From the NCBI RefSeq assembly GCF_900199635.1, contig NZ_LT962687.1:1473501-1537500 (forward strand): 64,000 bases of DNA. The letters run 5' to 3'. Position numbers and translations under genes: made by a program. Below, one piece after another: positions 1 through 64,000 of the stretch (position 1 is its first letter; each line of letters starts with the position of its first letter). The stretch is from Anaerotruncus massiliensis (ex Togo et al. 2026) (GTDB lineage Bacteria; Bacillota; Clostridia; Oscillospirales; Ruminococcaceae). The notes beneath the pieces were generated by a model. The model ran no database searches, was not told the origin of the DNA, and saw nothing but the letters and a program-made list of their open reading frames with translations.

Positions 1-28
1 CGAATAGAAATCAGGCGGAACACCGGAT

Positions 29-1255
29 ATGAAAAATACGTTGACCCAAAGGCTCGTGATGGGGCTGCTCGCGCTTTTCCTGCTCAGCTACGTCGGCTAT
101 CAGGCGTGGCGGTATTTCACCTCCCAGTACAAAACCGAGACGGTGTATACCTACACGGTCGCGGAAACCGCCGGGATCACGGGCATCGCCCTGCGCGAGG
201 AACAGCTGCTTGACGACTGGATCGGCAAGGGCGTGGCGACCTACCTGACGAGCGACGGCACCAAAGTCTCCAACGGCACCGCGATCGCCGAGGTCTACCG
301 GAGCGAGAAGGACGCGGAAAACGTGCGGATGGTGCGGGAACTCTCCCACCAGCGGGAACAGCTCGAAAAGGCGCAGGACCCCGGCACCACCTCCTACGCG
401 CACACCGATGTGCTCAACCGGCAGATTTTCAGCGAACTGGGCGGCATCATCCGCCAGGTGGACGGCAACAGCTTTTCCCAGATTTCCGGCGGGGCGGACA
501 ATCTGCTCCTGCTGCTCAACACCAAGCAGGTCGCGACCGGAAAGCAGAGCAGCTTTGCCGGCGAGATCGAGCGGCTCGAATCGGAGGAGCGGTACTACTC
601 CTCCCAGATCAAGGAGGAGCCCGAGACGATCACGGCCCCGCGCCCCGGGTATTTCATCCGGACGATCGACGGCCTCGAGGGCAAGGCGGACCTTGAAAAC
701 CTCGACGAGCTGCTCCCGGACGATCTGGCCCGGCTGATGAACACGCCGGTCAAGACCAATTCCACAAGGGTGGGCAAGCTGATGCTCGGCCACAACTGGT
801 ACTTTGCCGCCGCCGTCCCGGAGGAGGATGTCTCCAAATACCGGGAGGGCGCGCTCGTCACCCTCGATTTCCACCTCAGCGGGACAAGCCCGGTGGAGGC
901 GGTGGTGTGGAACGTCAACAAGGACCAGGAGAAGGGCGGCGCGGTCGTCGTCTTCCGCAGCGACTATATCAACGAGGCGCTCGTAAACCTGCGCACCGCG
1001 CAGGCGGACGTCAAATTCAAATCCATCTCCGGGCTGCGGGTGAGCAGCTCGGCCATCCGGTTCGAGGGCATCCAGAAGGGCGTTTACATCATCAGGGGCG
1101 AAAAGCTCGCCTTCCGCCCGGTGGACGTGCTCTACGAGGGGGCGGGGTTCGTGGTCTGCCGGGAAGCCAATCCCGAGGCCGAGCCCGACTGCCTCCAGCA
1201 ATATGACGATGTGGTCATCGAGGGGGCGCAGCTTTATGATGGAAAACCGGCCTGA
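29..1255 (+). CDS. HlyD-like membrane-anchored protein of unknown role
   Basis: The 408-residue product starts with a short basic N-terminus and a single hydrophobic segment at about residues 10-28, followed by a long extracytoplasmic region. A central part at about residues 95-200 looks helical and hairpin-like, and the C-terminal half is beta-rich, the general plan of HlyD/efflux adaptor proteins. It lies directly upstream of yggS and sepF and its last 20 bases overlap the chosen yggS start, so it belongs to this division/envelope operon and probably acts at the cell surface. No partner transporter is adjacent. The family assignment comes from the overall plan and context; I see no diagnostic catalytic motif. 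Confidence 0.7.
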   Translation: MKNTLTQRLVMGLLALFLLSYVGYQAWRYFTSQYKTETVYTYTVAETAGITGIALREEQLLDDWIGKGVATYLTSDGTKVSNGTAIAEVYRSEKDAENVRMVRELSHQREQLEKAQDPGTTSYAHTDVLNRQIFSELGGIIRQVDGNSFSQISGGADNLLLLLNTKQVATGKQSSFAGEIERLESEERYYSSQIKEEPETITAPRPGYFIRTIDGLEGKADLENLDELLPDDLARLMNTPVKTNSTRVGKLMLGHNWYFAAAVPEEDVSKYREGALVTLDFHLSGTSPVEAVVWNVNKDQEKGGAVVVFRSDYINEALVNLRTAQADVKFKSISGLRVSSSAIRFEGIQKGVYIIRGEKLAFRPVDVLYEGAGFVVCREANPEAEPDCLQQYDDVVIEGAQLYDGKPA

Positions 1256-1964
1256 CGAAGGGGCCGTCGCCGCGACGGTGAGGGATATTACCGAGCGTAT
1301 AGCCGAGACCTGCGCGAAATGCGGCAGGGACCCGGCGGACGTGCGGCTGATGGCGGTGACCAAGACGGTCGAGGCCGCGCGGGTCAACGAGGCGATCGGC
1401 GCGGGGGTGCGGCTGCTCGGGGAAAACCGCGCGCAGGAGCTGCTCTCCAAATATGACGACTACCGGAAGGACGGGGTGGAGATCCACTTCATCGGGCATC
1501 TGCAGACCAACAAGGTGCGGCAGATCGCGGACAAGGTGACGATGATCCAGTCGCTGGACAGCCTCCCGCTCGCGCGGGAGATCGAAAAACAGTGCGCAAA
1601 GCTCGGGAAAAAGATGGACTGCCTCGTGGAAGTAAATATTGGAAGCGAACTGACAAAATCCGGCGTGTCGCCCGAAGCGCTTCCGGAATTTCTGGAAGAG
1701 GTTTCCTCGGTTGGCGGGATTTGTGTGCGGGGACTGATGTCGATCCCGCCGGTCTGCGAAAACGATCTCGAAAGAGAACGTTATTTTTCCAGTTTGTATA
1801 AACTATTTGTTGACATCGGGCAGAAAAAAATAGATAATATCAGTATGGATTTTTTGTCTATGGGGATGTCGGACGACTACCTGTTGGCAATCAAGCACGG
1901 CTCCAGCCTTGTTCGGATTGGAACCGCGCTGTTTGGGCGCAGGGCCTATGCCGGCCATCAATGA
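1236..1964 (+). CDS. yggS: YggS/YlmE family pyridoxal-phosphate homeostasis protein
   Basis: The PLP-binding alanine-racemase-like barrel protein is recognised from the N-terminal motif VTKTVEAARVNEA (the Lys binds PLP), GENRAQELLSKY, IHFIGHLQTNK and the C-terminal SMGMSDDYLLAIKHGSSLVRIGTALFG region. About 242 residues matches the family. The ATG at 1236 follows a GAGGGGG stretch at about ten bases; an upstream in-frame ATG at 1203 lies deep inside the preceding gene and lacks a ribosome site. YggS proteins keep free PLP in balance and have no known enzyme activity. Linkage to sepF is conserved in Firmicutes. The last third of the gene (about 1620-1960) is visibly more AT-rich than its neighbours and holds a promoter-like sequence. 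Confidence 0.93.
   Translation: MMENRPDEGAVAATVRDITERIAETCAKCGRDPADVRLMAVTKTVEAARVNEAIGAGVRLLGENRAQELLSKYDDYRKDGVEIHFIGHLQTNKVRQIADKVTMIQSLDSLPLAREIEKQCAKLGKKMDCLVEVNIGSELTKSGVSPEALPEFLEEVSSVGGICVRGLMSIPPVCENDLERERYFSSLYKLFVDIGQKKIDNISMDFLSMGMSDDYLLAIKHGSSLVRIGTALFGRRAYAGHQ
1810..1838 (+). promoter_or_regulatory. Candidate internal sigma-A promoter in yggS, upstream of sepF
   Basis: A perfect -35 TTGACA (1810-1815), a 17-base spacer and GATAAT (1833-1838) lie inside the 3' part of yggS, about 150 bases before sepF. The local AT-rich composition stands out in this GC-rich gene. It could give sepF-ylmH-divIVA a supply of transcript separate from the upstream genes. Confidence 0.5.
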
Positions 1965-1985
1965 GAAACTGAGAGGGATGTTTTT

Positions 1986-2435
1986 ATGGGACTTATGGAT
2001 AAGTTCAAGAACTTCATCGGGATTCCGGAGGACGAGTACTACGAGGACGAGGACGTGGATTTCATCTCCAACGACAATCCCCGCCCCGATCCCGTCCGCG
2101 AGGAGCCCGCGGTGCACGGAGAGAAGCGCGGCAACAAGGTTGTCAACATCCACGCGACCACCCAGCTTCAGGTGGTGCTCGTAAAGCCCGAGCGGTTTGA
2201 CGACGCCTCCGCCGTGGCGGACCACCTCAACGACAAGCGCACCGTCGTGCTCAACCTCGAGTCGACCAATAAGGACGTCTCCCGCAGGCTGATCGATTTC
2301 CTCTCGGGCGTGGCCTACGCCAACAACGGCCAGATCAAGCGCGTCGCCAACAGCACCTACATCATCACTCCCTACAATGTCGACATCATGGGCGACCTGC
2401 TCGACGAGCTCGAGAGCAACGGCGTCTTCTTCTGA
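1986..2435 (+). CDS. sepF: Cell division protein SepF
   Basis: SepF (YlmF) anchors FtsZ to the membrane and helps organise the division septum. The 149-residue product has the family layout: an N-terminal amphipathic membrane-binding stretch (MGLMDKFKNFIG), an acidic linker at residues 15-45, and the C-terminal SepF domain with VVLVKPERFDDA, RTVVLNLES and RRLIDFLSGVAYANNG. A GAGAGGGATG ribosome site precedes the ATG. Its stop codon overlaps the ylmH start by one base, as expected for the yggS-sepF-ylmH-divIVA cluster. Confidence 0.96.
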   Translation: MGLMDKFKNFIGIPEDEYYEDEDVDFISNDNPRPDPVREEPAVHGEKRGNKVVNIHATTQLQVVLVKPERFDDASAVADHLNDKRTVVLNLESTNKDVSRRLIDFLSGVAYANNGQIKRVANSTYIITPYNVDIMGDLLDELESNGVFF

Positions 2436-3196
2436 TGGCTTTCGCGGCGGACAGGCAGGACCAGGCGTTCACCGCCCACATCCTTGACCTGTTTACCATA
2501 GCGCAGCAAAAATACGTGACGCGCTTCACCGGCTTCCTGGACATGCACCAGCTCGCGCTGGCGCGGCGGGCGGCCGCGTCCTGCGCGTATCCGAATCACT
2601 CGTTTTTCGGCGGGCATCCCGGCGGGGAACGGGTGATGCTCGGCGTTTTCGCCCCCTACGAGGAGCCGGACGAGGCGGCGTTCCCGATCGTCCCGCTCAC
2701 GCTCACCTTCCGGGCGGAGGACCCCATCGGCCACCGGGATATTTTGGGCTCCCTCACGGGGCTGGAGATCCGCCGGGAGGCGGTGGGGGACATCCTCATG
2801 GGGGAGGGGCTCGCCGTCTGCTTCGTGACCGATGCGGTCGCGCCCGTCGTCCTGAATGAGCTTGCCAAGGTCGGACGCTGCGGCGTCAGGGTTCGGGAGG
2901 GGCTTCCCGATGCGCTGCCGGCGCTGTACCGCTATGCCGACGTCCCCATCAATGTGAGCGCCCTGCGGCTCGACTGCGTGGCCGCGGCGCTGCTCCACCT
3001 CTCCCGCGAAAAGGCCGCGCAGGCGGTGCGCTCGGGGGCGGTGTCCCTCAACGGCGCGCCCGAACAGGAGGTCTCCCGCATGCTCTGCGAGGGGGACGTG
3101 CTGAGCGTCCGCGGCTATGGGAAATATCTGGTCGCGCAGGTGCTTTCGGAGACGAAAAAGGGGCGGCTGCACCTGCTCTGCAAAAAATATGTATGA
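2435..3196 (+). CDS. ylmH: YlmH family S4-domain RNA-binding protein
   Basis: The product is 253 residues. Its C-terminal third (about residues 180-245) is an S4 RNA-binding domain (VNVSALRLDCVAAALLHLSR ... QAVRSGAVSLNGAP), and the N-terminal part is the YlmH-type domain. YlmH homologues bind RNA/ribosomes and have been linked to rescue of stalled nascent chains; in Gram-positives the gene sits beside sepF and divIVA, as here. The ATG overlaps the sepF stop (TGATG), indicating translational coupling. Confidence 0.9.
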   Translation: MAFAADRQDQAFTAHILDLFTIAQQKYVTRFTGFLDMHQLALARRAAASCAYPNHSFFGGHPGGERVMLGVFAPYEEPDEAAFPIVPLTLTFRAEDPIGHRDILGSLTGLEIRREAVGDILMGEGLAVCFVTDAVAPVVLNELAKVGRCGVRVREGLPDALPALYRYADVPINVSALRLDCVAAALLHLSREKAAQAVRSGAVSLNGAPEQEVSRMLCEGDVLSVRGYGKYLVAQVLSETKKGRLHLLCKKYV

Positions 3197-3239
3197 TCCG
3201 GTACGATTCCGATGAATGATATAAGGGGGATGTTCCACT

Positions 3240-3986
3240 GTGCTCAATCCAAACGAGATCGCGAACAAGCAGTTTTCCAAGGGGCGGGGCTACCGCGCGG
3301 AGGAAGTCGACAGCTATTTGCGGCAGATTGCCAGCGACATCGGTGAACTGATAGAGGAAAAGCGGGACCTGGAAAAGAAGATGATGGTTCTCGCGGACAA
3401 ACTCGAGGAGTACAAGGAAGACGAGGAGAGCCTGCGCGCGGCGCTGCTCGGCGCCCAGAAGCTGGGCGACAGCGTGGTGCGGGAGGCCAAGGCCAAGGCG
3501 CAGTCGCTCCTTGAGGACGCCGAGGCGCAGGCCGTGCAGCTCGTGGAGAACGCCAAGAAGGAGATCGAGCGGCAGCAGCAGGGCTTCGTCCGGCTGCAGC
3601 GGGAGGTCGCGACCTTCAAGAGCAAGCTGCAGCTCGTCTATAAGCAGCATCTGGAGCTCATCAGTTCCATCCCCGTGGACGAGAACATCGTGGAAGCGGC
3701 GATGAAGAAGAGCGCCCCGCAGCCGGAACCCCAGCCCCAGCCGGAGCAGCCCGTCTTTGAGGAGCCTGTCGACGAGCTGCCGCCTCCCGTCGAGCCGGTG
3801 GACGAGTATGCGATCCCGCTGCCGGTGGACGCCCCGTTGAGCTATTCGGAGGAGCGCCTTGAATACAGCGAGGACGCCTACGAATCCGACCCGGCGCCCG
3901 CGCCCAAACGGGAATCGCGGTTCGGCCCGCTCAAATTCGGCAAGGAATTCGACATCAAGCGCGACGACGACAAGCGCAGGAAATAA
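3240..3986 (+). CDS. divIVA: DivIVA domain cell-division/polarity protein
   Basis: The start is GTG with an AAGGGGGATG ribosome site. The first 60 residues are the DivIVA lipid-binding domain (NPNEIANKQFSKGRGYRAEEVDSYL), followed by a long coiled coil to about residue 150 (EKKMMVLADKLEEYKEDEES ...). A Pro/Glu-rich low-complexity linker (about 160-215) precedes a basic tail. At 248 residues it is longer than the B. subtilis protein (164), because of this tail. DivIVA binds curved membrane at septa and poles and recruits division or sporulation factors. It is the last gene of the ylm cluster, just before ileS. Confidence 0.93.
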   Translation: MLNPNEIANKQFSKGRGYRAEEVDSYLRQIASDIGELIEEKRDLEKKMMVLADKLEEYKEDEESLRAALLGAQKLGDSVVREAKAKAQSLLEDAEAQAVQLVENAKKEIERQQQGFVRLQREVATFKSKLQLVYKQHLELISSIPVDENIVEAAMKKSAPQPEPQPQPEQPVFEEPVDELPPPVEPVDEYAIPLPVDAPLSYSEERLEYSEDAYESDPAPAPKRESRFGPLKFGKEFDIKRDDDKRRK

Positions 3987-4030
3987 TTTCCGTCAAGATG
4001 AAATAGACAAAACAAGGAGAGAACAGCCCA

Positions 4031-6829
4031 ATGTCCGAACAGGATTACAGCAAAACATTAAACCTTCCCAAGACCGACTTCTCGATGAGGGCCGGGCTGC
4101 CGCAGAAAGAACCCGGCATGGTCGAAAAATGGGATCGTGAGCGCCTTTACGACAAAATGATCGAAAAGAACGAGGGCAAGCCGCTCTATATGTTCCACGA
4201 CGGCCCGCCGTATGCGAACGCGAACATCCACCTCGGGACCGCGCTCAACAAGGTGCTCAAGGACATCATCATTCGCCAGAAAAACCTGTCCGGATACAAG
4301 GCCCCCTATACCCCCGGCTGGGACACCCACGGCCTGCCCATCGAGCTCAAGGCGATTAAGGAGCTGGGCGTTTCGAGCGACATCACCCCGGTCGAACTCC
4401 GGAAGGTGTGCCGCGATTTCGCGTTGCGTTTCGTCGAGAACCAGAAGCAGGAATTCAAGCGCCTGGGCACCCTCGCGGACTACGACAACCCCTACCTGAC
4501 GCTGAAGCCCGAATACGAGGCGCGCCAGATCGAGATCTTCGGCGCGATGGCCAACAAGGGCTATATCTACAAGGGCCTCAAGCCGGTCTACTGGTGCCCT
4601 CAATGCGAAACGGCGCTCGCCGAGGCGGAGATCGAATACGAGGAGGACCCCTGCCGTTCGATCTATGTGAAATTCAATGTCGTCGACGACAAGAAGGGTG
4701 TGCTCGCGCGCCTCGGCGCGGAGGATCTCTCCAAGACCTATATTGTCATCTGGACCACGACCACCTGGACTCTGCCCGGCAACATGGCCATCTGCGTCGG
4801 CCCGGCGTTTGAGTACTGCGTCGTGAAGGCGGGCGGGGAATATTACGTCATGGCCAAGGAGCTGGTCGAGTCGTCGATGAAGGCGGCCAAGATCGAGGAT
4901 TACGAGATTCTCGGCGTCTGCCTGGGCGAGGAACTCGAGTATATCACCTACCAGCATCCCTTCCTCGACCGGCAGTCGCCGGTCATCCTTGGCGACCACG
5001 TCACGCTCGAGAGCGGCACAGGCTGCGTCCACACGGCGCCCGGCCACGGCGTCGAGGACTTCGACGTCTGCGCGCAGCACTATCCCGAGATCGAAGTCGT
5101 CGTGCCGGTCGATAAGTTCGGCAAGCTGACCGAGCTCGCGGGCGAGTTCGCGGGCCTTTCGACCGACGCCGCCAACAAGGCGATCGCCCAAAAGCTGGAA
5201 TCCACCGGCAACCTCTTCGCGATGGAGAAGATCATCCACCAGTACCCGCACTGCTGGCGCTGCAAGGAGCCGATCATCTACCGCGCCACCGAGCAGTGGT
5301 TCTGCTCGGTCGACGACATCAAGGAGCAGACGGTGGAGGAGATCGAAAAGGTCAACTTCATCCCCGAGTGGGGCCGCGGCCGCATGATCAACATGGTCCG
5401 CGACCGCAGCGACTGGTGCATCTCGCGCCAGCGCACCTGGGGTGTTCCGATCCCGATCTTCTACTGCAAAAAATGCGGCAAATACCATGTCGACGAGGCG
5501 AGCATCGCCGCCGTCGCGGAGCTTTTCCGCACGCACGGGGGTTCGGACGCCTGGTACACCACCGACGCGAAGGACATCCTGCCCAAGGGCACCAAGTGCA
5601 AATACTGCGGCAGCGAGGAGTTCACCAAGGAGACCGACATCATGGACGTCTGGTTCGATTCCGGCACGTCCTATGCCTCGGTCATCCACGACAATCCCAG
5701 CCTGGAATGGCCGGTCGACCTCTACCTCGAGGGCACCGACCAGTACCGCGGCTGGTTCCAGTCGTCGTTGCTGACCTCGGTCGCGTGGCAGGGCGTCGCG
5801 CCCTACAAGACCGTCTGCACCCACGGCTGGGTGGTCGACGGCGAGGGCCGCAAGATGTCCAAATCGCTCGGCAACGGCATGGAGCCCAGCGAGATCACCG
5901 ACCAGTACGGCGCGGATATCCTGCGCCTGTGGGTCGCCTCCGCCGATTACCACGCGGACATCCGCATTTCCAAGGACATCTTAAAGCAGCTTTCCGAGGT
6001 CTACCGCAAAATCCGCAACACCGCGCGGTTCATCCTCGGCAACATCTCCGACTTCGATCCCAATCGGGACCTCGTTGCGAAGGAGAAGCTGTCCGGGCTC
6101 GACCTGTGGGCGCTCTCCCGCTTCAACGACCTCGTGAAGCAGTGCGCCGGGGCCTACGACCGGTTTGAATTCCACATCATCTACCACGCGCTCCACAACT
6201 TCTGCACGATCGATATGTCGAACTTCTACCTCGACGTGATCAAGGACCGCCTCTATGTCGAGGCGGCCGATTCGGCCGACCGCCGCGCCGCGCAGACGAC
6301 GATCTACACGATCCTGCGTGGGCTCACGCTGCTCATCGCGCCGATCATTCCCTTCACCGCGGAGGAGATCTGGAGCTATCTGCCCGCCGACTCCGGCTAT
6401 GACGCCGGCTCGGTCATGTTCAACGAGATGCCCAGGGCGGTCGACGGCATGGTCGACGAGGCGTTCATGGAGAAGTGGGACCGCATCCACCTGGTGCGCG
6501 ACGACGTGCTCGGCGCGCTCGAGGCGGCCCGCGCTGCCAAGACGATCGGCAAGTCGCTCGAGGCGAAGGTGTCCCTCCACTGCGACGGGGAGCTCTATGA
6601 TTTCCTCGCCTCGGTCATGGACGAACTCGCGCCTGTCTTCATCGTCTCCGCCGTTTCGCTCGAACGGGGCGGGGAAGGCTCGTTCAAGGGCGCGGTCGAA
6701 GGGCTTTCCGTCACCGTCGCCCATGCGGACGGGGCGCACTGCCCGCGCTGCTGGGCTTACAGCGGCACGGTCGGTTCCGACGCGAAGCATCCCGAGCTCT
6801 GCGCGCGCTGCGCCGGGATCGTTGGTTAA
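4031..6829 (+). CDS. ileS: Isoleucyl-tRNA synthetase
   Basis: This 932-residue class I aminoacyl-tRNA synthetase charges tRNA-Ile. The HIGH-type motif (NIHLGTALNK) is near residue 65, the editing (CP1) domain includes WTTTTWTLPGN, the GWFQSSLLTS region precedes the KMSKS loop (GRKMSKSLGNG) near residue 607, and the C-terminus ends in a zinc-finger (CPRCW ... CARC). Length and order match the bacterial type with the C-terminal zinc module. An AAGGAG ribosome site precedes the ATG. Only 44 bases separate it from divIVA, so there is no room for a T-box, and it is probably read from the ylm operon. Confidence 0.98.
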   Translation: MSEQDYSKTLNLPKTDFSMRAGLPQKEPGMVEKWDRERLYDKMIEKNEGKPLYMFHDGPPYANANIHLGTALNKVLKDIIIRQKNLSGYKAPYTPGWDTHGLPIELKAIKELGVSSDITPVELRKVCRDFALRFVENQKQEFKRLGTLADYDNPYLTLKPEYEARQIEIFGAMANKGYIYKGLKPVYWCPQCETALAEAEIEYEEDPCRSIYVKFNVVDDKKGVLARLGAEDLSKTYIVIWTTTTWTLPGNMAICVGPAFEYCVVKAGGEYYVMAKELVESSMKAAKIEDYEILGVCLGEELEYITYQHPFLDRQSPVILGDHVTLESGTGCVHTAPGHGVEDFDVCAQHYPEIEVVVPVDKFGKLTELAGEFAGLSTDAANKAIAQKLESTGNLFAMEKIIHQYPHCWRCKEPIIYRATEQWFCSVDDIKEQTVEEIEKVNFIPEWGRGRMINMVRDRSDWCISRQRTWGVPIPIFYCKKCGKYHVDEASIAAVAELFRTHGGSDAWYTTDAKDILPKGTKCKYCGSEEFTKETDIMDVWFDSGTSYASVIHDNPSLEWPVDLYLEGTDQYRGWFQSSLLTSVAWQGVAPYKTVCTHGWVVDGEGRKMSKSLGNGMEPSEITDQYGADILRLWVASADYHADIRISKDILKQLSEVYRKIRNTARFILGNISDFDPNRDLVAKEKLSGLDLWALSRFNDLVKQCAGAYDRFEFHIIYHALHNFCTIDMSNFYLDVIKDRLYVEAADSADRRAAQTTIYTILRGLTLLIAPIIPFTAEEIWSYLPADSGYDAGSVMFNEMPRAVDGMVDEAFMEKWDRIHLVRDDVLGALEAARAAKTIGKSLEAKVSLHCDGELYDFLASVMDELAPVFIVSAVSLERGGEGSFKGAVEGLSVTVAHADGAHCPRCWAYSGTVGSDAKHPELCARCAGIVG

Positions 6830-6846
6830 ACACGGTTAGAAATCAG

Positions 6847-6880
6847 TTTGCGGCGCTTAAATTCCTTTAAGCGCCGCAAA
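6847..6880 (+). terminator. Perfect 15-bp hairpin between ileS and lspA
   Basis: Two perfectly complementary 15-base arms (starting TTTGCGGCGC) enclose a four-base loop. The run after the stem is AAATTTCT, so it is a weak terminator or an mRNA-processing/stabilising stem. It lies 18 bases after ileS and 20 before lspA. Confidence 0.55.
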
Positions 6881-6900
6881 TTTCTGTTGGAGGACATTTT

Positions 6901-7404
6901 ATGACAGCAATTGTTTTGATCGTGTCCGCGCTGCTCGTGCTCGCCGACCAGCTCATCAAGCTGTGGGTGCTGGCCGCCCTGCCCGGCGCGCCGTCGGTGA
7001 CGCTCATCCCCGGCCTTCTCCAACTGACCTACGTGGAGAACCGCGGAGCCGCGTTCGGCATCTTCCAGGGGCGGGTGGGGCTCCTCTCCATCGTCACCCT
7101 CGCGGTCATCGCGGTGGCCGTATGGCTGCTCGTCAGCGGAAAAATCCGCCATAAGCTCGCCATGTGGAGCGTGGGGCTCATTGTCGCGGGCGGGCTCGGC
7201 AACCTGATCGACCGGATCTTCCGGGCGTTTGTCGTCGACTATCTCGACGTGTCGCCGCTCTTCCACTTCCCGGTCTTCAACTTTGCCGACTGCTGCGTGG
7301 TCGTCGGGACGATCCTGCTGGCGGTCTGGCTGCTCTTCCTCGAGGGCAGGGACAAAAAGGTCCCGCCCGCTCCGGAAGCCCCGGAGGGCGGGAGCGTTGA
7401 ATAA
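6901..7404 (+). CDS. lspA: Lipoprotein signal peptidase (signal peptidase II)
   Basis: This membrane aspartyl protease cleaves prolipoprotein signal peptides. Four transmembrane segments are visible. The two catalytic Asp regions are present: GNLIDRIFRAFVVDYLDV and FPVFNFADCCVVVG, with the upstream VENRGAAFGIF motif. At 167 residues it fits the family. A TTGGAGG ribosome site lies before the ATG. Its 3' end overlaps the TTG start of the next gene by 8 bases. A candidate substrate in this window is the ABC solute-binding lipoprotein at 53602-55146. Confidence 0.96.
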   Translation: MTAIVLIVSALLVLADQLIKLWVLAALPGAPSVTLIPGLLQLTYVENRGAAFGIFQGRVGLLSIVTLAVIAVAVWLLVSGKIRHKLAMWSVGLIVAGGLGNLIDRIFRAFVVDYLDVSPLFHFPVFNFADCCVVVGTILLAVWLLFLEGRDKKVPPAPEAPEGGSVE

Positions 7405-8320
7405 GCGCTATTTCGCCGCCGACGAGGCGGACGCGGGGGAGCGGGTCGACCGCTGGATTGCCGGGGCGGCGGAGGATCTCTCCCGCTCGGTCGTGCAGAG
7501 GCTGTGTGACGACGGCGCCGTCTTCGCGGACGGGAAGGCGGTCGCGAAAAACTACCGGCTGCGGGGCGGCGAGGAGCTCGCCGTCGAGGTGCCGGACGCA
7601 AAGCCGCTCGACGTCGTCCCGCAGGACATCCCCATCGACATCGTCTACGAGGATGACGACCTGCTGGTCGTCGACAAGCCCAAGGGGATGGTCGTGCATC
7701 CCGCGCCGGGCAACTGGGACGGCACGCTCGTCAACGCGCTGCTCTTCCACTGCGCCGGGCGGCTCTCGTCGATTAACGGCGTCATCCGTCCGGGGATCGT
7801 CCACCGGATCGACAAGGATACGAGCGGACTTCTGATCGTCGCCAAGAACGATTTCGCCCACAATCTGCTCGCGGAGCAGATCAAGGCGCACAGCTTTACA
7901 CGCATCTACAACGCCGTCGTCTACGGCGGCTTTTCCACCGGGGAGGGAACGGTCGACGCGCCGATCGGGCGGAATCCCTCCGACCGCAAGAAGATGTGCG
8001 TGACCGAGCGGAACTCCCGCCCCGCCGTGACCCACTACCGGGTGCGGGAGCGGTTTACCGGGTTTACCGATCTGGAGCTGCGGCTCGAGACGGGGCGCAC
8101 CCATCAGATCCGCGTGCACATGGCGCACATCGGCCATCCCGTTGCGGGGGACCCCGTTTACGGGCCGAAAAAGGTGATCGCGCGGCTCAGCGGGCAGTGC
8201 CTGCACGCCCGCGCGATCGGTTTTATCCATCCGCGCACAGGGGAATATCTCGAGTTCACAAGCGGGCTTCCCGCTTATTACACCGCGTTTCTCGACAGCC
8301 TGAGGGGGGACCATCCTTGA
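7397..8320 (+). CDS. RluD-type 23S rRNA/tRNA pseudouridine synthase
   Basis: The 307-residue protein has an N-terminal S4-like domain (about residues 1-75) and an RluA/RluD catalytic domain with VDKPKGMVVHPAPGN and the catalytic-Asp motif RIDKDTSGLLIVAKN, then LETGRTHQIRVHM and GDPVYG. It isomerises uridine to pseudouridine in structured RNA. The start is a TTG at 7397 that overlaps lspA and follows a GGAGGGCGGGAG ribosome site; upstream extension would run into lspA. lspA followed by rluD is a common order in Firmicutes. Confidence 0.93.
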   Translation: MNKRYFAADEADAGERVDRWIAGAAEDLSRSVVQRLCDDGAVFADGKAVAKNYRLRGGEELAVEVPDAKPLDVVPQDIPIDIVYEDDDLLVVDKPKGMVVHPAPGNWDGTLVNALLFHCAGRLSSINGVIRPGIVHRIDKDTSGLLIVAKNDFAHNLLAEQIKAHSFTRIYNAVVYGGFSTGEGTVDAPIGRNPSDRKKMCVTERNSRPAVTHYRVRERFTGFTDLELRLETGRTHQIRVHMAHIGHPVAGDPVYGPKKVIARLSGQCLHARAIGFIHPRTGEYLEFTSGLPAYYTAFLDSLRGDHP

Positions 8321-9087
8321 CAAAGCTTTCCGATCTGCTGCTCGTCAGCGACATCGACGGGACGCTGATGAACTTTCCCGCGCCCATCCCGCCGCGCAAC
8401 ATCGAGGCGCTGCGGCGGTTTACCGCCGCCGGCGGGAGGTTTTCCGTCGCCACCGGGCGTTCGATCGCCTCGGCGCGCCCCTATGTGGAGCAGCTTCCGG
8501 TGAACGCGCCCTGCATCCTCTACAACGGCTGCGCGATCTATGATTTCGCCGCCGAAAAGGTGCTCCGCGCGCATGAACTGCCCGACAGTTATGCCGGTTA
8601 CCTGTCCGCGCTGATGCGGGAGCGGGAGATCGTCGCGCTCTCCGGGACCGGTTATGTCCGCGAATATCTCGGCCGGGAAAACATGCCGATCCTCGAAGAG
8701 GCGCTTACAAAGGCGCGCGGCCCCTTCCTCAAGGCGGTCATGGCGATGCCTTGCGAATGGACCGCGCGGGTCGAGGAATTCGGCAATGCGCAGGGCTGGA
8801 AGGACGTGCGGTTCTTCCGGACGGGCCGTCCGTTTGTCGAAATGCTGCCCGCCGAAGCTGAAAAGGGGACGGCCTTGATAGAGCTGATGGACCTGCTTGG
8901 GATCCCTCCCGCGCGCACGGTCGCGATGGGGGACTACTACAACGACGCCGGGATGCTCGCGGCGGCAGGTTTTGCCGCCACCACGGCCGAGGCGCCCGAC
9001 GCGGTGCGCTACCTCTGCCGGGGCATCTTCGGGCGCTGTGAGGACGGCGCGCTCGCCGACCTCATCGAAGCGCTCGAACGCCGCTGA
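8317..9087 (+). CDS. Cof-type HAD-IIB family hydrolase
   Basis: This haloacid-dehalogenase phosphatase carries motif I near the N-terminus (VSDIDGTLMNF), motif II (SVATGRS), the motif III Lys (EKGTALIELMDLLG) and motif IV (VAMGDYYNDAGML). The central cap is of the Cof/IIB kind. At about 256 residues it fits phosphosugar or flavin-type phosphatases, but the substrate cannot be told from sequence. The TTG start overlaps the stop of the pseudouridine synthase and has a TGAGGGGGG ribosome site. Confidence 0.88.
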   Translation: MTKLSDLLLVSDIDGTLMNFPAPIPPRNIEALRRFTAAGGRFSVATGRSIASARPYVEQLPVNAPCILYNGCAIYDFAAEKVLRAHELPDSYAGYLSALMREREIVALSGTGYVREYLGRENMPILEEALTKARGPFLKAVMAMPCEWTARVEEFGNAQGWKDVRFFRTGRPFVEMLPAEAEKGTALIELMDLLGIPPARTVAMGDYYNDAGMLAAAGFAATTAEAPDAVRYLCRGIFGRCEDGALADLIEALERR

Positions 9088-9131
9088 CCGGCATAATGCC
9101 CCGTCCCCTCCGCATAGATTGGAGCGGGGGG

Positions 9132-9890
9132 ATGCGCATGAAATGGAAAAAATCGACTGCCGCGGCGGTCCTGCTCTTCGGGCTGGCGGCGGTTTCCCTA
9201 ATGGTACATTCGGTGTCGGAGATCATGGCGGTCACGCCCGTCTTTGCCGGGGAGGAACAGGAGCTGCCCACCATCGTGATCGACGCGGGGCACGGCGGCT
9301 TCGACGGGGGCGCGACGGGCGTGGACGGGATCGTCGAGAAGGATCTGAACCTTTCGATTGCCCGCAAGCTCTACGACCTCTTCACCGTGAACGGGTTCGA
9401 CGCGGTGCTCACACGGGACAGCGACGAGACGCTCGAGGACCCGTCGCTCACGACCATCCGCAAGCGGAAGAATTCGGACATCCACAACCGCCTCGAGCTT
9501 GCGAAAAGCTACGACAACTGCATCCTGCTGAGCATCCACCAGAACAAGTTCCCGCAGTCTCAGTATTTCGGCGCGCAGGTCTTCTACGGGCCGAAAAATC
9601 CGCAGAGCGAGGCGCTTGCGAAGATCACCCAGCGGCGGATGGTGGAGATGCTTCAGCCGGAGAACACCCGACAGTATAAGCCCTGCGGGGACAGCGTCTA
9701 CCTCATCTATAACGCCCCGATGCCCGCGCTGCTGATCGAGTGCGGGTTCCTCTCCAATCCGGACGACGCCTACAAGCTGATCGACGCGGACTATCAGAAA
9801 AAGATCGCCTTTGCGATCTTCTCCTCGACGGCGGAATACCTCGGACTTCAGACTCCGGCGGAGACGGCGGTCTACCGGGAACTCGAATAA
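9132..9890 (+). CDS. cwlD: N-acetylmuramoyl-L-alanine amidase (CwlD-like)
   Basis: This amidase_3-type zinc enzyme cleaves the bond between MurNAc and L-Ala in peptidoglycan. The zinc ligands are visible: His in DAGHGGFDGG, Glu in VEKDLNLSI and His in SIHQNKF; the catalytic Glu is in LIECGFLSNP. One N-terminal signal or anchor segment precedes the domain. In spore formers CwlD makes muramic-delta-lactam in the spore cortex, and length (about 252) and single-domain plan fit that role, but another wall amidase is possible. The start at 9132 (or 9138) follows a GGAGCGGGGGG stretch; the ATG at 9096 lacks a site. Confidence 0.85.
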   Translation: MRMKWKKSTAAAVLLFGLAAVSLMVHSVSEIMAVTPVFAGEEQELPTIVIDAGHGGFDGGATGVDGIVEKDLNLSIARKLYDLFTVNGFDAVLTRDSDETLEDPSLTTIRKRKNSDIHNRLELAKSYDNCILLSIHQNKFPQSQYFGAQVFYGPKNPQSEALAKITQRRMVEMLQPENTRQYKPCGDSVYLIYNAPMPALLIECGFLSNPDDAYKLIDADYQKKIAFAIFSSTAEYLGLQTPAETAVYRELE

Positions 9891-9905
9891 AAAGGAATGT
9901 GAAGG

Positions 9906-11291
9906 ATGGCTGTAACCAAAAATAAGAGCGTCTACGTCTGCCAGAGCTGCGGCTACGAGTCGGCCAAGTGGTACGGGCGCTGCCCCGACTGCGGCGAGTG
10001 GAACTCGATGACCGAGGAGGTGCGCCAGCAGGTCTCGTCGGCGAAGTCCCGTTCGGCCGGTGGGAGCGCGCCCGCGGTGCGGGAGAGCACGGTGAAAAAG
10101 CTCTCGGAGATTTCGTCGGACGACAGCCAGCGGTACGTCACCGGCGTCGGGGAGCTCGACCGGGTGCTCGGCGGCGGGATCGTCGCGGGCTCGGTGACGC
10201 TGCTCTCGGGCGACCCGGGCATCGGCAAGTCGACGTTGCTGCTGCAAATCTGCGAGTACCTCTGCGAGGGACTCAAAATCCTCTATGTATCGGGGGAGGA
10301 GAGCGCGCGCCAGCTCAAGCTGCGCGCCAACCGGCTGGGCGTTGCGAGCGACAACCTCTATATCTGCGCCACGACCGACATCGAAAGCGTGCTCGAGACG
10401 GTGCGGCGGCTGTCGCCCGACATGGTGATGATCGACTCGATCCAGACGATGAACCTTGCCGCGCTCACCTCGTCGGCGGGCAGCGTGACGCAGATCCGCG
10501 AGTGCACCCAGGTGCTCATCGGCATTGCCAAGAGCATGGAGGTGCCCGTGTTCATCGTCGGGCACGTCAACAAGGACGGCGCGATCGCAGGGCCGAAGGT
10601 GCTCGAGCACATGGTGGACGCGGTCCTCTACTTCGAGGGGGAGCGCCAGCAGAATTTTCGTATCCTGCGCGCGGTCAAAAACCGCTACGGCTCGACCAAC
10701 GAGATCGGCGTCTTCGAGATGGCGCAGGACGGCCTGCGGGAGGTCCCGAACCCCTCCCAGATGATGCTTTCCGGCCGCCCGAAGGGGGTGTCCGGGACCT
10801 GCGTGGCCTGTGTGATGGAGGGGACGCGCCCCATCCTCGCGGAGGTGCAGGCGCTCGTCTCCAAGACGGGATTCGGCAATCCGCGGCGGCAGGCGGCGGG
10901 GTTCGATTACAACCGCGCCGCGCTGCTCATCGCGGTGCTGGAAAAACGCTGCGGGTATTTCTTCGGAAATCTCGACGCGTACATCAATGTGGTCGGCGGG
11001 CTCAGGCTGGACGAGCCCGCCGCGGACCTCCCGGTCGCGATGGCGCTCATCTCCAACCTGCTCGACAAGAGCGTGCCGGACGATCTGGCAGCCTTCGGCG
11101 AGGTGGGACTCGCGGGGGAGGTGCGCGCGGTGGGGAGCATCCAGCAGCGGGTCAGCGAGAGCTACCGGCTCGGGTTCACCACCTGCGTGGTGCCCAAGCA
11201 CTGCGTGAAGCAGATTGACCTGCGCGGGATGCCCGGGCTCAACCTGATCGGGGTGCAGAATCTTTCACAGGCCATCGCGGTCATCCGTTAG
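9906..11291 (+). CDS. radA: DNA repair protein RadA/Sms
   Basis: RadA is a RecA-like helicase acting on branched recombination intermediates. In order, the 461-residue protein has a zinc finger (CQSCGY ... CPDCG, residues 11-31), Walker A GDPGIGKST, the RadA signature KNRYGSTNEIG, and a C-terminal Lon-protease-like domain (LRLDEPAADLPVAMAL ... GEVGLAGEVRAV). All expected parts are present at full length. Its last 27 bases overlap a small convergent gene on the other strand. Confidence 0.97.
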   Translation: MAVTKNKSVYVCQSCGYESAKWYGRCPDCGEWNSMTEEVRQQVSSAKSRSAGGSAPAVRESTVKKLSEISSDDSQRYVTGVGELDRVLGGGIVAGSVTLLSGDPGIGKSTLLLQICEYLCEGLKILYVSGEESARQLKLRANRLGVASDNLYICATTDIESVLETVRRLSPDMVMIDSIQTMNLAALTSSAGSVTQIRECTQVLIGIAKSMEVPVFIVGHVNKDGAIAGPKVLEHMVDAVLYFEGERQQNFRILRAVKNRYGSTNEIGVFEMAQDGLREVPNPSQMMLSGRPKGVSGTCVACVMEGTRPILAEVQALVSKTGFGNPRRQAAGFDYNRAALLIAVLEKRCGYFFGNLDAYINVVGGLRLDEPAADLPVAMALISNLLDKSVPDDLAAFGEVGLAGEVRAVGSIQQRVSESYRLGFTTCVVPKHCVKQIDLRGMPGLNLIGVQNLSQAIAVIR

Positions 11292-11450
11292 TTCGGCATA
11301 GGGGTCGGTGCGGGTAAAGTAGCCGCATCCGTTTCCGTCGCAGCTGGTGATGTAGCTGATGTCGTCGAGCGAGCAGTAGCCCTGCTGCTGGTAGTAACAG
11401 TCCTTGTCGCAGGGGATGAGCCGCACCTTTCGTTCCTTGGGACTTGCCAT
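11265..11450 (-). CDS. Small Cys-rich protein, C-x3-C-x7-C family
   Basis: A 61-residue product with five Cys in the arrangement IPCDKDCYYQQQGYCSLDDI ... SCDGNGCGYFT. This pattern recurs in short clostridial proteins, some of which carry the doubtful label hydroxymyristoyl-ACP dehydratase; nothing in it looks enzymatic. A zinc or Fe-S binding role is plausible. The ATG at 11450 has GGAG ten bases upstream; an in-frame GTG nine bases earlier would place the start on that site. Its 3' end runs 27 bases into radA on the opposite strand. Confidence 0.65.
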   Translation of the reverse strand: MASPKERKVRLIPCDKDCYYQQQGYCSLDDISYITSCDGNGCGYFTRTDPYAELTDDRDGL

Positions 11451-11576
11451 GAAACTCACACTCCAAACACAGATTCTTCATTTGCGCGCCGCGCCGTTTC
11501 CGCAGCGGTGCGGCAGCCATTAGTATCACCATTTCCGCGCCGATTAAGCACGGCAAATCCTCCGGGCGCGGAGAAT

Positions 11577-11655
11577 AAAACCCCCGTCGCGGACGAACAC
11601 TAACTTCGTAATTTTTGATGAAGTTGGACCGGATGTTCGTCCGTGATGGGGGTTT
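11577..11655 (+). promoter_or_regulatory. Long structured RNA hairpin in the 5' region of the efflux adaptor gene
   Basis: Outer arms 11578-11599 and 11634-11655 pair over 22 bases with only two G-U wobbles. An inner stem pairs 11600-11607 with 11620-11627, with one U-G wobble. In plus-strand RNA all these positions pair; in minus-strand RNA they would be C-A or A-C mismatches, so the element is probably read as plus-strand RNA. The 3' arm contains GATGGGGG, the likely ribosome site of the next gene, so the stem could block its translation. No U-tract follows, so it is not a good terminator. Confidence 0.6.
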
Positions 11656-11660
11656 CGCCA

Positions 11661-12764
11661 TTGATTTTTAAACGTATCGCCGCGCTGCTGCTGGCCGCCG
11701 GCTCGTTCGGCGCGGCCGCGGCCGCGCCGCTTGTTGTCCTGCGCGCCGTGCCGACGGTGGCGTGCATCACACCGCGGGAGACGCTCTATGAGAAGCGCAT
11801 CAACGCCACCGGCACCATCGAAGCGCAGAACGTGCGGGAGGTCTACCTCGACACGCCGGTCATCGCGCAGGCGGTGAACGTTTCGGTGGGCGACTATGTG
11901 CGGCAGGACCAGGTGCTTGCTGTCATCGACGCGGACACCACCAAGAGCGTGCTGGAACAGAGCATCCCCGCCTCGAGCCTCGTCTCGGGTATGGCGGCGG
12001 GTGCGATTTCGCAGGAGACGGCGGATCTGGCGGGTCTTTATTCGGCGCTGCAATCCTCCGCCTTCGGCACGGGGCTGGACCTCGGCAGCCTCCAGGAGGT
12101 CTATGAGGCGGCGGGAGGCGTCCCGGTCGAGCAGAACCCCTACCTCTACGTCCCCGAGACGATCACCGCGCCGATGGACGGCGTCGTGACCGAGGTGGGC
12201 ATCAAGAGCGGGGTGCTCTCCCGGACCGCGAAGCCGGTCGTCACCATCTCCGACACCGGCAGCTTCGCTGCGATGGTCACGGTGGGGGAGTCGTACATTT
12301 CGGACGTGAAGGTCGGGGACCCGGCCGTCATTACGGGCACCGGCTTTCCCGGGCGGGAATATACGGGGCACGTGCGGAAGATCGCCCCGGTGGCCCGCAA
12401 GCTGACGGGCGGTACCGCGCAGGAGACGGTGGTCGACGTGGAGATCGCGATCGACGACCCGGATAACGACCTCAAGGCTGGCTTTACCGCGCGCGCGGAG
12501 ATCGTCACGGACACCCGGCGCACGATGCTGACGGTGCCGTATGAGGCGGTGCGGCAGGACGAAAACAACGTGGAATACGTCTACCTGGCGGAGGGCTCCC
12601 GCGCCGTGCGGCGGAATATCCAGACGGGGGTCGAGCTGCTCGAGGGAGTCGAGGTGACCGAAGGGCTCGGCCCCGCGGACGTGCTGCTTGCCGACGCGTC
12701 AGCGGCGGGGAAGGAAGGCGCCCTAGTAAACCTGCAGAGGGGGGAGCGTCAGGATGTTCTTTGA
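11661..12764 (+). CDS. MacA/HlyD-type efflux periplasmic-adaptor-like protein
   Basis: The protein has an N-terminal signal/anchor (IFKRIAALLLAAGSFGAAAAA), a biotinyl-lipoyl-like hybrid motif split into two halves (INATGTIEAQNVREV ... VSVGDYVRQDQVLAVID and TAPMDGVVTEVGIKSG), a short helical hairpin between them, and a beta-barrel region (VGESYISDVKVGDPAVI). This is the membrane-fusion-protein plan. The start is uncertain: TTG 11661 has a GGGGG site at nine bases; ATG 11646 and GTG 11643 lie inside the hairpin arm. It overlaps the permease gene by 11 bases, so the two act together, but no ATPase gene is adjacent. Confidence 0.82.
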   Translation: MIFKRIAALLLAAGSFGAAAAAPLVVLRAVPTVACITPRETLYEKRINATGTIEAQNVREVYLDTPVIAQAVNVSVGDYVRQDQVLAVIDADTTKSVLEQSIPASSLVSGMAAGAISQETADLAGLYSALQSSAFGTGLDLGSLQEVYEAAGGVPVEQNPYLYVPETITAPMDGVVTEVGIKSGVLSRTAKPVVTISDTGSFAAMVTVGESYISDVKVGDPAVITGTGFPGREYTGHVRKIAPVARKLTGGTAQETVVDVEIAIDDPDNDLKAGFTARAEIVTDTRRTMLTVPYEAVRQDENNVEYVYLAEGSRAVRRNIQTGVELLEGVEVTEGLGPADVLLADASAAGKEGALVNLQRGERQDVL

Positions 12765-13944
12765 CAGCTTCGTGTGCAGCATCCGCAATCTCGGGCGTAA
12801 GCGGTTCCGCAGCTTCCTGACGATCGCAAGCATCGCAATCGGCGTGGCTTCGGTCGTGTTGATCGGCTCGATCGGGGAGATCGGCAAGGGCGCGATCACC
12901 GACGAGCTCAATTCGCTGGGGCTCGGCAGCGTCACGGTGAGCGCCGACAAAAAGTTTACCAGCCTCAAAATGGGGGAGGAGGACCTCGCGCTGCTCCGCA
13001 AAAGCCCGCAGGTGGAGAGCGCCACGCCGATCGTCGTGAGCTACAGCAGCATCCGGATGCGCGGGCTGGTCGCCAACGCGGTGCTGTGGGGGGTGGACGA
13101 CGGGAAAAACCAGGTGATTTCCCTCACGCCGAAATACGGGCGGATGCTGGACGCAGCGGACATCGCCGGGGCGGCGGACGTCTGCGTGATCGACAGCAAC
13201 GTGGCCGAGCTCTTCTACAAGCGGGACAACGTCGTCGGGAAATCCCTTGACGCGATGATCGGCGGCAGCTATGTGCGCCTTGAGATCGTCGGGATCGCCT
13301 CGTCGGGCGGCAACATCCTGCAAAACATGGTGGGGGACGTGATCCCCTCCTTCGCGTACCTGCCCTATACGACCGTCCAGCGGTACACGGGGGAGGACTC
13401 CTTCGGACAGATCGCCGTCACCCTGCGGGACTCGGCGGACATCGATGCGGCGGCCGAGCAGCTCAGCGCGTCGGTCAACCGGTTCCACAACATCGAGCGC
13501 GGCTTTAAGGCGGAGAACATCTCCAAGCAGAAGGATACCCTTGACAACCTCCTCGGCGTGGTGACCATCGTGCTCTCGGCGATTGCGGCGGTGTCGCTCG
13601 TGGTGGCGGGCCTGGGCATCATGACGGTGATGATCGTGTCGGTCAACGAGCGCACCCGCGAGATCGGCATCAAAAAATCGATCGGCGCGACCCGCCGGAC
13701 CATCCTGCTCGAATTCCTGATCGAGGCCTTTACGATTTCGCTGATCGGGAGTATCATGGGAGTGGCGGCGGGCCTTGCGCTCGTCTGGGCCGGCTGCGCC
13801 CTCATCGGGGTGGCCATGTCGGTGAACCCGGCGCTCATCGCTGTGAGCGTCGCGCTTACGGTCGGCATCGGCATGGTGTTCGGCGTCTACCCAGCGACGG
13901 TCGCCGCGCGTCTGCGCCCGGTGGACGCCCTGCGCACCGAATAA
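12754..13944 (+). CDS. MacB/FtsX-type ABC transporter permease
   Basis: The 396-residue protein has one N-terminal transmembrane helix (residues 17-40), a large MacB periplasmic-core-like domain, and three C-terminal helices of the FtsX family, including the characteristic VNERTREIGIKKSIGATRRTILLEFLIEA segment before the last helices. It begins directly with the permease and has no ATP-binding domain, unlike E. coli MacB. With the adaptor upstream it should form a MacAB-like export or mechanotransmission system, and its ATPase must be supplied from elsewhere or has been lost. Substrate unknown. Confidence 0.88.
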   Translation: MFFDSFVCSIRNLGRKRFRSFLTIASIAIGVASVVLIGSIGEIGKGAITDELNSLGLGSVTVSADKKFTSLKMGEEDLALLRKSPQVESATPIVVSYSSIRMRGLVANAVLWGVDDGKNQVISLTPKYGRMLDAADIAGAADVCVIDSNVAELFYKRDNVVGKSLDAMIGGSYVRLEIVGIASSGGNILQNMVGDVIPSFAYLPYTTVQRYTGEDSFGQIAVTLRDSADIDAAAEQLSASVNRFHNIERGFKAENISKQKDTLDNLLGVVTIVLSAIAAVSLVVAGLGIMTVMIVSVNERTREIGIKKSIGATRRTILLEFLIEAFTISLIGSIMGVAAGLALVWAGCALIGVAMSVNPALIAVSVALTVGIGMVFGVYPATVAARLRPVDALRTE

Positions 13945-13965
13945 GACCTGTGGGACGGTGGAACC

Positions 13966-14727
13966 ATGCGGTTTGTCCAGAATAGCAATCTTCCGGAGGG
14001 GCCGGTGCGTCTCTGCGCGGTGGGGGAGCGGTATGGAATGCTGATCGCCGCGCTCGAAGCGCGCGGAATCGCCTGCCTGAGGGTACCGGAATATCCCGGC
14101 CTTCCCGCGCCGGTCGCCTGCCACGCGGATTTACAGCTCTGCCACCTCGGCGGGGCTCGTATTGCCGTGGCGGCAGGGCGGGGCAGGGAAGGCCTTTTGG
14201 AGGCCCTGCGGAAACGGGGCTTTTCCGTTGAAGCCGCAGGGCCGCTCACGCCAGACTATCCGGGGGACGTACCGCTCAACTGCGCGGTTGTCGGGAAGGT
14301 CTGCATCGGCGGCAAAGATAAGATTGATAAAATAATCACAAATTACTGCGGGGAAGTGGGGATCACGTTGGTCCCGGTGAACCAGGGCTATGCCAAATGC
14401 TCCGTCTGCGCCGTGGACGAACGCTCGATCATCACCCAGGACCCGTCAATTGCGCAAGCGGCAAAGCGGCACGGCCTGAACGTGCTGAAGATCCAAGCCG
14501 GGCGGATTCTGCTGCCGGGTTATGACACCGGCTTTATTGGAGGCTGTTCCGGTCTGCTCGGGAGGAAGCTGCTGGCGTTCACCGGCTCGCTCGGCGCGCA
14601 TCCGGACGGAGAACGGATCAAGGAATTTTTACATAGCCGTGGCGTTGAGCCGCTGAAGCTGACCGACGGCCCGCTTTACGATGTGGGGTCCATTTTGCCG
14701 CTGTTGGAGGAAGATGCGCGGAGGTGA
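13966..14727 (+). CDS. Conserved clostridial protein resembling DUF6873 (GME-fold) family
   Basis: The 253-residue soluble protein has no transmembrane segment. Conserved-looking blocks are VGKVCIGGKDKIDKII, VNQGYAKCSVCAVDERSIIT, and GFIGGCSGLLGRKLLAFTGSL. The last contains a Cys in a Gly-rich turn, as in guanidino-modifying-enzyme folds. I assign it to the DUF6873-type family from memory of these blocks; no activity is known to me. The middle of the gene (about 14310-14420) is more AT-rich than its surroundings. It sits between the MacB-like permease and the Xer recombinase, on the same strand. Confidence 0.6.
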   Translation: MRFVQNSNLPEGPVRLCAVGERYGMLIAALEARGIACLRVPEYPGLPAPVACHADLQLCHLGGARIAVAAGRGREGLLEALRKRGFSVEAAGPLTPDYPGDVPLNCAVVGKVCIGGKDKIDKIITNYCGEVGITLVPVNQGYAKCSVCAVDERSIITQDPSIAQAAKRHGLNVLKIQAGRILLPGYDTGFIGGCSGLLGRKLLAFTGSLGAHPDGERIKEFLHSRGVEPLKLTDGPLYDVGSILPLLEEDARR

Positions 14728-14775
14728 CCTTGACTTTCCGATGGGGATGTGGTATTCTTTTGATGGAGGTTATTT

Positions 14776-14795
14776 CGCTAAATAAAAATTTAGCG
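14776..14795 (+). repeat. AT-rich inverted repeat upstream of the Xer gene
   Basis: Two 8-base arms, CGCTAAAT and ATTTAGCG, flank AAAA. The same TTTCGCTAAAT string recurs near 16643 upstream of the spoIIM homologue. It lies in the 158-base gap before the recombinase gene, which otherwise holds GC-rich small hairpins (14805-14880). Possible binding site or weak stem; no function assigned. Confidence 0.35.
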
Positions 14796-14885
14796 CAGTC
14801 CGGAGCACCCAAAGGCTCCGCCCGCGCTGCGGGCTCCGCCTTCGCGGCGCTCGCAAAGTCTCCTAAAAGACTGGAGGGTTTCACA

Positions 14886-15911
14886 ATGGCCAACTACGCC
14901 GACTGCCCAAACTATCTCAGTGAATTCCTGTTTTATATGCTGACGATCAAAGGCCGTTCCCAGCGCACGGTCGACGCCTATTATATCGATCTGCGCACCT
15001 TTCTGCGCTACATCAAGTGCGTCAAGCTCGTGAACGGCAACCCCGACGACCCGGAGTTCTTCGACCAACTCTCGATCAGGGATATCCCGCTCGAGACGGT
15101 CGCCTCCATTACCCTCTCGGACGTCTACCAGTTCCTCAACTACGCGGCCTCCGACCGGGACAACAACGCCAAGACCCGCTCACGCAAGGTATCGTCCATC
15201 CGGGCCCTCTTTAACTACCTGACGGTCAAATCGGGCGTGCTCAAGACGAACCCGGTGGAGAACCTTGAGGTGCCGTCCGTGCGCAAGTCGATGCCGCGAT
15301 ACCTGACGCTGGAAGAGAGCCTCGAGCTGCTGACCCACGTCGACCCGGCGTCGCCGAGCTACGAACGGGATTTCTGCATCGTGACCCTCTTTCTCAACTG
15401 CGGCATGCGGCTTTCCGAGCTGGTCGGCATCAACCTCTATGACATCCGCGACGACACGATCAAGCTGCTCGGCAAAGGCAACAAGGAACGCGTGATTTAC
15501 CTCAACGACGCCTGTCAAAAGGCGCTGGACGCCTATCTTGTGAAACGGAAGCCGGCGCAGGGCGTCAAAGACCGCGACGCGCTGTTCCTCTCCTCCCGTG
15601 GAACACGGATCTCGCCGCGGCGGGTCGAGCAGATCATTGAGGAATGCCTGCGCAACGCGGGGCTTTCCGGCCAGGGCTATTCGCCGCACAAGCTGCGCCA
15701 CACCGCCGCGACGCTCATGTACCAGCACGGCGGCGTGGATATCCGCGTGCTCAAGGAAATTCTCGGGCACGTGAGTCTCTCCACGACCGAGATCTATACC
15801 CACGTCTCCGACCGGCAGATGGAAAAAGCGGCGAAACAATCGCCGCTTTCGGGGGTCGCACCAAAGAAAAAGTCAAAGGTGCCGAAGGTCCCGGACTCAG
15901 AGGACGAATAG
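14886..15911 (+). CDS. Tyrosine recombinase of the XerC/XerD type
   Basis: The 341-residue phage-integrase-family protein has an N-terminal SAM-like core-binding domain (RSQRTVDAYYIDLRTFLRYI) and a catalytic domain with the expected residues: Arg in NCGMRLSELVGI, Lys in GKGNKERVIYL, His-x-x-Arg in SPHKLRHTAAT, His in LGHVSLSTTEIYTH and the nucleophilic Tyr in the same block. It likely resolves chromosome dimers at a dif site. ATG 14886 has a GGAGG site nine bases upstream; the frame is open further upstream but that part is low in conserved features. It is slightly longer than typical XerC/D. No integrase-linked att site or prophage is nearby. Confidence 0.88.
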   Translation: MANYADCPNYLSEFLFYMLTIKGRSQRTVDAYYIDLRTFLRYIKCVKLVNGNPDDPEFFDQLSIRDIPLETVASITLSDVYQFLNYAASDRDNNAKTRSRKVSSIRALFNYLTVKSGVLKTNPVENLEVPSVRKSMPRYLTLEESLELLTHVDPASPSYERDFCIVTLFLNCGMRLSELVGINLYDIRDDTIKLLGKGNKERVIYLNDACQKALDAYLVKRKPAQGVKDRDALFLSSRGTRISPRRVEQIIEECLRNAGLSGQGYSPHKLRHTAATLMYQHGGVDIRVLKEILGHVSLSTTEIYTHVSDRQMEKAAKQSPLSGVAPKKKSKVPKVPDSEDE

Positions 15912-16601
15912 CCCGCCGAAACGGGTCACGAGCAGCGCGTCGAACAGCGCGATCAACAAACATATTCCTATAAAGATCATATACTTTACGCAGTAACGTT
16001 TGATTCTTCGCGACCCGTTTTCATCGGGCGCGACGAGGGCCGAACGCAGCAGCGTAACCGACAGACGCAGCGACGAACGGCTCGCCAGGATCAGCAGCAG
16101 GGTGCTCAGGAACATCGTGGGAAGCAGCAGGAACGCGACGTAGCGGATCGCGGACGTGCCGTACTGCGCGTAGAGCATGCCGATCGAGAATCCATACCCG
16201 AGTCCTTTGAAAAGCGGCACGGCAAAGATGATGATCTGGGCGATCGTGCAGAAACCGCAGAAGAAGAGCACCGCCAGCGCCGCAAAGGTCGAACAGAAGG
16301 TCGACGCGGCGATCGAGGCGAACGCCAGCGTCTGCCGCCGTTCCACATAGCCCCCGAGGATCACCTGAAGGGCCGCGCGGGTGTCCGGCCCCGACCGGCT
16401 GACGAGCAGCGTGCCGATGAGCAGGCCCGCCAGGAAGCAGAGCCCCAGCGCCCAGGTGGATAAACTGCGCGAGGAAAACAAAGAGGACCGCATGGAAACC
16501 CGCCCCTCCGACGCCGGACGCATCGGCTGTAGGGGCGGAAGTCCACGTGCGGTCCTCTGCTGCTGTAAAATCTTGTCCCAATCCGCGGCGGTAAAGCTCA
16601 T
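15897..16601 (-). CDS. spoIIM: SpoIIM-family (stage II sporulation protein M-like) membrane protein
   Basis: About 234 residues with a cytoplasmic N-terminus and five predicted membrane segments. The block FCGFCTIAQIIIFAVPLFKGLGYGFSIG is typical of the SpoIIM family, part of the machinery that drives septal peptidoglycan hydrolysis during forespore engulfment. The protein converges on the Xer gene, the two stops overlapping by 15 bases; xer next to spoIIM is seen in Clostridia. ATG 16601 is preferred because AAAGGA lies eight bases upstream; ATG 16610 is too close to that site. Confidence 0.78.
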   Translation of the reverse strand: MSFTAADWDKILQQQRTARGLPPLQPMRPASEGRVSMRSSLFSSRSLSTWALGLCFLAGLLIGTLLVSRSGPDTRAALQVILGGYVERRQTLAFASIAASTFCSTFAALAVLFFCGFCTIAQIIIFAVPLFKGLGYGFSIGMLYAQYGTSAIRYVAFLLLPTMFLSTLLLILASRSSLRLSVTLLRSALVAPDENGSRRIKRYCVKYMIFIGICLLIALFDALLVTRFGGLFVL

Positions 16602-16608
16602 TGCAACC

Positions 16609-16637
16609 ATCCTTTCCTTTTTGCCTCAGGAAAGGAT
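16609..16637 (-). promoter_or_regulatory. Hairpin sequestering the spoIIM ribosome-binding site
   Basis: Perfect 10-base arms (ATCCTTTCCT / AGGAAAGGAT) enclose a nine-base loop. The AAAGGA ribosome site of the SpoIIM-like gene lies in the downstream arm on the minus strand. It also lies just after proC and could attenuate read-through, but there is no U-run. Confidence 0.45.
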
Positions 16638-16674
16638 ATGCGATTTCGCTAAATTTTATGCCTCCCCCGCCCGG

Positions 16675-17478
16675 TTATTTCCCGAGTTCATAGGCGCGGC
16701 GCACCGTGTCGTCAAAGCAGGCGATCAGCGCCTTGTCGAAGCCGCAGCGTTCGAGCGCCGCGAGCCCCTCAAAGGTCGTCCCCTTGGGTGATGTGACCAT
16801 GTCGATCAGCTCCTGATGGCTCTTCCCCGACTCGAGCATCATCCTGGCCGAGCCGATCAGCGTGTTGCAGAAGAGCCGGTTGGCCACGTCCGCGTCGAAG
16901 CCGAGCTCGACGGCCCGGTCGACGAATACCTTCGCGAAGAGATAGATATATGCGGGGCTCGAGCCGTTGAGCGGGATGACCTCGTTCATCTTGTCCGGGG
17001 AAACCTCCTCGACGCCGCCCGCCGACGCAAAGACCGACTTGACGAACGCGAACTCCTCTTCGGTGGCGGGTGCGACCCGGCTCATCGCCGTGGAGCCGCA
17101 GCCGATGAGCAGCGGCGTGTTGGGCATGACCCGCACGACCTTTGCGTCGCAGCCGAGCGCCTCCTTGATGAATTCTGCGCTGATGCCCGCCGCGATCGTG
17201 ACGAACACCGTTTCGGGGCGCGGATGGCCTTTGATTTCGGCCAGCACATCCGCAAAGTTCTGCGGCTTTACAGACAGCACGACATAGTCGCAGCCGTCCA
17301 CAAGCGCCGCCGCGCTCGCAGACACCTTGAACCCGCGCGCCGCGTAGTGTTCCCGCTGGCTTTCGCGGATGTCATAGACGGCGACCTGCGCCGGTGCGAG
17401 CATCCCCGAGCCGGTGATGCCGTCGATGATGGCGCCGGCCATGTTGCCTGCGCCGATAAATCCGATCTTGCAGTCCAC
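16675..17478 (-). CDS. proC: Pyrroline-5-carboxylate reductase
   Basis: ProC reduces 1-pyrroline-5-carboxylate to proline with NAD(P)H. The Rossmann motif GFIGAGNMAGAIIDG is at the N-terminus, followed by the NADP-binding region, SVKPQNFADVL, and the C-terminal dimer domain with NGSSPAYIYLFAK and MLESGKSHQELIDMVTSPKGTT, the family signature. At 267 residues it has the usual length. The GTG start follows a GGAGG site. It lies 16 bases downstream of scfB on the same strand. Confidence 0.96.
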   Translation of the reverse strand: MDCKIGFIGAGNMAGAIIDGITGSGMLAPAQVAVYDIRESQREHYAARGFKVSASAAALVDGCDYVVLSVKPQNFADVLAEIKGHPRPETVFVTIAAGISAEFIKEALGCDAKVVRVMPNTPLLIGCGSTAMSRVAPATEEEFAFVKSVFASAGGVEEVSPDKMNEVIPLNGSSPAYIYLFAKVFVDRAVELGFDADVANRLFCNTLIGSARMMLESGKSHQELIDMVTSPKGTTFEGLAALERCGFDKALIACFDDTVRRAYELGK

Positions 17479-17494
17479 AGGAGGTCCTCCCCTC

Positions 17495-18859
17495 TTAAAG
17501 CGTCGCCGCTTTGATCATAATTGCGCACTCCAGCCGCTTTTTTTCCAGCTCGCAGGAGAGCTTGTAGGGCTTCAGGATGTCGCCGCTGTACTGCATGCTG
17601 TTGGCGTTGCAGCCGCCCGAGCAGTAGAATTTGGCCCAGCAGTTTTTGCACTCGGGCTTGCCGTAGACGGTCGCGGCGGCAAATTTGCACTTGAGGTCGA
17701 AGTCGAGCGACTGGTCGAAGACGTTTCCCATCTTCCAGCCGTCGTGGCCGACGAACTGGTGGCAGGGGTAGACGTCGCCCGACGGGGTGATCGCGACGTA
17801 CTCGTTGCCGCAGCCGCAGCCGCGCAGCCGCTTGATTGCGCAGGGCCCCTGGTCGAGGTCGAGCATGAAGTGGAAGAAATTGAAATCCTTCGGCGTGCCG
17901 TGCCGCTCGATCATAATCTTCGCGAGCCGCTCATATTCGGCAAACACCTCGGGCAGGTCCTCCCCGGTCAGCGCGTAGGGCTCCGCCGGATCGGTGACGA
18001 CCGGCTCGACCGACACCTGGTCAAAGCCCATGTCGGAGAGGTGCAGCACGTCCTCCGCGAAATCCTTGTTGTATTTGGTGAAGGTGCCGCGTGCGTAGTA
18101 CTGGTCGTAGGGGCCGTTTCTGCGCTTTTCGACGAGCTTCTGGAACTTGGGCAGGATGCTGTCGTAGCTGCCGCGCCCGTCGACGCGCACCCGCACCCGG
18201 TCGTTGACCTCCCGGCGCCCGTCGATGGAAAGCACGACGTTGGACATTTCCCGGTTGATAAAATCGATCTTGTCGTCGTCGAGCAGCAGGCCGTTCGTCG
18301 TGATCGTGAACCGGAAGAGCTTGCCATGCTCCTGCTCGAGCGAGCGGGCGTACCGGACGATCTCCTTGACCACCTCGAAATTCATGAGCGGTTCGCCGCC
18401 GAAGAAGTCCACCTCGAGGTTGTGGCGACCGCAGGAGTACTTGATGAGGTAATCGATCGCCGCCTTCCCCACTTCCAGGGACATCAGCTCGCGGTGGCCC
18501 ATATATTCGCCCGTGTCCGCGAAGCAGTATTTGCACCGCAGGTTGCAGTCGTGCGCGATATGTAAGCACATCGCCTTGACCGGCGACGGGGTCATGAGCT
18601 TTGCGAACTGGTTATAATCGTCGCTCGAGCAGAGCTGGTCCGCTTTCTGGAGCGCGAGCAGCTCCCGGAAGGCGTCCTCGACCTCCTCCCGCGCGTATGC
18701 GGGCGTGAAGCGGTCGAAGACCTCCCCGGGACAGCTTTCGGGGATCGGATCCCCAAGCATGTCCAGCAGATCAAAGGAAAGGTTGTCCATGAGGTGCACC
18801 GCGCCGGAGTTGACGTCGAGCACGATATTGTAGCCGTTGAGTCTGTACTGGTGTATCAT
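17495..18859 (-). CDS. scfB: Radical SAM SCIFF (ranthipeptide) maturase
   Basis: This enzyme forms thioether crosslinks in the SCIFF peptide encoded next to it. The 454-residue protein has an N-terminal peptide-binding (RRE-like) domain beginning MIHQYRLNGYNIVLDVNSGA, the radical SAM Cys triad C105-x3-C109-x2-C112 (CNLRCKYC), FFGGEPLMNF, and a C-terminal SPASM domain with auxiliary-cluster Cys (RGCGCGNE, YPCHQF, CKNCWAKFYCSGGCNAN). Length and motifs match the Clostridia-wide family. It is transcribed with scfA but behind a hairpin that may lower its expression relative to the peptide. Confidence 0.96.
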   Translation of the reverse strand: MIHQYRLNGYNIVLDVNSGAVHLMDNLSFDLLDMLGDPIPESCPGEVFDRFTPAYAREEVEDAFRELLALQKADQLCSSDDYNQFAKLMTPSPVKAMCLHIAHDCNLRCKYCFADTGEYMGHRELMSLEVGKAAIDYLIKYSCGRHNLEVDFFGGEPLMNFEVVKEIVRYARSLEQEHGKLFRFTITTNGLLLDDDKIDFINREMSNVVLSIDGRREVNDRVRVRVDGRGSYDSILPKFQKLVEKRRNGPYDQYYARGTFTKYNKDFAEDVLHLSDMGFDQVSVEPVVTDPAEPYALTGEDLPEVFAEYERLAKIMIERHGTPKDFNFFHFMLDLDQGPCAIKRLRGCGCGNEYVAITPSGDVYPCHQFVGHDGWKMGNVFDQSLDFDLKCKFAAATVYGKPECKNCWAKFYCSGGCNANSMQYSGDILKPYKLSCELEKKRLECAIMIKAATL

Positions 18860-18914
18860 TCCAATCTCCCCACATAAAGATAAGGGCAGTCGTCCGACTG
18901 CCCAAAACCGCGAT

Positions 18915-18950
18915 AAAGAAAGGATGGCAGTTAAAAAACTGCCATGCCTT
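18915..18950 (-). terminator. Hairpin between scfA and scfB (partial terminator)
   Basis: On the minus strand, directly after the scfA stop, a stem pairs GGCATGGCAGT with ACTGCCATCC and is followed by TTTCTTT. A second smaller stem (about 18886-18904, GGGCAGTC/GACTGCCC) follows. The arrangement fits partial termination that yields more precursor peptide than maturase. Confidence 0.6.
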
Positions 18951-18952
18951 TT

Positions 18953-19099
18953 TTACTTATTCTTGTTCTCGCACTTCTGGTTGGCGACGGTGCAGGAGGT
19001 CTTGCAGGCCGACTGGCAGGAGGCCTGGCACTCGCCGCAGCCGCCCTTGACGGCGGATTCCTTGAGGTTCGCGCTGTTGATCGTCTTGATATGTTTCAT
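18953..19099 (-). CDS. scfA: SCIFF ranthipeptide precursor (six cysteines in forty-five)
   Basis: The 48-residue peptide starts MKHIKTINSANLKES, the conserved leader of the SCIFF family, and has six Cys at residues 21, 24, 28, 32, 36 and 43 in the core (GGCGECQASCQSACKTSC). Thr37, right after Cys36, is the expected type of thioether acceptor. The maturase gene follows 93 bases downstream. The start ATG at 19099 has a GAGGGG site. SCIFF products are nearly universal in Clostridia and have been linked to population-level signalling in some species; function here is unproven. Confidence 0.95.
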   Translation of the reverse strand: MKHIKTINSANLKESAVKGGCGECQASCQSACKTSCTVANQKCENKNK

Positions 19100-19134
19100 T
19101 GGTATCCCCTCGTTTCTTTTGATTTCTGCCAACA

Positions 19135-19163
19135 AGTATAGCATATCCCCGCTGGTAATTCAA
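19135..19163 (-). promoter_or_regulatory. Candidate sigma-A promoter of scfA
   Basis: On the minus strand TTGAAT (19158-19163), a 17-base spacer and TATACT (19135-19140) lie about 35 bases before the scfA start. Spacing and -10 box are near consensus. Confidence 0.65.
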
Positions 19164-19201
19164 GCCGGCAGGCCCGGAAATCGGTTCCGGCCGGCCCGTT
19201 T

Positions 19202-19600
19202 TCAGCGGAATTTTTTACGCCGGTTGACGCCGATGATGCCGCCGAGCGCCGCCGCGAGCAAAACCGCGGCCAGCTTTGTGAGCGCCACCATGCCGAACCC
19301 GCCGCCGTCGACGGCGAGGCTCGCAAGGCTCAGGATCACGAAGAGGCAGGCGCCGCAGCAGAGTCCGAGCAGCATGCCCTTTTCACGCGCGAACGCGGCG
19401 GAGACATACCCCGCGACGAACCCGCCGAGCACAAAGATCAGCGTGGCGATCAGCGAGACGGCCGTCTGCGGGATATCCCGCAGCCCCATCACGGCGGACA
19501 TGATCAGAAGCAGCAGGAAGCACGCGCCTGCACCGAATAAAATGCCGTAAGTGACCGGCCGGATGAAGCGCTTCGCGCCGTGAACGTCGGGCTGTCTCAC
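19202..19600 (-). CDS. TIGR04086 family membrane protein
   Basis: A 132-residue integral membrane protein with four hydrophobic segments separated by short loops and a basic C-terminus (VNRRKKFR). It matches the TIGR04086-type small membrane proteins that lie between yajC and the SCIFF genes in Clostridia, which is the arrangement here. No catalytic motif is visible and its role is unknown; the conserved linkage suggests a link with protein export or with SCIFF peptide handling. The GTG start has a GGGGGAG site six bases upstream. Confidence 0.8.
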   Translation of the reverse strand: MRQPDVHGAKRFIRPVTYGILFGAGACFLLLLIMSAVMGLRDIPQTAVSLIATLIFVLGGFVAGYVSAAFAREKGMLLGLCCGACLFVILSLASLAVDGGGFGMVALTKLAAVLLAAALGGIIGVNRRKKFR

Positions 19601-19662
19601 CTGAACTCCCCCTTTACTGTTACAGGATATTCAGGGAAGCCGCCCAATATGCCGGGCACGGC

Positions 19663-19986
19663 TTACTTCTCCTTCTTCTTGTCCTTCTTCTCCGGGACGG
19701 CGGACTCGTGCGGCGTGTTGTTCGCCTGGATGGCCCAGCGCGCGATGCGGATTTTGCTGCGGTCGGAGCCGGTCTCGATCAGGAGGTAATCGTCTTTGAT
19801 GACGACGACGGTGCCGATCACGCCGCCGATCGTAACGATCTCATCGCCCACCTCGAGGTTGGCGCGCATCTGCTGGGTCTCCTTGTCGCGCTTTTTCTGC
19901 GGACGGATGAGCATAAAGTAGAAGATTACAAAAATTAAAATCAGCGGCAAAAAGCTGCCAAGGGTGGCCATCGTCTGTTCGTTCAT
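19663..19986 (-). CDS. yajC: Preprotein translocase accessory subunit YajC
   Basis: YajC associates with SecDF. The 107-residue protein has one N-terminal transmembrane helix (FLPLILIFVIFYFMLIRPQKK), ending in the conserved RPQKKR motif, then a small cytoplasmic domain (MRANLEVGDEIVTIGGVIG) and a Lys-rich tail. ATG 19986 has a TTGGAGG site; longer open frames upstream run into the promoter region and tgt. It is downstream of tgt and queA, the common yajC-tgt-queA neighbourhood, but has its own promoter. Confidence 0.95.
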   Translation of the reverse strand: MNEQTMATLGSFLPLILIFVIFYFMLIRPQKKRDKETQQMRANLEVGDEIVTIGGVIGTVVVIKDDYLLIETGSDRSKIRIARWAIQANNTPHESAVPEKKDKKKEK

Positions 19987-20025
19987 GGTAATACCTCCAA
20001 AATTCTCTTTCAGGATACTTGTACT

Positions 20026-20054
20026 ATTATAGCGTGTCCGGGCCTGTCTTGCAA
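20026..20054 (-). promoter_or_regulatory. Candidate sigma-A promoter of yajC
   Basis: On the minus strand TTGCAA (20049-20054), a 17-base spacer and a perfect TATAAT (20026-20031) lie 40 bases before the yajC start, in the 101-base gap after tgt. Confidence 0.7.
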
Positions 20055-20087
20055 GGAAAATTTGTATAAAGATACAGATAAATCCCT

Positions 20088-21524
<1,437 letters not shown>

Positions 21525-21528
<4 letters not shown>

Positions 21529-22556
21529 AGGATCAGCATGGAATCGCCGAAGGAGAAAAACCGGTAGTTCTCCTTCACGGCAGTCTCATAGGCGCGCATC
21601 GTGTGCTCATAGCCCGCGAAAGCGCTCACCAGCATGATGAGGGTGCTTTCGGGCAGGTGGAAATTGGTGATGAGCCCGTCGAGCACCTTGAATTGATAGC
21701 CCGGATAGATGAAGATGCTCGTGTCGTCGTCGTCCTCGCGGACCTCGCCGAGCTTGGTCGCGACCGACTCCACCGTGCGGCAGCTCGTGGTGCCCACCCC
21801 GATCACCCGTTTGCCGCGCGCGTGGGTCTCGTTGATGAGGTCGGCGGTCTCCTTGGGCAGGTGGTAGTGCTCCGAATGCATGTGATGCTTGGTCACGTCC
21901 TCCACCTTGACGGGCCGGAAGGTGCCGATGCCGACGTGGAGGATCACCTCCGCGATGTTGACGCCCTTTTGGCGCAGCTTGTCCATCAGCTCGGTGGTGA
22001 AGTGCAGCCCCGCGGTGGGCGCGGCGGCGGACCCGAGCTGCTTGGAATAGACGGTCTGGTAGCGCTCGTTGTCCTCAAGCTCGGCGGTGATATAGGGCGG
22101 CAGGGGCATATTGCCGATCTTTTCGAGGATGGGATAGATGTTGGCCCCCTCGTAGTGCATCCGCACGAGGCGGTTCCCCCCCTCGACGGTGGCGAGAATT
22201 TCCCCGACGAGCAGCCCGTCGCCGAAGACGAACCGTGCGCCAGTCTTGGCCTTTTTCCCCGGCTTCACCATGACCTCCCAGACGTCCTTCTCCTTCTGGT
22301 CGAGCAGGAGGAACTGCATATGCCCGCCAGTGCCCTCCTTCACGCCGAAGAGGCGCGCGGGGATGACCCGGGAGGTGTTGACGACGAGCGTGTCCCCCGC
22401 TTCCAGGTAGTCGGGCAGGTCGTAGAAATGCCGGTGTTCGAGCTCCCCCGTCTCGCGGAAGAGATAGAGCATGCGCGAGTGGTCGCGCGGCTCGATGGGG
22501 GTCTGCGCGATCTGCTCCTGCGGCAGGTCGAAGTAAAAATCGGATGTCTTGAGCAT
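21525..22556 (-). CDS. queA: S-adenosylmethionine:tRNA ribosyltransferase-isomerase
   Basis: QueA transfers the ribosyl part of SAM to preQ1-tRNA to make epoxyqueuosine. The 343-residue product begins [20 protein letters not shown], the standard start, and contains [51 protein letters not shown] and [20 protein letters not shown] 22556 is preferred over an upstream ATG because it gives the family N-terminus and has an AAGGAT site. Pairs with tgt downstream. Confidence 0.96.
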
Positions 22557-22644
22557 GGGGCGGATCCTTCCTGACAGATTCAACGCATTTTTCCGACATC
22601 GCCGGATAAGCATTGGTTTTATTGCGGTAAATCATCAAAATTTG

Positions 22645-22673
22645 TTGACATAAGAGGGCTTCGATGATAATAT
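22645..22673 (+). promoter_or_regulatory. Sigma-A promoter of the lysine operon
   Basis: Perfect TTGACA (22645-22650), a 17-base spacer and TAATAT (22668-22673). Transcription would begin near 22680, just before the lysine riboswitch. Confidence 0.85.
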
Positions 22674-22685
22674 AACTAGTAATAA

Positions 22686-22856
22686 ACCGAGCCGGTAGAG
22701 GCGCGTCTTTCATCAGTAGCCGGAAAGAGACTGCCAGAGTCGTTGAAAAGCCGTGTGAAAGGGACAGACGCCGAAGGGGACGCCTGGCGGCCGTTCCCTG
22801 GGCGCATCGCCGAAAGGCATGCGACTGTCATCATTGAACTGTGATGGAGAGCTATG
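22686..22856 (+). promoter_or_regulatory. Lysine riboswitch (L box) aptamer
   Basis: The segment carries the conserved lysine-aptamer blocks in order: GGTAGAGGCGCG, AGTAGCCGGAAAGAG, GACGCCGAAGGGG, CTGGGCGCAT, GCCGAAAGGCATGCGACTGTC and TGTGATGGAGAGCTA. It sits between a consensus promoter and an intrinsic terminator and precedes asd-dapA-dapB, the expected regulon. Lysine binding should favour the terminator and switch the operon off. The 75 bases between aptamer and terminator hold a GC-rich stem (around 22888-22905) and form the expression platform. Confidence 0.92.
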
Positions 22857-22930
22857 GCGGGGCGGTTGGACGCGGCGGATTCCGCGCGTTCGCACGCGCC
22901 GATAACTTCTCTATTATAGTGCAATTCATG

Positions 22931-22952
22931 CCGGTTTTCAACCGGTTTTTTT
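22931..22952 (+). terminator. Riboswitch-controlled intrinsic terminator
   Basis: Stem CCGGTT / AACCGG with a three-base loop followed by seven T. It lies between the lysine aptamer and asd, about 40 bases before the start codon. Confidence 0.85.
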
Positions 22953-22992
22953 ATTGCCGGATCAGCCGGCTATGGAAAGGAAGTTGTTCCCT

Positions 22993-24072
22993 ATGAAGCA
23001 GTATCAGGTCGGGGTCGTCGGGGCGACCGGCATGGTCGGCCAGCGGTTCGTCTCCCTGCTGGAAAACCATCCGTGGTTTCGGGTTGCGGTGCTCGCGGCT
23101 TCTCCCCGCTCGGCGGGCAAAACCTATGAGGAGGCCGTCGGCTCCCGCTGGGCGATGTCCACTCCCATGCCCGAGGCCGTCAAAAAGATGGTCGTGCTCG
23201 ACGCGTCGGACGTAAAGGCGGTCGCCTCGAAGGTGGATTTCATCTTCTGCGCGGTCGATATGAAAAAAGACGAGATCAAAGCGCTCGAGGAGGCGTACGC
23301 CAAAGCGGAATGCCCCGTCATCTCCAACAACTCCGCCCACCGCATGACCCCCGACGTGCCGATGATCATCCCCGAGGTGAACCCCGGGCACGCGGAGGTC
23401 ATCCCCTACCAGCGCGCGCGCCTCGGCACCAAACGCGGCTTCATCGCCGTAAAGTCCAACTGCTCGCTGCAGAGCTACGTCCCCGCGCTGCACCCGCTCA
23501 TGGCGGACTACGGCGTGACGAAAACCCTCGTCTGCACCTACCAGGCGATCTCCGGCGCGGGCAAGACGTTCGAGCGCTGGCCGGAGATGGTCGACAACGT
23601 CATCCCCTACATCGGCGGCGAGGAGGAAAAGAGCGAGCGGGAGCCGCTCAAAATCTGGGGCCCCGTCAAGGACGGCGTGATCGTGCCGGTCGCGAGTCCG
23701 TCGATCACCGCCCAGTGCCTGCGGGTCGCCTGTTCGGACGGACACATGGCGGCGGTTTTCGTGAGCTTTGACAAAAAGCCCTCGATCGATGAGATTAAGG
23801 AAAAGTGGGCCTCCTTCGCGGGCGAGCCGCAGAAGCTCGACCTGCCCAGTGCCCCCAAACAGTTCCTGCGCTACTTCGAGGAGCCGGACCGCCCGCAGAC
23901 GAGGCTCGACCGCAACCTCGAAAACGGCATGGCGGTGTCGATCGGCAGGCTGCGCGAGGACACCCAGTACGACTACAAATTTGTGTGCCTCTCCCACAAC
24001 ACCCTGCGCGGGGCGGCGGGCGGCGGCGTCCTGCTGGCCGAGCTGCTCGCGGCAAAGGGCTATTTTGACTGA
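22993..24072 (+). CDS. asd: Aspartate-semialdehyde dehydrogenase, archaeal/fungal-type
   Basis: Asd reduces aspartyl phosphate to aspartate semialdehyde, the branch point to lysine, threonine and methionine. The 359-residue protein has the Rossmann motif GVVGATGMVGQRF, the catalytic Cys in VKSNCSLQSYVP, QAISGAGKTFERWPEM, NVIPYIGGEEEK and VSDGHMA-like CSDGHMAAVFV with the catalytic His. These blocks match the asd family typical of archaea and fungi (yeast Hom2) rather than E. coli Asd. ATG 22993 is preferred (AAGGAAG site); the upstream in-frame TTG overlaps the terminator. Confidence 0.92.
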   Translation: MKQYQVGVVGATGMVGQRFVSLLENHPWFRVAVLAASPRSAGKTYEEAVGSRWAMSTPMPEAVKKMVVLDASDVKAVASKVDFIFCAVDMKKDEIKALEEAYAKAECPVISNNSAHRMTPDVPMIIPEVNPGHAEVIPYQRARLGTKRGFIAVKSNCSLQSYVPALHPLMADYGVTKTLVCTYQAISGAGKTFERWPEMVDNVIPYIGGEEEKSEREPLKIWGPVKDGVIVPVASPSITAQCLRVACSDGHMAAVFVSFDKKPSIDEIKEKWASFAGEPQKLDLPSAPKQFLRYFEEPDRPQTRLDRNLENGMAVSIGRLREDTQYDYKFVCLSHNTLRGAAGGGVLLAELLAAKGYFD

Positions 24073-24097
24073 ATTTAACGGAAGGGCTGATGGACCA

Positions 24098-24985
24098 ATG
24101 AAGAAGACCATTTTCACCGGCGCTGGCGTTGCAATCGTCACGCCGATGCACGACGACCTTTCGATCAACTGGGAGCTGCTCGGCGAACTGATCGACTACC
24201 AGATCGACAACGGCACCGATGCGATCGTCATCGTCGGCACGACCGGCGAGGCCTCCACCCTCACCGACGAGGAACACGTCAAGGCCATCCGCTACGCCGT
24301 CGAACGCACGGCGGGACGCGTCCCCGTCGTGGCGGGCACCGGCAGCAACCACACCGACTACTCCCTCTGGCTCTCCAAGGAGGCCAAACAGGCGGGCGCC
24401 GACGGGCTGCTGCTCGTGACCCCCTACTACAACAAGACCTCGCAGGCGGGGCTGGTCCGCCACTTCCTCGCGGTCGCGGACACCGTGGACCTGCCCGTCA
24501 TCCTCTACAACGTCCCCAGCCGCACGGGCATGAACATCCAGCCGAAGACCTACCTGGAACTTTCGAAGCATCCGAATATCGTCGCGGCCAAGGAGGCCAG
24601 CGGCAACATCTCGCAGATCGCGATGATCCGCAGCCTCTGCGGCGACGGGCTCGACATCTATTCGGGCAACGACGACCAGATTGTGCCGATCCTCTCGCTC
24701 GGCGGCAAGGGGGTCATCTCGGTGCTCTCCAACGTCGCGCCGCGCCAGACCCACGACATCTGCCAGCTCTATTTCGACGGCAAGGTCAGGGAGAGCGCCG
24801 ATTTGCAGGTGAAGCTCCTGCCTCTCATCAACGCGCTCTTCTGCGACGTCAACCCCATCCCGGTCAAGGAGGCCGTGGCGATGATGGGTTGGCAGGCCGG
24901 CCCCTGCCGCCTGCCCCTCACCGGGCTCGGTGAGGAGAACCGTGAGCTGCTCAAACGGGAAATGAAGGCCGCGGGACTGATCTGA
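24098..24985 (+). CDS. dapA: 4-hydroxy-tetrahydrodipicolinate synthase
   Basis: DapA condenses aspartate semialdehyde with pyruvate, the first committed step to lysine. The 295-residue TIM-barrel has VAIVTPMHDD, GTTGEASTL, the Tyr of VTPYYNKTSQAGL, YNVPSRTGMNI and the Schiff-base Lys in IVAAKEASGNISQ. Full length. It follows asd by 25 bases with a GGAAGGG site further upstream than usual and precedes dapB by 24 bases. In spore formers this pathway also supplies dipicolinate. Confidence 0.96.
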   Translation: MKKTIFTGAGVAIVTPMHDDLSINWELLGELIDYQIDNGTDAIVIVGTTGEASTLTDEEHVKAIRYAVERTAGRVPVVAGTGSNHTDYSLWLSKEAKQAGADGLLLVTPYYNKTSQAGLVRHFLAVADTVDLPVILYNVPSRTGMNIQPKTYLELSKHPNIVAAKEASGNISQIAMIRSLCGDGLDIYSGNDDQIVPILSLGGKGVISVLSNVAPRQTHDICQLYFDGKVRESADLQVKLLPLINALFCDVNPIPVKEAVAMMGWQAGPCRLPLTGLGEENRELLKREMKAAGLI

Positions 24986-25009
24986 GGTCCCGCGCATCTG
25001 GAGGTTCAA

Positions 25010-25759
25010 ATGAAAAGGATCGTACTATCGGGCTGTAACGGAAAGATGGGGCGGATGATCGCCTCCTGCGTCAAGGGGCGTGACGACTGCACCGTCGTCG
25101 CAGGCATCGACGTGAGCGGAGAGGTGCTGGACGCGTTCCCCGTCTTTACCTCTCCCGCCGGGTGCCAGGTGGAGGCAGACGTCATCATCGACTTCTCCCA
25201 CCCCAGCGCCCTCGCTCCCCTGCTCGACTATGCCGCGGCCACCCGCACGCCCGCCGTTATCGCGACGACGGGGCTCTCCTCCGACCAGGTCGCGCTCATC
25301 CGCGAGACATCGGCGCGGGTCCCTCTCTTCTTTACCGCGAACATGTCGCTGGGGGTGAACCTGCTCGTCGAGCTCGCCAAAAAGGCGGCGGCCGTGCTGG
25401 GCGGGCAGTTCGATATCGAGATCATCGAGAAGCACCACAACCAGAAGATCGACGCGCCCAGCGGCACCGCGCTCATGCTCGCGGACGCGATCTCCGGCGT
25501 GCTCCCGGAGGAGCCGCAGTACGTCTACGACCGCCATGCGGTGCGCCGCAAGCGTGGCAAAAACGAGATCGGCCTGCACGCGGTGCGCGGCGGCACGATC
25601 GTCGGCGAACACGAGGTGATCTTCGCCGGGCGGGACGAGGTGCTGACCCTCTCCCATTCGGCGATGAGCAAGGAGGTTTTCGCCACGGGGAGCATCAACG
25701 CGGCGCTCTTCCTCTGCGGGAAGGAAAACGGCCTTTACAGCATGGGCGATCTGGTGTAA
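25010..25759 (+). CDS. dapB: 4-hydroxy-tetrahydrodipicolinate reductase
   Basis: DapB reduces the DapA product. The 249-residue protein has the N-terminal nucleotide-binding motif LSGCNGKMGRMI, VIDFSHPSALAPLL, IATTGLSSDQ, the substrate-binding/catalytic EKHHNQKIDAPSGTALMLAD, and GEHEVIFAGRDEVLTLSHSAMS near the C-terminus. The first and last blocks are family hallmarks. Co-transcribed with dapA and the following ACT-domain gene. Confidence 0.96.
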   Translation: MKRIVLSGCNGKMGRMIASCVKGRDDCTVVAGIDVSGEVLDAFPVFTSPAGCQVEADVIIDFSHPSALAPLLDYAAATRTPAVIATTGLSSDQVALIRETSARVPLFFTANMSLGVNLLVELAKKAAAVLGGQFDIEIIEKHHNQKIDAPSGTALMLADAISGVLPEEPQYVYDRHAVRRKRGKNEIGLHAVRGGTIVGEHEVIFAGRDEVLTLSHSAMSKEVFATGSINAALFLCGKENGLYSMGDLV

Positions 25760-25778
25760 AAAGGATGGAGGATTGGAT

Positions 25779-26249
25779 ATGAACGGCGTATCGAAAATTA
25801 CCGTGACCGAGGATGTGGCGCTCGTCACCTTCCGCAGGGTCCCCAACGACTTGGGGGTGCTCGCGTCGATCTTTACCCAGCTGGCGGACGCAAAGGTGAA
25901 CCTCGACATGATCAGCCAGACGGCGCCCCAGGGGCACCGGATCGACATCTCCTTCACGCTGCATTCCAGCCAGCTGATCGAGGTGCTCGGGCTCGCCACC
26001 AGATTCCAGGCGGCGCACGAGCTCAAGCCGATGGTGAGCAATGGAAACTGCAAGATCGAGCTCTACGGAGAGGAGATGCGCGAGCGGTACGGCGTGGCCT
26101 CCGCCGCGATCGCCGCCGTCGCCGGGACCGACGCGGAGCTCACCCTCATCAGCACCGGCGAGGTGGAGATTTCCCTGCTGGTGCCGCAGTCGAGCTGCGA
26201 CGAGGCGGTCCGCGCGCTTGAAGAGGCGTTCGGCGTCAAGGCAGACTGA
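25779..26249 (+). CDS. Stand-alone tandem ACT-domain protein (aspartokinase regulatory-like)
   Basis: A 156-residue protein that resembles the C-terminal regulatory part of aspartate kinase without its catalytic domain: ITVTEDVALVTFRRVPNDLGVLASIF, NLDMISQTAPQG, IDISFTLHSSQ in the first ACT unit, then a second ACT unit (GVASAAIAAVAGTDAELTLIS ... EVEISLLVPQSSCDEAVRALEEAF). The ATG has GGAGG seven bases upstream. As the last gene of the riboswitch-controlled lysine operon it may sense lysine or threonine and bind a separate aspartokinase, but no catalytic aspartokinase lies in the window. Confidence 0.8.
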   Translation: MNGVSKITVTEDVALVTFRRVPNDLGVLASIFTQLADAKVNLDMISQTAPQGHRIDISFTLHSSQLIEVLGLATRFQAAHELKPMVSNGNCKIELYGEEMRERYGVASAAIAAVAGTDAELTLISTGEVEISLLVPQSSCDEAVRALEEAFGVKAD

Positions 26250-26268
26250 CCCCCGGTTGAAACCGGAA

Positions 26269-26304
26269 GGCCCCGCAGCGGCGTTGCCGCTGCGGGGCCT
26301 TTTT
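26269..26304 (+). terminator. Intrinsic terminator between the lysine and histidine operons
   Basis: A 13-base GC stem (GGCCCCGCAGCGG / CCGCTGCGGGGCC) is followed by five T. It ends the plus-strand lysine operon and sits five bases beyond the hisE stop on the other strand, so it may serve both. Confidence 0.85.
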
Positions 26305-26308
26305 ACCT

Positions 26309-26638
26309 TCAGGTGTTGTGGTCGCTCTCGTGGAACTGTTTGAGGTTGCCGATCTTCTGCCGGCGCGCCTCCAGAATCTCCTCAATGCGGGCGAGCGGGA
26401 TATCCTGCTGGGCCATCATCACGAGCAGGTGGTAGATGAGGTCGCAGATCTCCTCCTCGGTCTCCTCGTTTTTGCCGTTTTTGGCGGCAATGATGACCTC
26501 GCTGCACTCCTCGCCGCATTTTTTGAGAATCTTATCGAGGCCCTTTTCAAACAGGTAGCAGGTGTAGGAGCCCTCCTGCGGATGGTCGCGCCGGTCGAGC
26601 ACCACCTCGTATAGGCCGTTCAATACGTCGTTCATCAT
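26309..26638 (-). CDS. hisE: Phosphoribosyl-ATP pyrophosphatase
   Basis: HisE hydrolyses PR-ATP to PR-AMP, step 2 of histidine synthesis. The 109-residue MazG-like protein shows [32 protein letters not shown], and [15 protein letters not shown], the metal-binding helices of the family. Separate from hisI here, not a fused HisIE. Its ATG overlaps the hisI stop; it is the last gene of the operon. Confidence 0.95.
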
Positions 26639-26964
26639 GCTTTTCCCTCCCAGATCTCTTTAAAGAAACAGCTGTGCGCGCCGGTATGGCAGGCGTTGCC
26701 TGTCTGCTCCACCGTGACGAGCAGCGTGTCGTCGTCGCAGTCGGCGCGCAGGTCCACCACCTTTTGAAGATGCCCCGATGTCGCGCCTTTATTCCAAAGC
26801 TCCCGCCGCGATCGGCTCCAGAACCAGGTATACCCCGTCTCGAGGGTCCTTTGCAGGCTCTCGCGGTTCATGTAGGCGAGCATCAGCACCTCGCCGGTGC
26901 CCGCCTCCTGCACAATTGCGGGGATGAGCTCGGATTTTTGAAAATAGACGTCCAGATCACGCAT
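26635..26964 (-). CDS. hisI: Phosphoribosyl-AMP cyclohydrolase
   Basis: HisI opens the adenine ring of PR-AMP. The 109-residue metalloenzyme has [38 protein letters not shown], the Asp/Cys metal site in [12 protein letters not shown] and the second Cys in [12 protein letters not shown]. The start has an AGGAGG site and overlaps hisF by eight bases. Confidence 0.96.
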
Positions 26965-27727
26965 CGCGCTGCCTCCTGACCGGGATATTTTTCGCCGCGA
27001 GGTGGTCCTTGACCTCCCCGACCGTCAATTCGCGGAAATGAAAGAGGGACGCGGCGAGCGCGGCGTCCGCGCCCGTCCGCTCGAAGACCTCGGAGAAGTG
27101 CTCGAGCTTCCCGCAGCCGCCCGACGCAATGACCGGAATCCGCACCGCGTCGGACACCGCGCGGGTGAGTTCGAGATCAAAGCCGTTTTTGCAGCCGTCG
27201 GTGTCCATCGAGGTGAGCAGGATCTCCCCCGCGCCGAGCCGCTCGCAGGTTCTTGCCCACTCGACGGTGTCGAGCCCCATGTCGATCCGCCCGCCGTTCA
27301 CGACGACGGTGAAGCCCCCCTCCAGCCGCCTGCGCGCGTCGATCGCCACGACGACGCACTGGCTACCGAACTGTTCGGCGGCCTCGCTGATGAGCTTCGG
27401 GTCCCGCACCGCCGCGGAGTTGACCGAAATTTTGTCCGCGCCCGCGCGCAGCAGCGCGCGAAAGTCTTCCACCGACCGGATGCCCCCGCCGACGGTGAGC
27501 GGCACGAAGACGTTGCGCGCCGTCTCCCGCACGACTTCGATCATCGTGCTGCGGCCCTCGTGGGTCGCGGTGATGTCGAGGAAGGTGATCTCGTCCGCGC
27601 CCTGCCGGTCGTACTCGATCGCGCAGTCGACCGGGTCGCCGACCTCCTTGATGCCGACGAAGTTGACCCCTTTGACCACCACGCCGTCGCGCACGTCGAG
27701 GCATGGGATGATGCGTTTGGCTAACAC
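26957..27727 (-). CDS. hisF: Imidazole glycerol phosphate synthase, cyclase subunit
   Basis: HisF uses ammonia from HisH to close the imidazole ring, giving IGP and AICAR. The 256-residue (beta-alpha)8 barrel has the catalytic Asp in [14 protein letters not shown] (Asp near residue 11) and the second one in [16 protein letters not shown], with phosphate-binding GGGIRS and ASGGCG. The start is GTG overlapping the hisA stop by seven bases. Confidence 0.96.
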
Positions 27728-28446
27728 TGTTGATCACCCGCCGTTTCGATAGCCTCCCGCAGGGAGAGGCTTCCCGTGTAGAGCGCCTTGCCGCAGATGA
27801 CCCCGTGGAGACCGAGGCGTCCGCACGCCTCGATGTCGCGCAGGTCCCGCACGCCGCCGCTCGCGATGATGTTGCAGGAGACGGCCTTTTCGAGCGCGGC
27901 AAGCTGCTCCAGGTTGAGCCCGCCGAGCATCCCGTCCCGGGAAATATCTGTAAAGATAATCGTCTTGACACCCGCCTGCTCCATCTCTTTGGCGAGATCA
28001 AGATAGCCGACGCTACTCGTGTCGAGCCAGCCCTCGGTGGCCACCATTCCCTCCTTCGCGTCGATGCCCACGGCGATCCGGTCGCCGTAGGCGGCGGCCG
28101 CCTCCCGCACGAGGGCGGGGTTCTTGACCGCGATGGAGCCCAGGATTACCCGGGAAATTCCGTTTTCCAGGTAGTATTCGATCGTTTTCCGGTCGCGGAT
28201 GCCGCCTCCCAGCTCCACCTTGAGCCCGGAGGTCCTGGCGATCTCCAGAAAGAGCGGCGCGTTTTTCACTTCGCCCTCCTTCGCTCCGTCGAGGTCGACC
28301 ATGTGGATCCACCTGGCGCCCGCCGCGAGAAAGGACGCGGCGGTCTCTCCCGCGTCTTCGGCGACCTTGTGGGCCGTCGAGAAGTCCCCCTTCCGCAGGC
28401 GCACGCAGCAGCCGTCCTTGATGTCGATCGCAGGTAAAATGATCAT
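27721..28446 (-). CDS. hisA: ProFAR isomerase (HisA)
   Basis: HisA isomerises ProFAR to PRFAR. The 241-residue barrel has [14 protein letters not shown] (catalytic Asp), [21 protein letters not shown], the second catalytic Asp region [12 protein letters not shown] and [14 protein letters not shown] 28446 has GAGG eight bases upstream and its first bases overlap the hisH stop (ATGA). Confidence 0.95.
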
Positions 28447-29045
28447 TGGCACAACCTCGCAAAGTTTTTGAGCATGTTTAACCCCACTTCCCCGCTCTTT
28501 TCCGGGTGGAACTGCGCGCCGTAGACGCTGCCGCGGCAGACGAGTGCGGGGACGCGCTCGCCATAGACCGTGTGGCAGGAGATGTTTTCCTCCGGCGTAT
28601 CCGCGCAGAAGGAGTGGACGAAATAGACGTAGTCGCCCGTCTTTGTCCCGCCGGTCAGCTCGCAGGGATGGAGCACCGTCAAATCGTTCCAGCCCATGTG
28701 CGGGATCTTCAGCCCGCCGGCGTCAAGAAGCCGCACGCTTCCGGGGATGAGCCCCAGCCCCTCGGTCTCCCCGAATTCAAAGCTGCGCTCGAAGAGCATC
28801 TGCATCCCAAGGCAGATGCCGAGCAGCGGCTTTTTTTGCGCCTCGTCCCGGATCACCGGGACGAGCCCGGAGGCACGCAGGCGCTTCATCGCGTCGGGGA
28901 ACGCGCCCACGCCGGGCAGGATCATCCCGTCGCACCCCTCGAGCATCGCCGGGTCGCGCGTGATGCAGAAGGTTTCGTTGAGATAGGTCAGCGCATTCTG
29001 GACGCTGAAGAGGTTGCCCGCGCCGTAGTCGATGATCGCGATCAT
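28443..29045 (-). CDS. hisH: Imidazole glycerol phosphate synthase, glutaminase subunit
   Basis: The class I glutamine amidotransferase subunit supplies ammonia to HisF. The 200-residue protein has IDYGAGNLFSV, the nucleophilic Cys in LGICLGMQMLFE, and the His-Glu pair in GAQFHPEKSGEVG. Complete and directly upstream of hisA with a four-base overlap. Confidence 0.96.
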   Translation of the reverse strand: MIAIIDYGAGNLFSVQNALTYLNETFCITRDPAMLEGCDGMILPGVGAFPDAMKRLRASGLVPVIRDEAQKKPLLGICLGMQMLFERSFEFGETEGLGLIPGSVRLLDAGGLKIPHMGWNDLTVLHPCELTGGTKTGDYVYFVHSFCADTPEENISCHTVYGERVPALVCRGSVYGAQFHPEKSGEVGLNMLKNFARLCQ

Positions 29046-29046
29046 A

Positions 29047-29625
29047 TCAGAGCACCCCTTTGGAGGAGAGCGCCCCTTCGCCCGCGGGGGAAACCGCGAT
29101 GCGAAGCGCGTGCGCGGCCGCCTTGAAGAGGGCCTCGATCTTGTGGTGGTCGTTTTCGCCGTAGGGCACGCGCAGGTGCAGGGTGATCCCGGCGTTCTGC
29201 GCGAAGGCGCGGAAGAATTCCCCCGTCATGCAGCAGTCGAACGCGCCGACCGACGGGTTCCGGTAGGCGCAGTCGAAGACGAGGAAGGGCCTGCCGCTGA
29301 TGTCGAGCGCGCAGAAGGCGAGCGCCTCGTCCATGGGGACCAGGAAGCTGCCGTAACGGGCGATCCCGTCCCGTCCGCCGAGCGCCTTCAGGAGCGCCTG
29401 TCCGAGCACGATGCCCACATCCTCCACCGAGTGGTGGCAGTCGACCTCAAGGTCGCCGGTCATGTTGAGCGCAAGGTCGAAGCCCCCGTGCACCGCGAAG
29501 GCGGCGAGCATGTGGTCGAAGAAGCCGATCCCGCTCGTGCCGGTAAAACGCCCCTTGCCGTCAAGGCTGAGCGTCAGCTCGATATCGGTCTCCCTGGTCG
29601 TGCGCCGAATGGTGGATTCACGCAT
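29047..29625 (-). CDS. hisB: Imidazoleglycerol-phosphate dehydratase
   Basis: HisB dehydrates IGP. The 192-residue protein is the single-function form, without the N-terminal histidinol phosphatase domain of enterobacterial HisB. Metal-binding motifs: GFFDHMLAAFAVHGGFD, DCHHSVEDVGIVLGQAL, and GENDHHKIEALFKAAAHALR. An AGGGGGGCC site precedes the ATG. Confidence 0.97.
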   Translation of the reverse strand: MRESTIRRTTRETDIELTLSLDGKGRFTGTSGIGFFDHMLAAFAVHGGFDLALNMTGDLEVDCHHSVEDVGIVLGQALLKALGGRDGIARYGSFLVPMDEALAFCALDISGRPFLVFDCAYRNPSVGAFDCCMTGEFFRAFAQNAGITLHLRVPYGENDHHKIEALFKAAAHALRIAVSPAGEGALSSKGVL

Positions 29626-29637
29626 CGGTTTGGCCCC

Positions 29638-30705
29638 CTATCGTAAAATTTCCCTGAGAGTGGAAAGCAGCGCGCGGTTTTCGATCGGCGCGCCCGCGGA
29701 GACGCGCAGGCGGTCGCCCATCAGCCGCACGGCGATGCCGCGCGCCAAAAGCGCCTCATAGACGCCCTTGGCGTCGGTCAGGCGCAGGAACACGAAGTTC
29801 GCGCAGGTGGGCCGCATGTCGAGGATCTCGGCCTTTTCCCCGGCGAGCGCCGAAAGCTCCCGGCAGAGCGCGTCCCGCGACGCCTTGATCTCATCCGCAC
29901 AGCCCGCGAGGTAATCGGGATGGCTAAAGAGCACACACCCGGCCGCCTGGGTCATCGAGTTGACGTTATAGGGGGATTTCGCAGCCTTGACGGCGCCGAT
30001 CAGGACCGGGTTCGCGACGGCGAAGCCGAGCCGGATAGCCGCCATGCCGAACGCCTTGGAGCAGGTCTTGAGCACGATCAGGTTGTCGCGCTCCCCCGCC
30101 AATCGCAAAATCGAGCCCTCCGCAAAATCCATATACGCCTCGTCCACGACGACGAGGCAACCGGTCAGCCCGTCGACGATTTTGAGGACGTCCGCCCGCG
30201 TCGCCGCGAGCGAGGTCGGGTTGCAGGGATTGGAGAAGATGAGCAGCCGCGCGTCCGCCTCCCTCGCGCGGGCGATGAGCGCGTCCGCGTCGAGCGCGAG
30301 GGTGTCCGGGTCCTTGTCGACCGCCAGCAGGCGCAGCCCGCAGGGCTGCGCATAGAAGGAATACATCGAAAAATCGGGGCGCACAACCGCCATTGTGTCG
30401 CCCGGCTCGGTGAACCAGCTGACGATCAGCCCGATCAGCTCGTCCGAGCCGTTGCCCGCGACGACCATCGACGGATCAACGCCGAAGAAGGCGGCGCATT
30501 TTTCGCAGAGCTCCACCGCGTAGGGGTCGGGATAGCGGTTGAAGTCGACCGCCATGACCGCGGCCATGAGCTCCTCCATCAGCTCGGGCGGCGGCGAGAG
30601 GAAGCTCTCGTTCGCATCGAGCCGGATGCGGTAGTGCCCGGTCAGCGGATCGTAGGGAGTCAGGTTTTGGAGCTTTTGGGGAAGCTCATAGCGGTTACCA
30701 GACAT
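29638..30705 (-). CDS. hisC: Histidinol-phosphate aminotransferase
   Basis: This PLP-dependent class I/II aminotransferase converts imidazole acetol phosphate to histidinol phosphate. The 355-residue protein contains IRLDANESFLSPP, AGNGSDELIGLI, SNPCNPTSLAATRADV, VVDEAYMDFAEGS and the PLP-Lys in VLKTCSKAFGMAAIRLGFAV. Start overlaps the end of hisD by 11 bases. Confidence 0.95.
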   Translation of the reverse strand: MSGNRYELPQKLQNLTPYDPLTGHYRIRLDANESFLSPPPELMEELMAAVMAVDFNRYPDPYAVELCEKCAAFFGVDPSMVVAGNGSDELIGLIVSWFTEPGDTMAVVRPDFSMYSFYAQPCGLRLLAVDKDPDTLALDADALIARAREADARLLIFSNPCNPTSLAATRADVLKIVDGLTGCLVVVDEAYMDFAEGSILRLAGERDNLIVLKTCSKAFGMAAIRLGFAVANPVLIGAVKAAKSPYNVNSMTQAAGCVLFSHPDYLAGCADEIKASRDALCRELSALAGEKAEILDMRPTCANFVFLRLTDAKGVYEALLARGIAVRLMGDRLRVSAGAPIENRALLSTLREILR

Positions 30706-31990
30706 CGGGAAACCTCACTTTGACAGAATTGGCGTGGGCGGTGAGCCCCTCCTTGTCGGCGAGGCGTACGATGGGCACCTGTGCCTCTGCGAGCGCCTCT
30801 CGGGTGTAGTAGAGGAAGCTCGACCGCTTGAGGAAGCTGTCCACCCCGAGCGGCGAAAAGAACCGCGCGGTGCCGGAGGTCGGCAGGACGTGGTTGGGGC
30901 CGGCGAAGTAATCCCCCAGCGGTTCGGGCGAATGCTGCCCCAGAAAGAGGGAGCCGACGTTGTCGATCTTCCCGATGTATTCGAGCGGGTTGGCCGTCAT
31001 GATCTCCATGTGCTCGGGCGCGAGCTCGTTGGCGAGCGCGATCATCTCCACCTCGCTGCGGCAGACGATGATCATGCCGTAATCCGCGAGCGATTGGCGG
31101 ATGATCCCGGCGCGGGAAAGGCTCTCCACCTGCCGGGAAAGCTCGGCGGCCGTCTCCTCCGCCACCCGCTCGCTCGTCGTGAGCAGGACCGACGAGGCGA
31201 GCACGTCATGCTCCGCCTGGCTCATCATGTCCGCCGCGAGATAGACGGGATTCGCGGTGTCGTCCGCCGCGATGAGAATCTCGCTCGGCCCGGCGATCAT
31301 GTCGATGTCCACCGTACCGTAGAGCAGCCGCTTGGCGGTGGCCACATAGATGTTGCCCGGGCCGACGATCTTGTCGACGCGCGGCACCGACGCGGTGCCG
31401 TAGGCGAGCGCGGCGACCGCCTGGGCGCCGCCCATCAGGAAGACCCGGTCCACCCCCGCCACCGCGGCGGCGGCGAGGATGTCGGGGTTCGCGGTGCCGT
31501 CCTTTCGCGGCGGGGTGACCATGACGATCTCCCCCACCCCCGCGATGCGCGCGGGGATGCAGTTCATGAGCACCGACGAGGGATAGGCCGCCGTACCGCC
31601 CGGCACGTAGAGCCCGACGCGGGAGAGCCCGCGCACCCGCTGCCCCATGATGACGCCGTTTTCCTGCGTGTCGATGAAGCTCTGCTGCTTCTGGCGGTTG
31701 TGGAAGGCCGCGATGTTTTCCATCGCGGCGAGCATCGCGTTGACAAACTCGGGCTCCGCGAGGGTGAGCGCGTCGTTGATCTCGTCGCGGCTCACCTCGA
31801 AGGCTTCGGGACACCGCCCGTCAAATTGGATCGTGTATTCCCGCACCGCCTCGTCTCCGCGCTCCCGCACGGCGTCGACGATCTCGGTGACGGCCGCCGT
31901 CACCTTCCGGTCCACTTCCCCGCTGCGCCGCCGCAGCGACGCGAGCAGCTCCCATTCGGCGGCGCCGTCCGCCCTGACAATCGGTATCAT
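30695..31990 (-). CDS. hisD: Histidinol dehydrogenase
   Basis: HisD oxidises histidinol to histidine in two NAD-dependent steps. The 431-residue zinc enzyme has VPGGTAAYPSSVLMNCIPA, KIVGPGNIYVATAKR, GPSEILIAADDTANP, MSQAEHDVLASS, and GPNHVLPTSGTARF with the C-terminal EGLTAHANSVKVR. Full length. Overlaps hisG by four bases. Confidence 0.97.
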   Translation of the reverse strand: MIPIVRADGAAEWELLASLRRRSGEVDRKVTAAVTEIVDAVRERGDEAVREYTIQFDGRCPEAFEVSRDEINDALTLAEPEFVNAMLAAMENIAAFHNRQKQQSFIDTQENGVIMGQRVRGLSRVGLYVPGGTAAYPSSVLMNCIPARIAGVGEIVMVTPPRKDGTANPDILAAAAVAGVDRVFLMGGAQAVAALAYGTASVPRVDKIVGPGNIYVATAKRLLYGTVDIDMIAGPSEILIAADDTANPVYLAADMMSQAEHDVLASSVLLTTSERVAEETAAELSRQVESLSRAGIIRQSLADYGMIIVCRSEVEMIALANELAPEHMEIMTANPLEYIGKIDNVGSLFLGQHSPEPLGDYFAGPNHVLPTSGTARFFSPLGVDSFLKRSSFLYYTREALAEAQVPIVRLADKEGLTAHANSVKVRFPDVW

Positions 31991-32634
31991 TCCGTTTCCT
32001 CCCCGGCCAGATAGTCCTCGATGCGCGCGATCAGCGGCTCGATCTCCGCCTTGCGCAGCTTGAGGCTCGCGATGTTGACGATCAGCCGCGCGCTGACGTC
32101 ACAGATGTATTCGGCGACCACCAGCCCGTTTTCCCGCAGGGTGGTGCCCGTCTCGACGATGTCGACGATCGCGTCGGACAGCCCCAGAATGGGCGCGAGC
32201 TCGACCGAGCCCTCGATCTTCACGATGCTGACGTCCATGTTCTTGCGTTCAAAGAAGCCGCGCGCCACGTTCACATATTTGGAGGCGATACGCCGGGTGT
32301 GGTACCCTTCGTAGAAGTCGACCCCCTGCGGCAGGGCGAGCGCGAACCGGCATTTGCCGAAGCCGAGGTCCGCCACCTCGTAGAAGGTGCCGCCCATCTC
32401 CATGATCGTGTCCTTGCCGACCACGCCGATGTCGCAGACGCCGTTGTCGACGTAGGTGGCGACGTCCGCCGCCTTGGCGAGCACGATCTCGAGATTCGTC
32501 CCCGCGACCGGCAGGATGAGCCTGCGGCCCTTCTCCCGGACGGCGGTGCAGTCGTAGCCGAGACGCTCGAACATCTCGACCGTGTCCTTTTCGAGCCGCC
32601 CCTTGGTCAGGGCGATGCGAATGGGTTTTATCAT
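31987..32634 (-). CDS. hisG: ATP phosphoribosyltransferase, short form
   Basis: HisG commits ATP and PRPP to histidine synthesis. The 215-residue product is the short HisG lacking the C-terminal feedback domain, and therefore needs HisZ, encoded immediately upstream. Motifs: IRIALTKGRLEKDTVEMFERLG, CDIGVVGKDTIMEMGG, and the PRPP-binding region LSDAIVDIVETGTTLRENGL. The ATG overlaps the hisZ stop; longer upstream open frames only repeat hisZ in another frame. Confidence 0.96.
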   Translation of the reverse strand: MIKPIRIALTKGRLEKDTVEMFERLGYDCTAVREKGRRLILPVAGTNLEIVLAKAADVATYVDNGVCDIGVVGKDTIMEMGGTFYEVADLGFGKCRFALALPQGVDFYEGYHTRRIASKYVNVARGFFERKNMDVSIVKIEGSVELAPILGLSDAIVDIVETGTTLRENGLVVAEYICDVSARLIVNIASLKLRKAEIEPLIARIEDYLAGEETE

Positions 32635-33842
32635 CGCGCGCCCTCCCCTCTCAGCGTCTCGACGTCGACCGCCTCGATCGCGTCGTCCACGACGTGGAGC
32701 TGCCGGATGCCGCGCCTGCGCGCGTAGTCGGCGGCTGCGTCGAAGTCGTCGTAGACGCAGTTCTCCGCGACAAGTCCGTTCTCCGTCAGCGATTTGATGT
32801 AGTTGACCGCCTCGGGCAGGTGCCGCTCGTCGGAAAAGACGAGGATGTCGGGCGTCTGCGGAGCGGGTTCCCCGACGACCTGAGCCGCCGGGTCGATGTT
32901 CACCGCGAAGCCGGTCGCCGAGAGCGGCGCGCCGAATTCGCCGAGGAGGTTGTCGTACCGGCCGCCCGAGAGCACCGGCTCGCCGATGCCGTCGAAATAG
33001 CCGCGGAAGATGAGCCCGGTGTAGTACTCCGCCTGGTTGACCAGCCCGAGGTCGATGATTACGCGGTCCTCCAGCCCGAGCTGGCGGAGGTCCTCGTAGA
33101 GCCCGTGCAGGTAGTCGAGGCACTCGAGCGCGCCGTTTTCGGAGAAGAGCTCATACGCCTTCCCGAAGACCTCCTCCCCGCCGAACAGCCGGGGCAGGTA
33201 GCCGAGCGCGGCCGCCGCGCGGCTGTCGCCGAAGGGCGCGAGCAGGTCGGAAAGCGCCGGGTAGTTCTTCTGCTCGATGCACTGGCGGATGGCCTCCTTG
33301 GTGTCCGCGCCGGCGTCGAGCGAATCGATCAGCGCCTTGAAATAGCCGATGTGGCAGAGTTCGATCCGGAAGCTCTCCCCGTTGATGTCCGAAAGCCCCG
33401 ACGCGGCGAGTTCGACGATCTCGAGGTCGCTGCGCAGGGAGTTGGAGCCGATCAGTTCGACGCCCGCCTGGTAGATCTCGCTCGGTTTGCCGCGCATCGT
33501 ATGCTCGACGCGGTAGACGTTTTCGCAGTAGTAGAGGCGCAGCGGCATCGGCATGCCGGTGAGGCGGGTCGCCACCAGCCGCGCGATCGGGATCGTGCAG
33601 TCGGGCCGCACGACCATCAGCCGCCCGCGGGTGTCCGAGAGCTTATACATGTTCTCCTGCGGGAAATGCGCCGCGGAGGAGCCGAACACGTCGTAAAACT
33701 CGATCGCGGGGGTGATGACCTGCCGGTAGCCGCGCGAACGGAACATCGCCGTGAGGCGGCTCACCACCTCTTCCCGCGAGACGCACTCGTCGAAGAGCAG
33801 ATCGCGGGTGCCGTCGGGGGTGACCTTATCGTAATGTTTCAT
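32631..33842 (-). CDS. hisZ: ATP phosphoribosyltransferase regulatory subunit
   Basis: HisZ is a HisRS-like protein without tRNA-charging activity that activates and confers histidine control on short HisG. The 403-residue protein starts with TPDGTRDLLFDECV and has class II synthetase motifs: VRPDCTIPIARLVATRL, EIYQAGVELIGSNS and GGRYDNLLGEFG. It lacks a typical HisRS anticodon-binding domain. First gene of the histidine operon. Confidence 0.93.
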   Translation of the reverse strand: MKHYDKVTPDGTRDLLFDECVSREEVVSRLTAMFRSRGYRQVITPAIEFYDVFGSSAAHFPQENMYKLSDTRGRLMVVRPDCTIPIARLVATRLTGMPMPLRLYYCENVYRVEHTMRGKPSEIYQAGVELIGSNSLRSDLEIVELAASGLSDINGESFRIELCHIGYFKALIDSLDAGADTKEAIRQCIEQKNYPALSDLLAPFGDSRAAAALGYLPRLFGGEEVFGKAYELFSENGALECLDYLHGLYEDLRQLGLEDRVIIDLGLVNQAEYYTGLIFRGYFDGIGEPVLSGGRYDNLLGEFGAPLSATGFAVNIDPAAQVVGEPAPQTPDILVFSDERHLPEAVNYIKSLTENGLVAENCVYDDFDAAADYARRRGIRQLHVVDDAIEAVDVETLRGEGAR

Positions 33843-33874
33843 GGGAACCTCCCGTTTTGCGTCTTGCTTTAACT

Positions 33875-33910
33875 TGCTAATATATTAGCATAGTGAAATA
33901 TCCTTGTCAA
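33875..33910 (-). promoter_or_regulatory. Histidine operon promoter with palindromic operator over the -10 box
   Basis: On the minus strand a perfect TTGACA (33905-33910), a 17-base spacer and TAATAT (33882-33887) precede hisZ by about 40 bases. A perfect 16-base palindrome TGCTAATATATTAGCA (33875-33890) covers the -10 box. A repressor bound there would block the polymerase. The rest of the 163-base gap down to polC holds a GC-rich stem near 33963-33980 but no further gene. Confidence 0.75.
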
Positions 33911-34005
33911 CACCTTGCACAAAGATTCTCCCGGTTTTTGCGCCAAACGTCCATTTATCGGCTCCCCGGGCGCCCCGCCCGCTACAAAGCCTTCACCGGC
34001 ACGAC

Positions 34006-37000
34006 TCAAAAGAAGGTGACCTGCGAGGTCGCGGGCAGGTCGCCGAGCGCGCCCGCGGCGCGCAGTGTCTCGACGACGGCGCTGGAGACCCCGGCGCGGT
34101 TGGAGATGTCGTCCGCCGAGATGAAGGATTCCGATTTGGCCTCCTCCCACAGGCTCTTGGCGGCGGCCTCGCCGACCCCCTTGAGCGCCATGAAGGGCAG
34201 GCGGATCCTGCCATCCTCCACCTCGTAGAGCTTGTAGTGGCTCTTGTAGAGGTCGACCGGCAAAAATTCAAAGCCGCGCGCCTGGCACTCGTGGATGATC
34301 TGCAGCATGGTCAGCGTGCCCTCGTCCTTGGCGGAACGGTCGTTGCCCATCGCGAGCAGGTTCTGGATTTTGCGCTTGGTCGCGGATTTGCCCTGCACCG
34401 CCGCCTCGGCGTCGAAGTCGTCGCCGCGCACGGTGAAGATGACCGCGTAAAAGGCCAGCGGATGGTGCACCTTGAACCAGCAGAGCCGGATGGAGGCGAT
34501 GTCGTAGGCCGCGGCGTGCGCCTTGGGGAACATGTATTTGATCTTGAGGCAGCTGTCGATGTACCACTGGGGCACCCCGTGCTCCTTCATCGCCATCATG
34601 TGCTCCTCGGTCAGCAGCCTGGGCGCGTTGCCCTTACGGGTGATCTCCATGATCTTGAACGCCATCTTGGGCTCCAGCCCCTTGAGGAGCAGATAGGTCA
34701 TGATGCTGTCACGTGTTCCGATGACCTCGGAAATCGTGCAGGTCCTGTTGCGGATGAGCTCCTGCGCGTTGCCGAGCCACACGTCGGTGCCGTGGGAGAG
34801 GCCGGAGATCTGGAGAAGGTCGGAGAAGTTCTTCGGCTGCGCCTCGATGAGCATCCCGCGCACAAAATTGGTGCCGAATTCGGGGATGCCGAGGGTGCCG
34901 GTGTTGCAGTCGATCTCCTCCGCCGTGACGCCGAGCGCGTCCGGCTTCAAAAAAAGGCTCATGACTTCCGGGTCGTTCATCGGCACGTCGTTCACGTCGA
35001 TGCCGGTCATATCCTCGAGGTACTTGTACATCGTCGGAACGTCGTGCCCGAGCTCGTCGAGCTTGAGGATCGTATCGTGCAGCGAATGGAAGTCGAAGTG
35101 AGTGGTCGTGATGTCCGAGTTGGCGTCGTCGGCGGGGCGCTGCACCGCCGTAAAGTCGAACACCTCGTGGTTGGAGGGCACGACGACCATGCCGCCCGGG
35201 TGCTGGCCGGTCGTCCGCTTGACGCCGGTGCAGCCGAGCGCGAGCCGCTCCTCCTCCGCGCGGGTCATCACGAGCCCGCGCTCCTGCGCGTACTTTTTCA
35301 CAAAGCCGTAGGCGGTCTTTTCCGCGACGGTCGAGATGGTGCCCGCCTTGAAGACGTGGGTCGGACCGAAAAGCTCCTCGGTGTACTTGTGGATCTTGCT
35401 CTGGTACTCGCCCGAGAAGTTGAGGTCGATGTCAGGCGCCTTGTCCCCGTCGAACCCGAGGAAGGTCTCAAACGGGATGTCGTGGCCGTCCTGCTTATAT
35501 TTCGTGCCGCATTTGGGGCAGTTCTTTTCGGGCAGGTCGAAGCCGGAGCCCACCTCGCCCTTGGTGAAGAACTCGCTGTGGCGGCAATTGGGGCAGTAGT
35601 AGTGGGGCGGCAGGGGGTTGACCTCCGAGATGCCCGCCATCGTCGCCACAAAGGAGGAGCCGACCGACCCACGGGAGCCGACCTTATAGCCGCCCTCCTC
35701 GCTCTTGGCGACGAGCTTCTGCGCGATCATATAGAGCACCGCGAAGCCGTGCTTGATGATCGAGCCGAGCTCCCGCTCGAGCCGCTTGGACACCAGCTCG
35801 GGGACCTGTCCCTCGTAGCCGTACATCTTCATCGTCCGCTCGCGGGTGATCCGCTGGAGGTCCTCCTCCGAGCCGGGGATCGTCGGGGTGAAGGTGCCGT
35901 TAGGGATCGGCTTGACGTCGCTTTCGATCATGTCCGCGATGCGGTTGGGGTTATCGATGACGACCTCGTGCGCCTTCTGGGGGCCGAGGTATTCGAACTC
36001 CCTGAGCATTTCATCGGTCGTGCGGAAGTAGAGGGGCGCCTGCTGGTCGGCGTCGGAAAAGCCCATGCCCGCCATCAGGATGGCGCGGAACTTCGCGTCG
36101 CCCGCGTCCATGAAGTGCACGTCGCAGGTCGCCACGACGGGGATGTTCAGCTTTTCACCAAGCTTCACGACCGTCTCGTTGAACTCCTTGATGCCGTTTT
36201 CATCCGGCACGGTGTTGTTGCGCACCATGAATTCGTTGTTGCCGAGCGGCTGGATCTCCAGATAGTCGTAGAACCTGGCGATGTCGCAGAGGTCCCCCCA
36301 GCTCTTGCCCTCGATGATCGCGCGGTAGAGCTGCCCGGCCTCGCAGGCGCTGCCGATCAGAAGCCCCTCGCGGTGCTCCATCAGCTTGGATTTGGGGATG
36401 CGCGGATGGCGCGAGTAGCAGTCGAGGTGGGAGAGGGAGACGAGGCGGTAGAGGTTTTTGAGCCCCGTGAGATTTTTGACCAGAATGATCTGGTGGTATG
36501 TAGGGGATTTTTTCACGTCGACCGCCGCGAGCGAGGTGTTGATCCGGTCGATGCTTTTGCAGCCCTTCTCGGATTTGAGGATGTCGATCATCCTCAGGAA
36601 GATCCGTGCGAGCATCTCCGCGTCGTCGCAGGCGCGGTGGTGGTTGAAGTCGCCCAGTCCGAGGTGCTTGGCGACGAGGTCGAGCTTGTGCTTTTTGAGC
36701 TCGGGGAACAGGGAGCGCGAAAGGATGACCGTGTCGATCGCGGTAAAGTGGTAGGGCATGTGGCACCGGCGCGCCGCCTGCTTCAGGAAGCTCGTGTCGA
36801 AGGGGGCGTTATGCGCGACGAGCACCGCCCCGTCCCCGCCGCAGAACTCGTAGAAGGAGGCGAGCGCCTCCGCCTCGGAGGGCGCGCCGCGCACGTCGTC
36901 GTCGGTGATGCCGGTGAGCTCGGTGATCTTGGGCGGGATCGCCCGCTCGGGGTTCACGAAGGTGTTGAAGCGGTCGACCACCTCCCCGCCCGACAGCTTG

Positions 37001-38349
37001 ACCGCGCCGATCTCGGTGATCCGTTCGGTCGCGGCGGAAAGGCCGGTCGTCTCAAGGTCGAAGACAATGATTTCCCGGTCGAAGTCTCCGGCGGCATGTC
37101 CGTTCACCGCCTGCACGACGTCGTCGACGAAATAGGCCTCCACGCCGTAGATGATCTTGATGTCCCCGCCCTTTTTGCGGATCGCGTTCTGGGCGTTCAC
37201 CGCGTCGGGGAACGCCTGCACGACCCCGTGGTCAGTGATCGCGACCGCCTTGTGGCCGAACTCGTAGGCGCGGCGGACGAGCTTGTCCGCCGGGGTCAGG
37301 CCGTCCATCGCGGACATGTTGGAGTGCATATGCAGCTCCACCCGCTTCTCCTCCGCGGTGTCGCGGCGGGGGACCTTCTTTACGGTGGCGATGCTGTCGG
37401 GGCGCAGGACGTTCTCATGGTCGAAGCGGTCGTACTCGATCAGCCCGTACATCACGACGGTGTCCCCCACCTTGAGCTCGTCGAGCGCCTTGATCTTCTT
37501 GTCCATCCGCCCGATGACCTTGGCGCAGTAGGAGCCGGTGTAATCGGTGAAGTAGATCGAAAGGATGAGCGTCTTTTCGTCCCGGCTGGTACGCCGGTCG
37601 ATCTTGAAGACGTCCCCCCAGACGGTGACGTTGCCGCTTTCGATGTTCACCCCCGCCATCTCGGCCGGACGGCCCTTGGGCGGGTTGCCGTAGAGCGCGA
37701 CCATCGAGCCGGGCTCGAAGGGCAGGTCGTGCGCGTCGAAGCTGAGCCGCGCCGCCGCGGGAACGACGGCGCCGTTTTCGAGCTTCTTTTCCGCCCGCTG
37801 GGGCGAGGGCGGCGTATATTTGATCGGCGCCGGACGCGCCTTGTCCATCGTCTCATGGTAGATGTCGCTGTCGGGCGCGACCTCGAGCACCCCGTCGAAG
37901 AGGACCTGCACCTCCCGTCCAAACTCCTCGCGGATGACGGCGGAGATCTTCTGGCCGCAGTGGATCTCCTCGAGGAAGGGGCCGCCGCCGTGGCTGAGGT
38001 AGACGCGCAGCGTGTCGCCCGAGAGGTCGGCGCGGCTGCCGGTGAAAAAGCCGTTGACCGGCACCCCCTCGCCGCCGAGGCGGGCGATGATCTCGGGCAG
38101 GTAGTCGCTCGAAAAGAGCCCGCCCGGATAGCGCGGGCAGACGGCCGCCGTGTCGAGGGTGAGCGCGCCCTCCAGCTTGCGGCCGAGCTCGGATAAGGCG
38201 CCGCGCGGCACCAGCTCGTCCAGCACGAGCGTGACGGTCAGCGCGCGCCGCGCCTGGTCGAGCCGCAGCCCGCAGATTTCGCCGCGCGCGGCGGCGCAGC
38301 CGGGGACGAGCTCTATGTAATCGCCGAATATCTCGATGAATGACGCCAA
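34006..38349 (-). CDS. polC: DNA polymerase III, PolC-type alpha subunit
   Basis: PolC is the replicative polymerase of low-GC Gram-positives. In order: an N-terminal domain, an OB fold (about residues 235-320), a PHP part beginning ELHMHSNMSAMDGL (about 336), the proofreading exonuclease IIVFDLETTGL (about 428), the rest of PHP, a zinc site (CPNCRHSEFF ... NCPKCG), the catalytic PDIDLNFSGEYQ (about 975), and helix-hairpin-helix/thumb regions to the end. About 1447 residues, full length. A TTG at 38349 is chosen because GAGGAG lies nine bases upstream; TTG 38358 abuts that site. It is the last gene of the rpsB-to-polC cluster. Confidence 0.96.
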   Translation of the reverse strand: MASFIEIFGDYIELVPGCAAARGEICGLRLDQARRALTVTLVLDELVPRGALSELGRKLEGALTLDTAAVCPRYPGGLFSSDYLPEIIARLGGEGVPVNGFFTGSRADLSGDTLRVYLSHGGGPFLEEIHCGQKISAVIREEFGREVQVLFDGVLEVAPDSDIYHETMDKARPAPIKYTPPSPQRAEKKLENGAVVPAAARLSFDAHDLPFEPGSMVALYGNPPKGRPAEMAGVNIESGNVTVWGDVFKIDRRTSRDEKTLILSIYFTDYTGSYCAKVIGRMDKKIKALDELKVGDTVVMYGLIEYDRFDHENVLRPDSIATVKKVPRRDTAEEKRVELHMHSNMSAMDGLTPADKLVRRAYEFGHKAVAITDHGVVQAFPDAVNAQNAIRKKGGDIKIIYGVEAYFVDDVVQAVNGHAAGDFDREIIVFDLETTGLSAATERITEIGAVKLSGGEVVDRFNTFVNPERAIPPKITELTGITDDDVRGAPSEAEALASFYEFCGGDGAVLVAHNAPFDTSFLKQAARRCHMPYHFTAIDTVILSRSLFPELKKHKLDLVAKHLGLGDFNHHRACDDAEMLARIFLRMIDILKSEKGCKSIDRINTSLAAVDVKKSPTYHQIILVKNLTGLKNLYRLVSLSHLDCYSRHPRIPKSKLMEHREGLLIGSACEAGQLYRAIIEGKSWGDLCDIARFYDYLEIQPLGNNEFMVRNNTVPDENGIKEFNETVVKLGEKLNIPVVATCDVHFMDAGDAKFRAILMAGMGFSDADQQAPLYFRTTDEMLREFEYLGPQKAHEVVIDNPNRIADMIESDVKPIPNGTFTPTIPGSEEDLQRITRERTMKMYGYEGQVPELVSKRLERELGSIIKHGFAVLYMIAQKLVAKSEEGGYKVGSRGSVGSSFVATMAGISEVNPLPPHYYCPNCRHSEFFTKGEVGSGFDLPEKNCPKCGTKYKQDGHDIPFETFLGFDGDKAPDIDLNFSGEYQSKIHKYTEELFGPTHVFKAGTISTVAEKTAYGFVKKYAQERGLVMTRAEEERLALGCTGVKRTTGQHPGGMVVVPSNHEVFDFTAVQRPADDANSDITTTHFDFHSLHDTILKLDELGHDVPTMYKYLEDMTGIDVNDVPMNDPEVMSLFLKPDALGVTAEEIDCNTGTLGIPEFGTNFVRGMLIEAQPKNFSDLLQISGLSHGTDVWLGNAQELIRNRTCTISEVIGTRDSIMTYLLLKGLEPKMAFKIMEITRKGNAPRLLTEEHMMAMKEHGVPQWYIDSCLKIKYMFPKAHAAAYDIASIRLCWFKVHHPLAFYAVIFTVRGDDFDAEAAVQGKSATKRKIQNLLAMGNDRSAKDEGTLTMLQIIHECQARGFEFLPVDLYKSHYKLYEVEDGRIRLPFMALKGVGEAAAKSLWEEAKSESFISADDISNRAGVSSAVVETLRAAGALGDLPATSQVTFF

Positions 38350-38369
38350 AACAGACAACTCCTCAAACC

Positions 38370-39404
38370 CTACAGTTTTTCAATCTCCTCAAGCAGCACG
38401 TCCACGATCCGGTCCTCGGGGTATTTCCCGGCCGGCTCCCCTTTTTTGAAGAGGAGCGCCTCCCCGTTTCCGCCCGCGATGCCGATATCCGCTTCCCGCG
38501 CCTCTCCCGGCCCGTTGACGGCGCAGCCCATGACCGCGACCTTGATGTCCTTGCGGCAGTCCGCGAGCGCCTCCTCCACCCTGCCCGCCAGGGCGATGAG
38601 GTCGATTTTGGTGCGTCCGCAGGTCGGGCAGGAGACGATCTCCGGCCCCCCGCCCCTGCCCACGGCCTTGAGGATGTCGCGCGCGGCGCGCACCTCCTCG
38701 ACCGGGTCGGCGGTCAGCGAGACGCGGATGGTGTCGCCGATGCCGTCGCAGAGCAGCGACCCGATGCCCACCGCCGACTTGATGAGCCCTATGCGCGCGG
38801 TGCCCGCCTCGGTCACGCCGAGGTGGAGCGGGCAGCCGAGCTGCTCCGCGGCCAGCCGGTAGGCCTCAATCATTGTCGGGACATGCGGCGACTTGATCGA
38901 CACGACGATGTCGGTGAAGTCGAACTTTTCCAGAAGGCGCGCGTGGTAGAGGGCGCTGTCGACCAGCGCCTGGGGGGTCGGCGCGCCGTATTTTGCGAGG
39001 ATGTGCTTTTCCAGCGAGCCGGAGTTGACCCCGATACGGATGGGCACCCCCGCCGCCCTGCACGCGTCCGCGACCTGCTTTACGCGTTCCTCCCCGCCGA
39101 TGTTGCCGGGGTTGAGGCGGATCTTGTCCACCCCCGCCGCCACGCAGTCGAGCGCGATGCGGTAGTCGAAGTGGATGTCCGCGACGAGCGGGACGGAAAC
39201 TGCCGCCTTGATCGCGGGCACCAGCCGAACCGCCTCCCGGTCGGGCACGGCGGCGCGGATGATGTCGCAGCCTGCGGCCTCGAGCGCCCGCGCCTGCGCG
39301 ACGCTGCCCGCCACGTCCCCGGCGGGCACATTCAGCATCGACTGCACGGTGATGGGGCTTCCGCCGCCGATCGTCACATTCCCGATGTTCACTTTCCTTG
39401 TCAT
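38370..39404 (-). CDS. ispG: 4-hydroxy-3-methylbut-2-enyl diphosphate synthase (GcpE)
   Basis: IspG is the Fe-S enzyme of the MEP isoprenoid pathway. The 344-residue protein starts with the VGNVTIGGGSPITVQSM-type N-terminus (here IGNVTIGGGSPITVQSM), has DIHFDYRIALD, KIRLNPGNIG and, near the C-terminus, the cluster-binding Cys in SCPTCGRT and the motif VMGCAVNGPGEAREADIG. Located between rseP and polC; together with dxr and uppS this cluster provides much of the isoprenoid route to undecaprenyl phosphate. Confidence 0.97.
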   Translation of the reverse strand: MTRKVNIGNVTIGGGSPITVQSMLNVPAGDVAGSVAQARALEAAGCDIIRAAVPDREAVRLVPAIKAAVSVPLVADIHFDYRIALDCVAAGVDKIRLNPGNIGGEERVKQVADACRAAGVPIRIGVNSGSLEKHILAKYGAPTPQALVDSALYHARLLEKFDFTDIVVSIKSPHVPTMIEAYRLAAEQLGCPLHLGVTEAGTARIGLIKSAVGIGSLLCDGIGDTIRVSLTADPVEEVRAARDILKAVGRGGGPEIVSCPTCGRTKIDLIALAGRVEEALADCRKDIKVAVMGCAVNGPGEAREADIGIAGGNGEALLFKKGEPAGKYPEDRIVDVLLEEIEKL

Positions 39405-39419
39405 CCGTTCACGTCCCGT

Positions 39420-40445
39420 CTAAAAGAATCGCAGGATATCGTTGAAGGTCACCACCAGCATCAGGCCCATCAGCAGGACGAACCCCGCCGTGTGGATGAT
39501 TCCCTCGTATTTCGGGTTGACCGGCCGGCGGATCACCAGCTCGATCAGCAAAAAGAGCAGCCGCCCGCCGTCGAGCGCGGGCACCGGCAGGAGGTTGAAG
39601 ACGCCGATGTTGACGGTGATGAACCCGACGAGCAGCAGAAGCGTCTTGATCCCCGCCATGCTCGCCTGCCCGATGACCGTCGAAACCCCCACCGGCCCGG
39701 AGAGCTCCGCGAGGGTGAAGTTGCCGGTGATCAGGTTGATAAAGGACATCCACACCTGACGAACGATTGAAAACATCCATAAAATGGTATATTGCACGCT
39801 GCTCCAAAAGGTTTTGGGCACGGAATCGACGTAGAAGTCGAGGTTGATGACCTTGGCGCCGTCCTCCATGACCTGCATGCCGAAGTCAATATCCCTGAGC
39901 TCGAGCTTTTCCCCGCCGCGCAGGACGGTAAAGGTGACCACGCCGTCCTTGTCGCTCACCATGGAAAAGGAGATATCGTTGGAGGTGAAGACGCGGCTGC
40001 CGTTGACCCGGAGGATCCGGTCCCCCGCCTGGAGCCGCGCGTTGCTCTGCGCGCCCTCGTGGAACCCGCCGACCACCGTCGTGGGCAGGCTCTGCCGCAT
40101 CCCGACGAGGATCGACAGGATGACAAAGCCCAACAGCAGGTTCATCAGCGCGCCCGCGCAGACGAAGAGGATCCGCTTCCACAGCCGCACGTTGCAGTAG
40201 GCGCGCGGGTCGGAGCTGTCCTCGTCCTCCCCCTCGACCGCGACGTAGCCGCCGATCGGCAGGGCGCGCAGGGCATATTTGGTTTCGCCGCGCTGGGTGG
40301 ACCAGATCGCGGGGCCCATGCCGAGCGCAAATTCGTTGACCCGCATCCCCGAGAGCTTGCCGACCGTAAAATGGCCGAGCTCATGGATGAAGATGAGCAG
40401 CCCGAAGACGAAAACCGCGACAACGACCTGAAAGACAATACTCAT
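39420..40445 (-). CDS. rseP: RIP metalloprotease RseP (site-2 protease)
   Basis: This intramembrane zinc protease has the active-site motif HELGH (about residues 21-25) in the first membrane helix, four helices overall, a central PDZ domain (QSNARLQAGDRILRVNGSRV), and the second metal/active-site motif NLLPVPALDGGR near the C-terminus. About 341 residues fits. It degrades membrane-bound anti-sigma factors and signal-peptide remnants. The start is uncertain: ATG 40445 gives the standard N-terminus; an upstream GTG at 40469 has no clear ribosome site. Confidence 0.93.
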   Translation of the reverse strand: MSIVFQVVVAVFVFGLLIFIHELGHFTVGKLSGMRVNEFALGMGPAIWSTQRGETKYALRALPIGGYVAVEGEDEDSSDPRAYCNVRLWKRILFVCAGALMNLLLGFVILSILVGMRQSLPTTVVGGFHEGAQSNARLQAGDRILRVNGSRVFTSNDISFSMVSDKDGVVTFTVLRGGEKLELRDIDFGMQVMEDGAKVINLDFYVDSVPKTFWSSVQYTILWMFSIVRQVWMSFINLITGNFTLAELSGPVGVSTVIGQASMAGIKTLLLLVGFITVNIGVFNLLPVPALDGGRLLFLLIELVIRRPVNPKYEGIIHTAGFVLLMGLMLVVTFNDILRFF

Positions 40446-40539
40446 AGAACGCAACACATTCCAATCCACATAAAATCGCCCGAATACGGCGGCGCTACTA
40501 TCATAGTATTCTTACCGCCGCGCGCAATATTCCGGCGGA

Positions 40540-41715
40540 TTACCGGCGCGTGCAGTACGCCTCGGCAAGCGCGCGCGCGGTATCCTCCGCCTCGAGCACC
40601 TCTTCCAGTGTGTAAAGCTCATCGGCGTTACAGGAAAAACGCTCCAATATGTACCCGACGCACCGCCCGATGTCGAGGAATTTGAGCTCCCCGGCCAGGA
40701 AGCGCCCGACCGCGTATTCGTTGGCCGCGTTGACCGCGCAGGGATAGAGCCCGCCGCGCCTTGCCGCCTCGATGCAGATGTCCAGGCAGGCAAACGTCCC
40801 GCAGTCGGGTTTTTCGAAGGTGAGGCTGCCGTAGCCGGTGAGCGACAGACCCCTCGCGTCGGTCGGCGCACGGTGCGGCCAGGTCAGCGCGTACTGGATG
40901 GGCACCGCCATGTCGGGCGTGCCCATCTGGGCGATCACCGCGCCGTCGGCGTACTCCACCGCCGAATGGACGACGCTCTGCGGGTGCACGACGATCTCGA
41001 TCTGGTCGGGCGACAGCCCGAAGAGCCACATCGCCTCGATGAATTCGAGCCCCTTGTTCATGAGCGTCGCGGAATCGACGGTGATCTTCGCGCCCATCGA
41101 CCAGTTGGGGTGCCGGAGCGCGTCCGCTGCGGTCATCCCTTCGAGCTCCTTGGCGGTTTTGCCGCGGAACGGCCCGCCCGACGCCGTGAGGATGATCTTT
41201 TTGAGCGCCGCGCGGTCGTTGCCCTGCAGCGACTGGAAGATCGCGCTGTGTTCGCTGTCGACCGGCAGCAGGTCCACGCCGTTTTCCTCCGCCGCGTCCA
41301 TCACGAGCCGTCCGCCCGCGACGAGCGTCTCCTTGTTGGCGAGCGCGACCGTCTTTTTGGCCGCGATGGCGGCGAGCGTCGGCCGCAGGCCGACCATCCC
41401 CACCACCGCGTTGCACACCACGTCGACGCCGGGAAGCGAAGCGGCCTCGCACATCCCCTCGACGCCCGCCAGCAAGCGGATATCGGTATCCGCGAGGCGG
41501 GTCTTCAGGTCTGCGTAGGCCGTTTTGTCCGAAACGACAACACAGCGAGGGTGAAACTCCCTCGCCTGCGTTTCCAGCAGGGCGGCGTTCCTGTTTGCGG
41601 CAAGCACGTCGACCCCGTATCCGAGATTTTTACAGCAACGAAGCGTCTGGGTGCCGATCGAACCGGTCGACCCCAGAAGCGCGATTGTTTTCTTCAAATT
41701 CTGCCCCGCCTTCAT
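40540..41715 (-). CDS. dxr: 1-deoxy-D-xylulose-5-phosphate reductoisomerase
   Basis: Dxr makes MEP, the first committed step of the isoprenoid pathway. The 391-residue protein has the NADPH motif ALLGSTGSIGTQTL, LANKETLVAGGRLV, LPVDSEHSAIFQ (metal ligands), SGGPFRGK, the flexible loop HPNWSMGAKITVDSATLMNKGLE and HPQSVVHSAVEYADG. Complete. Ten bases separate it from cdsA upstream. Confidence 0.97.
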   Translation of the reverse strand: MKAGQNLKKTIALLGSTGSIGTQTLRCCKNLGYGVDVLAANRNAALLETQAREFHPRCVVVSDKTAYADLKTRLADTDIRLLAGVEGMCEAASLPGVDVVCNAVVGMVGLRPTLAAIAAKKTVALANKETLVAGGRLVMDAAEENGVDLLPVDSEHSAIFQSLQGNDRAALKKIILTASGGPFRGKTAKELEGMTAADALRHPNWSMGAKITVDSATLMNKGLEFIEAMWLFGLSPDQIEIVVHPQSVVHSAVEYADGAVIAQMGTPDMAVPIQYALTWPHRAPTDARGLSLTGYGSLTFEKPDCGTFACLDICIEAARRGGLYPCAVNAANEYAVGRFLAGELKFLDIGRCVGYILERFSCNADELYTLEEVLEAEDTARALAEAYCTRR

Positions 41716-41725
41716 TGATATGTAC

Positions 41726-42559
41726 TCACGCCGCCAGATGGACGTGCTGGCTGAAGATGAACACCAGCGGCGCGACCATCAGCACGCTGTCGAACCGGTC
41801 CATGATCCCGCCGTGCCCCGGCATGATCGAGCCGTAATCCTTGACGCCGAACTGCCGCTTGATGACCGAGGCCGACAGGTCCCCGATCATGCTTGCCGCC
41901 GACAGGAAGGGCACGATGCAGAGCAGCGCCGGGACGTTGACCGCGATGGGAACGCCCAGCCAGCCCGAAACGGCGCCGTAGAGGAGCGCGACAAGCAGCA
42001 TGGCGATCTCGGCGAAGACGATCCCGCCGATCGCGCCTTCCACCGTCTTTTTCGGGCTGATGACGGGCGCGAGCTTATGCTTCCCGAACGCGCGCCCCGT
42101 AAAATAGGCCCCCGTGTCGCTCAGCCAGGCGCTGCCCAGCGTCACGAGCACGTAGAAGATGCCCAGCGCCTTGCCCCAATGGTCGCGCATGTAAATCATC
42201 GTGGTCAGTGAAAAAGGCACCACCAGGCTGAAGAGGAAGCTCATCGCGATCTGCTCGATGCGCAGCAGGCTGTGGCGGCGCAGCAGCACGGCGAAAATCG
42301 CCACCACATAGAGGTAGCAGATCGGCATGATGTGCCGGGCGATCCACTGCACGGAAAAAAGCGGGATCACCGCCGCGAACGCGATCGACAGCGCCGCCAC
42401 GAGCTTATCCCCGGTGCAGCCGGTCGCGGCGAGCAGCTCGTAGACCGCCAGCGCGCAGATAAAGGCGATCACAAGGTTCGTCAGCACCGTATCAAAAAAG
42501 ACAAAGACCACGAACAGCAGCACAAGGCCGATCATGGAGCTGATGATTCTTACCTTCAT
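41726..42559 (-). CDS. cdsA: Phosphatidate cytidylyltransferase
   Basis: CdsA makes CDP-diacylglycerol for phospholipid synthesis. The 277-residue protein has about eight membrane segments and the CdsA signature in its last third: ISPKKTVEGAIGG, then SVIKRQFGVKDYGSIMPGHG and GIMDRFDS. ATG 42559 has a GGGAGAG site; an upstream in-frame extension overlaps uppS. Confidence 0.95.
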   Translation of the reverse strand: MKVRIISSMIGLVLLFVVFVFFDTVLTNLVIAFICALAVYELLAATGCTGDKLVAALSIAFAAVIPLFSVQWIARHIMPICYLYVVAIFAVLLRRHSLLRIEQIAMSFLFSLVVPFSLTTMIYMRDHWGKALGIFYVLVTLGSAWLSDTGAYFTGRAFGKHKLAPVISPKKTVEGAIGGIVFAEIAMLLVALLYGAVSGWLGVPIAVNVPALLCIVPFLSAASMIGDLSASVIKRQFGVKDYGSIMPGHGGIMDRFDSVLMVAPLVFIFSQHVHLAA

Positions 42560-42596
42560 AGAACTCTCCCATCCTCCGCCGTTTTGCGGGGTGACA

Positions 42597-43313
42597 TTAC
42601 AGGCCGCCGAAACGCCGCGACCGCCCCTGGTATTCCGCGATGGCGCGGTCAAGATGCCCGGGGGTAAAGTCCGGCCAGAGCACATCCATAAACACCAGCT
42701 CGGCATAGGCCGCCTGCCAAGGCAGGAAGTTGGAGGTGCGCTGTTCCCCGCTCGGGCGGATGATCAGGTCGGGGTCGGGCTGGCCGGCGGTGTAGAGCGC
42801 GCCGGCAAACGCCTCTTCGTCGATTTCGTCGGGAGAAAGCTCCCCGGCAAGGCATCTGCGCGCAAGCGCGCGCGCCGCGTGAACGATCTCGTCCCGGCCC
42901 CCGTAGTTGAGCGCGATGTTGATGGTGATCGCGGTGTTTTTGGCGCTCTCGGCCTCCGCGCGCGCCATCATCTCCCGGATATCGTCGGAAAGCGGGCCGC
43001 GTTCCCCCAGGAAACACAGCCGCGCGTCCTCCTCCCGGTGCTTGAACATCTCGTTCAGGTACCTGCGCAAAAGATCCATCAGCCCCTCCACCTCGTCTGC
43101 GGGCCGCTTCCAGTTTTCGGTGGAAAAGGCGTAGATCGTCAGGTAGGGGACGCCGATCTCCCGGCAGTATTTTGCGATTTTGCCAAAGGTATCCGCCCCG
43201 GCCTTGTGCCCCGCGCTGCGCGGAAGGCCGCGGCGGCTCGCCCAGCGCCCGTTCCCGTCCATGATGATGCCGATGTGGCGGGGCAGGGCGCCGGCAGGCT
43301 GCGTATTCGACAT
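42597..43313 (-). CDS. uppS: Isoprenyl (undecaprenyl diphosphate) transferase
   Basis: UppS adds isopentenyl units to farnesyl diphosphate to make the lipid carrier for wall synthesis. The 238-residue cis-prenyltransferase shows HIGIIMDGNGRWASRRG (catalytic Asp and PP-binding), AGHKAG, YAFSTENWKRP, ALNYGGRDEI and DLIIRPSGEQRTSNFLPWQ. Complete. Confidence 0.97.
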   Translation of the reverse strand: MSNTQPAGALPRHIGIIMDGNGRWASRRGLPRSAGHKAGADTFGKIAKYCREIGVPYLTIYAFSTENWKRPADEVEGLMDLLRRYLNEMFKHREEDARLCFLGERGPLSDDIREMMARAEAESAKNTAITINIALNYGGRDEIVHAARALARRCLAGELSPDEIDEEAFAGALYTAGQPDPDLIIRPSGEQRTSNFLPWQAAYAELVFMDVLWPDFTPGHLDRAIAEYQGRSRRFGGL

Positions 43314-43333
43314 GGATACACTCCGTTCCGGAA

Positions 43334-43897
43334 TCAGATTTCGAGGATTTCCTTCTCCTTCTTCGCGGCAATTTCATCGATCCGCTTGCAGAATTTGTCG
43401 GTCATCTTCTGGGTCGCTTCCTCGAGGTCCTTCTGGTCGTCCTCGCTGATCTCGCTCGATTTTTTGAGCGCCTTAAACTTCTCGTTGGCGTCGCGGCGGA
43501 TCGCGCGGATCGCGACCTTGGCCTCCTCACCCTGCTTCTTGATCTGCTTGCAGATCTCTTTCCTGCGCTCCTCGGTCAGCGGCGGGAAGACGATGCGGAT
43601 GACGGAACCGTCGTTGGTGGGGTTGATGCCGATATCAGAGGCCTGGATCGCCTTTTCGATCGGCTTGAGGGTGGATTTGTCCCACGGCTGGATCACCAGG
43701 ATGCGCGCCTCCGCCACCGAGATCGCCGCCATCGCCTGGACCGGCGTGGGGGTGCCGTAGTAGTCGACCGTGATCTTGTCGAGCACGGCGGGGTTGGCCC
43801 TTCCGGCGCGGATGGTCGCGAGCTCGCCCTCCAGCACGCGGATGGTCTTTTCCATCTTTTCGTTATAGGGGTTCAGCCGTTCATTCATCTGAGTCAT
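43334..43897 (-). CDS. frr: Ribosome recycling factor
   Basis: Frr splits post-termination ribosomes together with EF-G. The 187-residue protein has the family outline: N-terminal helix ([31 protein letters not shown] region), [16 protein letters not shown], and the long C-terminal helices ending [13 protein letters not shown]. Start overlaps pyrH by 17 bases. Confidence 0.97.
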
Positions 43898-44603
43898 CCT
43901 CCTTCACGATGGTTCCGATATTTTTGCCTTCGATCGCGGCCAGGATGTTGTCCGGGTCGGCGAGGCTGAATACAAGGACGGGAATCCGGTTGTCACGGCA
44001 CATCGCGGCGGCCGTGCTGTCCATCACGCCCAGCCCCTTCTCCAGCACCTCCTGGAAGGAAACGTTGTCATACCGCACGGCGGTGTCGAACTTGTTGGGG
44101 TCGCAGTCGTAAACGCCGTCCACCATCGTCGCCTTGAGGATGATGTCCGCGTCGATTTCGGCGGCGCGCAGAGAAGAGGCGGTGTCGGTCGAAAAATAGG
44201 GGTTGCCGGTGCCGCAGCCGAAGATGACGACCCGGCCCTTTTCGAGGTGGCGGACGGCGCGCCCGCGGATGTAGGGTTCGGCGATCTGCTGCATGGTGAT
44301 GGCGGTCTGCACCCGCACGGGCACCCCCAGCGCCTCAAGCGCGTCGGCCAGCGCGAGGGAGTTCATGACGGTGGCGAGCATCCCCATGTGGTCGGCGCGG
44401 GTGCGGTCCATGCTTCCCGCGTCCCTGCCGCGGAAGAAGTTGCCGCCCCCGACCACGATCCCGATCTCGGCCCCGAGCGAGGCGCATTTTTTGATACTCT
44501 CGCAGATGCCGCGCACGACGCTGTAATCGATGCCGAATTTTTTCTCCCCGGCGAGGGCTTCCCCGCTGAGCTTCAGCAGGACCCGTTTATACTTCAGTGG
44601 CAT
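43881..44603 (-). CDS. pyrH: Uridylate kinase
   Basis: PyrH phosphorylates UMP. The 240-residue amino-acid-kinase-fold protein has [67 protein letters not shown] and [15 protein letters not shown]. The bacterial hexameric type is normally allosteric (GTP activated, UTP inhibited). It is 200 bases downstream of tsf, beyond a terminator-like stem, so may also have its own promoter; I could not identify a convincing one in the AT-richer stretch 44690-44720. Confidence 0.97.
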
Positions 44604-44756
44604 ACATGACCTCCCGGAATGGTTATTTTTGACGCTTCCGCGCCCCGTTTATGCAATCCGGCCCGCGGGCCGGAGGGGGAAATTACATCCCTTCTATTTT
44701 ACAATAATCACCCGTCAAAGTAAAGGGCGCGCCGCGATTAATTTCCCCCTCCCCAT

Positions 44757-44786
44757 ACAAAAAAGGCGGCCGGATAACCGGCCGCC
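44757..44786 (-). terminator. Intrinsic terminator after tsf
   Basis: On the minus strand GGCGGCCGG / CCGGCCGCC with a four-base loop is followed by a run of T. It lies 17 bases after the tsf stop. The following 150 bases to pyrH hold a GC palindrome (CCGGCCCGCGGGCCGG, near 44659-44674) and an AT-rich stretch, but no gene. Confidence 0.85.
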
Positions 44787-44803
44787 TTTCGACGGGAAAA
44801 TCT

Positions 44804-45724
44804 TTACTTGATCATGCTGGCAACTTCGTCGGCGAAGTTGTCCTCGCGCTTCTCAAGGCCCTCGCCCTTCTCATAGCGGACGAAACCGGTGACCTTGATC
44901 GAGCCGCCGAGCTCCTTGGCGGTCTCCTCGGTGTACTGCGCCACGGTGATGTCGCCGTTCTTGACGAACGGCTGGTCCAGTAGGCAGTTCTCCTTGTAGT
45001 ACTTGCCGATGCGGCCGTCGACCATCTTGGCGATGATCTGGGCGGGCTTGTTCTTGAGCTTCTCGTCGTTGGCGATCTGAGCGGTGAGGATCTCCTTCTC
45101 CTTCTCGATGACGTCCGCGGGAACGGAAGCCTCGTCGAGGAAGAGCGGATTGATCGCCGCGACCTGCATCGCGACGTCCTTCGCGTAGGCCTGGAAGCCC
45201 TCCTTGTCCGCGACGTCGGTCTCAAAGGTGACCATGACGCCGATGCGGCCGCCGCCGTGCACGTAGGTGACGAGCGGGCCCTCGGCATAGGTGAAGCGGC
45301 GGACCTTCATGTTCTCGCCGATCGTGAGGATCTTGTCGCGGAGCTCCTCCTCGACGGTCATGCTCATGCCGACCGCGGGGAGCTTCAGAAGCGCGTCGAC
45401 GTCGGCGGGCTTGTGGGCCGCGACGGTCTTGGCACAGGATTTGACGAAGTCCATGAACTTGTCGTTCTTCGCGACGAAGTCGGTCTCCGAGTTGACCTCG
45501 ATCACAACGCCGACCTTGGTGTCGTCGTCGACCATCGCGAGGACGACACCCTCGGCCGCGATGCGGCCGGCCTTCTTGGTGGCCGCGGCGAGCCCCTTCT
45601 CACGGAGAATCTCAACCGCTTTTTCCATATCTCCATCCGCTTCGGTCAGAGCCTTTTTGCAGTCCATCATGCCGCAATTGGTCTGCTCACGCAGCGCCTG
45701 TACGTCTTTTGCAGTGAATGCCAT
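44804..45724 (-). CDS. tsf: Translation elongation factor Ts
   Basis: EF-Ts exchanges GDP for GTP on EF-Tu. The 306-residue protein starts MAFTAKDVQALREQTNCGMMDCKKAL, the standard N-terminal UBA-like domain, followed by GLAAATKKAGRIAAEGVV, NSETDFVAKND (core contact with EF-Tu) and the dimerisation region to the C-terminus. ATG 45724 has a GGAGG-type site; the longer open frame upstream overlaps rpsB. Confidence 0.97.
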   Translation of the reverse strand: MAFTAKDVQALREQTNCGMMDCKKALTEADGDMEKAVEILREKGLAAATKKAGRIAAEGVVLAMVDDDTKVGVVIEVNSETDFVAKNDKFMDFVKSCAKTVAAHKPADVDALLKLPAVGMSMTVEEELRDKILTIGENMKVRRFTYAEGPLVTYVHGGGRIGVMVTFETDVADKEGFQAYAKDVAMQVAAINPLFLDEASVPADVIEKEKEILTAQIANDEKLKNKPAQIIAKMVDGRIGKYYKENCLLDQPFVKNGDITVAQYTEETAKELGGSIKVTGFVRYEKGEGLEKREDNFADEVASMIK

Positions 45725-45768
45725 TCGTGAAACCTCCATATATCTTTTATTCGTCCAAAAAGCCGGGA

Positions 45769-46521
45769 TTACTTGTCGGCGGGAGCCTCGTCGGTTTCGT
45801 TCTCCTTCGCGGCGGCCTCTTCCGGGGCGACCTCGGTGCTGCCCTGGCGGCCCTCGATGAGGGCGTCGGCCATGGTGGCGCACAGCAGCTTGACGGCGCG
45901 GATCGCGTCATCGTTGCCGGGGATCACGTAATCGATCTCATCGGGATCGCAGTTGGTGTCGACGATCGCGACGATGGGGATGCCCAGCTTGCGCGCCTCG
46001 GCGACGGCGATCTTCTCCTTGCGGGGGTCGACGACGAAGAGGGCGGACGGGAGCTTCTTCATGTCCTTGATGCCGCCGAGGAACTTCTCGAGCTTCTCGA
46101 TCTCAAGGTTGAGCTTGCTGACTTCCTTCTTCGGGAGCAGCTCGAAGGTACCGTCCTCCTGCATCTTGCGCAGCTGCGCGAGGCGGTCGATCCGGCGGCG
46201 GATGGTCTTGAAGTTGGTCAGCATGCCGCCGAGCCATCTGGCGTTGACATAGTAAGCGCCGGCGCGGGTGGCCTCGTCGCGGACGGAATCGCCCGCCTGC
46301 TTCTTGGTGCCGACGAACAGGAGGTTCCCGCCGCCCGCGGCCATGTCGCGGACGAACATGTAGGCCTCGTCCAGCTTTTTGACGGTTTTCTGGAGGTCGA
46401 TGATGTAGATGCCGTTGCGCTCGGTGAAGATGTAACGGGCCATCTTCGGGTTCCATCTCCGGGTCTGGTGGCCGAAGTGGACACCCGCCTCCAACAGTTG
46501 TTTCATTGATACTACGCCCAT
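45769..46521 (-). CDS. rpsB: 30S ribosomal protein S2
   Basis: S2 is recognised by the start [69 protein letters not shown] and [25 protein letters not shown]. 250 residues, full length with an acidic tail. It starts the rpsB-tsf-pyrH-frr cluster. Confidence 0.98.
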
Positions 46522-46644
46522 GATAAATTCCTCTCTTTCGGTTAAATTCCGCCACCACGTTCATCTCATCCCATCATCCCGGACCGGGACACCGATCAGA
46601 TGATCGCGCGGTGTGTGTGTTACCGGCAGTATGCCAGCCGTAAT

Positions 46645-46673
46645 ATATTACCACAAAGAGAGGAAAAATGCAA
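46645..46673 (-). promoter_or_regulatory. Candidate rpsB promoter with a 120-base leader
   Basis: On the minus strand TTGCAT (46668-46673), a 17-base spacer and TAATAT (46645-46650). The roughly 115-base leader (46522-46638) contains a stem with arms CCCGG/CCGGG near 46570 and could hold a ribosomal-protein autoregulatory site, but I cannot match a named motif. Confidence 0.65.
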
Positions 46674-46719
46674 GTATGAATTTCCCGCCGCACCAATATT
46701 TTGCACGGTTTCGGGGCGT

Positions 46720-47019
46720 TTAGTCGTCCTCCAGGATGCGGAACCACTTTCCGCGCCCGCCCGACGTATTTTCCTGCGCCGGAAGGGTGTGGTTGACGAG
46801 GATGGTGTCCTCCCCGATCACCTCGATGTCCTGCCAGCGGATGATGGTGTCCTCCTCCCGGCCAAGCAGCCCGAAAAAGCGCAGCCTGCCGCGGATGACG
46901 ATCGCCGTGACCGCGGCGGCCGCCGTGTCGATCTCCGCGTCCGAGACGTACCCGAGCTTGCTGCCGTTGCGCACGTTGATGACGTATTTGTTCCGAAGGT
47001 CCCCCATCCGGCAAAACAT
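46720..47019 (-). CDS. ymxH: YlmC/YmxH family sporulation-associated PRC-barrel protein
   Basis: A 99-residue protein made of one PRC-barrel-like domain: MGDLRNKYVINVRNGSKLGYVSDAEID, then ITRGRL-like IVIRGRLRFFGLLGREEDTIIRW and EDTILVNH. This matches the small YlmC/YmxH family of spore formers, whose role is unclear. ATG 47019 has an AAGGGGGAAGGG site; an upstream in-frame ATG lacks one. It is a lone gene divergent from the NSS transporter. Confidence 0.85.
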   Translation of the reverse strand: MFCRMGDLRNKYVINVRNGSKLGYVSDAEIDTAAAAVTAIVIRGRLRFFGLLGREEDTIIRWQDIEVIGEDTILVNHTLPAQENTSGGRGKWFRILEDD

Positions 47020-47092
47020 GGCCCTTCCCCCTTGTGCTGATTTGATAAAAGTATATGTGTGCGTTTGGGGAAATAGTTCTTCCGCCAATCAA

Positions 47093-47121
47093 TTGACATT
47101 TGGTTGGAAATCCCTTATGAT
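47093..47121 (+). promoter_or_regulatory. Sigma-A promoter of the NSS transporter
   Basis: Perfect TTGACA (47093-47098), a 17-base spacer and TATGAT (47116-47121), about 80 bases before the GTG start. The gap between ymxH and this gene is otherwise AT-rich and empty. Confidence 0.75.
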
Positions 47122-47200
47122 AAACTTTATGAACAATTTGTAAACCCCGCAAACGGAAATCCCCGGCAGAGCAGGGACCTGCCGGGACGGAGGTGTTTTT

Positions 47201-48586
47201 GTGCAAAGGGAAAAATTTTCTTCGCGGCTCGGCTTCCTGCTGATCTCGGCGGGCTGCGCCATCGGGATCGGCAACGTCTGGCGGTTCCCCTACATCACGG
47301 GACAGTACGGCGGCGCGGCGTTCGTGCTGATCTACCTGTTCTTCCTCGTCATCCTCGGCCTGCCGATCATGGTGATGGAGTTCTCGGTCGGCCGCGCCAG
47401 CCAGAAGAGCGCCGCCCGCTCGTTCGACGTGCTCGAGCCCAAGGGCAGCAAATGGCACCTGTATAAATACGGCGCCATGCTCGGCAACTACATGCTGATG
47501 ATGTTCTATACGACCGTCGGCGGCTGGATGCTTATCTACTTTGTGAAGATGGCGGGCGGCGAGTTCGTCGGCAAGACCCCGGAAGAGGTCGGCGGCATCT
47601 TCAACGGCATGCTCGGCGACCCGCTGCTCATGATGATCTGGATGGTGATCGTCGTCGTGATCGGCTTCAGCGTATGCTCGATGGGGTTGCAGAACGGCGT
47701 GGAAAAGATCACCAAGGCGATGATGAGCTGCCTGCTGCTCATCATGGTCGTGCTCGTCGTGCGCTCGGTCACGCTGCCGGGCGCGGGCGAAGGACTCCGG
47801 TTCTACCTCATGCCCGATTTCGGCAAGATGGCCGACCAGGGCATCACCACCGTCGTCTCCGCCGCCATGGGACAGGCGTTCTTCACCCTCAGCCTCGGCA
47901 TCGGCGCAATGGCCATCTTCGGCAGCTACATCGGCAAGGACCGCTCCCTCACCGGCGAGTCGATCAGCATCACGCTGCTCGACACCTTCGTCGCGCTGAT
48001 GGCGGGCCTGATCATCTTCCCCGCCTGCTCGGCGTTCGGCGTCGACTCGGCGCAGGGCCCCGGCCTCGTCTTCGTCACCCTGCCCAATATCTTCAACGAG
48101 ATGCCCGGCGGACGGGTGTTCGGCGCGCTCTTCTTCGTCTTCATGTCCTTCGCCGCCCTCTCGACCATCATCGCGGTGTTCGAGAACATCGTCTCCTTCG
48201 GCATGGACCTGTGGGGCTGGACCCGCAAAAAGACGGTTGCCGTCAATTTCGTGGCGATCATCCTGCTTTCGATCCCCTGCGTGCTCGGCTACAACCTGTG
48301 GAGCGGCTTTGTCCCGCTCGGCGCGGGTTCCGCGGTGCTCGACCTCGAGGACTTCATCGTCAGCAACAACCTGCTGCCGCTCGGCTCCCTCGTCTACCTG
48401 CTCTTCTGCACCTCCCGGTACGGATGGGGCTGGAAAAACTTCCTCACCGAGGCGGACACCGGAAACGGCGTCAAATTCCCCAAATGGTCGCGGATCTACG
48501 TCTCCTACATCCTGCCGATCATCGTACTGATCCTCTTCGTGCAGGGCTACTGGGACAAGATTTTCAAGGCGCTGTTCATGCGCTGA
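47201..48586 (+). CDS. Sodium-dependent transporter of the NSS (SNF) family
   Basis: A 461-residue membrane protein with 11-12 helices. The first helix has the family hallmark SAGCAIGIGNVWRFPY, followed by GGAAFVLIYLFFLVILGLPIMVMEF, and helix 6/7 blocks (AMGQAFFTLSLGIGAMAIFGSYIGKD) that line the sodium and substrate sites. Bacterial NSS proteins import amino acids such as tryptophan or tyrosine, but the substrate is not readable here. The GTG start has a GGAGG site. It is monocistronic, with its own promoter and terminator. Confidence 0.93.
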   Translation: MQREKFSSRLGFLLISAGCAIGIGNVWRFPYITGQYGGAAFVLIYLFFLVILGLPIMVMEFSVGRASQKSAARSFDVLEPKGSKWHLYKYGAMLGNYMLMMFYTTVGGWMLIYFVKMAGGEFVGKTPEEVGGIFNGMLGDPLLMMIWMVIVVVIGFSVCSMGLQNGVEKITKAMMSCLLLIMVVLVVRSVTLPGAGEGLRFYLMPDFGKMADQGITTVVSAAMGQAFFTLSLGIGAMAIFGSYIGKDRSLTGESISITLLDTFVALMAGLIIFPACSAFGVDSAQGPGLVFVTLPNIFNEMPGGRVFGALFFVFMSFAALSTIIAVFENIVSFGMDLWGWTRKKTVAVNFVAIILLSIPCVLGYNLWSGFVPLGAGSAVLDLEDFIVSNNLLPLGSLVYLLFCTSRYGWGWKNFLTEADTGNGVKFPKWSRIYVSYILPIIVLILFVQGYWDKIFKALFMR

Positions 48587-48597
48587 TCCATGAAAAG

Positions 48598-48632
48598 AAA
48601 AAGGAAGCCGCCCGCGGGCGGCTTCCTTTTTT
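48598..48632. terminator. Bidirectional terminator between the NSS transporter and sigG
   Basis: A nearly perfect palindrome, AAAAGGAAGCCGCCC / GGGCGGCTTCCTTTT, with T-runs on both strands. It follows the transporter stop on the plus strand and touches the sigG stop on the minus strand. Confidence 0.9.
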
Positions 48633-49401
48633 AGATGTGTTTTTTGATCCAGTCGAGCGCGCCCTTTTCCAGCCGGGAGACCTGCGCCTGCGAGATGCCG
48701 ATCTCCTTGGCGACCTCCATCTGGGTCTTGCCGACGAAAAAGCGCAGCGTGAGGATCCTCTTCTCCCGATCGCCGAGGCTCTTCATCGCCTCCTTGATCG
48801 CGATCTCGTCCATCCAGTCGCTCTCGCCGCCCTTGTCCCCCACCTGGTCCATCACGTAGATCGTGTCCCCGCCGTCCGAATAGACCGGCTCGTAGAGGGA
48901 CATCGGCTCGACGATCGCCTCGAGCGCGAGCACGACGTCCTCCTTTTTGGCGCCCATTTCCGCCGCGATCTCGTCGACGGTCGGCTCCTTGGAGTTGCGG
49001 TTGATGAGCGTCTCCTTCGCCTGCATCGCCTTATAGGCGAGATCGCGCAGCGAACGGCTTACCCGCACCGAATTGTTGTCGCGCAGGTGGCGGCGGATTT
49101 CCCCGATGATCATCGGCACCCCGTAGGTAGAAAAGCGCACGTTCTGGTTGGGATCGAAGTTGTCGATCGCCTTGATCAGTCCGATGCATCCCACCTGGAA
49201 GAGGTCGTCCAGATTTTCTCCGCGGTTGGTGAACTTCTGCACGACCGACAGCACCAGCCGCAGGTTGCCGTTGATCATCTCCTGGCGCGCCTGCTGGTCC
49301 CCCTGCCGGATGCGCTTCAACAGCTCAATCTTTTCCTTTTCCTTTAAAACGGTCAGCTTGGCCGTATTGATCCCACAGATTTCCACCTTGTTGTAATACA
49401 C
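48631..49401 (-). CDS. sigG: Forespore-specific sigma factor SigG
   Basis: SigG directs late forespore transcription. The roughly 256-residue sigma-70-family protein has the SigG N-terminus NKVEICGINTAKLTVL (contact region for anti-sigma factors), region 2 (NLRLVLSVVQKFTNRG ... DLFQVGCIGLIKAIDNFD ... FSTYGVPMIIGEIRR), region 3 and region 4 (LTLRFFVGKTQMEVAKEIGISQAQVSRLEK). GTG 49401 gives the normal length with a GAGCGGGG site; longer frames add unrelated residues. It lies downstream of spoIIGA-sigE. Confidence 0.95.
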   Translation of the reverse strand: MYYNKVEICGINTAKLTVLKEKEKIELLKRIRQGDQQARQEMINGNLRLVLSVVQKFTNRGENLDDLFQVGCIGLIKAIDNFDPNQNVRFSTYGVPMIIGEIRRHLRDNNSVRVSRSLRDLAYKAMQAKETLINRNSKEPTVDEIAAEMGAKKEDVVLALEAIVEPMSLYEPVYSDGGDTIYVMDQVGDKGGESDWMDEIAIKEAMKSLGDREKRILTLRFFVGKTQMEVAKEIGISQAQVSRLEKGALDWIKKHI

Positions 49402-49518
49402 GTTTCGCACCCCGCTCACCCGAATCTTTCTAAATTCAGTATGAGCAGGGGAATTTGCAAACATACGCTTTCCAAAAATTGCTTGACCGGCGCGGCAGCA
49501 TTTTCCGGGACGCGCGGG

Positions 49519-49553
49519 AAGGCCCCGGCACGGAGATTCCGTGCCGGGGCCTT
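49519..49553 (-). terminator. Intrinsic terminator after sigE
   Basis: A long GC stem, AAGGCCCCGGCACGGA paired with its complement around a short loop, lies 20 bases after the sigE stop. It separates sigE from sigG, which in this order needs its own forespore promoter. The rest of the 171-base gap holds no gene. Confidence 0.8.
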
Positions 49554-49572
49554 CCTGTAAAGCGGGGTGCCG

Positions 49573-50298
49573 TTACAGGGTCTTTTCCAGCTCTTTCTTG
49601 AGCTTTTTGATGATGCGCTTTTCCAGCCGCGAGATATACGACTGGGAGATGCCGATGATGTCCGCGACCTCCTTCTGGGTCTTCTCCTCGCTGCCGAGCA
49701 GGCCGAACCGCAGCTTCATGATGAGCTGTTCGCGCTCGTCGAGATGGCTGATCGCGCCGAGCAGGAGGTTCTTTTCCGCCTCGTCCTCGATGGGACGGTT
49801 GATGCTGTCCGGATCGGTACCCAGAATATCCGAAAGAAGCAGCTCGTTGCCGTCCCAGTCGATGTTGAGCGGCTCGTCGATCGAGATTTCGTTCCTGTGC
49901 GACTGGTTTTTGCGCAGGTGCATGAGGATCTCGTTTTCGATGCAGCGGGAGGCGTAGGTGGCCAGCTTGATGTTCTTCTGCGGGCAGAAGGTGTTCACCG
50001 CCTTGATCAGCCCGATCGTCCCGATCGAGATGAGGTCCTCCACGCAGATGCCGGTCGACTCGAATTTTTTGGCGATGTAGACGACCAGCCGCAGATTATG
50101 TACCGTCAATGTCTCCTTCGCGCCCTCGTCGTTCTCCTCGAGCTTGCGGAAGACGATCTTTTCCTCCTCCTTGGAGAGCGGAGCGGGCAGCGTCTCCGGG
50201 CCGTTGATGTAGTAGGCCCGCCGCCGCCACAGCCGCCGGAAGATTTCGCGCAGCCGCCCGAACAGCCCGGCCGCCCGCGCCCGTAATGTCGTGATCAA
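49573..50298 (-). CDS. sigE: Mother-cell sigma factor SigE (pro-sigma-E)
   Basis: SigE drives early mother-cell gene expression. The 241-residue protein starts with a basic, amphipathic pro-sequence (residues 1-27) and the conserved cleavage neighbourhood [18 protein letters not shown], which SpoIIGA processes. Region 2 ([52 protein letters not shown]) and region 4 ([33 protein letters not shown]) follow. The TTG start has an AAGGGG site. Encoded directly after its protease. Confidence 0.96.
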
Positions 50299-50315
50299 AT
50301 AAATACGCCCCTTCC

Positions 50316-51131
50316 CTAATGCGCCCGGTCGATGATCTGCGGGTTGATGAGCGCCTGGTATTCCCCGCTGATCGGTTCGCGGCTCGCCGCTATGTAGACG
50401 TCGGAGGTCCGGATCGTCCTGCCTCCTCCGGTGATCTGGATTTCATCGGGCCGGAACCCCTCGAGCGCCCCCTCCCCCGTCACCGTCCGGCAGGGGATCA
50501 CCCGGAAGCCCGCGTGCTCGGGCGGACGGACCCGTTCCGCCAGCGTCCGGTCGCAGACGATGACCGGCGCGCCGGAAAAAGGCTCCCGCAAATCGCTGCC
50601 GGTATCCGCAAGCCCCTTGCAGGAGACCGCCCTCCCGCCCGCCGTCACGGTGATCTCATAGAGCCGGCGCTCGTCGACCCGGCCCGCGAAGAGCCGCTCG
50701 AAGAGCAGTAGGAGCAGGTAGGCGGCGGTCGTGGAGAGGATGAGCGCCAGCACGGAGATGTCGAAGTAGACCACGCCGTTATAGAAGATCATCCCGGCGG
50801 GCGCGAGCAGGCGGGAGAGCGCCAGCATGAGCCCCGCGAAGAGGAAGCTCACCGCAAAGGTGACAAAAAGGGCCTTTGCGAGCCTCTGCCACGGGCGGAC
50901 GCCGAAGGCGGCCGCCGCCATCGCCAGGGCGAGCAGGATTTTATAGAGGGCCTGGAACCACATCCCGACATAGGGCAGGAAGATGACGAGCGACCCAAGC
51001 GCGCCGACGAGTGCCCCGGCGCACAGCCTCCAGCGGCATGTCACCACGCCAAGCAGCTTGGCAGAGGCGAGCAGGAGCAAGAGATTGACGATATAATTCA
51101 CCACCACCAGCACATCGGCATAAACTGTCAT
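50316..51131 (-). CDS. spoIIGA: Sigma-E processing peptidase SpoIIGA
   Basis: SpoIIGA is the membrane aspartic protease that removes the SigE pro-sequence on a signal from the forespore. The 271-residue product has five membrane helices in its first half and a C-terminal protease domain with the catalytic [15 protein letters not shown] motif. ATG 51131 has a GGGGCGGGGCGG site. It is 17 bases upstream of sigE and behind a spoIIG-like promoter. Confidence 0.95.
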
Positions 51132-51182
51132 AACCGCCCCGCCCCCTCGAAAAGTTCCAAGCTGATATTGTCCAACAGGACT

Positions 51183-51217
51183 ATTATAGAGAGCGGACAA
51201 GTTTTGTTTCTGTCGAA
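51183..51217 (-). promoter_or_regulatory. spoIIG-type promoter with Spo0A box
   Basis: On the minus strand the -10 is a perfect TATAAT (51183-51188) and a -35-like TCGACA (51211-51216) lies 22 bases upstream instead of 17. The plus strand across that -35 reads TGTCGAA (51211-51217), a perfect Spo0A box core. Wide spacing with a Spo0A box over the -35 is the known design of B. subtilis spoIIG. The remaining gap to the Cys-rich gene (51220-51432) holds no other gene I can support. Confidence 0.75.
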
Positions 51218-51432
51218 ATCGCGGGACAAATCATCGGATTTCTCCAAAGCCCCGCGCGGGCTAACACGATGGGCCCCTCCCGCATACAATGAGAGAGAAC
51301 AGCAACTGTATCGGAGCGTCCGGCGGGGCTCCCTGCCCGCCCTTTCCTGCCGCACGGGACCGCGCGCGGCGTTCTTATCCCTGTGAGCTGTGCTTTTGAT
51401 ACATTTATTCTGAGAAAAAGGTGTGATCGTTA

Positions 51433-51732
51433 ATGGCTTGTTGTTGTAACAACAGGAACCGCTGCAACTGCGGCTGCAACTGCTGCCGGAAAAAGATGGA
51501 CGAATGCCGCATCCAGCCCGTCAGCGGATGCCGTCCCAACAGCGACTGCTGCTGGTATCCGGTTGATGTCACGTCCGACAACGGACGCCAGATGAGGCTT
51601 TGCTGCGACCAGAGCGGCTGCTGCGGGATGTTCCCCGAGGACTGCCGGAATACCTTCTGGCCCGACTTCGCCCATCCGCGGTGGCTCTGCTGCAAGGACC
51701 TCTACTGCGCGAGGAGAAAGTGCGGCTGCTGA
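51433..51732 (+). CDS. Unrecognised extremely Cys-rich small protein
   Basis: The 99-residue product has 22 Cys, several as CC or CCC and in CxC runs (MACCCNNRNRCNCGCNCCR at the N-terminus; LCC, GCCG, CC and CGC later). There is no signal peptide or membrane segment. It also has aromatic blocks (DCCWYPVDVTSDNG, NTFWPDFAHPRWL). A GAAAAAGGTG ribosome site precedes the ATG by nine bases and a strong terminator follows, so it is a real transcription unit. Metal binding or a cross-linked spore-coat-like role is plausible, given the neighbouring spoIIGA. A -10-like ATACATT at 51393-51399 recalls sigma-E sites, but no matching -35 is clear. Confidence 0.75.
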   Translation: MACCCNNRNRCNCGCNCCRKKMDECRIQPVSGCRPNSDCCWYPVDVTSDNGRQMRLCCDQSGCCGMFPEDCRNTFWPDFAHPRWLCCKDLYCARRKCGC

Positions 51733-51776
51733 CCTCCCGGTCTCGGGACCGCGCCGCCCGTGCAGAACATAAAAAA

Positions 51777-51806
51777 GGTGCGCAGCAACCGCTGCGCACC
51801 TTTTTT
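51777..51806. terminator. Bidirectional terminator of the Cys-rich gene and the ABC operon
   Basis: Stem GGTGCGCAGC / GCTGCGCACC with a four-base loop and T-runs on both strands. It is 44 bases after the Cys-rich gene and 30 bases after the last ABC transporter gene on the other strand. Confidence 0.9.
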
Positions 51807-51835
51807 ATCGCTTTACAACCATACGGCCGCCCCGA

Positions 51836-52573
51836 CTACTGATAACAGTCCGGGTCGGGCGCCGGCACCGCCTCGAGCAGCGCCCGTGTATAGGGGTGGC
51901 GCGGACGCCCGCAGACCTCCGCGGTCTCCCCCAGCTCGACGAGCTTTCCCGCCCTCATGACGCCGATGCGCCCGCAGACCCGCCGCACCGCGGCAAGGTC
52001 GTGGGAGATCAGCAGGACGGACATGCCCCGCTCCCGCCGCAGGCGCAGGAAGAGGTTCAAAATCTGCGCGCGCACCGACATGTCGAGCGAGGCGGCGGGT
52101 TCGTCGGCGAGCAGGAGATCGGGGTCGGGCGCGAGCGCCCGCGCCACCGCGATCCGCTGCTGCTGCCCGCCCGAAAGGCCGCCCGGAAAGCAGCCGGCGA
52201 GCTCTTCACCGAGGCCGACCAGTCCGAGCAGTTCGCGCGCCCTTTCCCTGCGTTCGGCGCGCCCGCCCCGGCGCAGGATGTCGAGCGGCTCGCAGATCAG
52301 CTCCTCGGCCGTCATGCGCGGATTGAGGGAGCCGGACGCGTCCTGGAAGATCATCTGGAAGCTCCCCGCGAGGCGGATTTCGCCGCCCTCCGGACGGCAG
52401 AGCCCGGCGACGCAGCGGGCGACGGTCGATTTGCCCGAGCCGCTCTCCCCGACGAGCCCGAAAAGCTCCCCGCGCCCGATCGAAAAGGACACGCCGTCGA
52501 CCGCGCGGATCTCCGCGCCGCCCGACAAAAAGCGTTTTTGCAGCCCGCATACCGAAAGCAGCGGCTCATCCAC
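51836..52573 (-). CDS. ABC transporter ATP-binding protein, NikE/OppF-type
   Basis: One of two ATPases of the five-gene transporter. The 245-residue protein has Walker A GESGSGKSTVARC, the ABC signature LSGGQQQRIAVARAL and Walker B LLLADEPAASLD, then the H-loop (LLISHDLAAVRR). It is short and lacks the C-terminal oligopeptide extension common in OppF, as in NikE. GTG start, overlapping the preceding ATPase gene by eight bases. Confidence 0.88.
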   Translation of the reverse strand: MDEPLLSVCGLQKRFLSGGAEIRAVDGVSFSIGRGELFGLVGESGSGKSTVARCVAGLCRPEGGEIRLAGSFQMIFQDASGSLNPRMTAEELICEPLDILRRGGRAERRERARELLGLVGLGEELAGCFPGGLSGGQQQRIAVARALAPDPDLLLADEPAASLDMSVRAQILNLFLRLRRERGMSVLLISHDLAAVRRVCGRIGVMRAGKLVELGETAEVCGRPRHPYTRALLEAVPAPDPDCYQ

Positions 52574-53588
52574 CGGCGCTCACCCGCCTTTCCCCAATCC
52601 CGGCGGGCGGGTCGACGCGCGGCGCGTCGGGATGCAGCAGCCAGGTCGCGGCATAGTGGGTATCGGAAACGCGGAAGAGGGGCGGCTCCTCCCGCCAGTC
52701 GACACCCAGCGCCCAGGGATTCCGCGGGGCAAACGCGTCGCCTGCGGGTGGATGGAGCAGGTCGGGAGGCGCGCCTGGAATGCTGAAGAGCTCCCCCGTT
52801 CCCTCCGGGGAGGGAACGGACGCGAGCAGCCCCCAGGTGTAGGGATGGCGCGGGTCGTGGTAGATTTCCTCCGCGGTGCCGATCTCGACGAGCCTGCCCG
52901 CGTACATGACGGCGACGCGCCCGGCGATCCGGGCCGCCGCGCCGAGGTCGTGGGTGATAAAGAGGATCGCCGTGCCCGTCTGGTGCTGGATGTCCCGCAG
53001 CAGGCCGAGCATCTGCGCCTGCACGGTCGCGTCGAGCGCGGTGGTCGGCTCGTCGGCGACAAGCAGCTTCGGGCCGCAGGCAAGCGCCGACGCGAGCACG
53101 CAGCGCTGGAGCATCCCGCCGGAAAACTGGTGCGGATAGTCGCCGTACCGCCGCGCGGGTTCGGGGATGCCGGTCAGGGCCATCAGCTCGAGCGCGCGCG
53201 CCTTCGCCCCGGCACGGGAGATCCCTCCGTGCGCGCGGGCGGCGCGGGCGATCTGGCTTCCCACCGGCAGGGAGGGGTTCAGCGCGGACATCGGGTTTTG
53301 CAGCACGAGCGCGATCTCCTTCCCGCGGATCCCCTCGAGCTCCCGCTCGCCCATCGCGGCGAGGTCCCGCCCCGCGTAGAGGATGCTCCCGCCCGCGACC
53401 CGCCCCCGGTGGGGCAGCAGGCCGAGCAGGCTCTTGCAGAGCACCGACTTGCCGCAGCCGCTCTCCCCAACGACCGCGAGCGTCTCCCCCGCGCAAATGG
53501 AGAAGGAGACGCCGCGCACCGCCCGGATGACGCCGCGCGGGGAGTCAAACGCGATCTTCAGATCCCGCACCTCAAGCAGCGCGTCCAT
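52566..53588 (-). CDS. ABC transporter ATP-binding protein, NikD/DppD-type
   Basis: The second ATPase, about 340 residues. Walker A GESGCGKSVLCKSL, signature FSGGMLQRCVLASAL, Walker B LLVADEPTTALD, and the H-loop FITHDLGAA are present, followed by the C-terminal oligo/dipeptide-type tail ending in EEPPLFRVSDTHYAATWLLHP. The start at 53588 has GGGGG seven bases upstream; ATG 53594 is too close to that site. It lies 13 bases after the solute-binding protein gene. Confidence 0.88.
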   Translation of the reverse strand: MDALLEVRDLKIAFDSPRGVIRAVRGVSFSICAGETLAVVGESGCGKSVLCKSLLGLLPHRGRVAGGSILYAGRDLAAMGERELEGIRGKEIALVLQNPMSALNPSLPVGSQIARAARAHGGISRAGAKARALELMALTGIPEPARRYGDYPHQFSGGMLQRCVLASALACGPKLLVADEPTTALDATVQAQMLGLLRDIQHQTGTAILFITHDLGAAARIAGRVAVMYAGRLVEIGTAEEIYHDPRHPYTWGLLASVPSPEGTGELFSIPGAPPDLLHPPAGDAFAPRNPWALGVDWREEPPLFRVSDTHYAATWLLHPDAPRVDPPAGIGERRVSAGG

Positions 53589-53601
53589 GGTCATTCCCCC
53601 T

Positions 53602-55146
53602 TCAGGCGAGCGTCCAGTCTTTGACGTTCCAGAAGATGCCCACCCCGTGGTGGCCGAGGACCGTGTCGGGCGCGATCCCCTGCACCCGGTCCTTCGCGAC
53701 GTAGACGGCGTCGGCATAGGCCAGGAAGGTGTAGGGCAAATCGTCGGTCAGCGCCTCCTGGAACGCCTGATAGTATTTCATCCGGTCGGCGGAGACGTCG
53801 GTGCCGCGCGCTTTCCCGAGCAGGTCGTCCACACGGGGGTTGGAGTAGTTCCCGTAGTTGGCCGCCTGCCCAGTGCCGAACACCTTGTAGGTGTGGTCGT
53901 CGGGGTCGAAGGGGCTTCCCCAGCCGATCAGATAGGCGGCCTGCCCCGCCCAGTCGATCTCGGAATCGATCGAAACGGTCACGTCCGCGCCCGCCTCGGA
54001 GAACTGCTGCGCGCAGATGTTCGCCATGTCGACGCGCACCGGGTCCCCCTCGGGGCAGTGGATCGTAAAGGCCAGCCGGTCGCCGTCCTTCTGGTAGACG
54101 CCGTCGGAGCCCTGCCGCCAGCCCGCCGCTTCGAGCATCGCACGGGTCTTGACCGGATCGTACTGGAACTTTTCAACGGCGGGATTGTTGTAGGGGCCGG
54201 ACTGGAGGGGCGAGTAGGCGGGCCGGCCCTTGCCGAGCAGGACGCTGTCGACGATCGCCTGCCGGTCGACCGCGTAGCTCAGCGCGTTGGGCAGCTCGCG
54301 GTATTTGGCGAAGAGTGGATGGTTGAAATTATAGAGGACCCCCCGGTAGTCGGAGGTCTTCATGTCGTAGACGGTAAAGCCCTCCGCGTCCCCAAACGAC
54401 CGCGCGTCCTGCGGGGACACCTGCGCGAGGTCGAGCTCCCCCGACCGAAGCTGCATGGCGCGCGCCTTCTCGTCGGGCACGATTTTGAAGATAATCCGCC
54501 CGATCTTCGGCGTGCCCGCGTAGTAATCGGGGTTGCGCTCGAGCACGATGCTCTGTCCCGCGTCCCACGCGACGAGCTTGTAGGGGCCGGTCCCGACCGG
54601 CGCCTGGTTGAAGGGGTCGGTGACGAGGTCCTTCCCCTCGAGCAGGTGCTTCGGGAGGATTCCGATCGCGAGGTAATCGAGCATCGCGGCGTTGGGTGAG
54701 GAAAGCGTGATCCTCACGGTGTGGTCGTCGGGCGTCTCGATCGCCGCGATGTCCTCATAGTTGGAGGCGATCTCCGAGAGGTTCTCGGGGGCGAGGATCG
54801 CTTCCAGCGTGAACTTTACGTCTGCGGCGGTGAACGGTTCGCCGTCGTGCCATTTGACGCCCTTCCGGAGCGTAAAGGTGTAGGTGAGGCTGTCGCGGTC
54901 GTACTCCCACTTTTCCGCCAGCCCGGGGATGATCTTGTTTTCCCCGTCGCGGGCGGTCAGCCCCGAAAAGAGCAGCAGGTTCACTTCCCCGTGCTCATAG
55001 AGCGCGGGGTTGATGCTCGTGTAGTCCCCGCTGCCATAGACGAGGGTCGTTTCTTCCGGTTCCCCGCCCGCCGCGCCGCAGCCCGGCAGGAGGAAGAGGA
55101 CCGCCGCCAGCAGGACGGCGAGGAGGCGCGTTACAGATTGCTGCAT
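53602..55146 (-). CDS. Solute-binding lipoprotein of an Opp/Nik-type ABC transporter
   Basis: A 514-residue SBP_bac_5-family protein with a lipoprotein signal peptide (lipobox LPGC, lipidated Cys23). Family blocks: LRKGVKWHDGEPFTAADVKFT, GTGPYKL, and RQAIVDSVLLGKGRPA. The family includes peptide and nickel (NikA) binders. Nickel is favoured here because the operon is divergent from larEBC, and because the C-terminus holds a His pair (LGHHGVGIFWNVKDW) that could bind metal; this is inference. It overlaps the oppC-type permease gene by 16 bases. Confidence 0.85.
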   Translation of the reverse strand: MQQSVTRLLAVLLAAVLFLLPGCGAAGGEPEETTLVYGSGDYTSINPALYEHGEVNLLLFSGLTARDGENKIIPGLAEKWEYDRDSLTYTFTLRKGVKWHDGEPFTAADVKFTLEAILAPENLSEIASNYEDIAAIETPDDHTVRITLSSPNAAMLDYLAIGILPKHLLEGKDLVTDPFNQAPVGTGPYKLVAWDAGQSIVLERNPDYYAGTPKIGRIIFKIVPDEKARAMQLRSGELDLAQVSPQDARSFGDAEGFTVYDMKTSDYRGVLYNFNHPLFAKYRELPNALSYAVDRQAIVDSVLLGKGRPAYSPLQSGPYNNPAVEKFQYDPVKTRAMLEAAGWRQGSDGVYQKDGDRLAFTIHCPEGDPVRVDMANICAQQFSEAGADVTVSIDSEIDWAGQAAYLIGWGSPFDPDDHTYKVFGTGQAANYGNYSNPRVDDLLGKARGTDVSADRMKYYQAFQEALTDDLPYTFLAYADAVYVAKDRVQGIAPDTVLGHHGVGIFWNVKDWTLA

Positions 55147-56021
55147 GTTTTGTTACCCTCCCTACGGATGTAATTTCCAATGTCGGTGATGGAGACGAGC
55201 GTCGTGATCAGAAAGACGCCCGGTATGACGATGACCCACCAGCTCCCGGACAGGAGCGCCCGGTCGGCCTGGGAGAGCAGGCTCCCCCACGAGACGACGC
55301 CGACCGGCAGGCCGAGCCCCAGGAAGCTGAGGGTCGATTCGGTTGCGATCGCCGCGCTGATGTTGGTTACGACCATGAACATGAGGGGCGACAGGAGATT
55401 CGGCAGCAGGTGCCGCCGCAGGATGTGCCAGAAGCCCGCCTTCATCGTGCGCGCCGCGAGGACGTAGGCGCTGTGCCGCAGCCTGCGCACCTCTCCGCGC
55501 ACGACCTGCGCCATCTGCATCCAGCCGGTCACGCCGACGACCAGCGCGATGCCCGCCGGGCTTTGGCGGCCGATGACCGCCTGCAAAAAGATGACGAGCA
55601 GGATGGACGGCACCGAGAGGGAAAGCTCGATGAAACGCATCATCGCGGCGTCCGCCTTAGCGGGCGCGACTCCGCTGACGCTGCCGTAGAGCAGGGCGAT
55701 CGCGGTTGATATCGCGGCCGCGAGGCACCCCACGAGGAGGGACACCCGCCCCCCGTGCCAGATCATGGAAAAGAGGTCGCGCCCCATCGGATCGGTGCCG
55801 AACCAGAATTCCGGCGAGGGCGGCGCGCCGATGTGCGATAGGTCGAGGTATCCGGGGTCGCGCGGCGCGAGCGCGCCCGCGAGGGCGCACCCCAGCAGGA
55901 TCAGCCCGAGCAGGCAGAATGCGGCCCACGGCCGTTTGGCGCGCGGCTTCGGTGGCGGCAGCGGCGGTGCCGCGCCGGGGGGCGCGGGCGCGAAGGAGAA
56001 GTCGCCGGGCAGAAAATTCAT
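55131..56021 (-). CDS. ABC transporter permease, NikC/OppC-type
   Basis: The 296-residue permease has a long Pro-rich cytoplasmic N-terminus, one helix (AAFCLLGLILLGCALAGALA), the family block FGTDPMGRDLFSMIWHGGRVSL, and five more helices. The EAA-type loop that contacts the ATPase is VLAARTMKAGFWHILRRHLLPN. The start overlaps the upstream permease stop (ATGA). Confidence 0.9.
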   Translation of the reverse strand: MNFLPGDFSFAPAPPGAAPPLPPPKPRAKRPWAAFCLLGLILLGCALAGALAPRDPGYLDLSHIGAPPSPEFWFGTDPMGRDLFSMIWHGGRVSLLVGCLAAAISTAIALLYGSVSGVAPAKADAAMMRFIELSLSVPSILLVIFLQAVIGRQSPAGIALVVGVTGWMQMAQVVRGEVRRLRHSAYVLAARTMKAGFWHILRRHLLPNLLSPLMFMVVTNISAAIATESTLSFLGLGLPVGVVSWGSLLSQADRALLSGSWWVIVIPGVFLITTLVSITDIGNYIRREGNKTCSNL

Positions 56022-56995
56022 CGCGCGCCCCTCCCCCTCATGCGCGGGTCGAGCGCCCCGCCCAGCGCCCGCGCCGCCATGCCCGCGAGCATGACGACCG
56101 CGCCGGTGATGAGGCAGAGGACGAGCAGCATGTTGTAGTCGTGATATTTCGCGCTTTCAAAACAGAGTGTGCCCAGCCCCGGATAGGAAAACACCTTTTC
56201 CACGATGTAGGTGCCGCCCAGAATATGCGGGATCGACACCGCCATCAGCCCGAAATAGGAGGGCAGGACGTTGCGCAGGCACTGGGTGAAAAGGATTTTG
56301 CGGCGGCTGAGCCCCTCCGCACGGCAGAGCAGGACATAGTCCTGCCGCACCTCGTCGAGCAGGCGGTTGCGGATGAGGTAGGCGTAGTACCAGAGGTGCC
56401 CGAGCACCAGCACGGCGAGCGGCAGGACGAGATGGCGCAGGCGTCCCAAAAGGTCGTACGGCCTGCCGATGTCGTAGGCCCCGCTCGAGGGCAGCAGGCC
56501 CAGCTCGACGCTGAACAGCAGGATCAGCAGAAGCGCCAGCCAGAAGGAAGGGATGCAGCCGGTCACGGTGCCGATCCGCCGGACGGCGCGGTCGGCCGGC
56601 GAATCCTCCCGCAGCGCGCAGAAGGCCCCCAGCAGCAGCGCCAGCCCGAAGGTCAGCAGGTAGGCGGTCACGCCGAGCAGCAGCGTGTTCCCGTAGACGC
56701 CGCCGATCACCGTCATCACGTCCCGCTTATACTGGAAGGAGACGCCGAAGTCGCCCCGGAGCGCGTTTTGAAGCCACGCGCCATACTGCACGATGATCGG
56801 TCGGTCCAGCCCGAGCCGGTCGAGCGCGTCGGCGCGCTCGGATTCGCTGAGGCGTTCCGCGCTCTCGCCGTAGTAGGAGCGCAGCGGGTCGCCGGGGGAA
56901 AGCCGCGAGAGGAAAAAGACCGCGATGGAAAGCAGAAAGAGCGCCAGCACAAATCCCAGCGCCCGCCTGACCGCGTTTTTCACCGCGCGCTTCAT
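56018..56995 (-). CDS. ABC transporter permease, NikB/OppB-type
   Basis: First gene of the transporter operon, about 325 residues. It has an N-terminal helix (GFVLALFLLSIAVFFLSRLSPGDP), five further helices, and the ATPase-contact loop RAEGLSRRKILFTQCLRNVLP. ATG 56995 has a GAGGG site and lies beyond the leader terminator hairpin; ATG 57040 would lie within the terminator's T-rich tail and lacks a site. Confidence 0.9.
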   Translation of the reverse strand: MKRAVKNAVRRALGFVLALFLLSIAVFFLSRLSPGDPLRSYYGESAERLSESERADALDRLGLDRPIIVQYGAWLQNALRGDFGVSFQYKRDVMTVIGGVYGNTLLLGVTAYLLTFGLALLLGAFCALREDSPADRAVRRIGTVTGCIPSFWLALLLILLFSVELGLLPSSGAYDIGRPYDLLGRLRHLVLPLAVLVLGHLWYYAYLIRNRLLDEVRQDYVLLCRAEGLSRRKILFTQCLRNVLPSYFGLMAVSIPHILGGTYIVEKVFSYPGLGTLCFESAKYHDYNMLLVLCLITGAVVMLAGMAARALGGALDPRMRGRGAR

Positions 56996-57041
56996 CTTTT
57001 CACCCTCCCCCGCCAAATTTGACGCAAAAGAAAAAACCATG

Positions 57042-57152
57042 AAAAATCCCCCGCGTTGCCCGCGGGAAAATCTTCATGATTTCATTCGTCAAATCGTCTA
57101 TACTGCCTGCCGTCCCTTCGTGGGCGGCGCACGCGTCCGCTTCTGCGGACCT
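57042..57152 (-). promoter_or_regulatory. Structured leader with attenuator upstream of the ABC transporter operon
   Basis: Reading the minus strand from about 57152: a stem GTCCGC/GCGGAC, a GC-rich segment with GGGACGGCAGGCAG, an AT-rich linker, and finally a terminator-like stem CCCGCG/CGCGGG followed by GATTTTT (57042-57068). It has the form of an attenuated leader. The GGCAG repeats faintly recall the NiCo riboswitch, but the required repeated blocks are missing, so I leave the sensor unassigned. Confidence 0.6.
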
Positions 57153-57157
57153 CACTA

Positions 57158-57225
57158 AGGATACCCGAATGAAACGGATTTGTCAAGCCGCCGCGATTGA
57201 CAAACCGGCCCCGTTATTGTAAACT
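57158..57225. promoter_or_regulatory. Back-to-back divergent promoters sharing an inverted repeat
   Basis: Minus-strand promoter: TTGACA (57181-57186), 17-base spacer, TATCCT (57158-57163). Plus-strand promoter: TTGACA (57197-57202), 17-base spacer, TAAACT (57220-57225). The -35 regions form a perfect inverted repeat TTTGTCAA-N10-TTGACAAA (57179-57204). A single regulator bound there could control both operons. Confidence 0.8.
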
Positions 57226-57229
57226 GGTA

Positions 57230-57307
57230 GCGCACAGGAAGTGCGCTGTCTGTGGTCAAGCCACGGAGAAAACCGCCAGAAGGCTCACGCTTCGTGAGCC
57301 TTTTTTT
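57230..57307 (+). promoter_or_regulatory. Structured leader with intrinsic terminator upstream of larE
   Basis: The transcript begins with a stem GCGCAC/GTGCGC (57230-57246), then CTGTGG/CCACGG around TCAAG (57250-57266), a linker GAGAAAACCGCCAGAA, and a strong terminator GGCTCACG/CGTGAGCC with seven T (57282-57307). Its place before a cofactor pathway suggests a riboswitch or protein-controlled attenuator. I could not match it to a named riboswitch class. Confidence 0.7.
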
Positions 57308-57327
57308 GTCGACAGGAGGTCTTTGGG

Positions 57328-58074
57328 ATGCCTCTCGAATCCTTTTTTGCCGCGCACCCGCGGGTAGCGGTCGCGTTCTCCGGCGGGGTGGATTCCGCCT
57401 ACCTGCTCTACGCCGCCAAGACGGCGGGCTGCGATGCGGCCGCCTACTTTTTGAAGACGCCCTTCCAGCCCCAGTTCGAGCTGGAGGACGCCCAAAAGCT
57501 CGCGGGCCAGCTCGGCGTGCCGCTGCACATCGTCGAATACGACGTGCTCGGAGTCCCCGGCGTCGCGGAGAACGGGCCGCTGCGCTGCTACCACTGCAAG
57601 CGCGCGCTCTTCACCCGACTGTGGGAGGCCGCGCGCGCCGACGGATTCGAGGTGCTCTGCGACGGCACCAACGCCTCGGACGACGGCGCCGACCGGCCGG
57701 GCATGAAGGCGCTCGCGGAGCTTGGGGTGCGCTCCCCCCTGCGGGAGGCGGGCCTCTCCAAGCCGGAGATCCGCCGACTTTCCCGCGAGGCGGGGCTTTT
57801 CACCCACGATAAGCCCGCCTATGCCTGTCTTGCCACCCGGGTCCCCACCGGCACGCCGATCACCCCCGGCCTGCTGGAAAAGACCGAACGCGCCGAAAAC
57901 GCCCTCTTCTCCCTCGGGTTCACCGATTTTCGGGTGCGTTTTTTTTGCGGCGCGGCGCGCATCCAGCTCCCGGAGGGGCAGCTTTCTCGCGCTCTTTTGG
58001 CGCGGCAGGCGATTTTGGACGCGCTATCCCCCGATTTTGACGCGGTGCTGCTCGATCTGCGGCCGCGCGGTTAA
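57328..58074 (+). CDS. larE: Nickel-pincer cofactor sulfur transferase LarE
   Basis: LarE sacrifices a Cys sulfur (or uses a cluster in other types) to convert the pincer precursor carboxylates to thiocarboxylates. The 248-residue PP-loop ATPase has SGGVDS at residues 18-23, the block RCYHCKRALF, DGTNASDD, and the sulfur-donor Cys in PAYACLATRVPTG (Cys167), equivalent to the sacrificial Cys of the L. plantarum enzyme. ATG has a CAGGAGG site. First gene of larE-larB-larC. Confidence 0.95.
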   Translation: MPLESFFAAHPRVAVAFSGGVDSAYLLYAAKTAGCDAAAYFLKTPFQPQFELEDAQKLAGQLGVPLHIVEYDVLGVPGVAENGPLRCYHCKRALFTRLWEAARADGFEVLCDGTNASDDGADRPGMKALAELGVRSPLREAGLSKPEIRRLSREAGLFTHDKPAYACLATRVPTGTPITPGLLEKTERAENALFSLGFTDFRVRFFCGAARIQLPEGQLSRALLARQAILDALSPDFDAVLLDLRPRG

Positions 58075-58086
58075 GGAGACGACTTG

Positions 58087-58845
58087 ATGGAACAGGACCG
58101 GATTTTACAGATTTTGCAGGAGGTCAAAGCGGGGGCGGTCACGCCCGAGCAGGCGATGCTGGACCTGAAGATGTGCCCGTTTGAGGATCTGGGCTACGCG
58201 AAGGTGGACCACCACCGCGCCCTGCGGCAGGGCGTCCCCGAAGTCATCTTCGGCAGCGGCAAGACGCCCGGACAGATCGTCGGCATCACCCGCTCGATGC
58301 TGGCGCGCGGCAGCGGCGTGCTCATCACGCGCCTCTCTCCCGAGGCGGCGGAGGCGGTCGCGGCGGAAATCGAGATCAGCTACGACCCCGTCTCCCGCAT
58401 CGCCTTCGCCGGGGAGCGTCCTGCGCCCGACACGGGGGGGCGGATCGTCGTCGCGACGGGCGGCACGAGCGACATCCCCGTCGCGGAGGAGGCCGCCGTC
58501 ACCGCCGAGTCGCTCGGCAACCCGGTGGAGCGGCTCTACGACGTGGGGGTCGCGGGGCTGCACCGGCTTCTCGCAAGGCTGGACGTGCTCATGAGCGCCC
58601 GCGTGGTGATCGCCGTCGCGGGTATGGAGGGGGCGCTCGCCAGCGTGATCGGCGGGCTGTGCGACTGCCCGGTCATCGCCGTGCCCACCAGCATCGGCTA
58701 CGGCGCGAATTTCGGCGGGCTCTCCGCCCTGCTCTCGATGCTAAATTCCTGCGCGAGCGGCGTTTCGGTCGTCAACATCGACAACGGCTTCGGCGCGGGC
58801 TATCTTGCCAGCATGATCAACCACATGGGAGGGACGAAATCATGA
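58087..58845 (+). CDS. larB: Nickel-pincer cofactor synthase LarB (NaAD carboxylase/hydrolase)
   Basis: LarB carboxylates the pyridinium ring of nicotinic acid adenine dinucleotide and releases AMP. The 252-residue protein has an N-terminal segment (LQEVKAGAVTPEQAMLDLK), then YAKVDHHRALRQGVPEVIFGSGKTP and a PurE-like C-terminal domain (VVATGGTSDIPVAEEAAVTAE, VYDVGVAGLHR-like YDVGVAGLHRLL, GMEGALASVIGGL). ATG 58087 has AAGGAG eight bases upstream. Overlaps larC by four bases. Confidence 0.95.
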   Translation: MEQDRILQILQEVKAGAVTPEQAMLDLKMCPFEDLGYAKVDHHRALRQGVPEVIFGSGKTPGQIVGITRSMLARGSGVLITRLSPEAAEAVAAEIEISYDPVSRIAFAGERPAPDTGGRIVVATGGTSDIPVAEEAAVTAESLGNPVERLYDVGVAGLHRLLARLDVLMSARVVIAVAGMEGALASVIGGLCDCPVIAVPTSIGYGANFGGLSALLSMLNSCASGVSVVNIDNGFGAGYLASMINHMGGTKS

Positions 58846-60191
58846 AGACGCTCTATCTCGAATGTCAGATGGGCGCGGCGGGCGACATGCTGATGGCCGC
58901 GCTGCTCGAGCTGCTGCCCGATCCCGCGCCCTTTCTCGCCCGGATGAACGCGCTGGGCATCCCCGGCGTGGAGATCACGGGCGAACCCATGCAGAAATGC
59001 GGCATCACCGGCACCCACGTCCGCGTCAGGGTGCACGGCGAGGAGGAGCAGAGCGAGGACGTCGGCGGCCATGCCCATCCCCACACGCAGGAGGCGCCCC
59101 ACGTCCATGAGCACCCCCATGAGCACGACCACGGAGAGGCTCCCCACCTTCATGAGCATGAGCACGGCGGGGAGGCGCCGCACACGCACGAACACGGCCA
59201 CGAACACGGAGAGGGCCACAGCCATCCGCACGGGCATCATCACTACAGCTTTTCCGATATCCGCGCGCTGATCGAAGGATTCGACCTGCCCGCCGAGGTC
59301 CGGTCGGACGCGATCGCCGTTTACCGTCTCATCGCCGAGGCGGAATCCCACGCGCACGGCGTTGCGGCCGAGGAGGTGCATTTCCACGAGGTCGGCTCGA
59401 TGGACGCGGTCGCGGACATCGTCGGCTGCTGCCTGCTCTTCCACCTGATCGGCGCGGACCGCGTCGCCGCCTCCCCCGTCCACGTCGGAAGCGGCTTCGT
59501 GCGCTGCGCGCACGGGGTTCTGCCCGTGCCCGCGCCCGCCACCGCCCACCTTTTGCGCGGCGTGCCCGCCTACGGCGGCGAGGTGCGCGGCGAGCTCTGC
59601 ACCCCGACCGGCGCGGCGCTGCTGCGGCACTTTGTTTCCTCCTTCGGCCCGATGCCCGTTATGGCGGCGGAAAAGATCGGCTACGGCATGGGCAGCAAGG
59701 AATTTGAGCGCGCCAACTGCCTGCGCGCCTTCCTCGGCGAGGAGGACGGCGGCATGGACGAAACCTGCGAGCTCCGCTGCAACCTCGACGACATGACCCC
59801 CGAGGCGGTCGGCGCGGCGGTCGACCTGCTCTTTGCTGCGGGCGCGCTCGACGTCTTCCTGACCCCCATCCAGATGAAAAAGAACCGGCCGGGCGTGATG
59901 CTCACCTGCCTTGCCCGTCCCGCGCAGAAGCAGGCGGTGGTCGAAGCCATGCTCCTGCACACCTCGACCCTCGGCGTGCGGGAGCACACCTGCCGCCGCA
60001 CGGTGCTGCGGTCCTCCCTTTCGACGGTGGACACCCCCTACGGCCCCATCTGCGTCAAGCGGAGCAGCGGCCACGGGGTCGCCAAGGAGAAGCCGGAGTA
60101 CGCCGACGTGCTCGCCGCCGCCAAGGCGCACGGCGTTCCGTTTGAAACGGTCTGGCGGCATGCCGTCGCCGCCTGCGAATCCGAAGCATGA
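58842..60191 (+). CDS. larC: Nickel insertion protein LarC, unsplit, with a His-rich segment
   Basis: LarC inserts nickel into the pincer nucleotide using CTP. The 449-residue protein begins LYLECQMGAAGDMLMAALL and contains the typical VHFHEVGSMDAVADIVGCC, NLDDMTPEAVG and KNRPGVMLTCLA blocks. It is one continuous frame, whereas the L. plantarum gene is split (larC1/larC2) and needs a frameshift. Residues 77-134 hold 24 His, with many HxH and HEH repeats, probably a nickel-binding store. The start codon overlaps the larB stop (ATGA). Confidence 0.95.
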   Translation: MKTLYLECQMGAAGDMLMAALLELLPDPAPFLARMNALGIPGVEITGEPMQKCGITGTHVRVRVHGEEEQSEDVGGHAHPHTQEAPHVHEHPHEHDHGEAPHLHEHEHGGEAPHTHEHGHEHGEGHSHPHGHHHYSFSDIRALIEGFDLPAEVRSDAIAVYRLIAEAESHAHGVAAEEVHFHEVGSMDAVADIVGCCLLFHLIGADRVAASPVHVGSGFVRCAHGVLPVPAPATAHLLRGVPAYGGEVRGELCTPTGAALLRHFVSSFGPMPVMAAEKIGYGMGSKEFERANCLRAFLGEEDGGMDETCELRCNLDDMTPEAVGAAVDLLFAAGALDVFLTPIQMKKNRPGVMLTCLARPAQKQAVVEAMLLHTSTLGVREHTCRRTVLRSSLSTVDTPYGPICVKRSSGHGVAKEKPEYADVLAAAKAHGVPFETVWRHAVAACESEA

Positions 60192-60203
60192 AAGCGAAAA
60201 ACA

Positions 60204-60236
60204 CCCGCCGGCCACTTGGTGGCCGGCGGGCGTTTT
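60204..60236. terminator. Terminator between larC and leuD
   Basis: A 12-base GC stem, CCCGCCGGCCAC / GTGGCCGGCGGG, with a three-base loop and TTTT on the plus strand. On the minus strand it is followed by a short A/T stretch, so it can also end the leu operon. Confidence 0.85.
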
Positions 60237-60237
60237 G

Positions 60238-60732
60238 TCATTTCCCCATCCTGCGGCGGATGGAATTCAAAAGGCCGTCCGCGTCGATGATCTCTTTTAT
60301 AAACGCGGGGAAAGGCGCGGCGGTGTAGCTTTCCTCCCGCGTGAGGTTTCGGATGACGCCCGTATCGAAGTCCACCTCGACGCGGTCGCCGTTCTGGATC
60401 GCGTCGCTCGCCTGCTCGCACTCGAGGATCGGCAGGCCGATGTTGATCGCGTTGCGGTAGAAGATGCGCGCGAACGTCTTGGCGATCACGCAGGAGACGC
60501 CGTTTTCCTTGATGACCATCGGCGCGTGCTCGCGGGAGGAGCCGCAGCCGAAGTTCCAGCCGCCGACGATCATGTCGCCCGGCCGCACCTTTTTGACGAA
60601 CTCCGCGTCGATGTCCTCCATGCAGTGGGAGGCGAGCTCCCCGCGGTCGGAGATGTTGAGGCAGCGCGCGGGGATGATGACGTCGGTATCGATGTTGTCC
60701 CCATATTTGTGGACGGTTCCGGTAGCTTTCAT
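60238..60732 (-). CDS. leuD: 3-isopropylmalate dehydratase small subunit
   Basis: LeuD is the swivelling small subunit of isopropylmalate isomerase. The 164-residue protein has [49 protein letters not shown] and the C-terminal domain. The short form fits the bacterial/archaeal homoaconitase-like type. GGGAGG precedes its ATG. Last gene of the leu operon; leuB is not next to it. Confidence 0.95.
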
Positions 60733-60747
60733 TGGTTGATTCCTCCC

Positions 60748-62007
60748 TTACAGGCTGTCGGGGCCGGCGATCTTCCCGGCCACGGCGCTGGCCGCCGCGA
60801 CGGCGGGCGACGCGAGGTAGACCTCGCTCTTCACATGCCCCATGCGGCCGACGAAGTTGCGGTTTGTCGTCGCGACGCACCGCTCCCCCTCCGCGAGGAT
60901 ACCCATATACCCGCCGAGGCAGGGGCCGCAGGTCGGCGTCGAGACGGCGCAGCCCGCCTCGATGAAGTCGGAGAGGTATCCGGCCTCCATCGCCTCCTTG
61001 TAAATCTGCTGGGTGCCGGGGATGACGATGCAGCGCACCCCGTCCGCCACCCTCCTGCCGCGCAGGATTTCGGCGGCTGCCGCCAGGTCGCTCATGCGGC
61101 CGTTGGTGCAGGAGCCGATGACCACCTGGTCGATCCTCACCTCCCCGACCTCGTCGATCGTCCGGGTGTTCTCCGGCAGGTGCGGGAAGGAGACGGTCGG
61201 TCTGATCGCGGAGAGATCGATGTCATAGACCGCGTCGTAGACCGCGTCCGGGTCGGGCGCATAGATTTCAAAGGGGCGGTCCACGCGGCCCTTTTCATAG
61301 GCGAGCGTCACCTCGTCCACCTCGAAGATGCCGTTTTTCGCGCCCGCCTCGATCGCCATGTTCGCGATCGTCAGCCGGTCGTCCATCGAGAGGTTCCCCA
61401 GCCCCTCGCCGCCGAACTCCATCGATTTGTAGAGCGCGCCGTCCACGCCGATTATCCCGATGATGTGCAGGATGACGTCCTTGCCGCTCACCCACCTGCC
61501 CGGCTTGCCGGTCAGGTTGAAGCGGATGGCGGAGGGCACCTTGAACCAGCACTTGCCGGTGGCCATCGCGGCGGCCATGTCGGTCGAGCCGAAGCCGGTC
61601 GAGAAGGCCCCGAGCGCGCCGTATGTACAGGTGTGACTGTCCGCGCCGACGATCAGCTCGCCCGGCGCGACGATCCCCTGCTCGGGCAGCAGCGCGTGCT
61701 CGATGCCCATGCGGCCCACGTCGAAGAAATGTTCGATGCCGTATTTCCCGGCGAACTCCCGGCAGCGCTTGGAGAGCTGCGCCGCCTTGATGTCCTTGTT
61801 GGGCACGAAGTGGTCGAGCACGATCGAGATGCCCGTTTTGCTGTAGACGCTGTCGAAGCCGTACTTTTCAAACTCGTCGATCGCGACCGGCGTGGTAATG
61901 TCGTTGCCGAGCACCATGTCGACGTCCGCGTTGATGAGCTGGCCGGGCGCGACGGAGTCGAGGCCCGCTTTTTTGGCCAGAATCTTCTGGCTCATCGTCA
62001 TTCCCAT
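60748..62007 (-). CDS. leuC: 3-isopropylmalate dehydratase large subunit
   Basis: LeuC is the [4Fe-4S] subunit that interconverts 2- and 3-isopropylmalate. The 419-residue protein has [38 protein letters not shown], the cluster Cys in [12 protein letters not shown] and [14 protein letters not shown], and [12 protein letters not shown]. It is the shorter form that pairs with the 164-residue LeuD. A GGGGAA site precedes the ATG. Confidence 0.96.
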
Positions 62008-62053
62008 GTCAATTCCCCATTTCCATCAGAGTGTTTTCCACCGTCTGCGGCGA

Positions 62054-63583
62054 TTATATCATGGCTTTTTCTTCCATCGCAATCGCCTTGTTGATTGCGT
62101 TGACGTAGGCGCGGATGGAGGATTCGAGGATGTCGGGGCTCAGGCCGCGCCCGGTGACCGTGTGGCCGTTGCAGCTGATCTTGCAGATCGCTTCGCCGAG
62201 CGCGTCCTCGCCCTCGGTAACCGCCTGCATCGTCCAGTTTTCCAGCTTGGTGTCCATCTTGACGATGCGGTCGATCGCGTTGAAGGCCGCGTCGATCGGG
62301 CCCTCGCCGCGCGCCACATGCTCCTTTTCCTCCCCGTCGTCCCGTACGAGCCGCACGACCGCCGTCGCGGAGATGACGGTGCCCGAATTGACGACGAAGC
62401 TCTTCAGCCCGTAGGTCTCCTTCACGTCGGAGATCGCCGCGTTGCCGACGAGCGCCTCGATGTCGCGGTCGGTGATCTCCTTCTTGCGGTCGGCCATCTC
62501 CTTAAAACGCTCGAACGCCTCGGCGATGTCCTCGTCGGACATCCGGTAGCCCAGTTCGGCGATCCGGTCGGCGAACGCGTGCTTACCCGAGTGCTTGCCG
62601 AGCACCATCTTGTTCTGGTAGATGCCCACGTCGTCGGGGCTCATGATCTCGTAGGTGGTGCGTTCGGCGAGCACGCCGTGCTGGTGGATGCCGCTCTCAT
62701 GCGCGAAGGCGTTCGCGCCGACGATCGGCTTGTTGGGCGCGATTCCCACGCCGATGATCGTGGAGAGCAGCTTGCTCGTGCGGTAGATCTGGCGGGTGTT
62801 GATGCCCGTCGTGCATCCGTAAAAATCCCCGCGGGTCCTGAGCGCCATGACGATCTCGTCCATCGCGGCGTTGCCCGCGCGCTCGCCGATGCCGTTGACG
62901 GTGCATTCGACCTGCGTCGCGCCCGCCCGGATGCTCTCCAGCGTGTTCGCGACCCCCATGCCGAGGTCGTTGTGGTTGTGGACCGAGATGTCCACGGCGG
63001 GATTCTGGAGGTGCGCCTTTACATAGGCGACGAGGTCGTACATCTCGTTCGGGGTGCTGTAGCCGACCGTGTCGGGGATGTTGATTGTCGAGGCGCCCGC
63101 CGCAATCGCCGTGTCGAACACCTTGACGAGGAAGTCGCGGTCGCTGCGGGAGGCGTCCTCGGCCGAAAATTCAACGTCCGGGCAGAGGCTGCGCGCGAAC
63201 CGGACCATCTCGGCGACGCGGGCGACGACCTGGTCGGGGGTCATCTTGAGCTTGTATTTCATGTGGATGTCGCTCGTCGCGAGAAAGACGTGGATGCGCG
63301 GATGCGCGGCGTGCCTGACCGCGTCCCACGCGCGCTGGATGTCCCCCTCGACGCAGCGCGCGAGCCCCGCGACGGTGGAATTCTTGACGATCTTGGCGAT
63401 CGCCTCGACCGCCCGGAAGTCGTCGGGCGACGAGACCGGGAAGCCCGCCTCGATGACGTCCACGCCCAGCCGCTCGAGCTGGCGCGCCATCTCCAGCTTC
63501 TCGTTGAAGTTCATGCTGCATCCCGGGGACTGTTCCCCGTCCCGCAGGGTGGTGTCGAAAATCTTGACCGTTCTTGTGCTCAT
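62054..63583 (-). CDS. leuA: 2-isopropylmalate synthase
   Basis: LeuA condenses 2-ketoisovalerate with acetyl-CoA, the committed step of leucine synthesis. The 509-residue protein has FDTTLRDGEQSPGCSMNF (metal and catalytic residues), the HxH motif in ISVHNHNDLGMGVANTLESI, CTVNGIGERAGNAAMDEIV, HESGIHQHGV and a C-terminal LeuA dimer/regulatory domain that normally binds leucine. A GGGGAAATC site precedes the ATG. Its transcription is controlled by the T-box upstream. Confidence 0.97.
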   Translation of the reverse strand: MSTRTVKIFDTTLRDGEQSPGCSMNFNEKLEMARQLERLGVDVIEAGFPVSSPDDFRAVEAIAKIVKNSTVAGLARCVEGDIQRAWDAVRHAAHPRIHVFLATSDIHMKYKLKMTPDQVVARVAEMVRFARSLCPDVEFSAEDASRSDRDFLVKVFDTAIAAGASTINIPDTVGYSTPNEMYDLVAYVKAHLQNPAVDISVHNHNDLGMGVANTLESIRAGATQVECTVNGIGERAGNAAMDEIVMALRTRGDFYGCTTGINTRQIYRTSKLLSTIIGVGIAPNKPIVGANAFAHESGIHQHGVLAERTTYEIMSPDDVGIYQNKMVLGKHSGKHAFADRIAELGYRMSDEDIAEAFERFKEMADRKKEITDRDIEALVGNAAISDVKETYGLKSFVVNSGTVISATAVVRLVRDDGEEKEHVARGEGPIDAAFNAIDRIVKMDTKLENWTMQAVTEGEDALGEAICKISCNGHTVTGRGLSPDILESSIRAYVNAINKAIAMEEKAMI

Positions 63584-63644
63584 GGTGATTTCCCCTTTCC
63601 CGTAATGAGATTTCGAGAAACGTCAGCGCGGATCGCGGAGAAAA

Positions 63645-63930
63645 CAAAAAAACCTTCGCCTCTCCAAAAAAGAGACGAAGGTTTTGAAAAACTTCCGTGG
63701 TACCACTCTCATTGACCGCCATAGGCAGCCCGCTCGACCGCATCCAACAATGCGCTCCCCATCTAACGGCGGGGTTCCGTCCGGTTCTAATTGCAAATGG
63801 AGCTTTCGACCGGCAGCTCGGGGGCGAGTTATTCACATTCGCGGCACCGCCTCGCACCGACCGGCGGCTCTCTGCAAACGCGCGGGATGTGTTTTGTTCC
63901 CCGTCAACGCCTTTGACGTATTCATCTTGT
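63645..63930 (-). promoter_or_regulatory. T-box leader of the leucine operon (candidate Leu CUC specifier)
   Basis: On the minus strand the leader has a Stem I with the AGAGAG motif and the distal GGTGCGAGG, the specifier loop GTGAATAACTCGCC with CUC (Leu) at 63826-63828, the T-box sequence AGAGTGGTACCACGGAAG (63692-63709) and a terminator stem ACCTTCGTCTC / GAGAGGCGAAGGT with a T-run (63645-63684). Uncharged tRNA-Leu should stabilise the antiterminator and allow leuA-leuC-leuD transcription. The T-box call is strong; the specifier reading is less certain. Confidence 0.92.
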
Positions 63931-63935
63931 TAGAC

Positions 63936-63964
63936 ATGATAACGCGCAAAGCCGCGTTTGTCAA
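63936..63964 (-). promoter_or_regulatory. Leucine operon promoter
   Basis: On the minus strand a perfect TTGACA (63959-63964), a 17-base spacer and TATCAT (63936-63941) sit immediately upstream of the T-box leader. The last 36 bases of the window hold nothing I can support. Confidence 0.8.
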
Positions 63965-64000
63965 GACGTAAATTTCCCAAAATTTTCAACGCATCCGGCG

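Follow-up and report, generated by a model that had tools for sequence, protein, structure and literature searches.

Tandem C-(A)NGAA-G hairpins in the leaders of lar and nickel-type transport operons: a candidate antitermination element in Clostridia

INTRODUCTION

Guanidine-II RNAs (mini-ykkC) consist of two small hairpins with tightly conserved, C-G-closed loops of the sequence ACGR. The NiCo riboswitch (RF02683) is an example of nickel-linked leader control, and CsrA prefers AGGA in an apical loop. The dual hairpins targeted by ANTAR-domain regulators (EutV, NasR, AmiR) are tandem small stem-loops; the second hairpin overlaps the terminator, the loop bases are conserved, the linker length matters, and the loops are hexaloops with A1 and G4 (PMC3369931). 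A leader hairpin is also needed for LoaP antitermination (dfn/mln); it has a UNCG-type loop and precedes long polyketide operons (PMC12691694). Here we compare these systems with two divergent leaders, one preceding larEBC and the other an Opp/Nik-like ABC operon, in a stretch of 64,000 nt of DNA that is called the window throughout.

RESULTS

Divergent promoters and attenuated leaders in the window

The features of the locus are collected in Table 1. The two promoters were the best two among five promoter-like sites in 4.5 kb (shuffle mean 0.6), and both the sequence and the scan bear out the original prediction that they carry TTGACA with 17-nt spacers and stand back to back (57158-57225). 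Their -35 regions had been described as forming TTTGTCAA-N10-TTGACAAA; this inverted repeat is likewise present, but two adjoining -35 boxes create it unaided. Its existence is what speaks for a DNA-binding repressor acting there as the main control. However, the two boxes already explain the repeat, and in 7/9 same-genus larE leaders TTGACA and the -10 box were kept without the mirrored half (examined by eye). At the other two divergent lar/nik loci the repeat is absent as well, and genes lie between the promoters. The proposal of an operator at the repeat was therefore not supported, and we consider control mainly by such a repressor highly improbable.

In both transcripts a terminator-type hairpin precedes the first gene, as had been predicted; both were seen in the sequence and in the folds, and the one on the minus strand was also detected by the terminator scan. 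The scan returned 5 terminator-like sites against 3.4 expected in this GC-rich region, so that a terminator-like site counts for little on its own. Both leaders folded better than shuffled sequences (z -3.4 for the minus leader and -4.7 for the plus leader), and the reading of the two as attenuators of the lar and nickel-type operons was supported.

Hairpins of the type C-(A)NGAA-G recur on both sides. With stems of at least 3 bp, five of the 24 in the window lie inside 57042-57310; with stems of at least 6 bp, 3 of the 4 in the window fall inside the leader region (Poisson P 8e-7, a descriptive value, the window having been seen before the motif was fixed). Rather than having been invented twice, a single element appears to serve both leaders. 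In each of them the last motif hairpin and the terminator exclude one another. The terminator fold reached -39.3 kcal/mol in the plus leader and -57.8 kcal/mol in the minus leader, versus -30.0 and -43.4 kcal/mol, respectively, with the motif hairpins enforced. The nascent plus transcript, cut ahead of the terminator 3' arm, folded both of its motif hairpins; the nascent minus transcript folded hairpins 1 and 2, not hairpin 3.

LarC contains a long histidine-rich stretch at 59080-59260 (+). Elsewhere the window holds a lysine riboswitch at 22688-22862 (+, 92.2 bits), two adjacent sigma-70-family factor genes at 48631-50298 (-), and a T-box leader at 63668-63916 (-, 98.4 bits) upstream of what we take, from its sequence, to be a 2-isopropylmalate-synthase-like gene.

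Table 1. Positions of promoters, leader structures and genes at the divergent locus (numbering of the window)
Feature	Position	Strand	Details
larEBC promoter	57197..57225	+	TTGACA (57197-57202), 17 nt, TAAACT (57220-57225)
Opp/Nik-like ABC operon promoter	57158..57186	-	TTGACA (57186-57181), 17 nt, TATCCT (57163-57158)
Inverted repeat	57179..57204		arises from the two -35 boxes
lar leader motif hairpin 1	57230..57246	+	GCGCAC-AGGAA-GTGCGC, pentaloop
lar leader middle hairpin	57247..57269	+	not of motif type; from the fold
lar leader motif hairpin 2	57275..57284	+	GCC-AGAA-GGC, 3 bp, putative antiterminator; the terminator 5' arm begins with its 3' arm
lar leader intrinsic terminator	57282..57307	+	GGCTCAC-GCTTC-GTGAGCC-T7; from sequence and fold, not in the terminator scan
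nik-side motif hairpin 1	57135..57150	-	GTCCGC-AGAA-GCGGAC, tetraloop
nik-side motif hairpin 2	57114..57124	-	CCC-ACGAA-GGG, pentaloop, 3 bp
nik-side motif hairpin 3	57068..57082	-	AAATC-ATGAA-GATTT (longer form GAAATC-ATGAA-GATTTT); overlaps the terminator 5' arm
nik-side long terminator hairpin, then T-run	57031..57078	-	arms 57078-57061 and 57055-57038; scan lists 57069-57047
NikB/OppB-like permease, first gene of the ABC operon	56018..56995	-	start inferred; NCBIfam scores below equivalog cut-offs
Remaining ABC operon	51836..56021	-	permease C, solute-binding protein (53602-55146), two ATPases
larE	57328..58074	+	TIGR00268, 239.6 bits (cut-off 150)
larB	58087..58845	+	NF033503, 295.4 bits (cut-off 175)
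larC	58842..60191	+	TIGR00299 and NF052512, above cut-off

A conserved hairpin element upstream of larE

The larE leaders of same-genus genomes contain a recurrent small hairpin that is closed by a C-G pair, has a pentaloop ANGAA or a loop such as AGAA, TGAA or AGGA, and differs in its stem between genomes. Inspected by eye, a leader with such hairpins was found in 7/9 same-genus relatives, two (L011 and L012) having none, and also in some other genera. The second lar hairpin of the window varies among the relatives with pairing kept, for example as ACC-AGGA-GGT in L004. When the whole intergenic region was used as a DNA query against 297 genomes of the family, only its own genome and three matches of 24-39 nt were recovered.

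The element was then counted in the best 80 of 135 larE loci from other species, which vary in kinship, and the counts are uncorrected for it. Among hairpins of at least 5 bp, motif loops made up 50/506 upstream of larE, 10/4085 downstream and 0/419 on the opposite strand. An unbiased tally of all hairpins upstream of larE placed CAGGAAG (19) and CAGAAG (15) on top. To avoid circularity, pairing was assessed by anchoring on the loop sequence alone and then asking for three flanking pairs. CANGAAG had paired flanks in 41/57 cases upstream of larE and 2/99 downstream, and CAGAAG in 29/42 versus 7/68; CGGAAG was not enriched in the same test on these loci (2/11). Since the stems vary yet still pair while the loops stay, the element is, on this comparative sequence evidence, a conserved RNA structure. 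The window leaders carry the same C-(A)NGAA-G hairpins, whose stems covary, and in the orthologous leaders, where the original prediction had proposed to look for compensatory changes, a structure is kept with such changes.

At least one motif hairpin of 4 bp or more was present in 41/80 larE leaders, compared with 3/80 in the first 330 nt of larE, and at least two in 28/80 compared with 0/80 in the same controls. The other 39/80 loci had no such hairpin within 330 nt upstream; in four of them (L082, L086, L090 and L092) the element lies farther upstream of larE. At these four loci a conserved pair of small proteins (~137 and 105 aa) is encoded between the element and larE. The pair of L090 had no Pfam or NCBIfam match, and at L146 the pair follows the element.

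The 3' arm of a motif hairpin was shared with the 5' arm of a terminator in 38/66 leaders, both window leaders included. Counted per hairpin, overlap was found for at least 42/155, against 307/3100 for random segments of the same leaders. The scripted test missed 28/66 leaders, among them L259, L082, L086 and L092, and at L259, where the script reported no overlap, inspection by eye shows the hairpin covered by the terminator arm AATCATGAAGA.

The element precedes nickel-type transporter genes

In two genomes of other genera, G287 and G123, lar and nik are also divergent, and their nik leaders (L259 and L260) end as in the window with the hairpin AAATC-ATGAA-GATTT, which sits by eye on a terminator using the same ATGAAGA bases. 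Relatives of the window's solute-binding protein are encoded nearby, downstream of the element and on the same strand, in G803, G796, G793, G785 and others. The window operon is Opp/Nik-like, its best nickel and oligopeptide NCBIfam models scoring below their own cut-offs, and the transporter proteins do not reach the nickel equivalog cut-offs.

Compact dyads, in which a tetraloop hairpin comes after a pentaloop hairpin, are found in many lineages. A covariance model, R1, was built from 22 such dyads, 4/26 dyads with other spacing being excluded. The 22 have a spacing of 18-22 nt from C to C, having been chosen by linker length, and their pairing counts are circular because pairing had been used in choosing them. 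At E <= 0.1, R1 gave 53 matches in the 80 larE loci, and 48 of these lay in lar-operon leaders on the correct strand; training dyads account for 19 of the 48, and matches outside the training set include L123, L079, L072, L082, L086, L053 and L117. The five matches outside leaders were in L094, L122 and L107, with one each in L116 and L044.

A search of 391 Clostridia genomes, with 18 candidates scored per genome, yielded at least eight R1 matches in at least seven genomes. Five of the eight are in leaders, namely those of ECF S-components (L143 and L150, which are one leader, L144 and L145) and of a small-protein pair (L146); L147, L148 and L149 were judged to be coding DNA and set aside. The S-components found under the element at L143, L144, L145 and L283 score above the general ECF model cut-off and are weakly FolT/ThiT-like. 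In 29 element genomes R1 gave 12 matches besides the known leaders. Four of these are leaders, three of Nik-like operons that encode relatives of the window's solute-binding protein (L187, L189 and L191) and one of a TonB receptor (L188), and the other eight (L190 and L192-L198, with L193 at E 3.9e-4) were set aside as coding DNA. The element genomes include Clostridia, an Acidaminococcus (L092) and a Lentisphaeria genome.

The best R1 match in the window, at 57137-57163 on the minus strand, was weak (E 0.056) and its first hairpin was poor. In the search of the window's own genome the leader site was not among the matches listed. That search gave 19 weak matches; the best, L124, is by eye coding DNA of a mobile element. 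R1 has no significant match to the window leaders because their spacing differs: minus hairpins 1 and 2 are ~23 nt apart in tetraloop-pentaloop order, and the plus hairpins are ~42 nt apart. The membership of the window leaders in the element would thus rest on loops, position and orthologues, not on R1.

The leaders might also be taken for ordinary unregulated terminators accompanied by chance hairpins, and the commonness of terminator-like sites in this GC-rich region lends that idea something. The enrichment, strand specificity and pairing are nevertheless far above the controls, and the same element precedes transporter genes, so that we attach hardly any probability to chance.

Induction by lactate through larA was considered as well. 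In 30 Lar_N loci (from a set in which 21/32 matches were above the cut-off) no pair of motif hairpins preceded larA, the single pair found (L224) lying inside the matched larA stretch, and lactate-type induction was rejected. The missing hairpin pair before larA would speak for a signal from nickel or a cofactor rather than for induction by the substrate.

Comparison with described RNA classes

The original prediction could assign neither leader to a riboswitch class, and a covariance-model search of Rfam 15 agreed. Neither leader matched above a gathering cut-off, and up to E 10 only weak matches far below the cut-offs appeared; the leaders of 11 relatives, searched up to E 0.5, likewise gave no match above a gathering cut-off. 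Guanidine-II RNAs share the two C-G-closed hairpins with the element and differ in the loop sequence, ACGR; they gave no cmscan match in the window region up to E 10 or in the 11 relatives up to E 0.5. The NiCo riboswitch was rejected, the best match in the window's own genome reaching 14.4 bits against a cut-off of 37 and none lying in the leader region. Some copies of the element present AGGA in the apical loop as CsrA/RsmX-type sites do, but many loops (AAGAA, ACGAA, ATGAA, AGAA, TGAA) are without GGA, and the rsmX match in the leader region was weak (18.3 bits, cut-off 56). The element resembles LoaP leaders in that a leader hairpin would be needed for antitermination, and its loops are not of the UNCG type found there.

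ANTAR targets have the layout closest to that of the window leaders, with dual hairpins of which the second overlaps an intrinsic terminator. The closing C-G pair and the NGRR-G 3' half are also found in the eut consensus AGCAANGRRGCUY (PMC3369931), and the window genome has one match to the ANTAR domain. The leaders could accordingly be targets of ANTAR-domain response regulators. Against this, the loops of the element have 4-5 nt, NGAA or ANGAA, instead of the hexaloops with A1 and G4 of ANTAR targets, and an ANTAR domain was not found in 10/24 element genomes; completeness was stated for eight of these ten, and seven are at >=92%. ANTAR regulation was rejected as a general explanation on this last ground, and we judge it improbable for these leaders. 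On the tests done, the element falls outside the ANTAR-target family, although it would act in a similar way.

DUF3842 as a candidate partner

DUF3842 (PF12953) first surfaced as a gene neighbour of the element. It was present in 45/46 genomes searched, G789 being an element genome in which it was not found, and in 42/43 listed element genomes versus 140/393 genomes of a Clostridia sample, the list being richer in some families than the sample. In 16/43 element genomes DUF3842 lies within 2.6 kb of the element, often directly upstream, with the element separating it from lar, nik or ECF-S genes; four genomes of the same genus have it divergent from the lar leader. A further adjoining case, additional to the 16/43, is G004, of the same genus as the window, which has no larE match and the order DUF3842-element-ECF-S. 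DUF3842 is not beside the element in 27/43 genomes, that of the window included. Across 76 larE loci (four of the 80, with <700 nt upstream, were left out) the element was present in 10/11 with DUF3842 and 21/65 without it (Fisher P 3.6e-4, uncorrected for kinship).

Within 450 nt downstream of DUF3842, none of the 30 top-scoring Clostridia loci (L305-L334) had two motif hairpins and two had one, so DUF3842 also occurs without the element. In 15/30 of these loci cooT, which encodes a nickel-binding accessory protein of CO dehydrogenase, comes shortly after DUF3842, and the two genes form a recurrent unit. At L305 the DUF3842-cooT unit is followed by a motif hairpin that sits on a terminator, and then by a NikA-like gene. 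By eye, a leader with motif-like hairpins also seems to lie upstream of DUF3842 at this locus, which would allow autoregulation.

Structure prediction gave DUF3842 a Rossmann-like fold at low confidence (mean pLDDT 65), with UbiX and Rossmann-type proteins as the best Foldseek matches. This modelled fold looks nucleotide-binding and resembles nothing known for RNA binding. A sequence search of the PDB gave nothing convincing (best E 0.07), and no mention of DUF3842 was found in the literature searched. DUF3842 could equally be a nickel-linked enzyme merely travelling with these genes.

DISCUSSION

The leaders described here typically carry 2-4 small C-G-closed hairpins with a tetraloop NGAA or a pentaloop ANGAA. 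We suggest that RNA polymerase would start at a housekeeping-type promoter and that the motif hairpins would form before the terminator is complete. The last of them would use bases of the terminator 5' arm, so that the terminator could not form while the hairpin is held, and upon its release the more stable terminator would win. Since these bases are shared, we infer that the held state is the ON state. A trans-acting factor would recognise the loops, which in compact copies are two loops ~20 nt apart, and would turn on expression by antitermination. Given that the genes under control serve synthesis of the nickel-pincer cofactor (larEBC) or uptake of nickel-type substrates, nickel or cofactor status is probably what is sensed. 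A protein would be a likelier factor than a small molecule acting by itself, and the best candidate is DUF3842.

The original prediction had suggested that one or both leaders may be a new nickel- or cofactor-sensing RNA. The hairpins would then form a ligand-binding RNA of two loop domains, comparable to guanidine-II RNA, in which binding of nickel, the pincer cofactor or a precursor would keep the antiterminator in place. The tight conservation of the loops and the narrow spacing of the 22 compact dyads, even though these were chosen by linker length, are compatible with it, as are a partner protein that is still a candidate and a gene range tied to one metal or cofactor. On the other hand, very small loops in variable copy number look like protein sites, an ON switch poorly suits cofactor feedback, the adjacency of DUF3842 is left unexplained, and there was no Rfam match. 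We regard such a riboswitch as rather unlikely. A protein antiterminator fits the architecture at least as well as a nickel- or cofactor-sensing RNA does, and we give about even chances that both leaders are copies of one conserved antitermination element held by a factor, with DUF3842 as the best candidate for it.

No report of the element was found in the literature searched, a search whose scope left outside most subscription papers and all preprints, and the element is apparently uncatalogued in Clostridia and some relatives. Somewhat more tentatively, and at a little under even chances, we propose that DUF3842 founds a new family of RNA-binding antiterminators that would read nickel or pincer-cofactor status on tandem (A)NGAA hairpins and would coordinate nickel-cofactor synthesis with nickel-type uptake in Clostridia as well as in an Acidaminococcus and a Lentisphaeria genome. 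The element is a concrete candidate in Clostridia for tying nickel-cofactor synthesis to transport, and its gene neighbourhood offers a first functional lead for DUF3842, a domain of unknown function.
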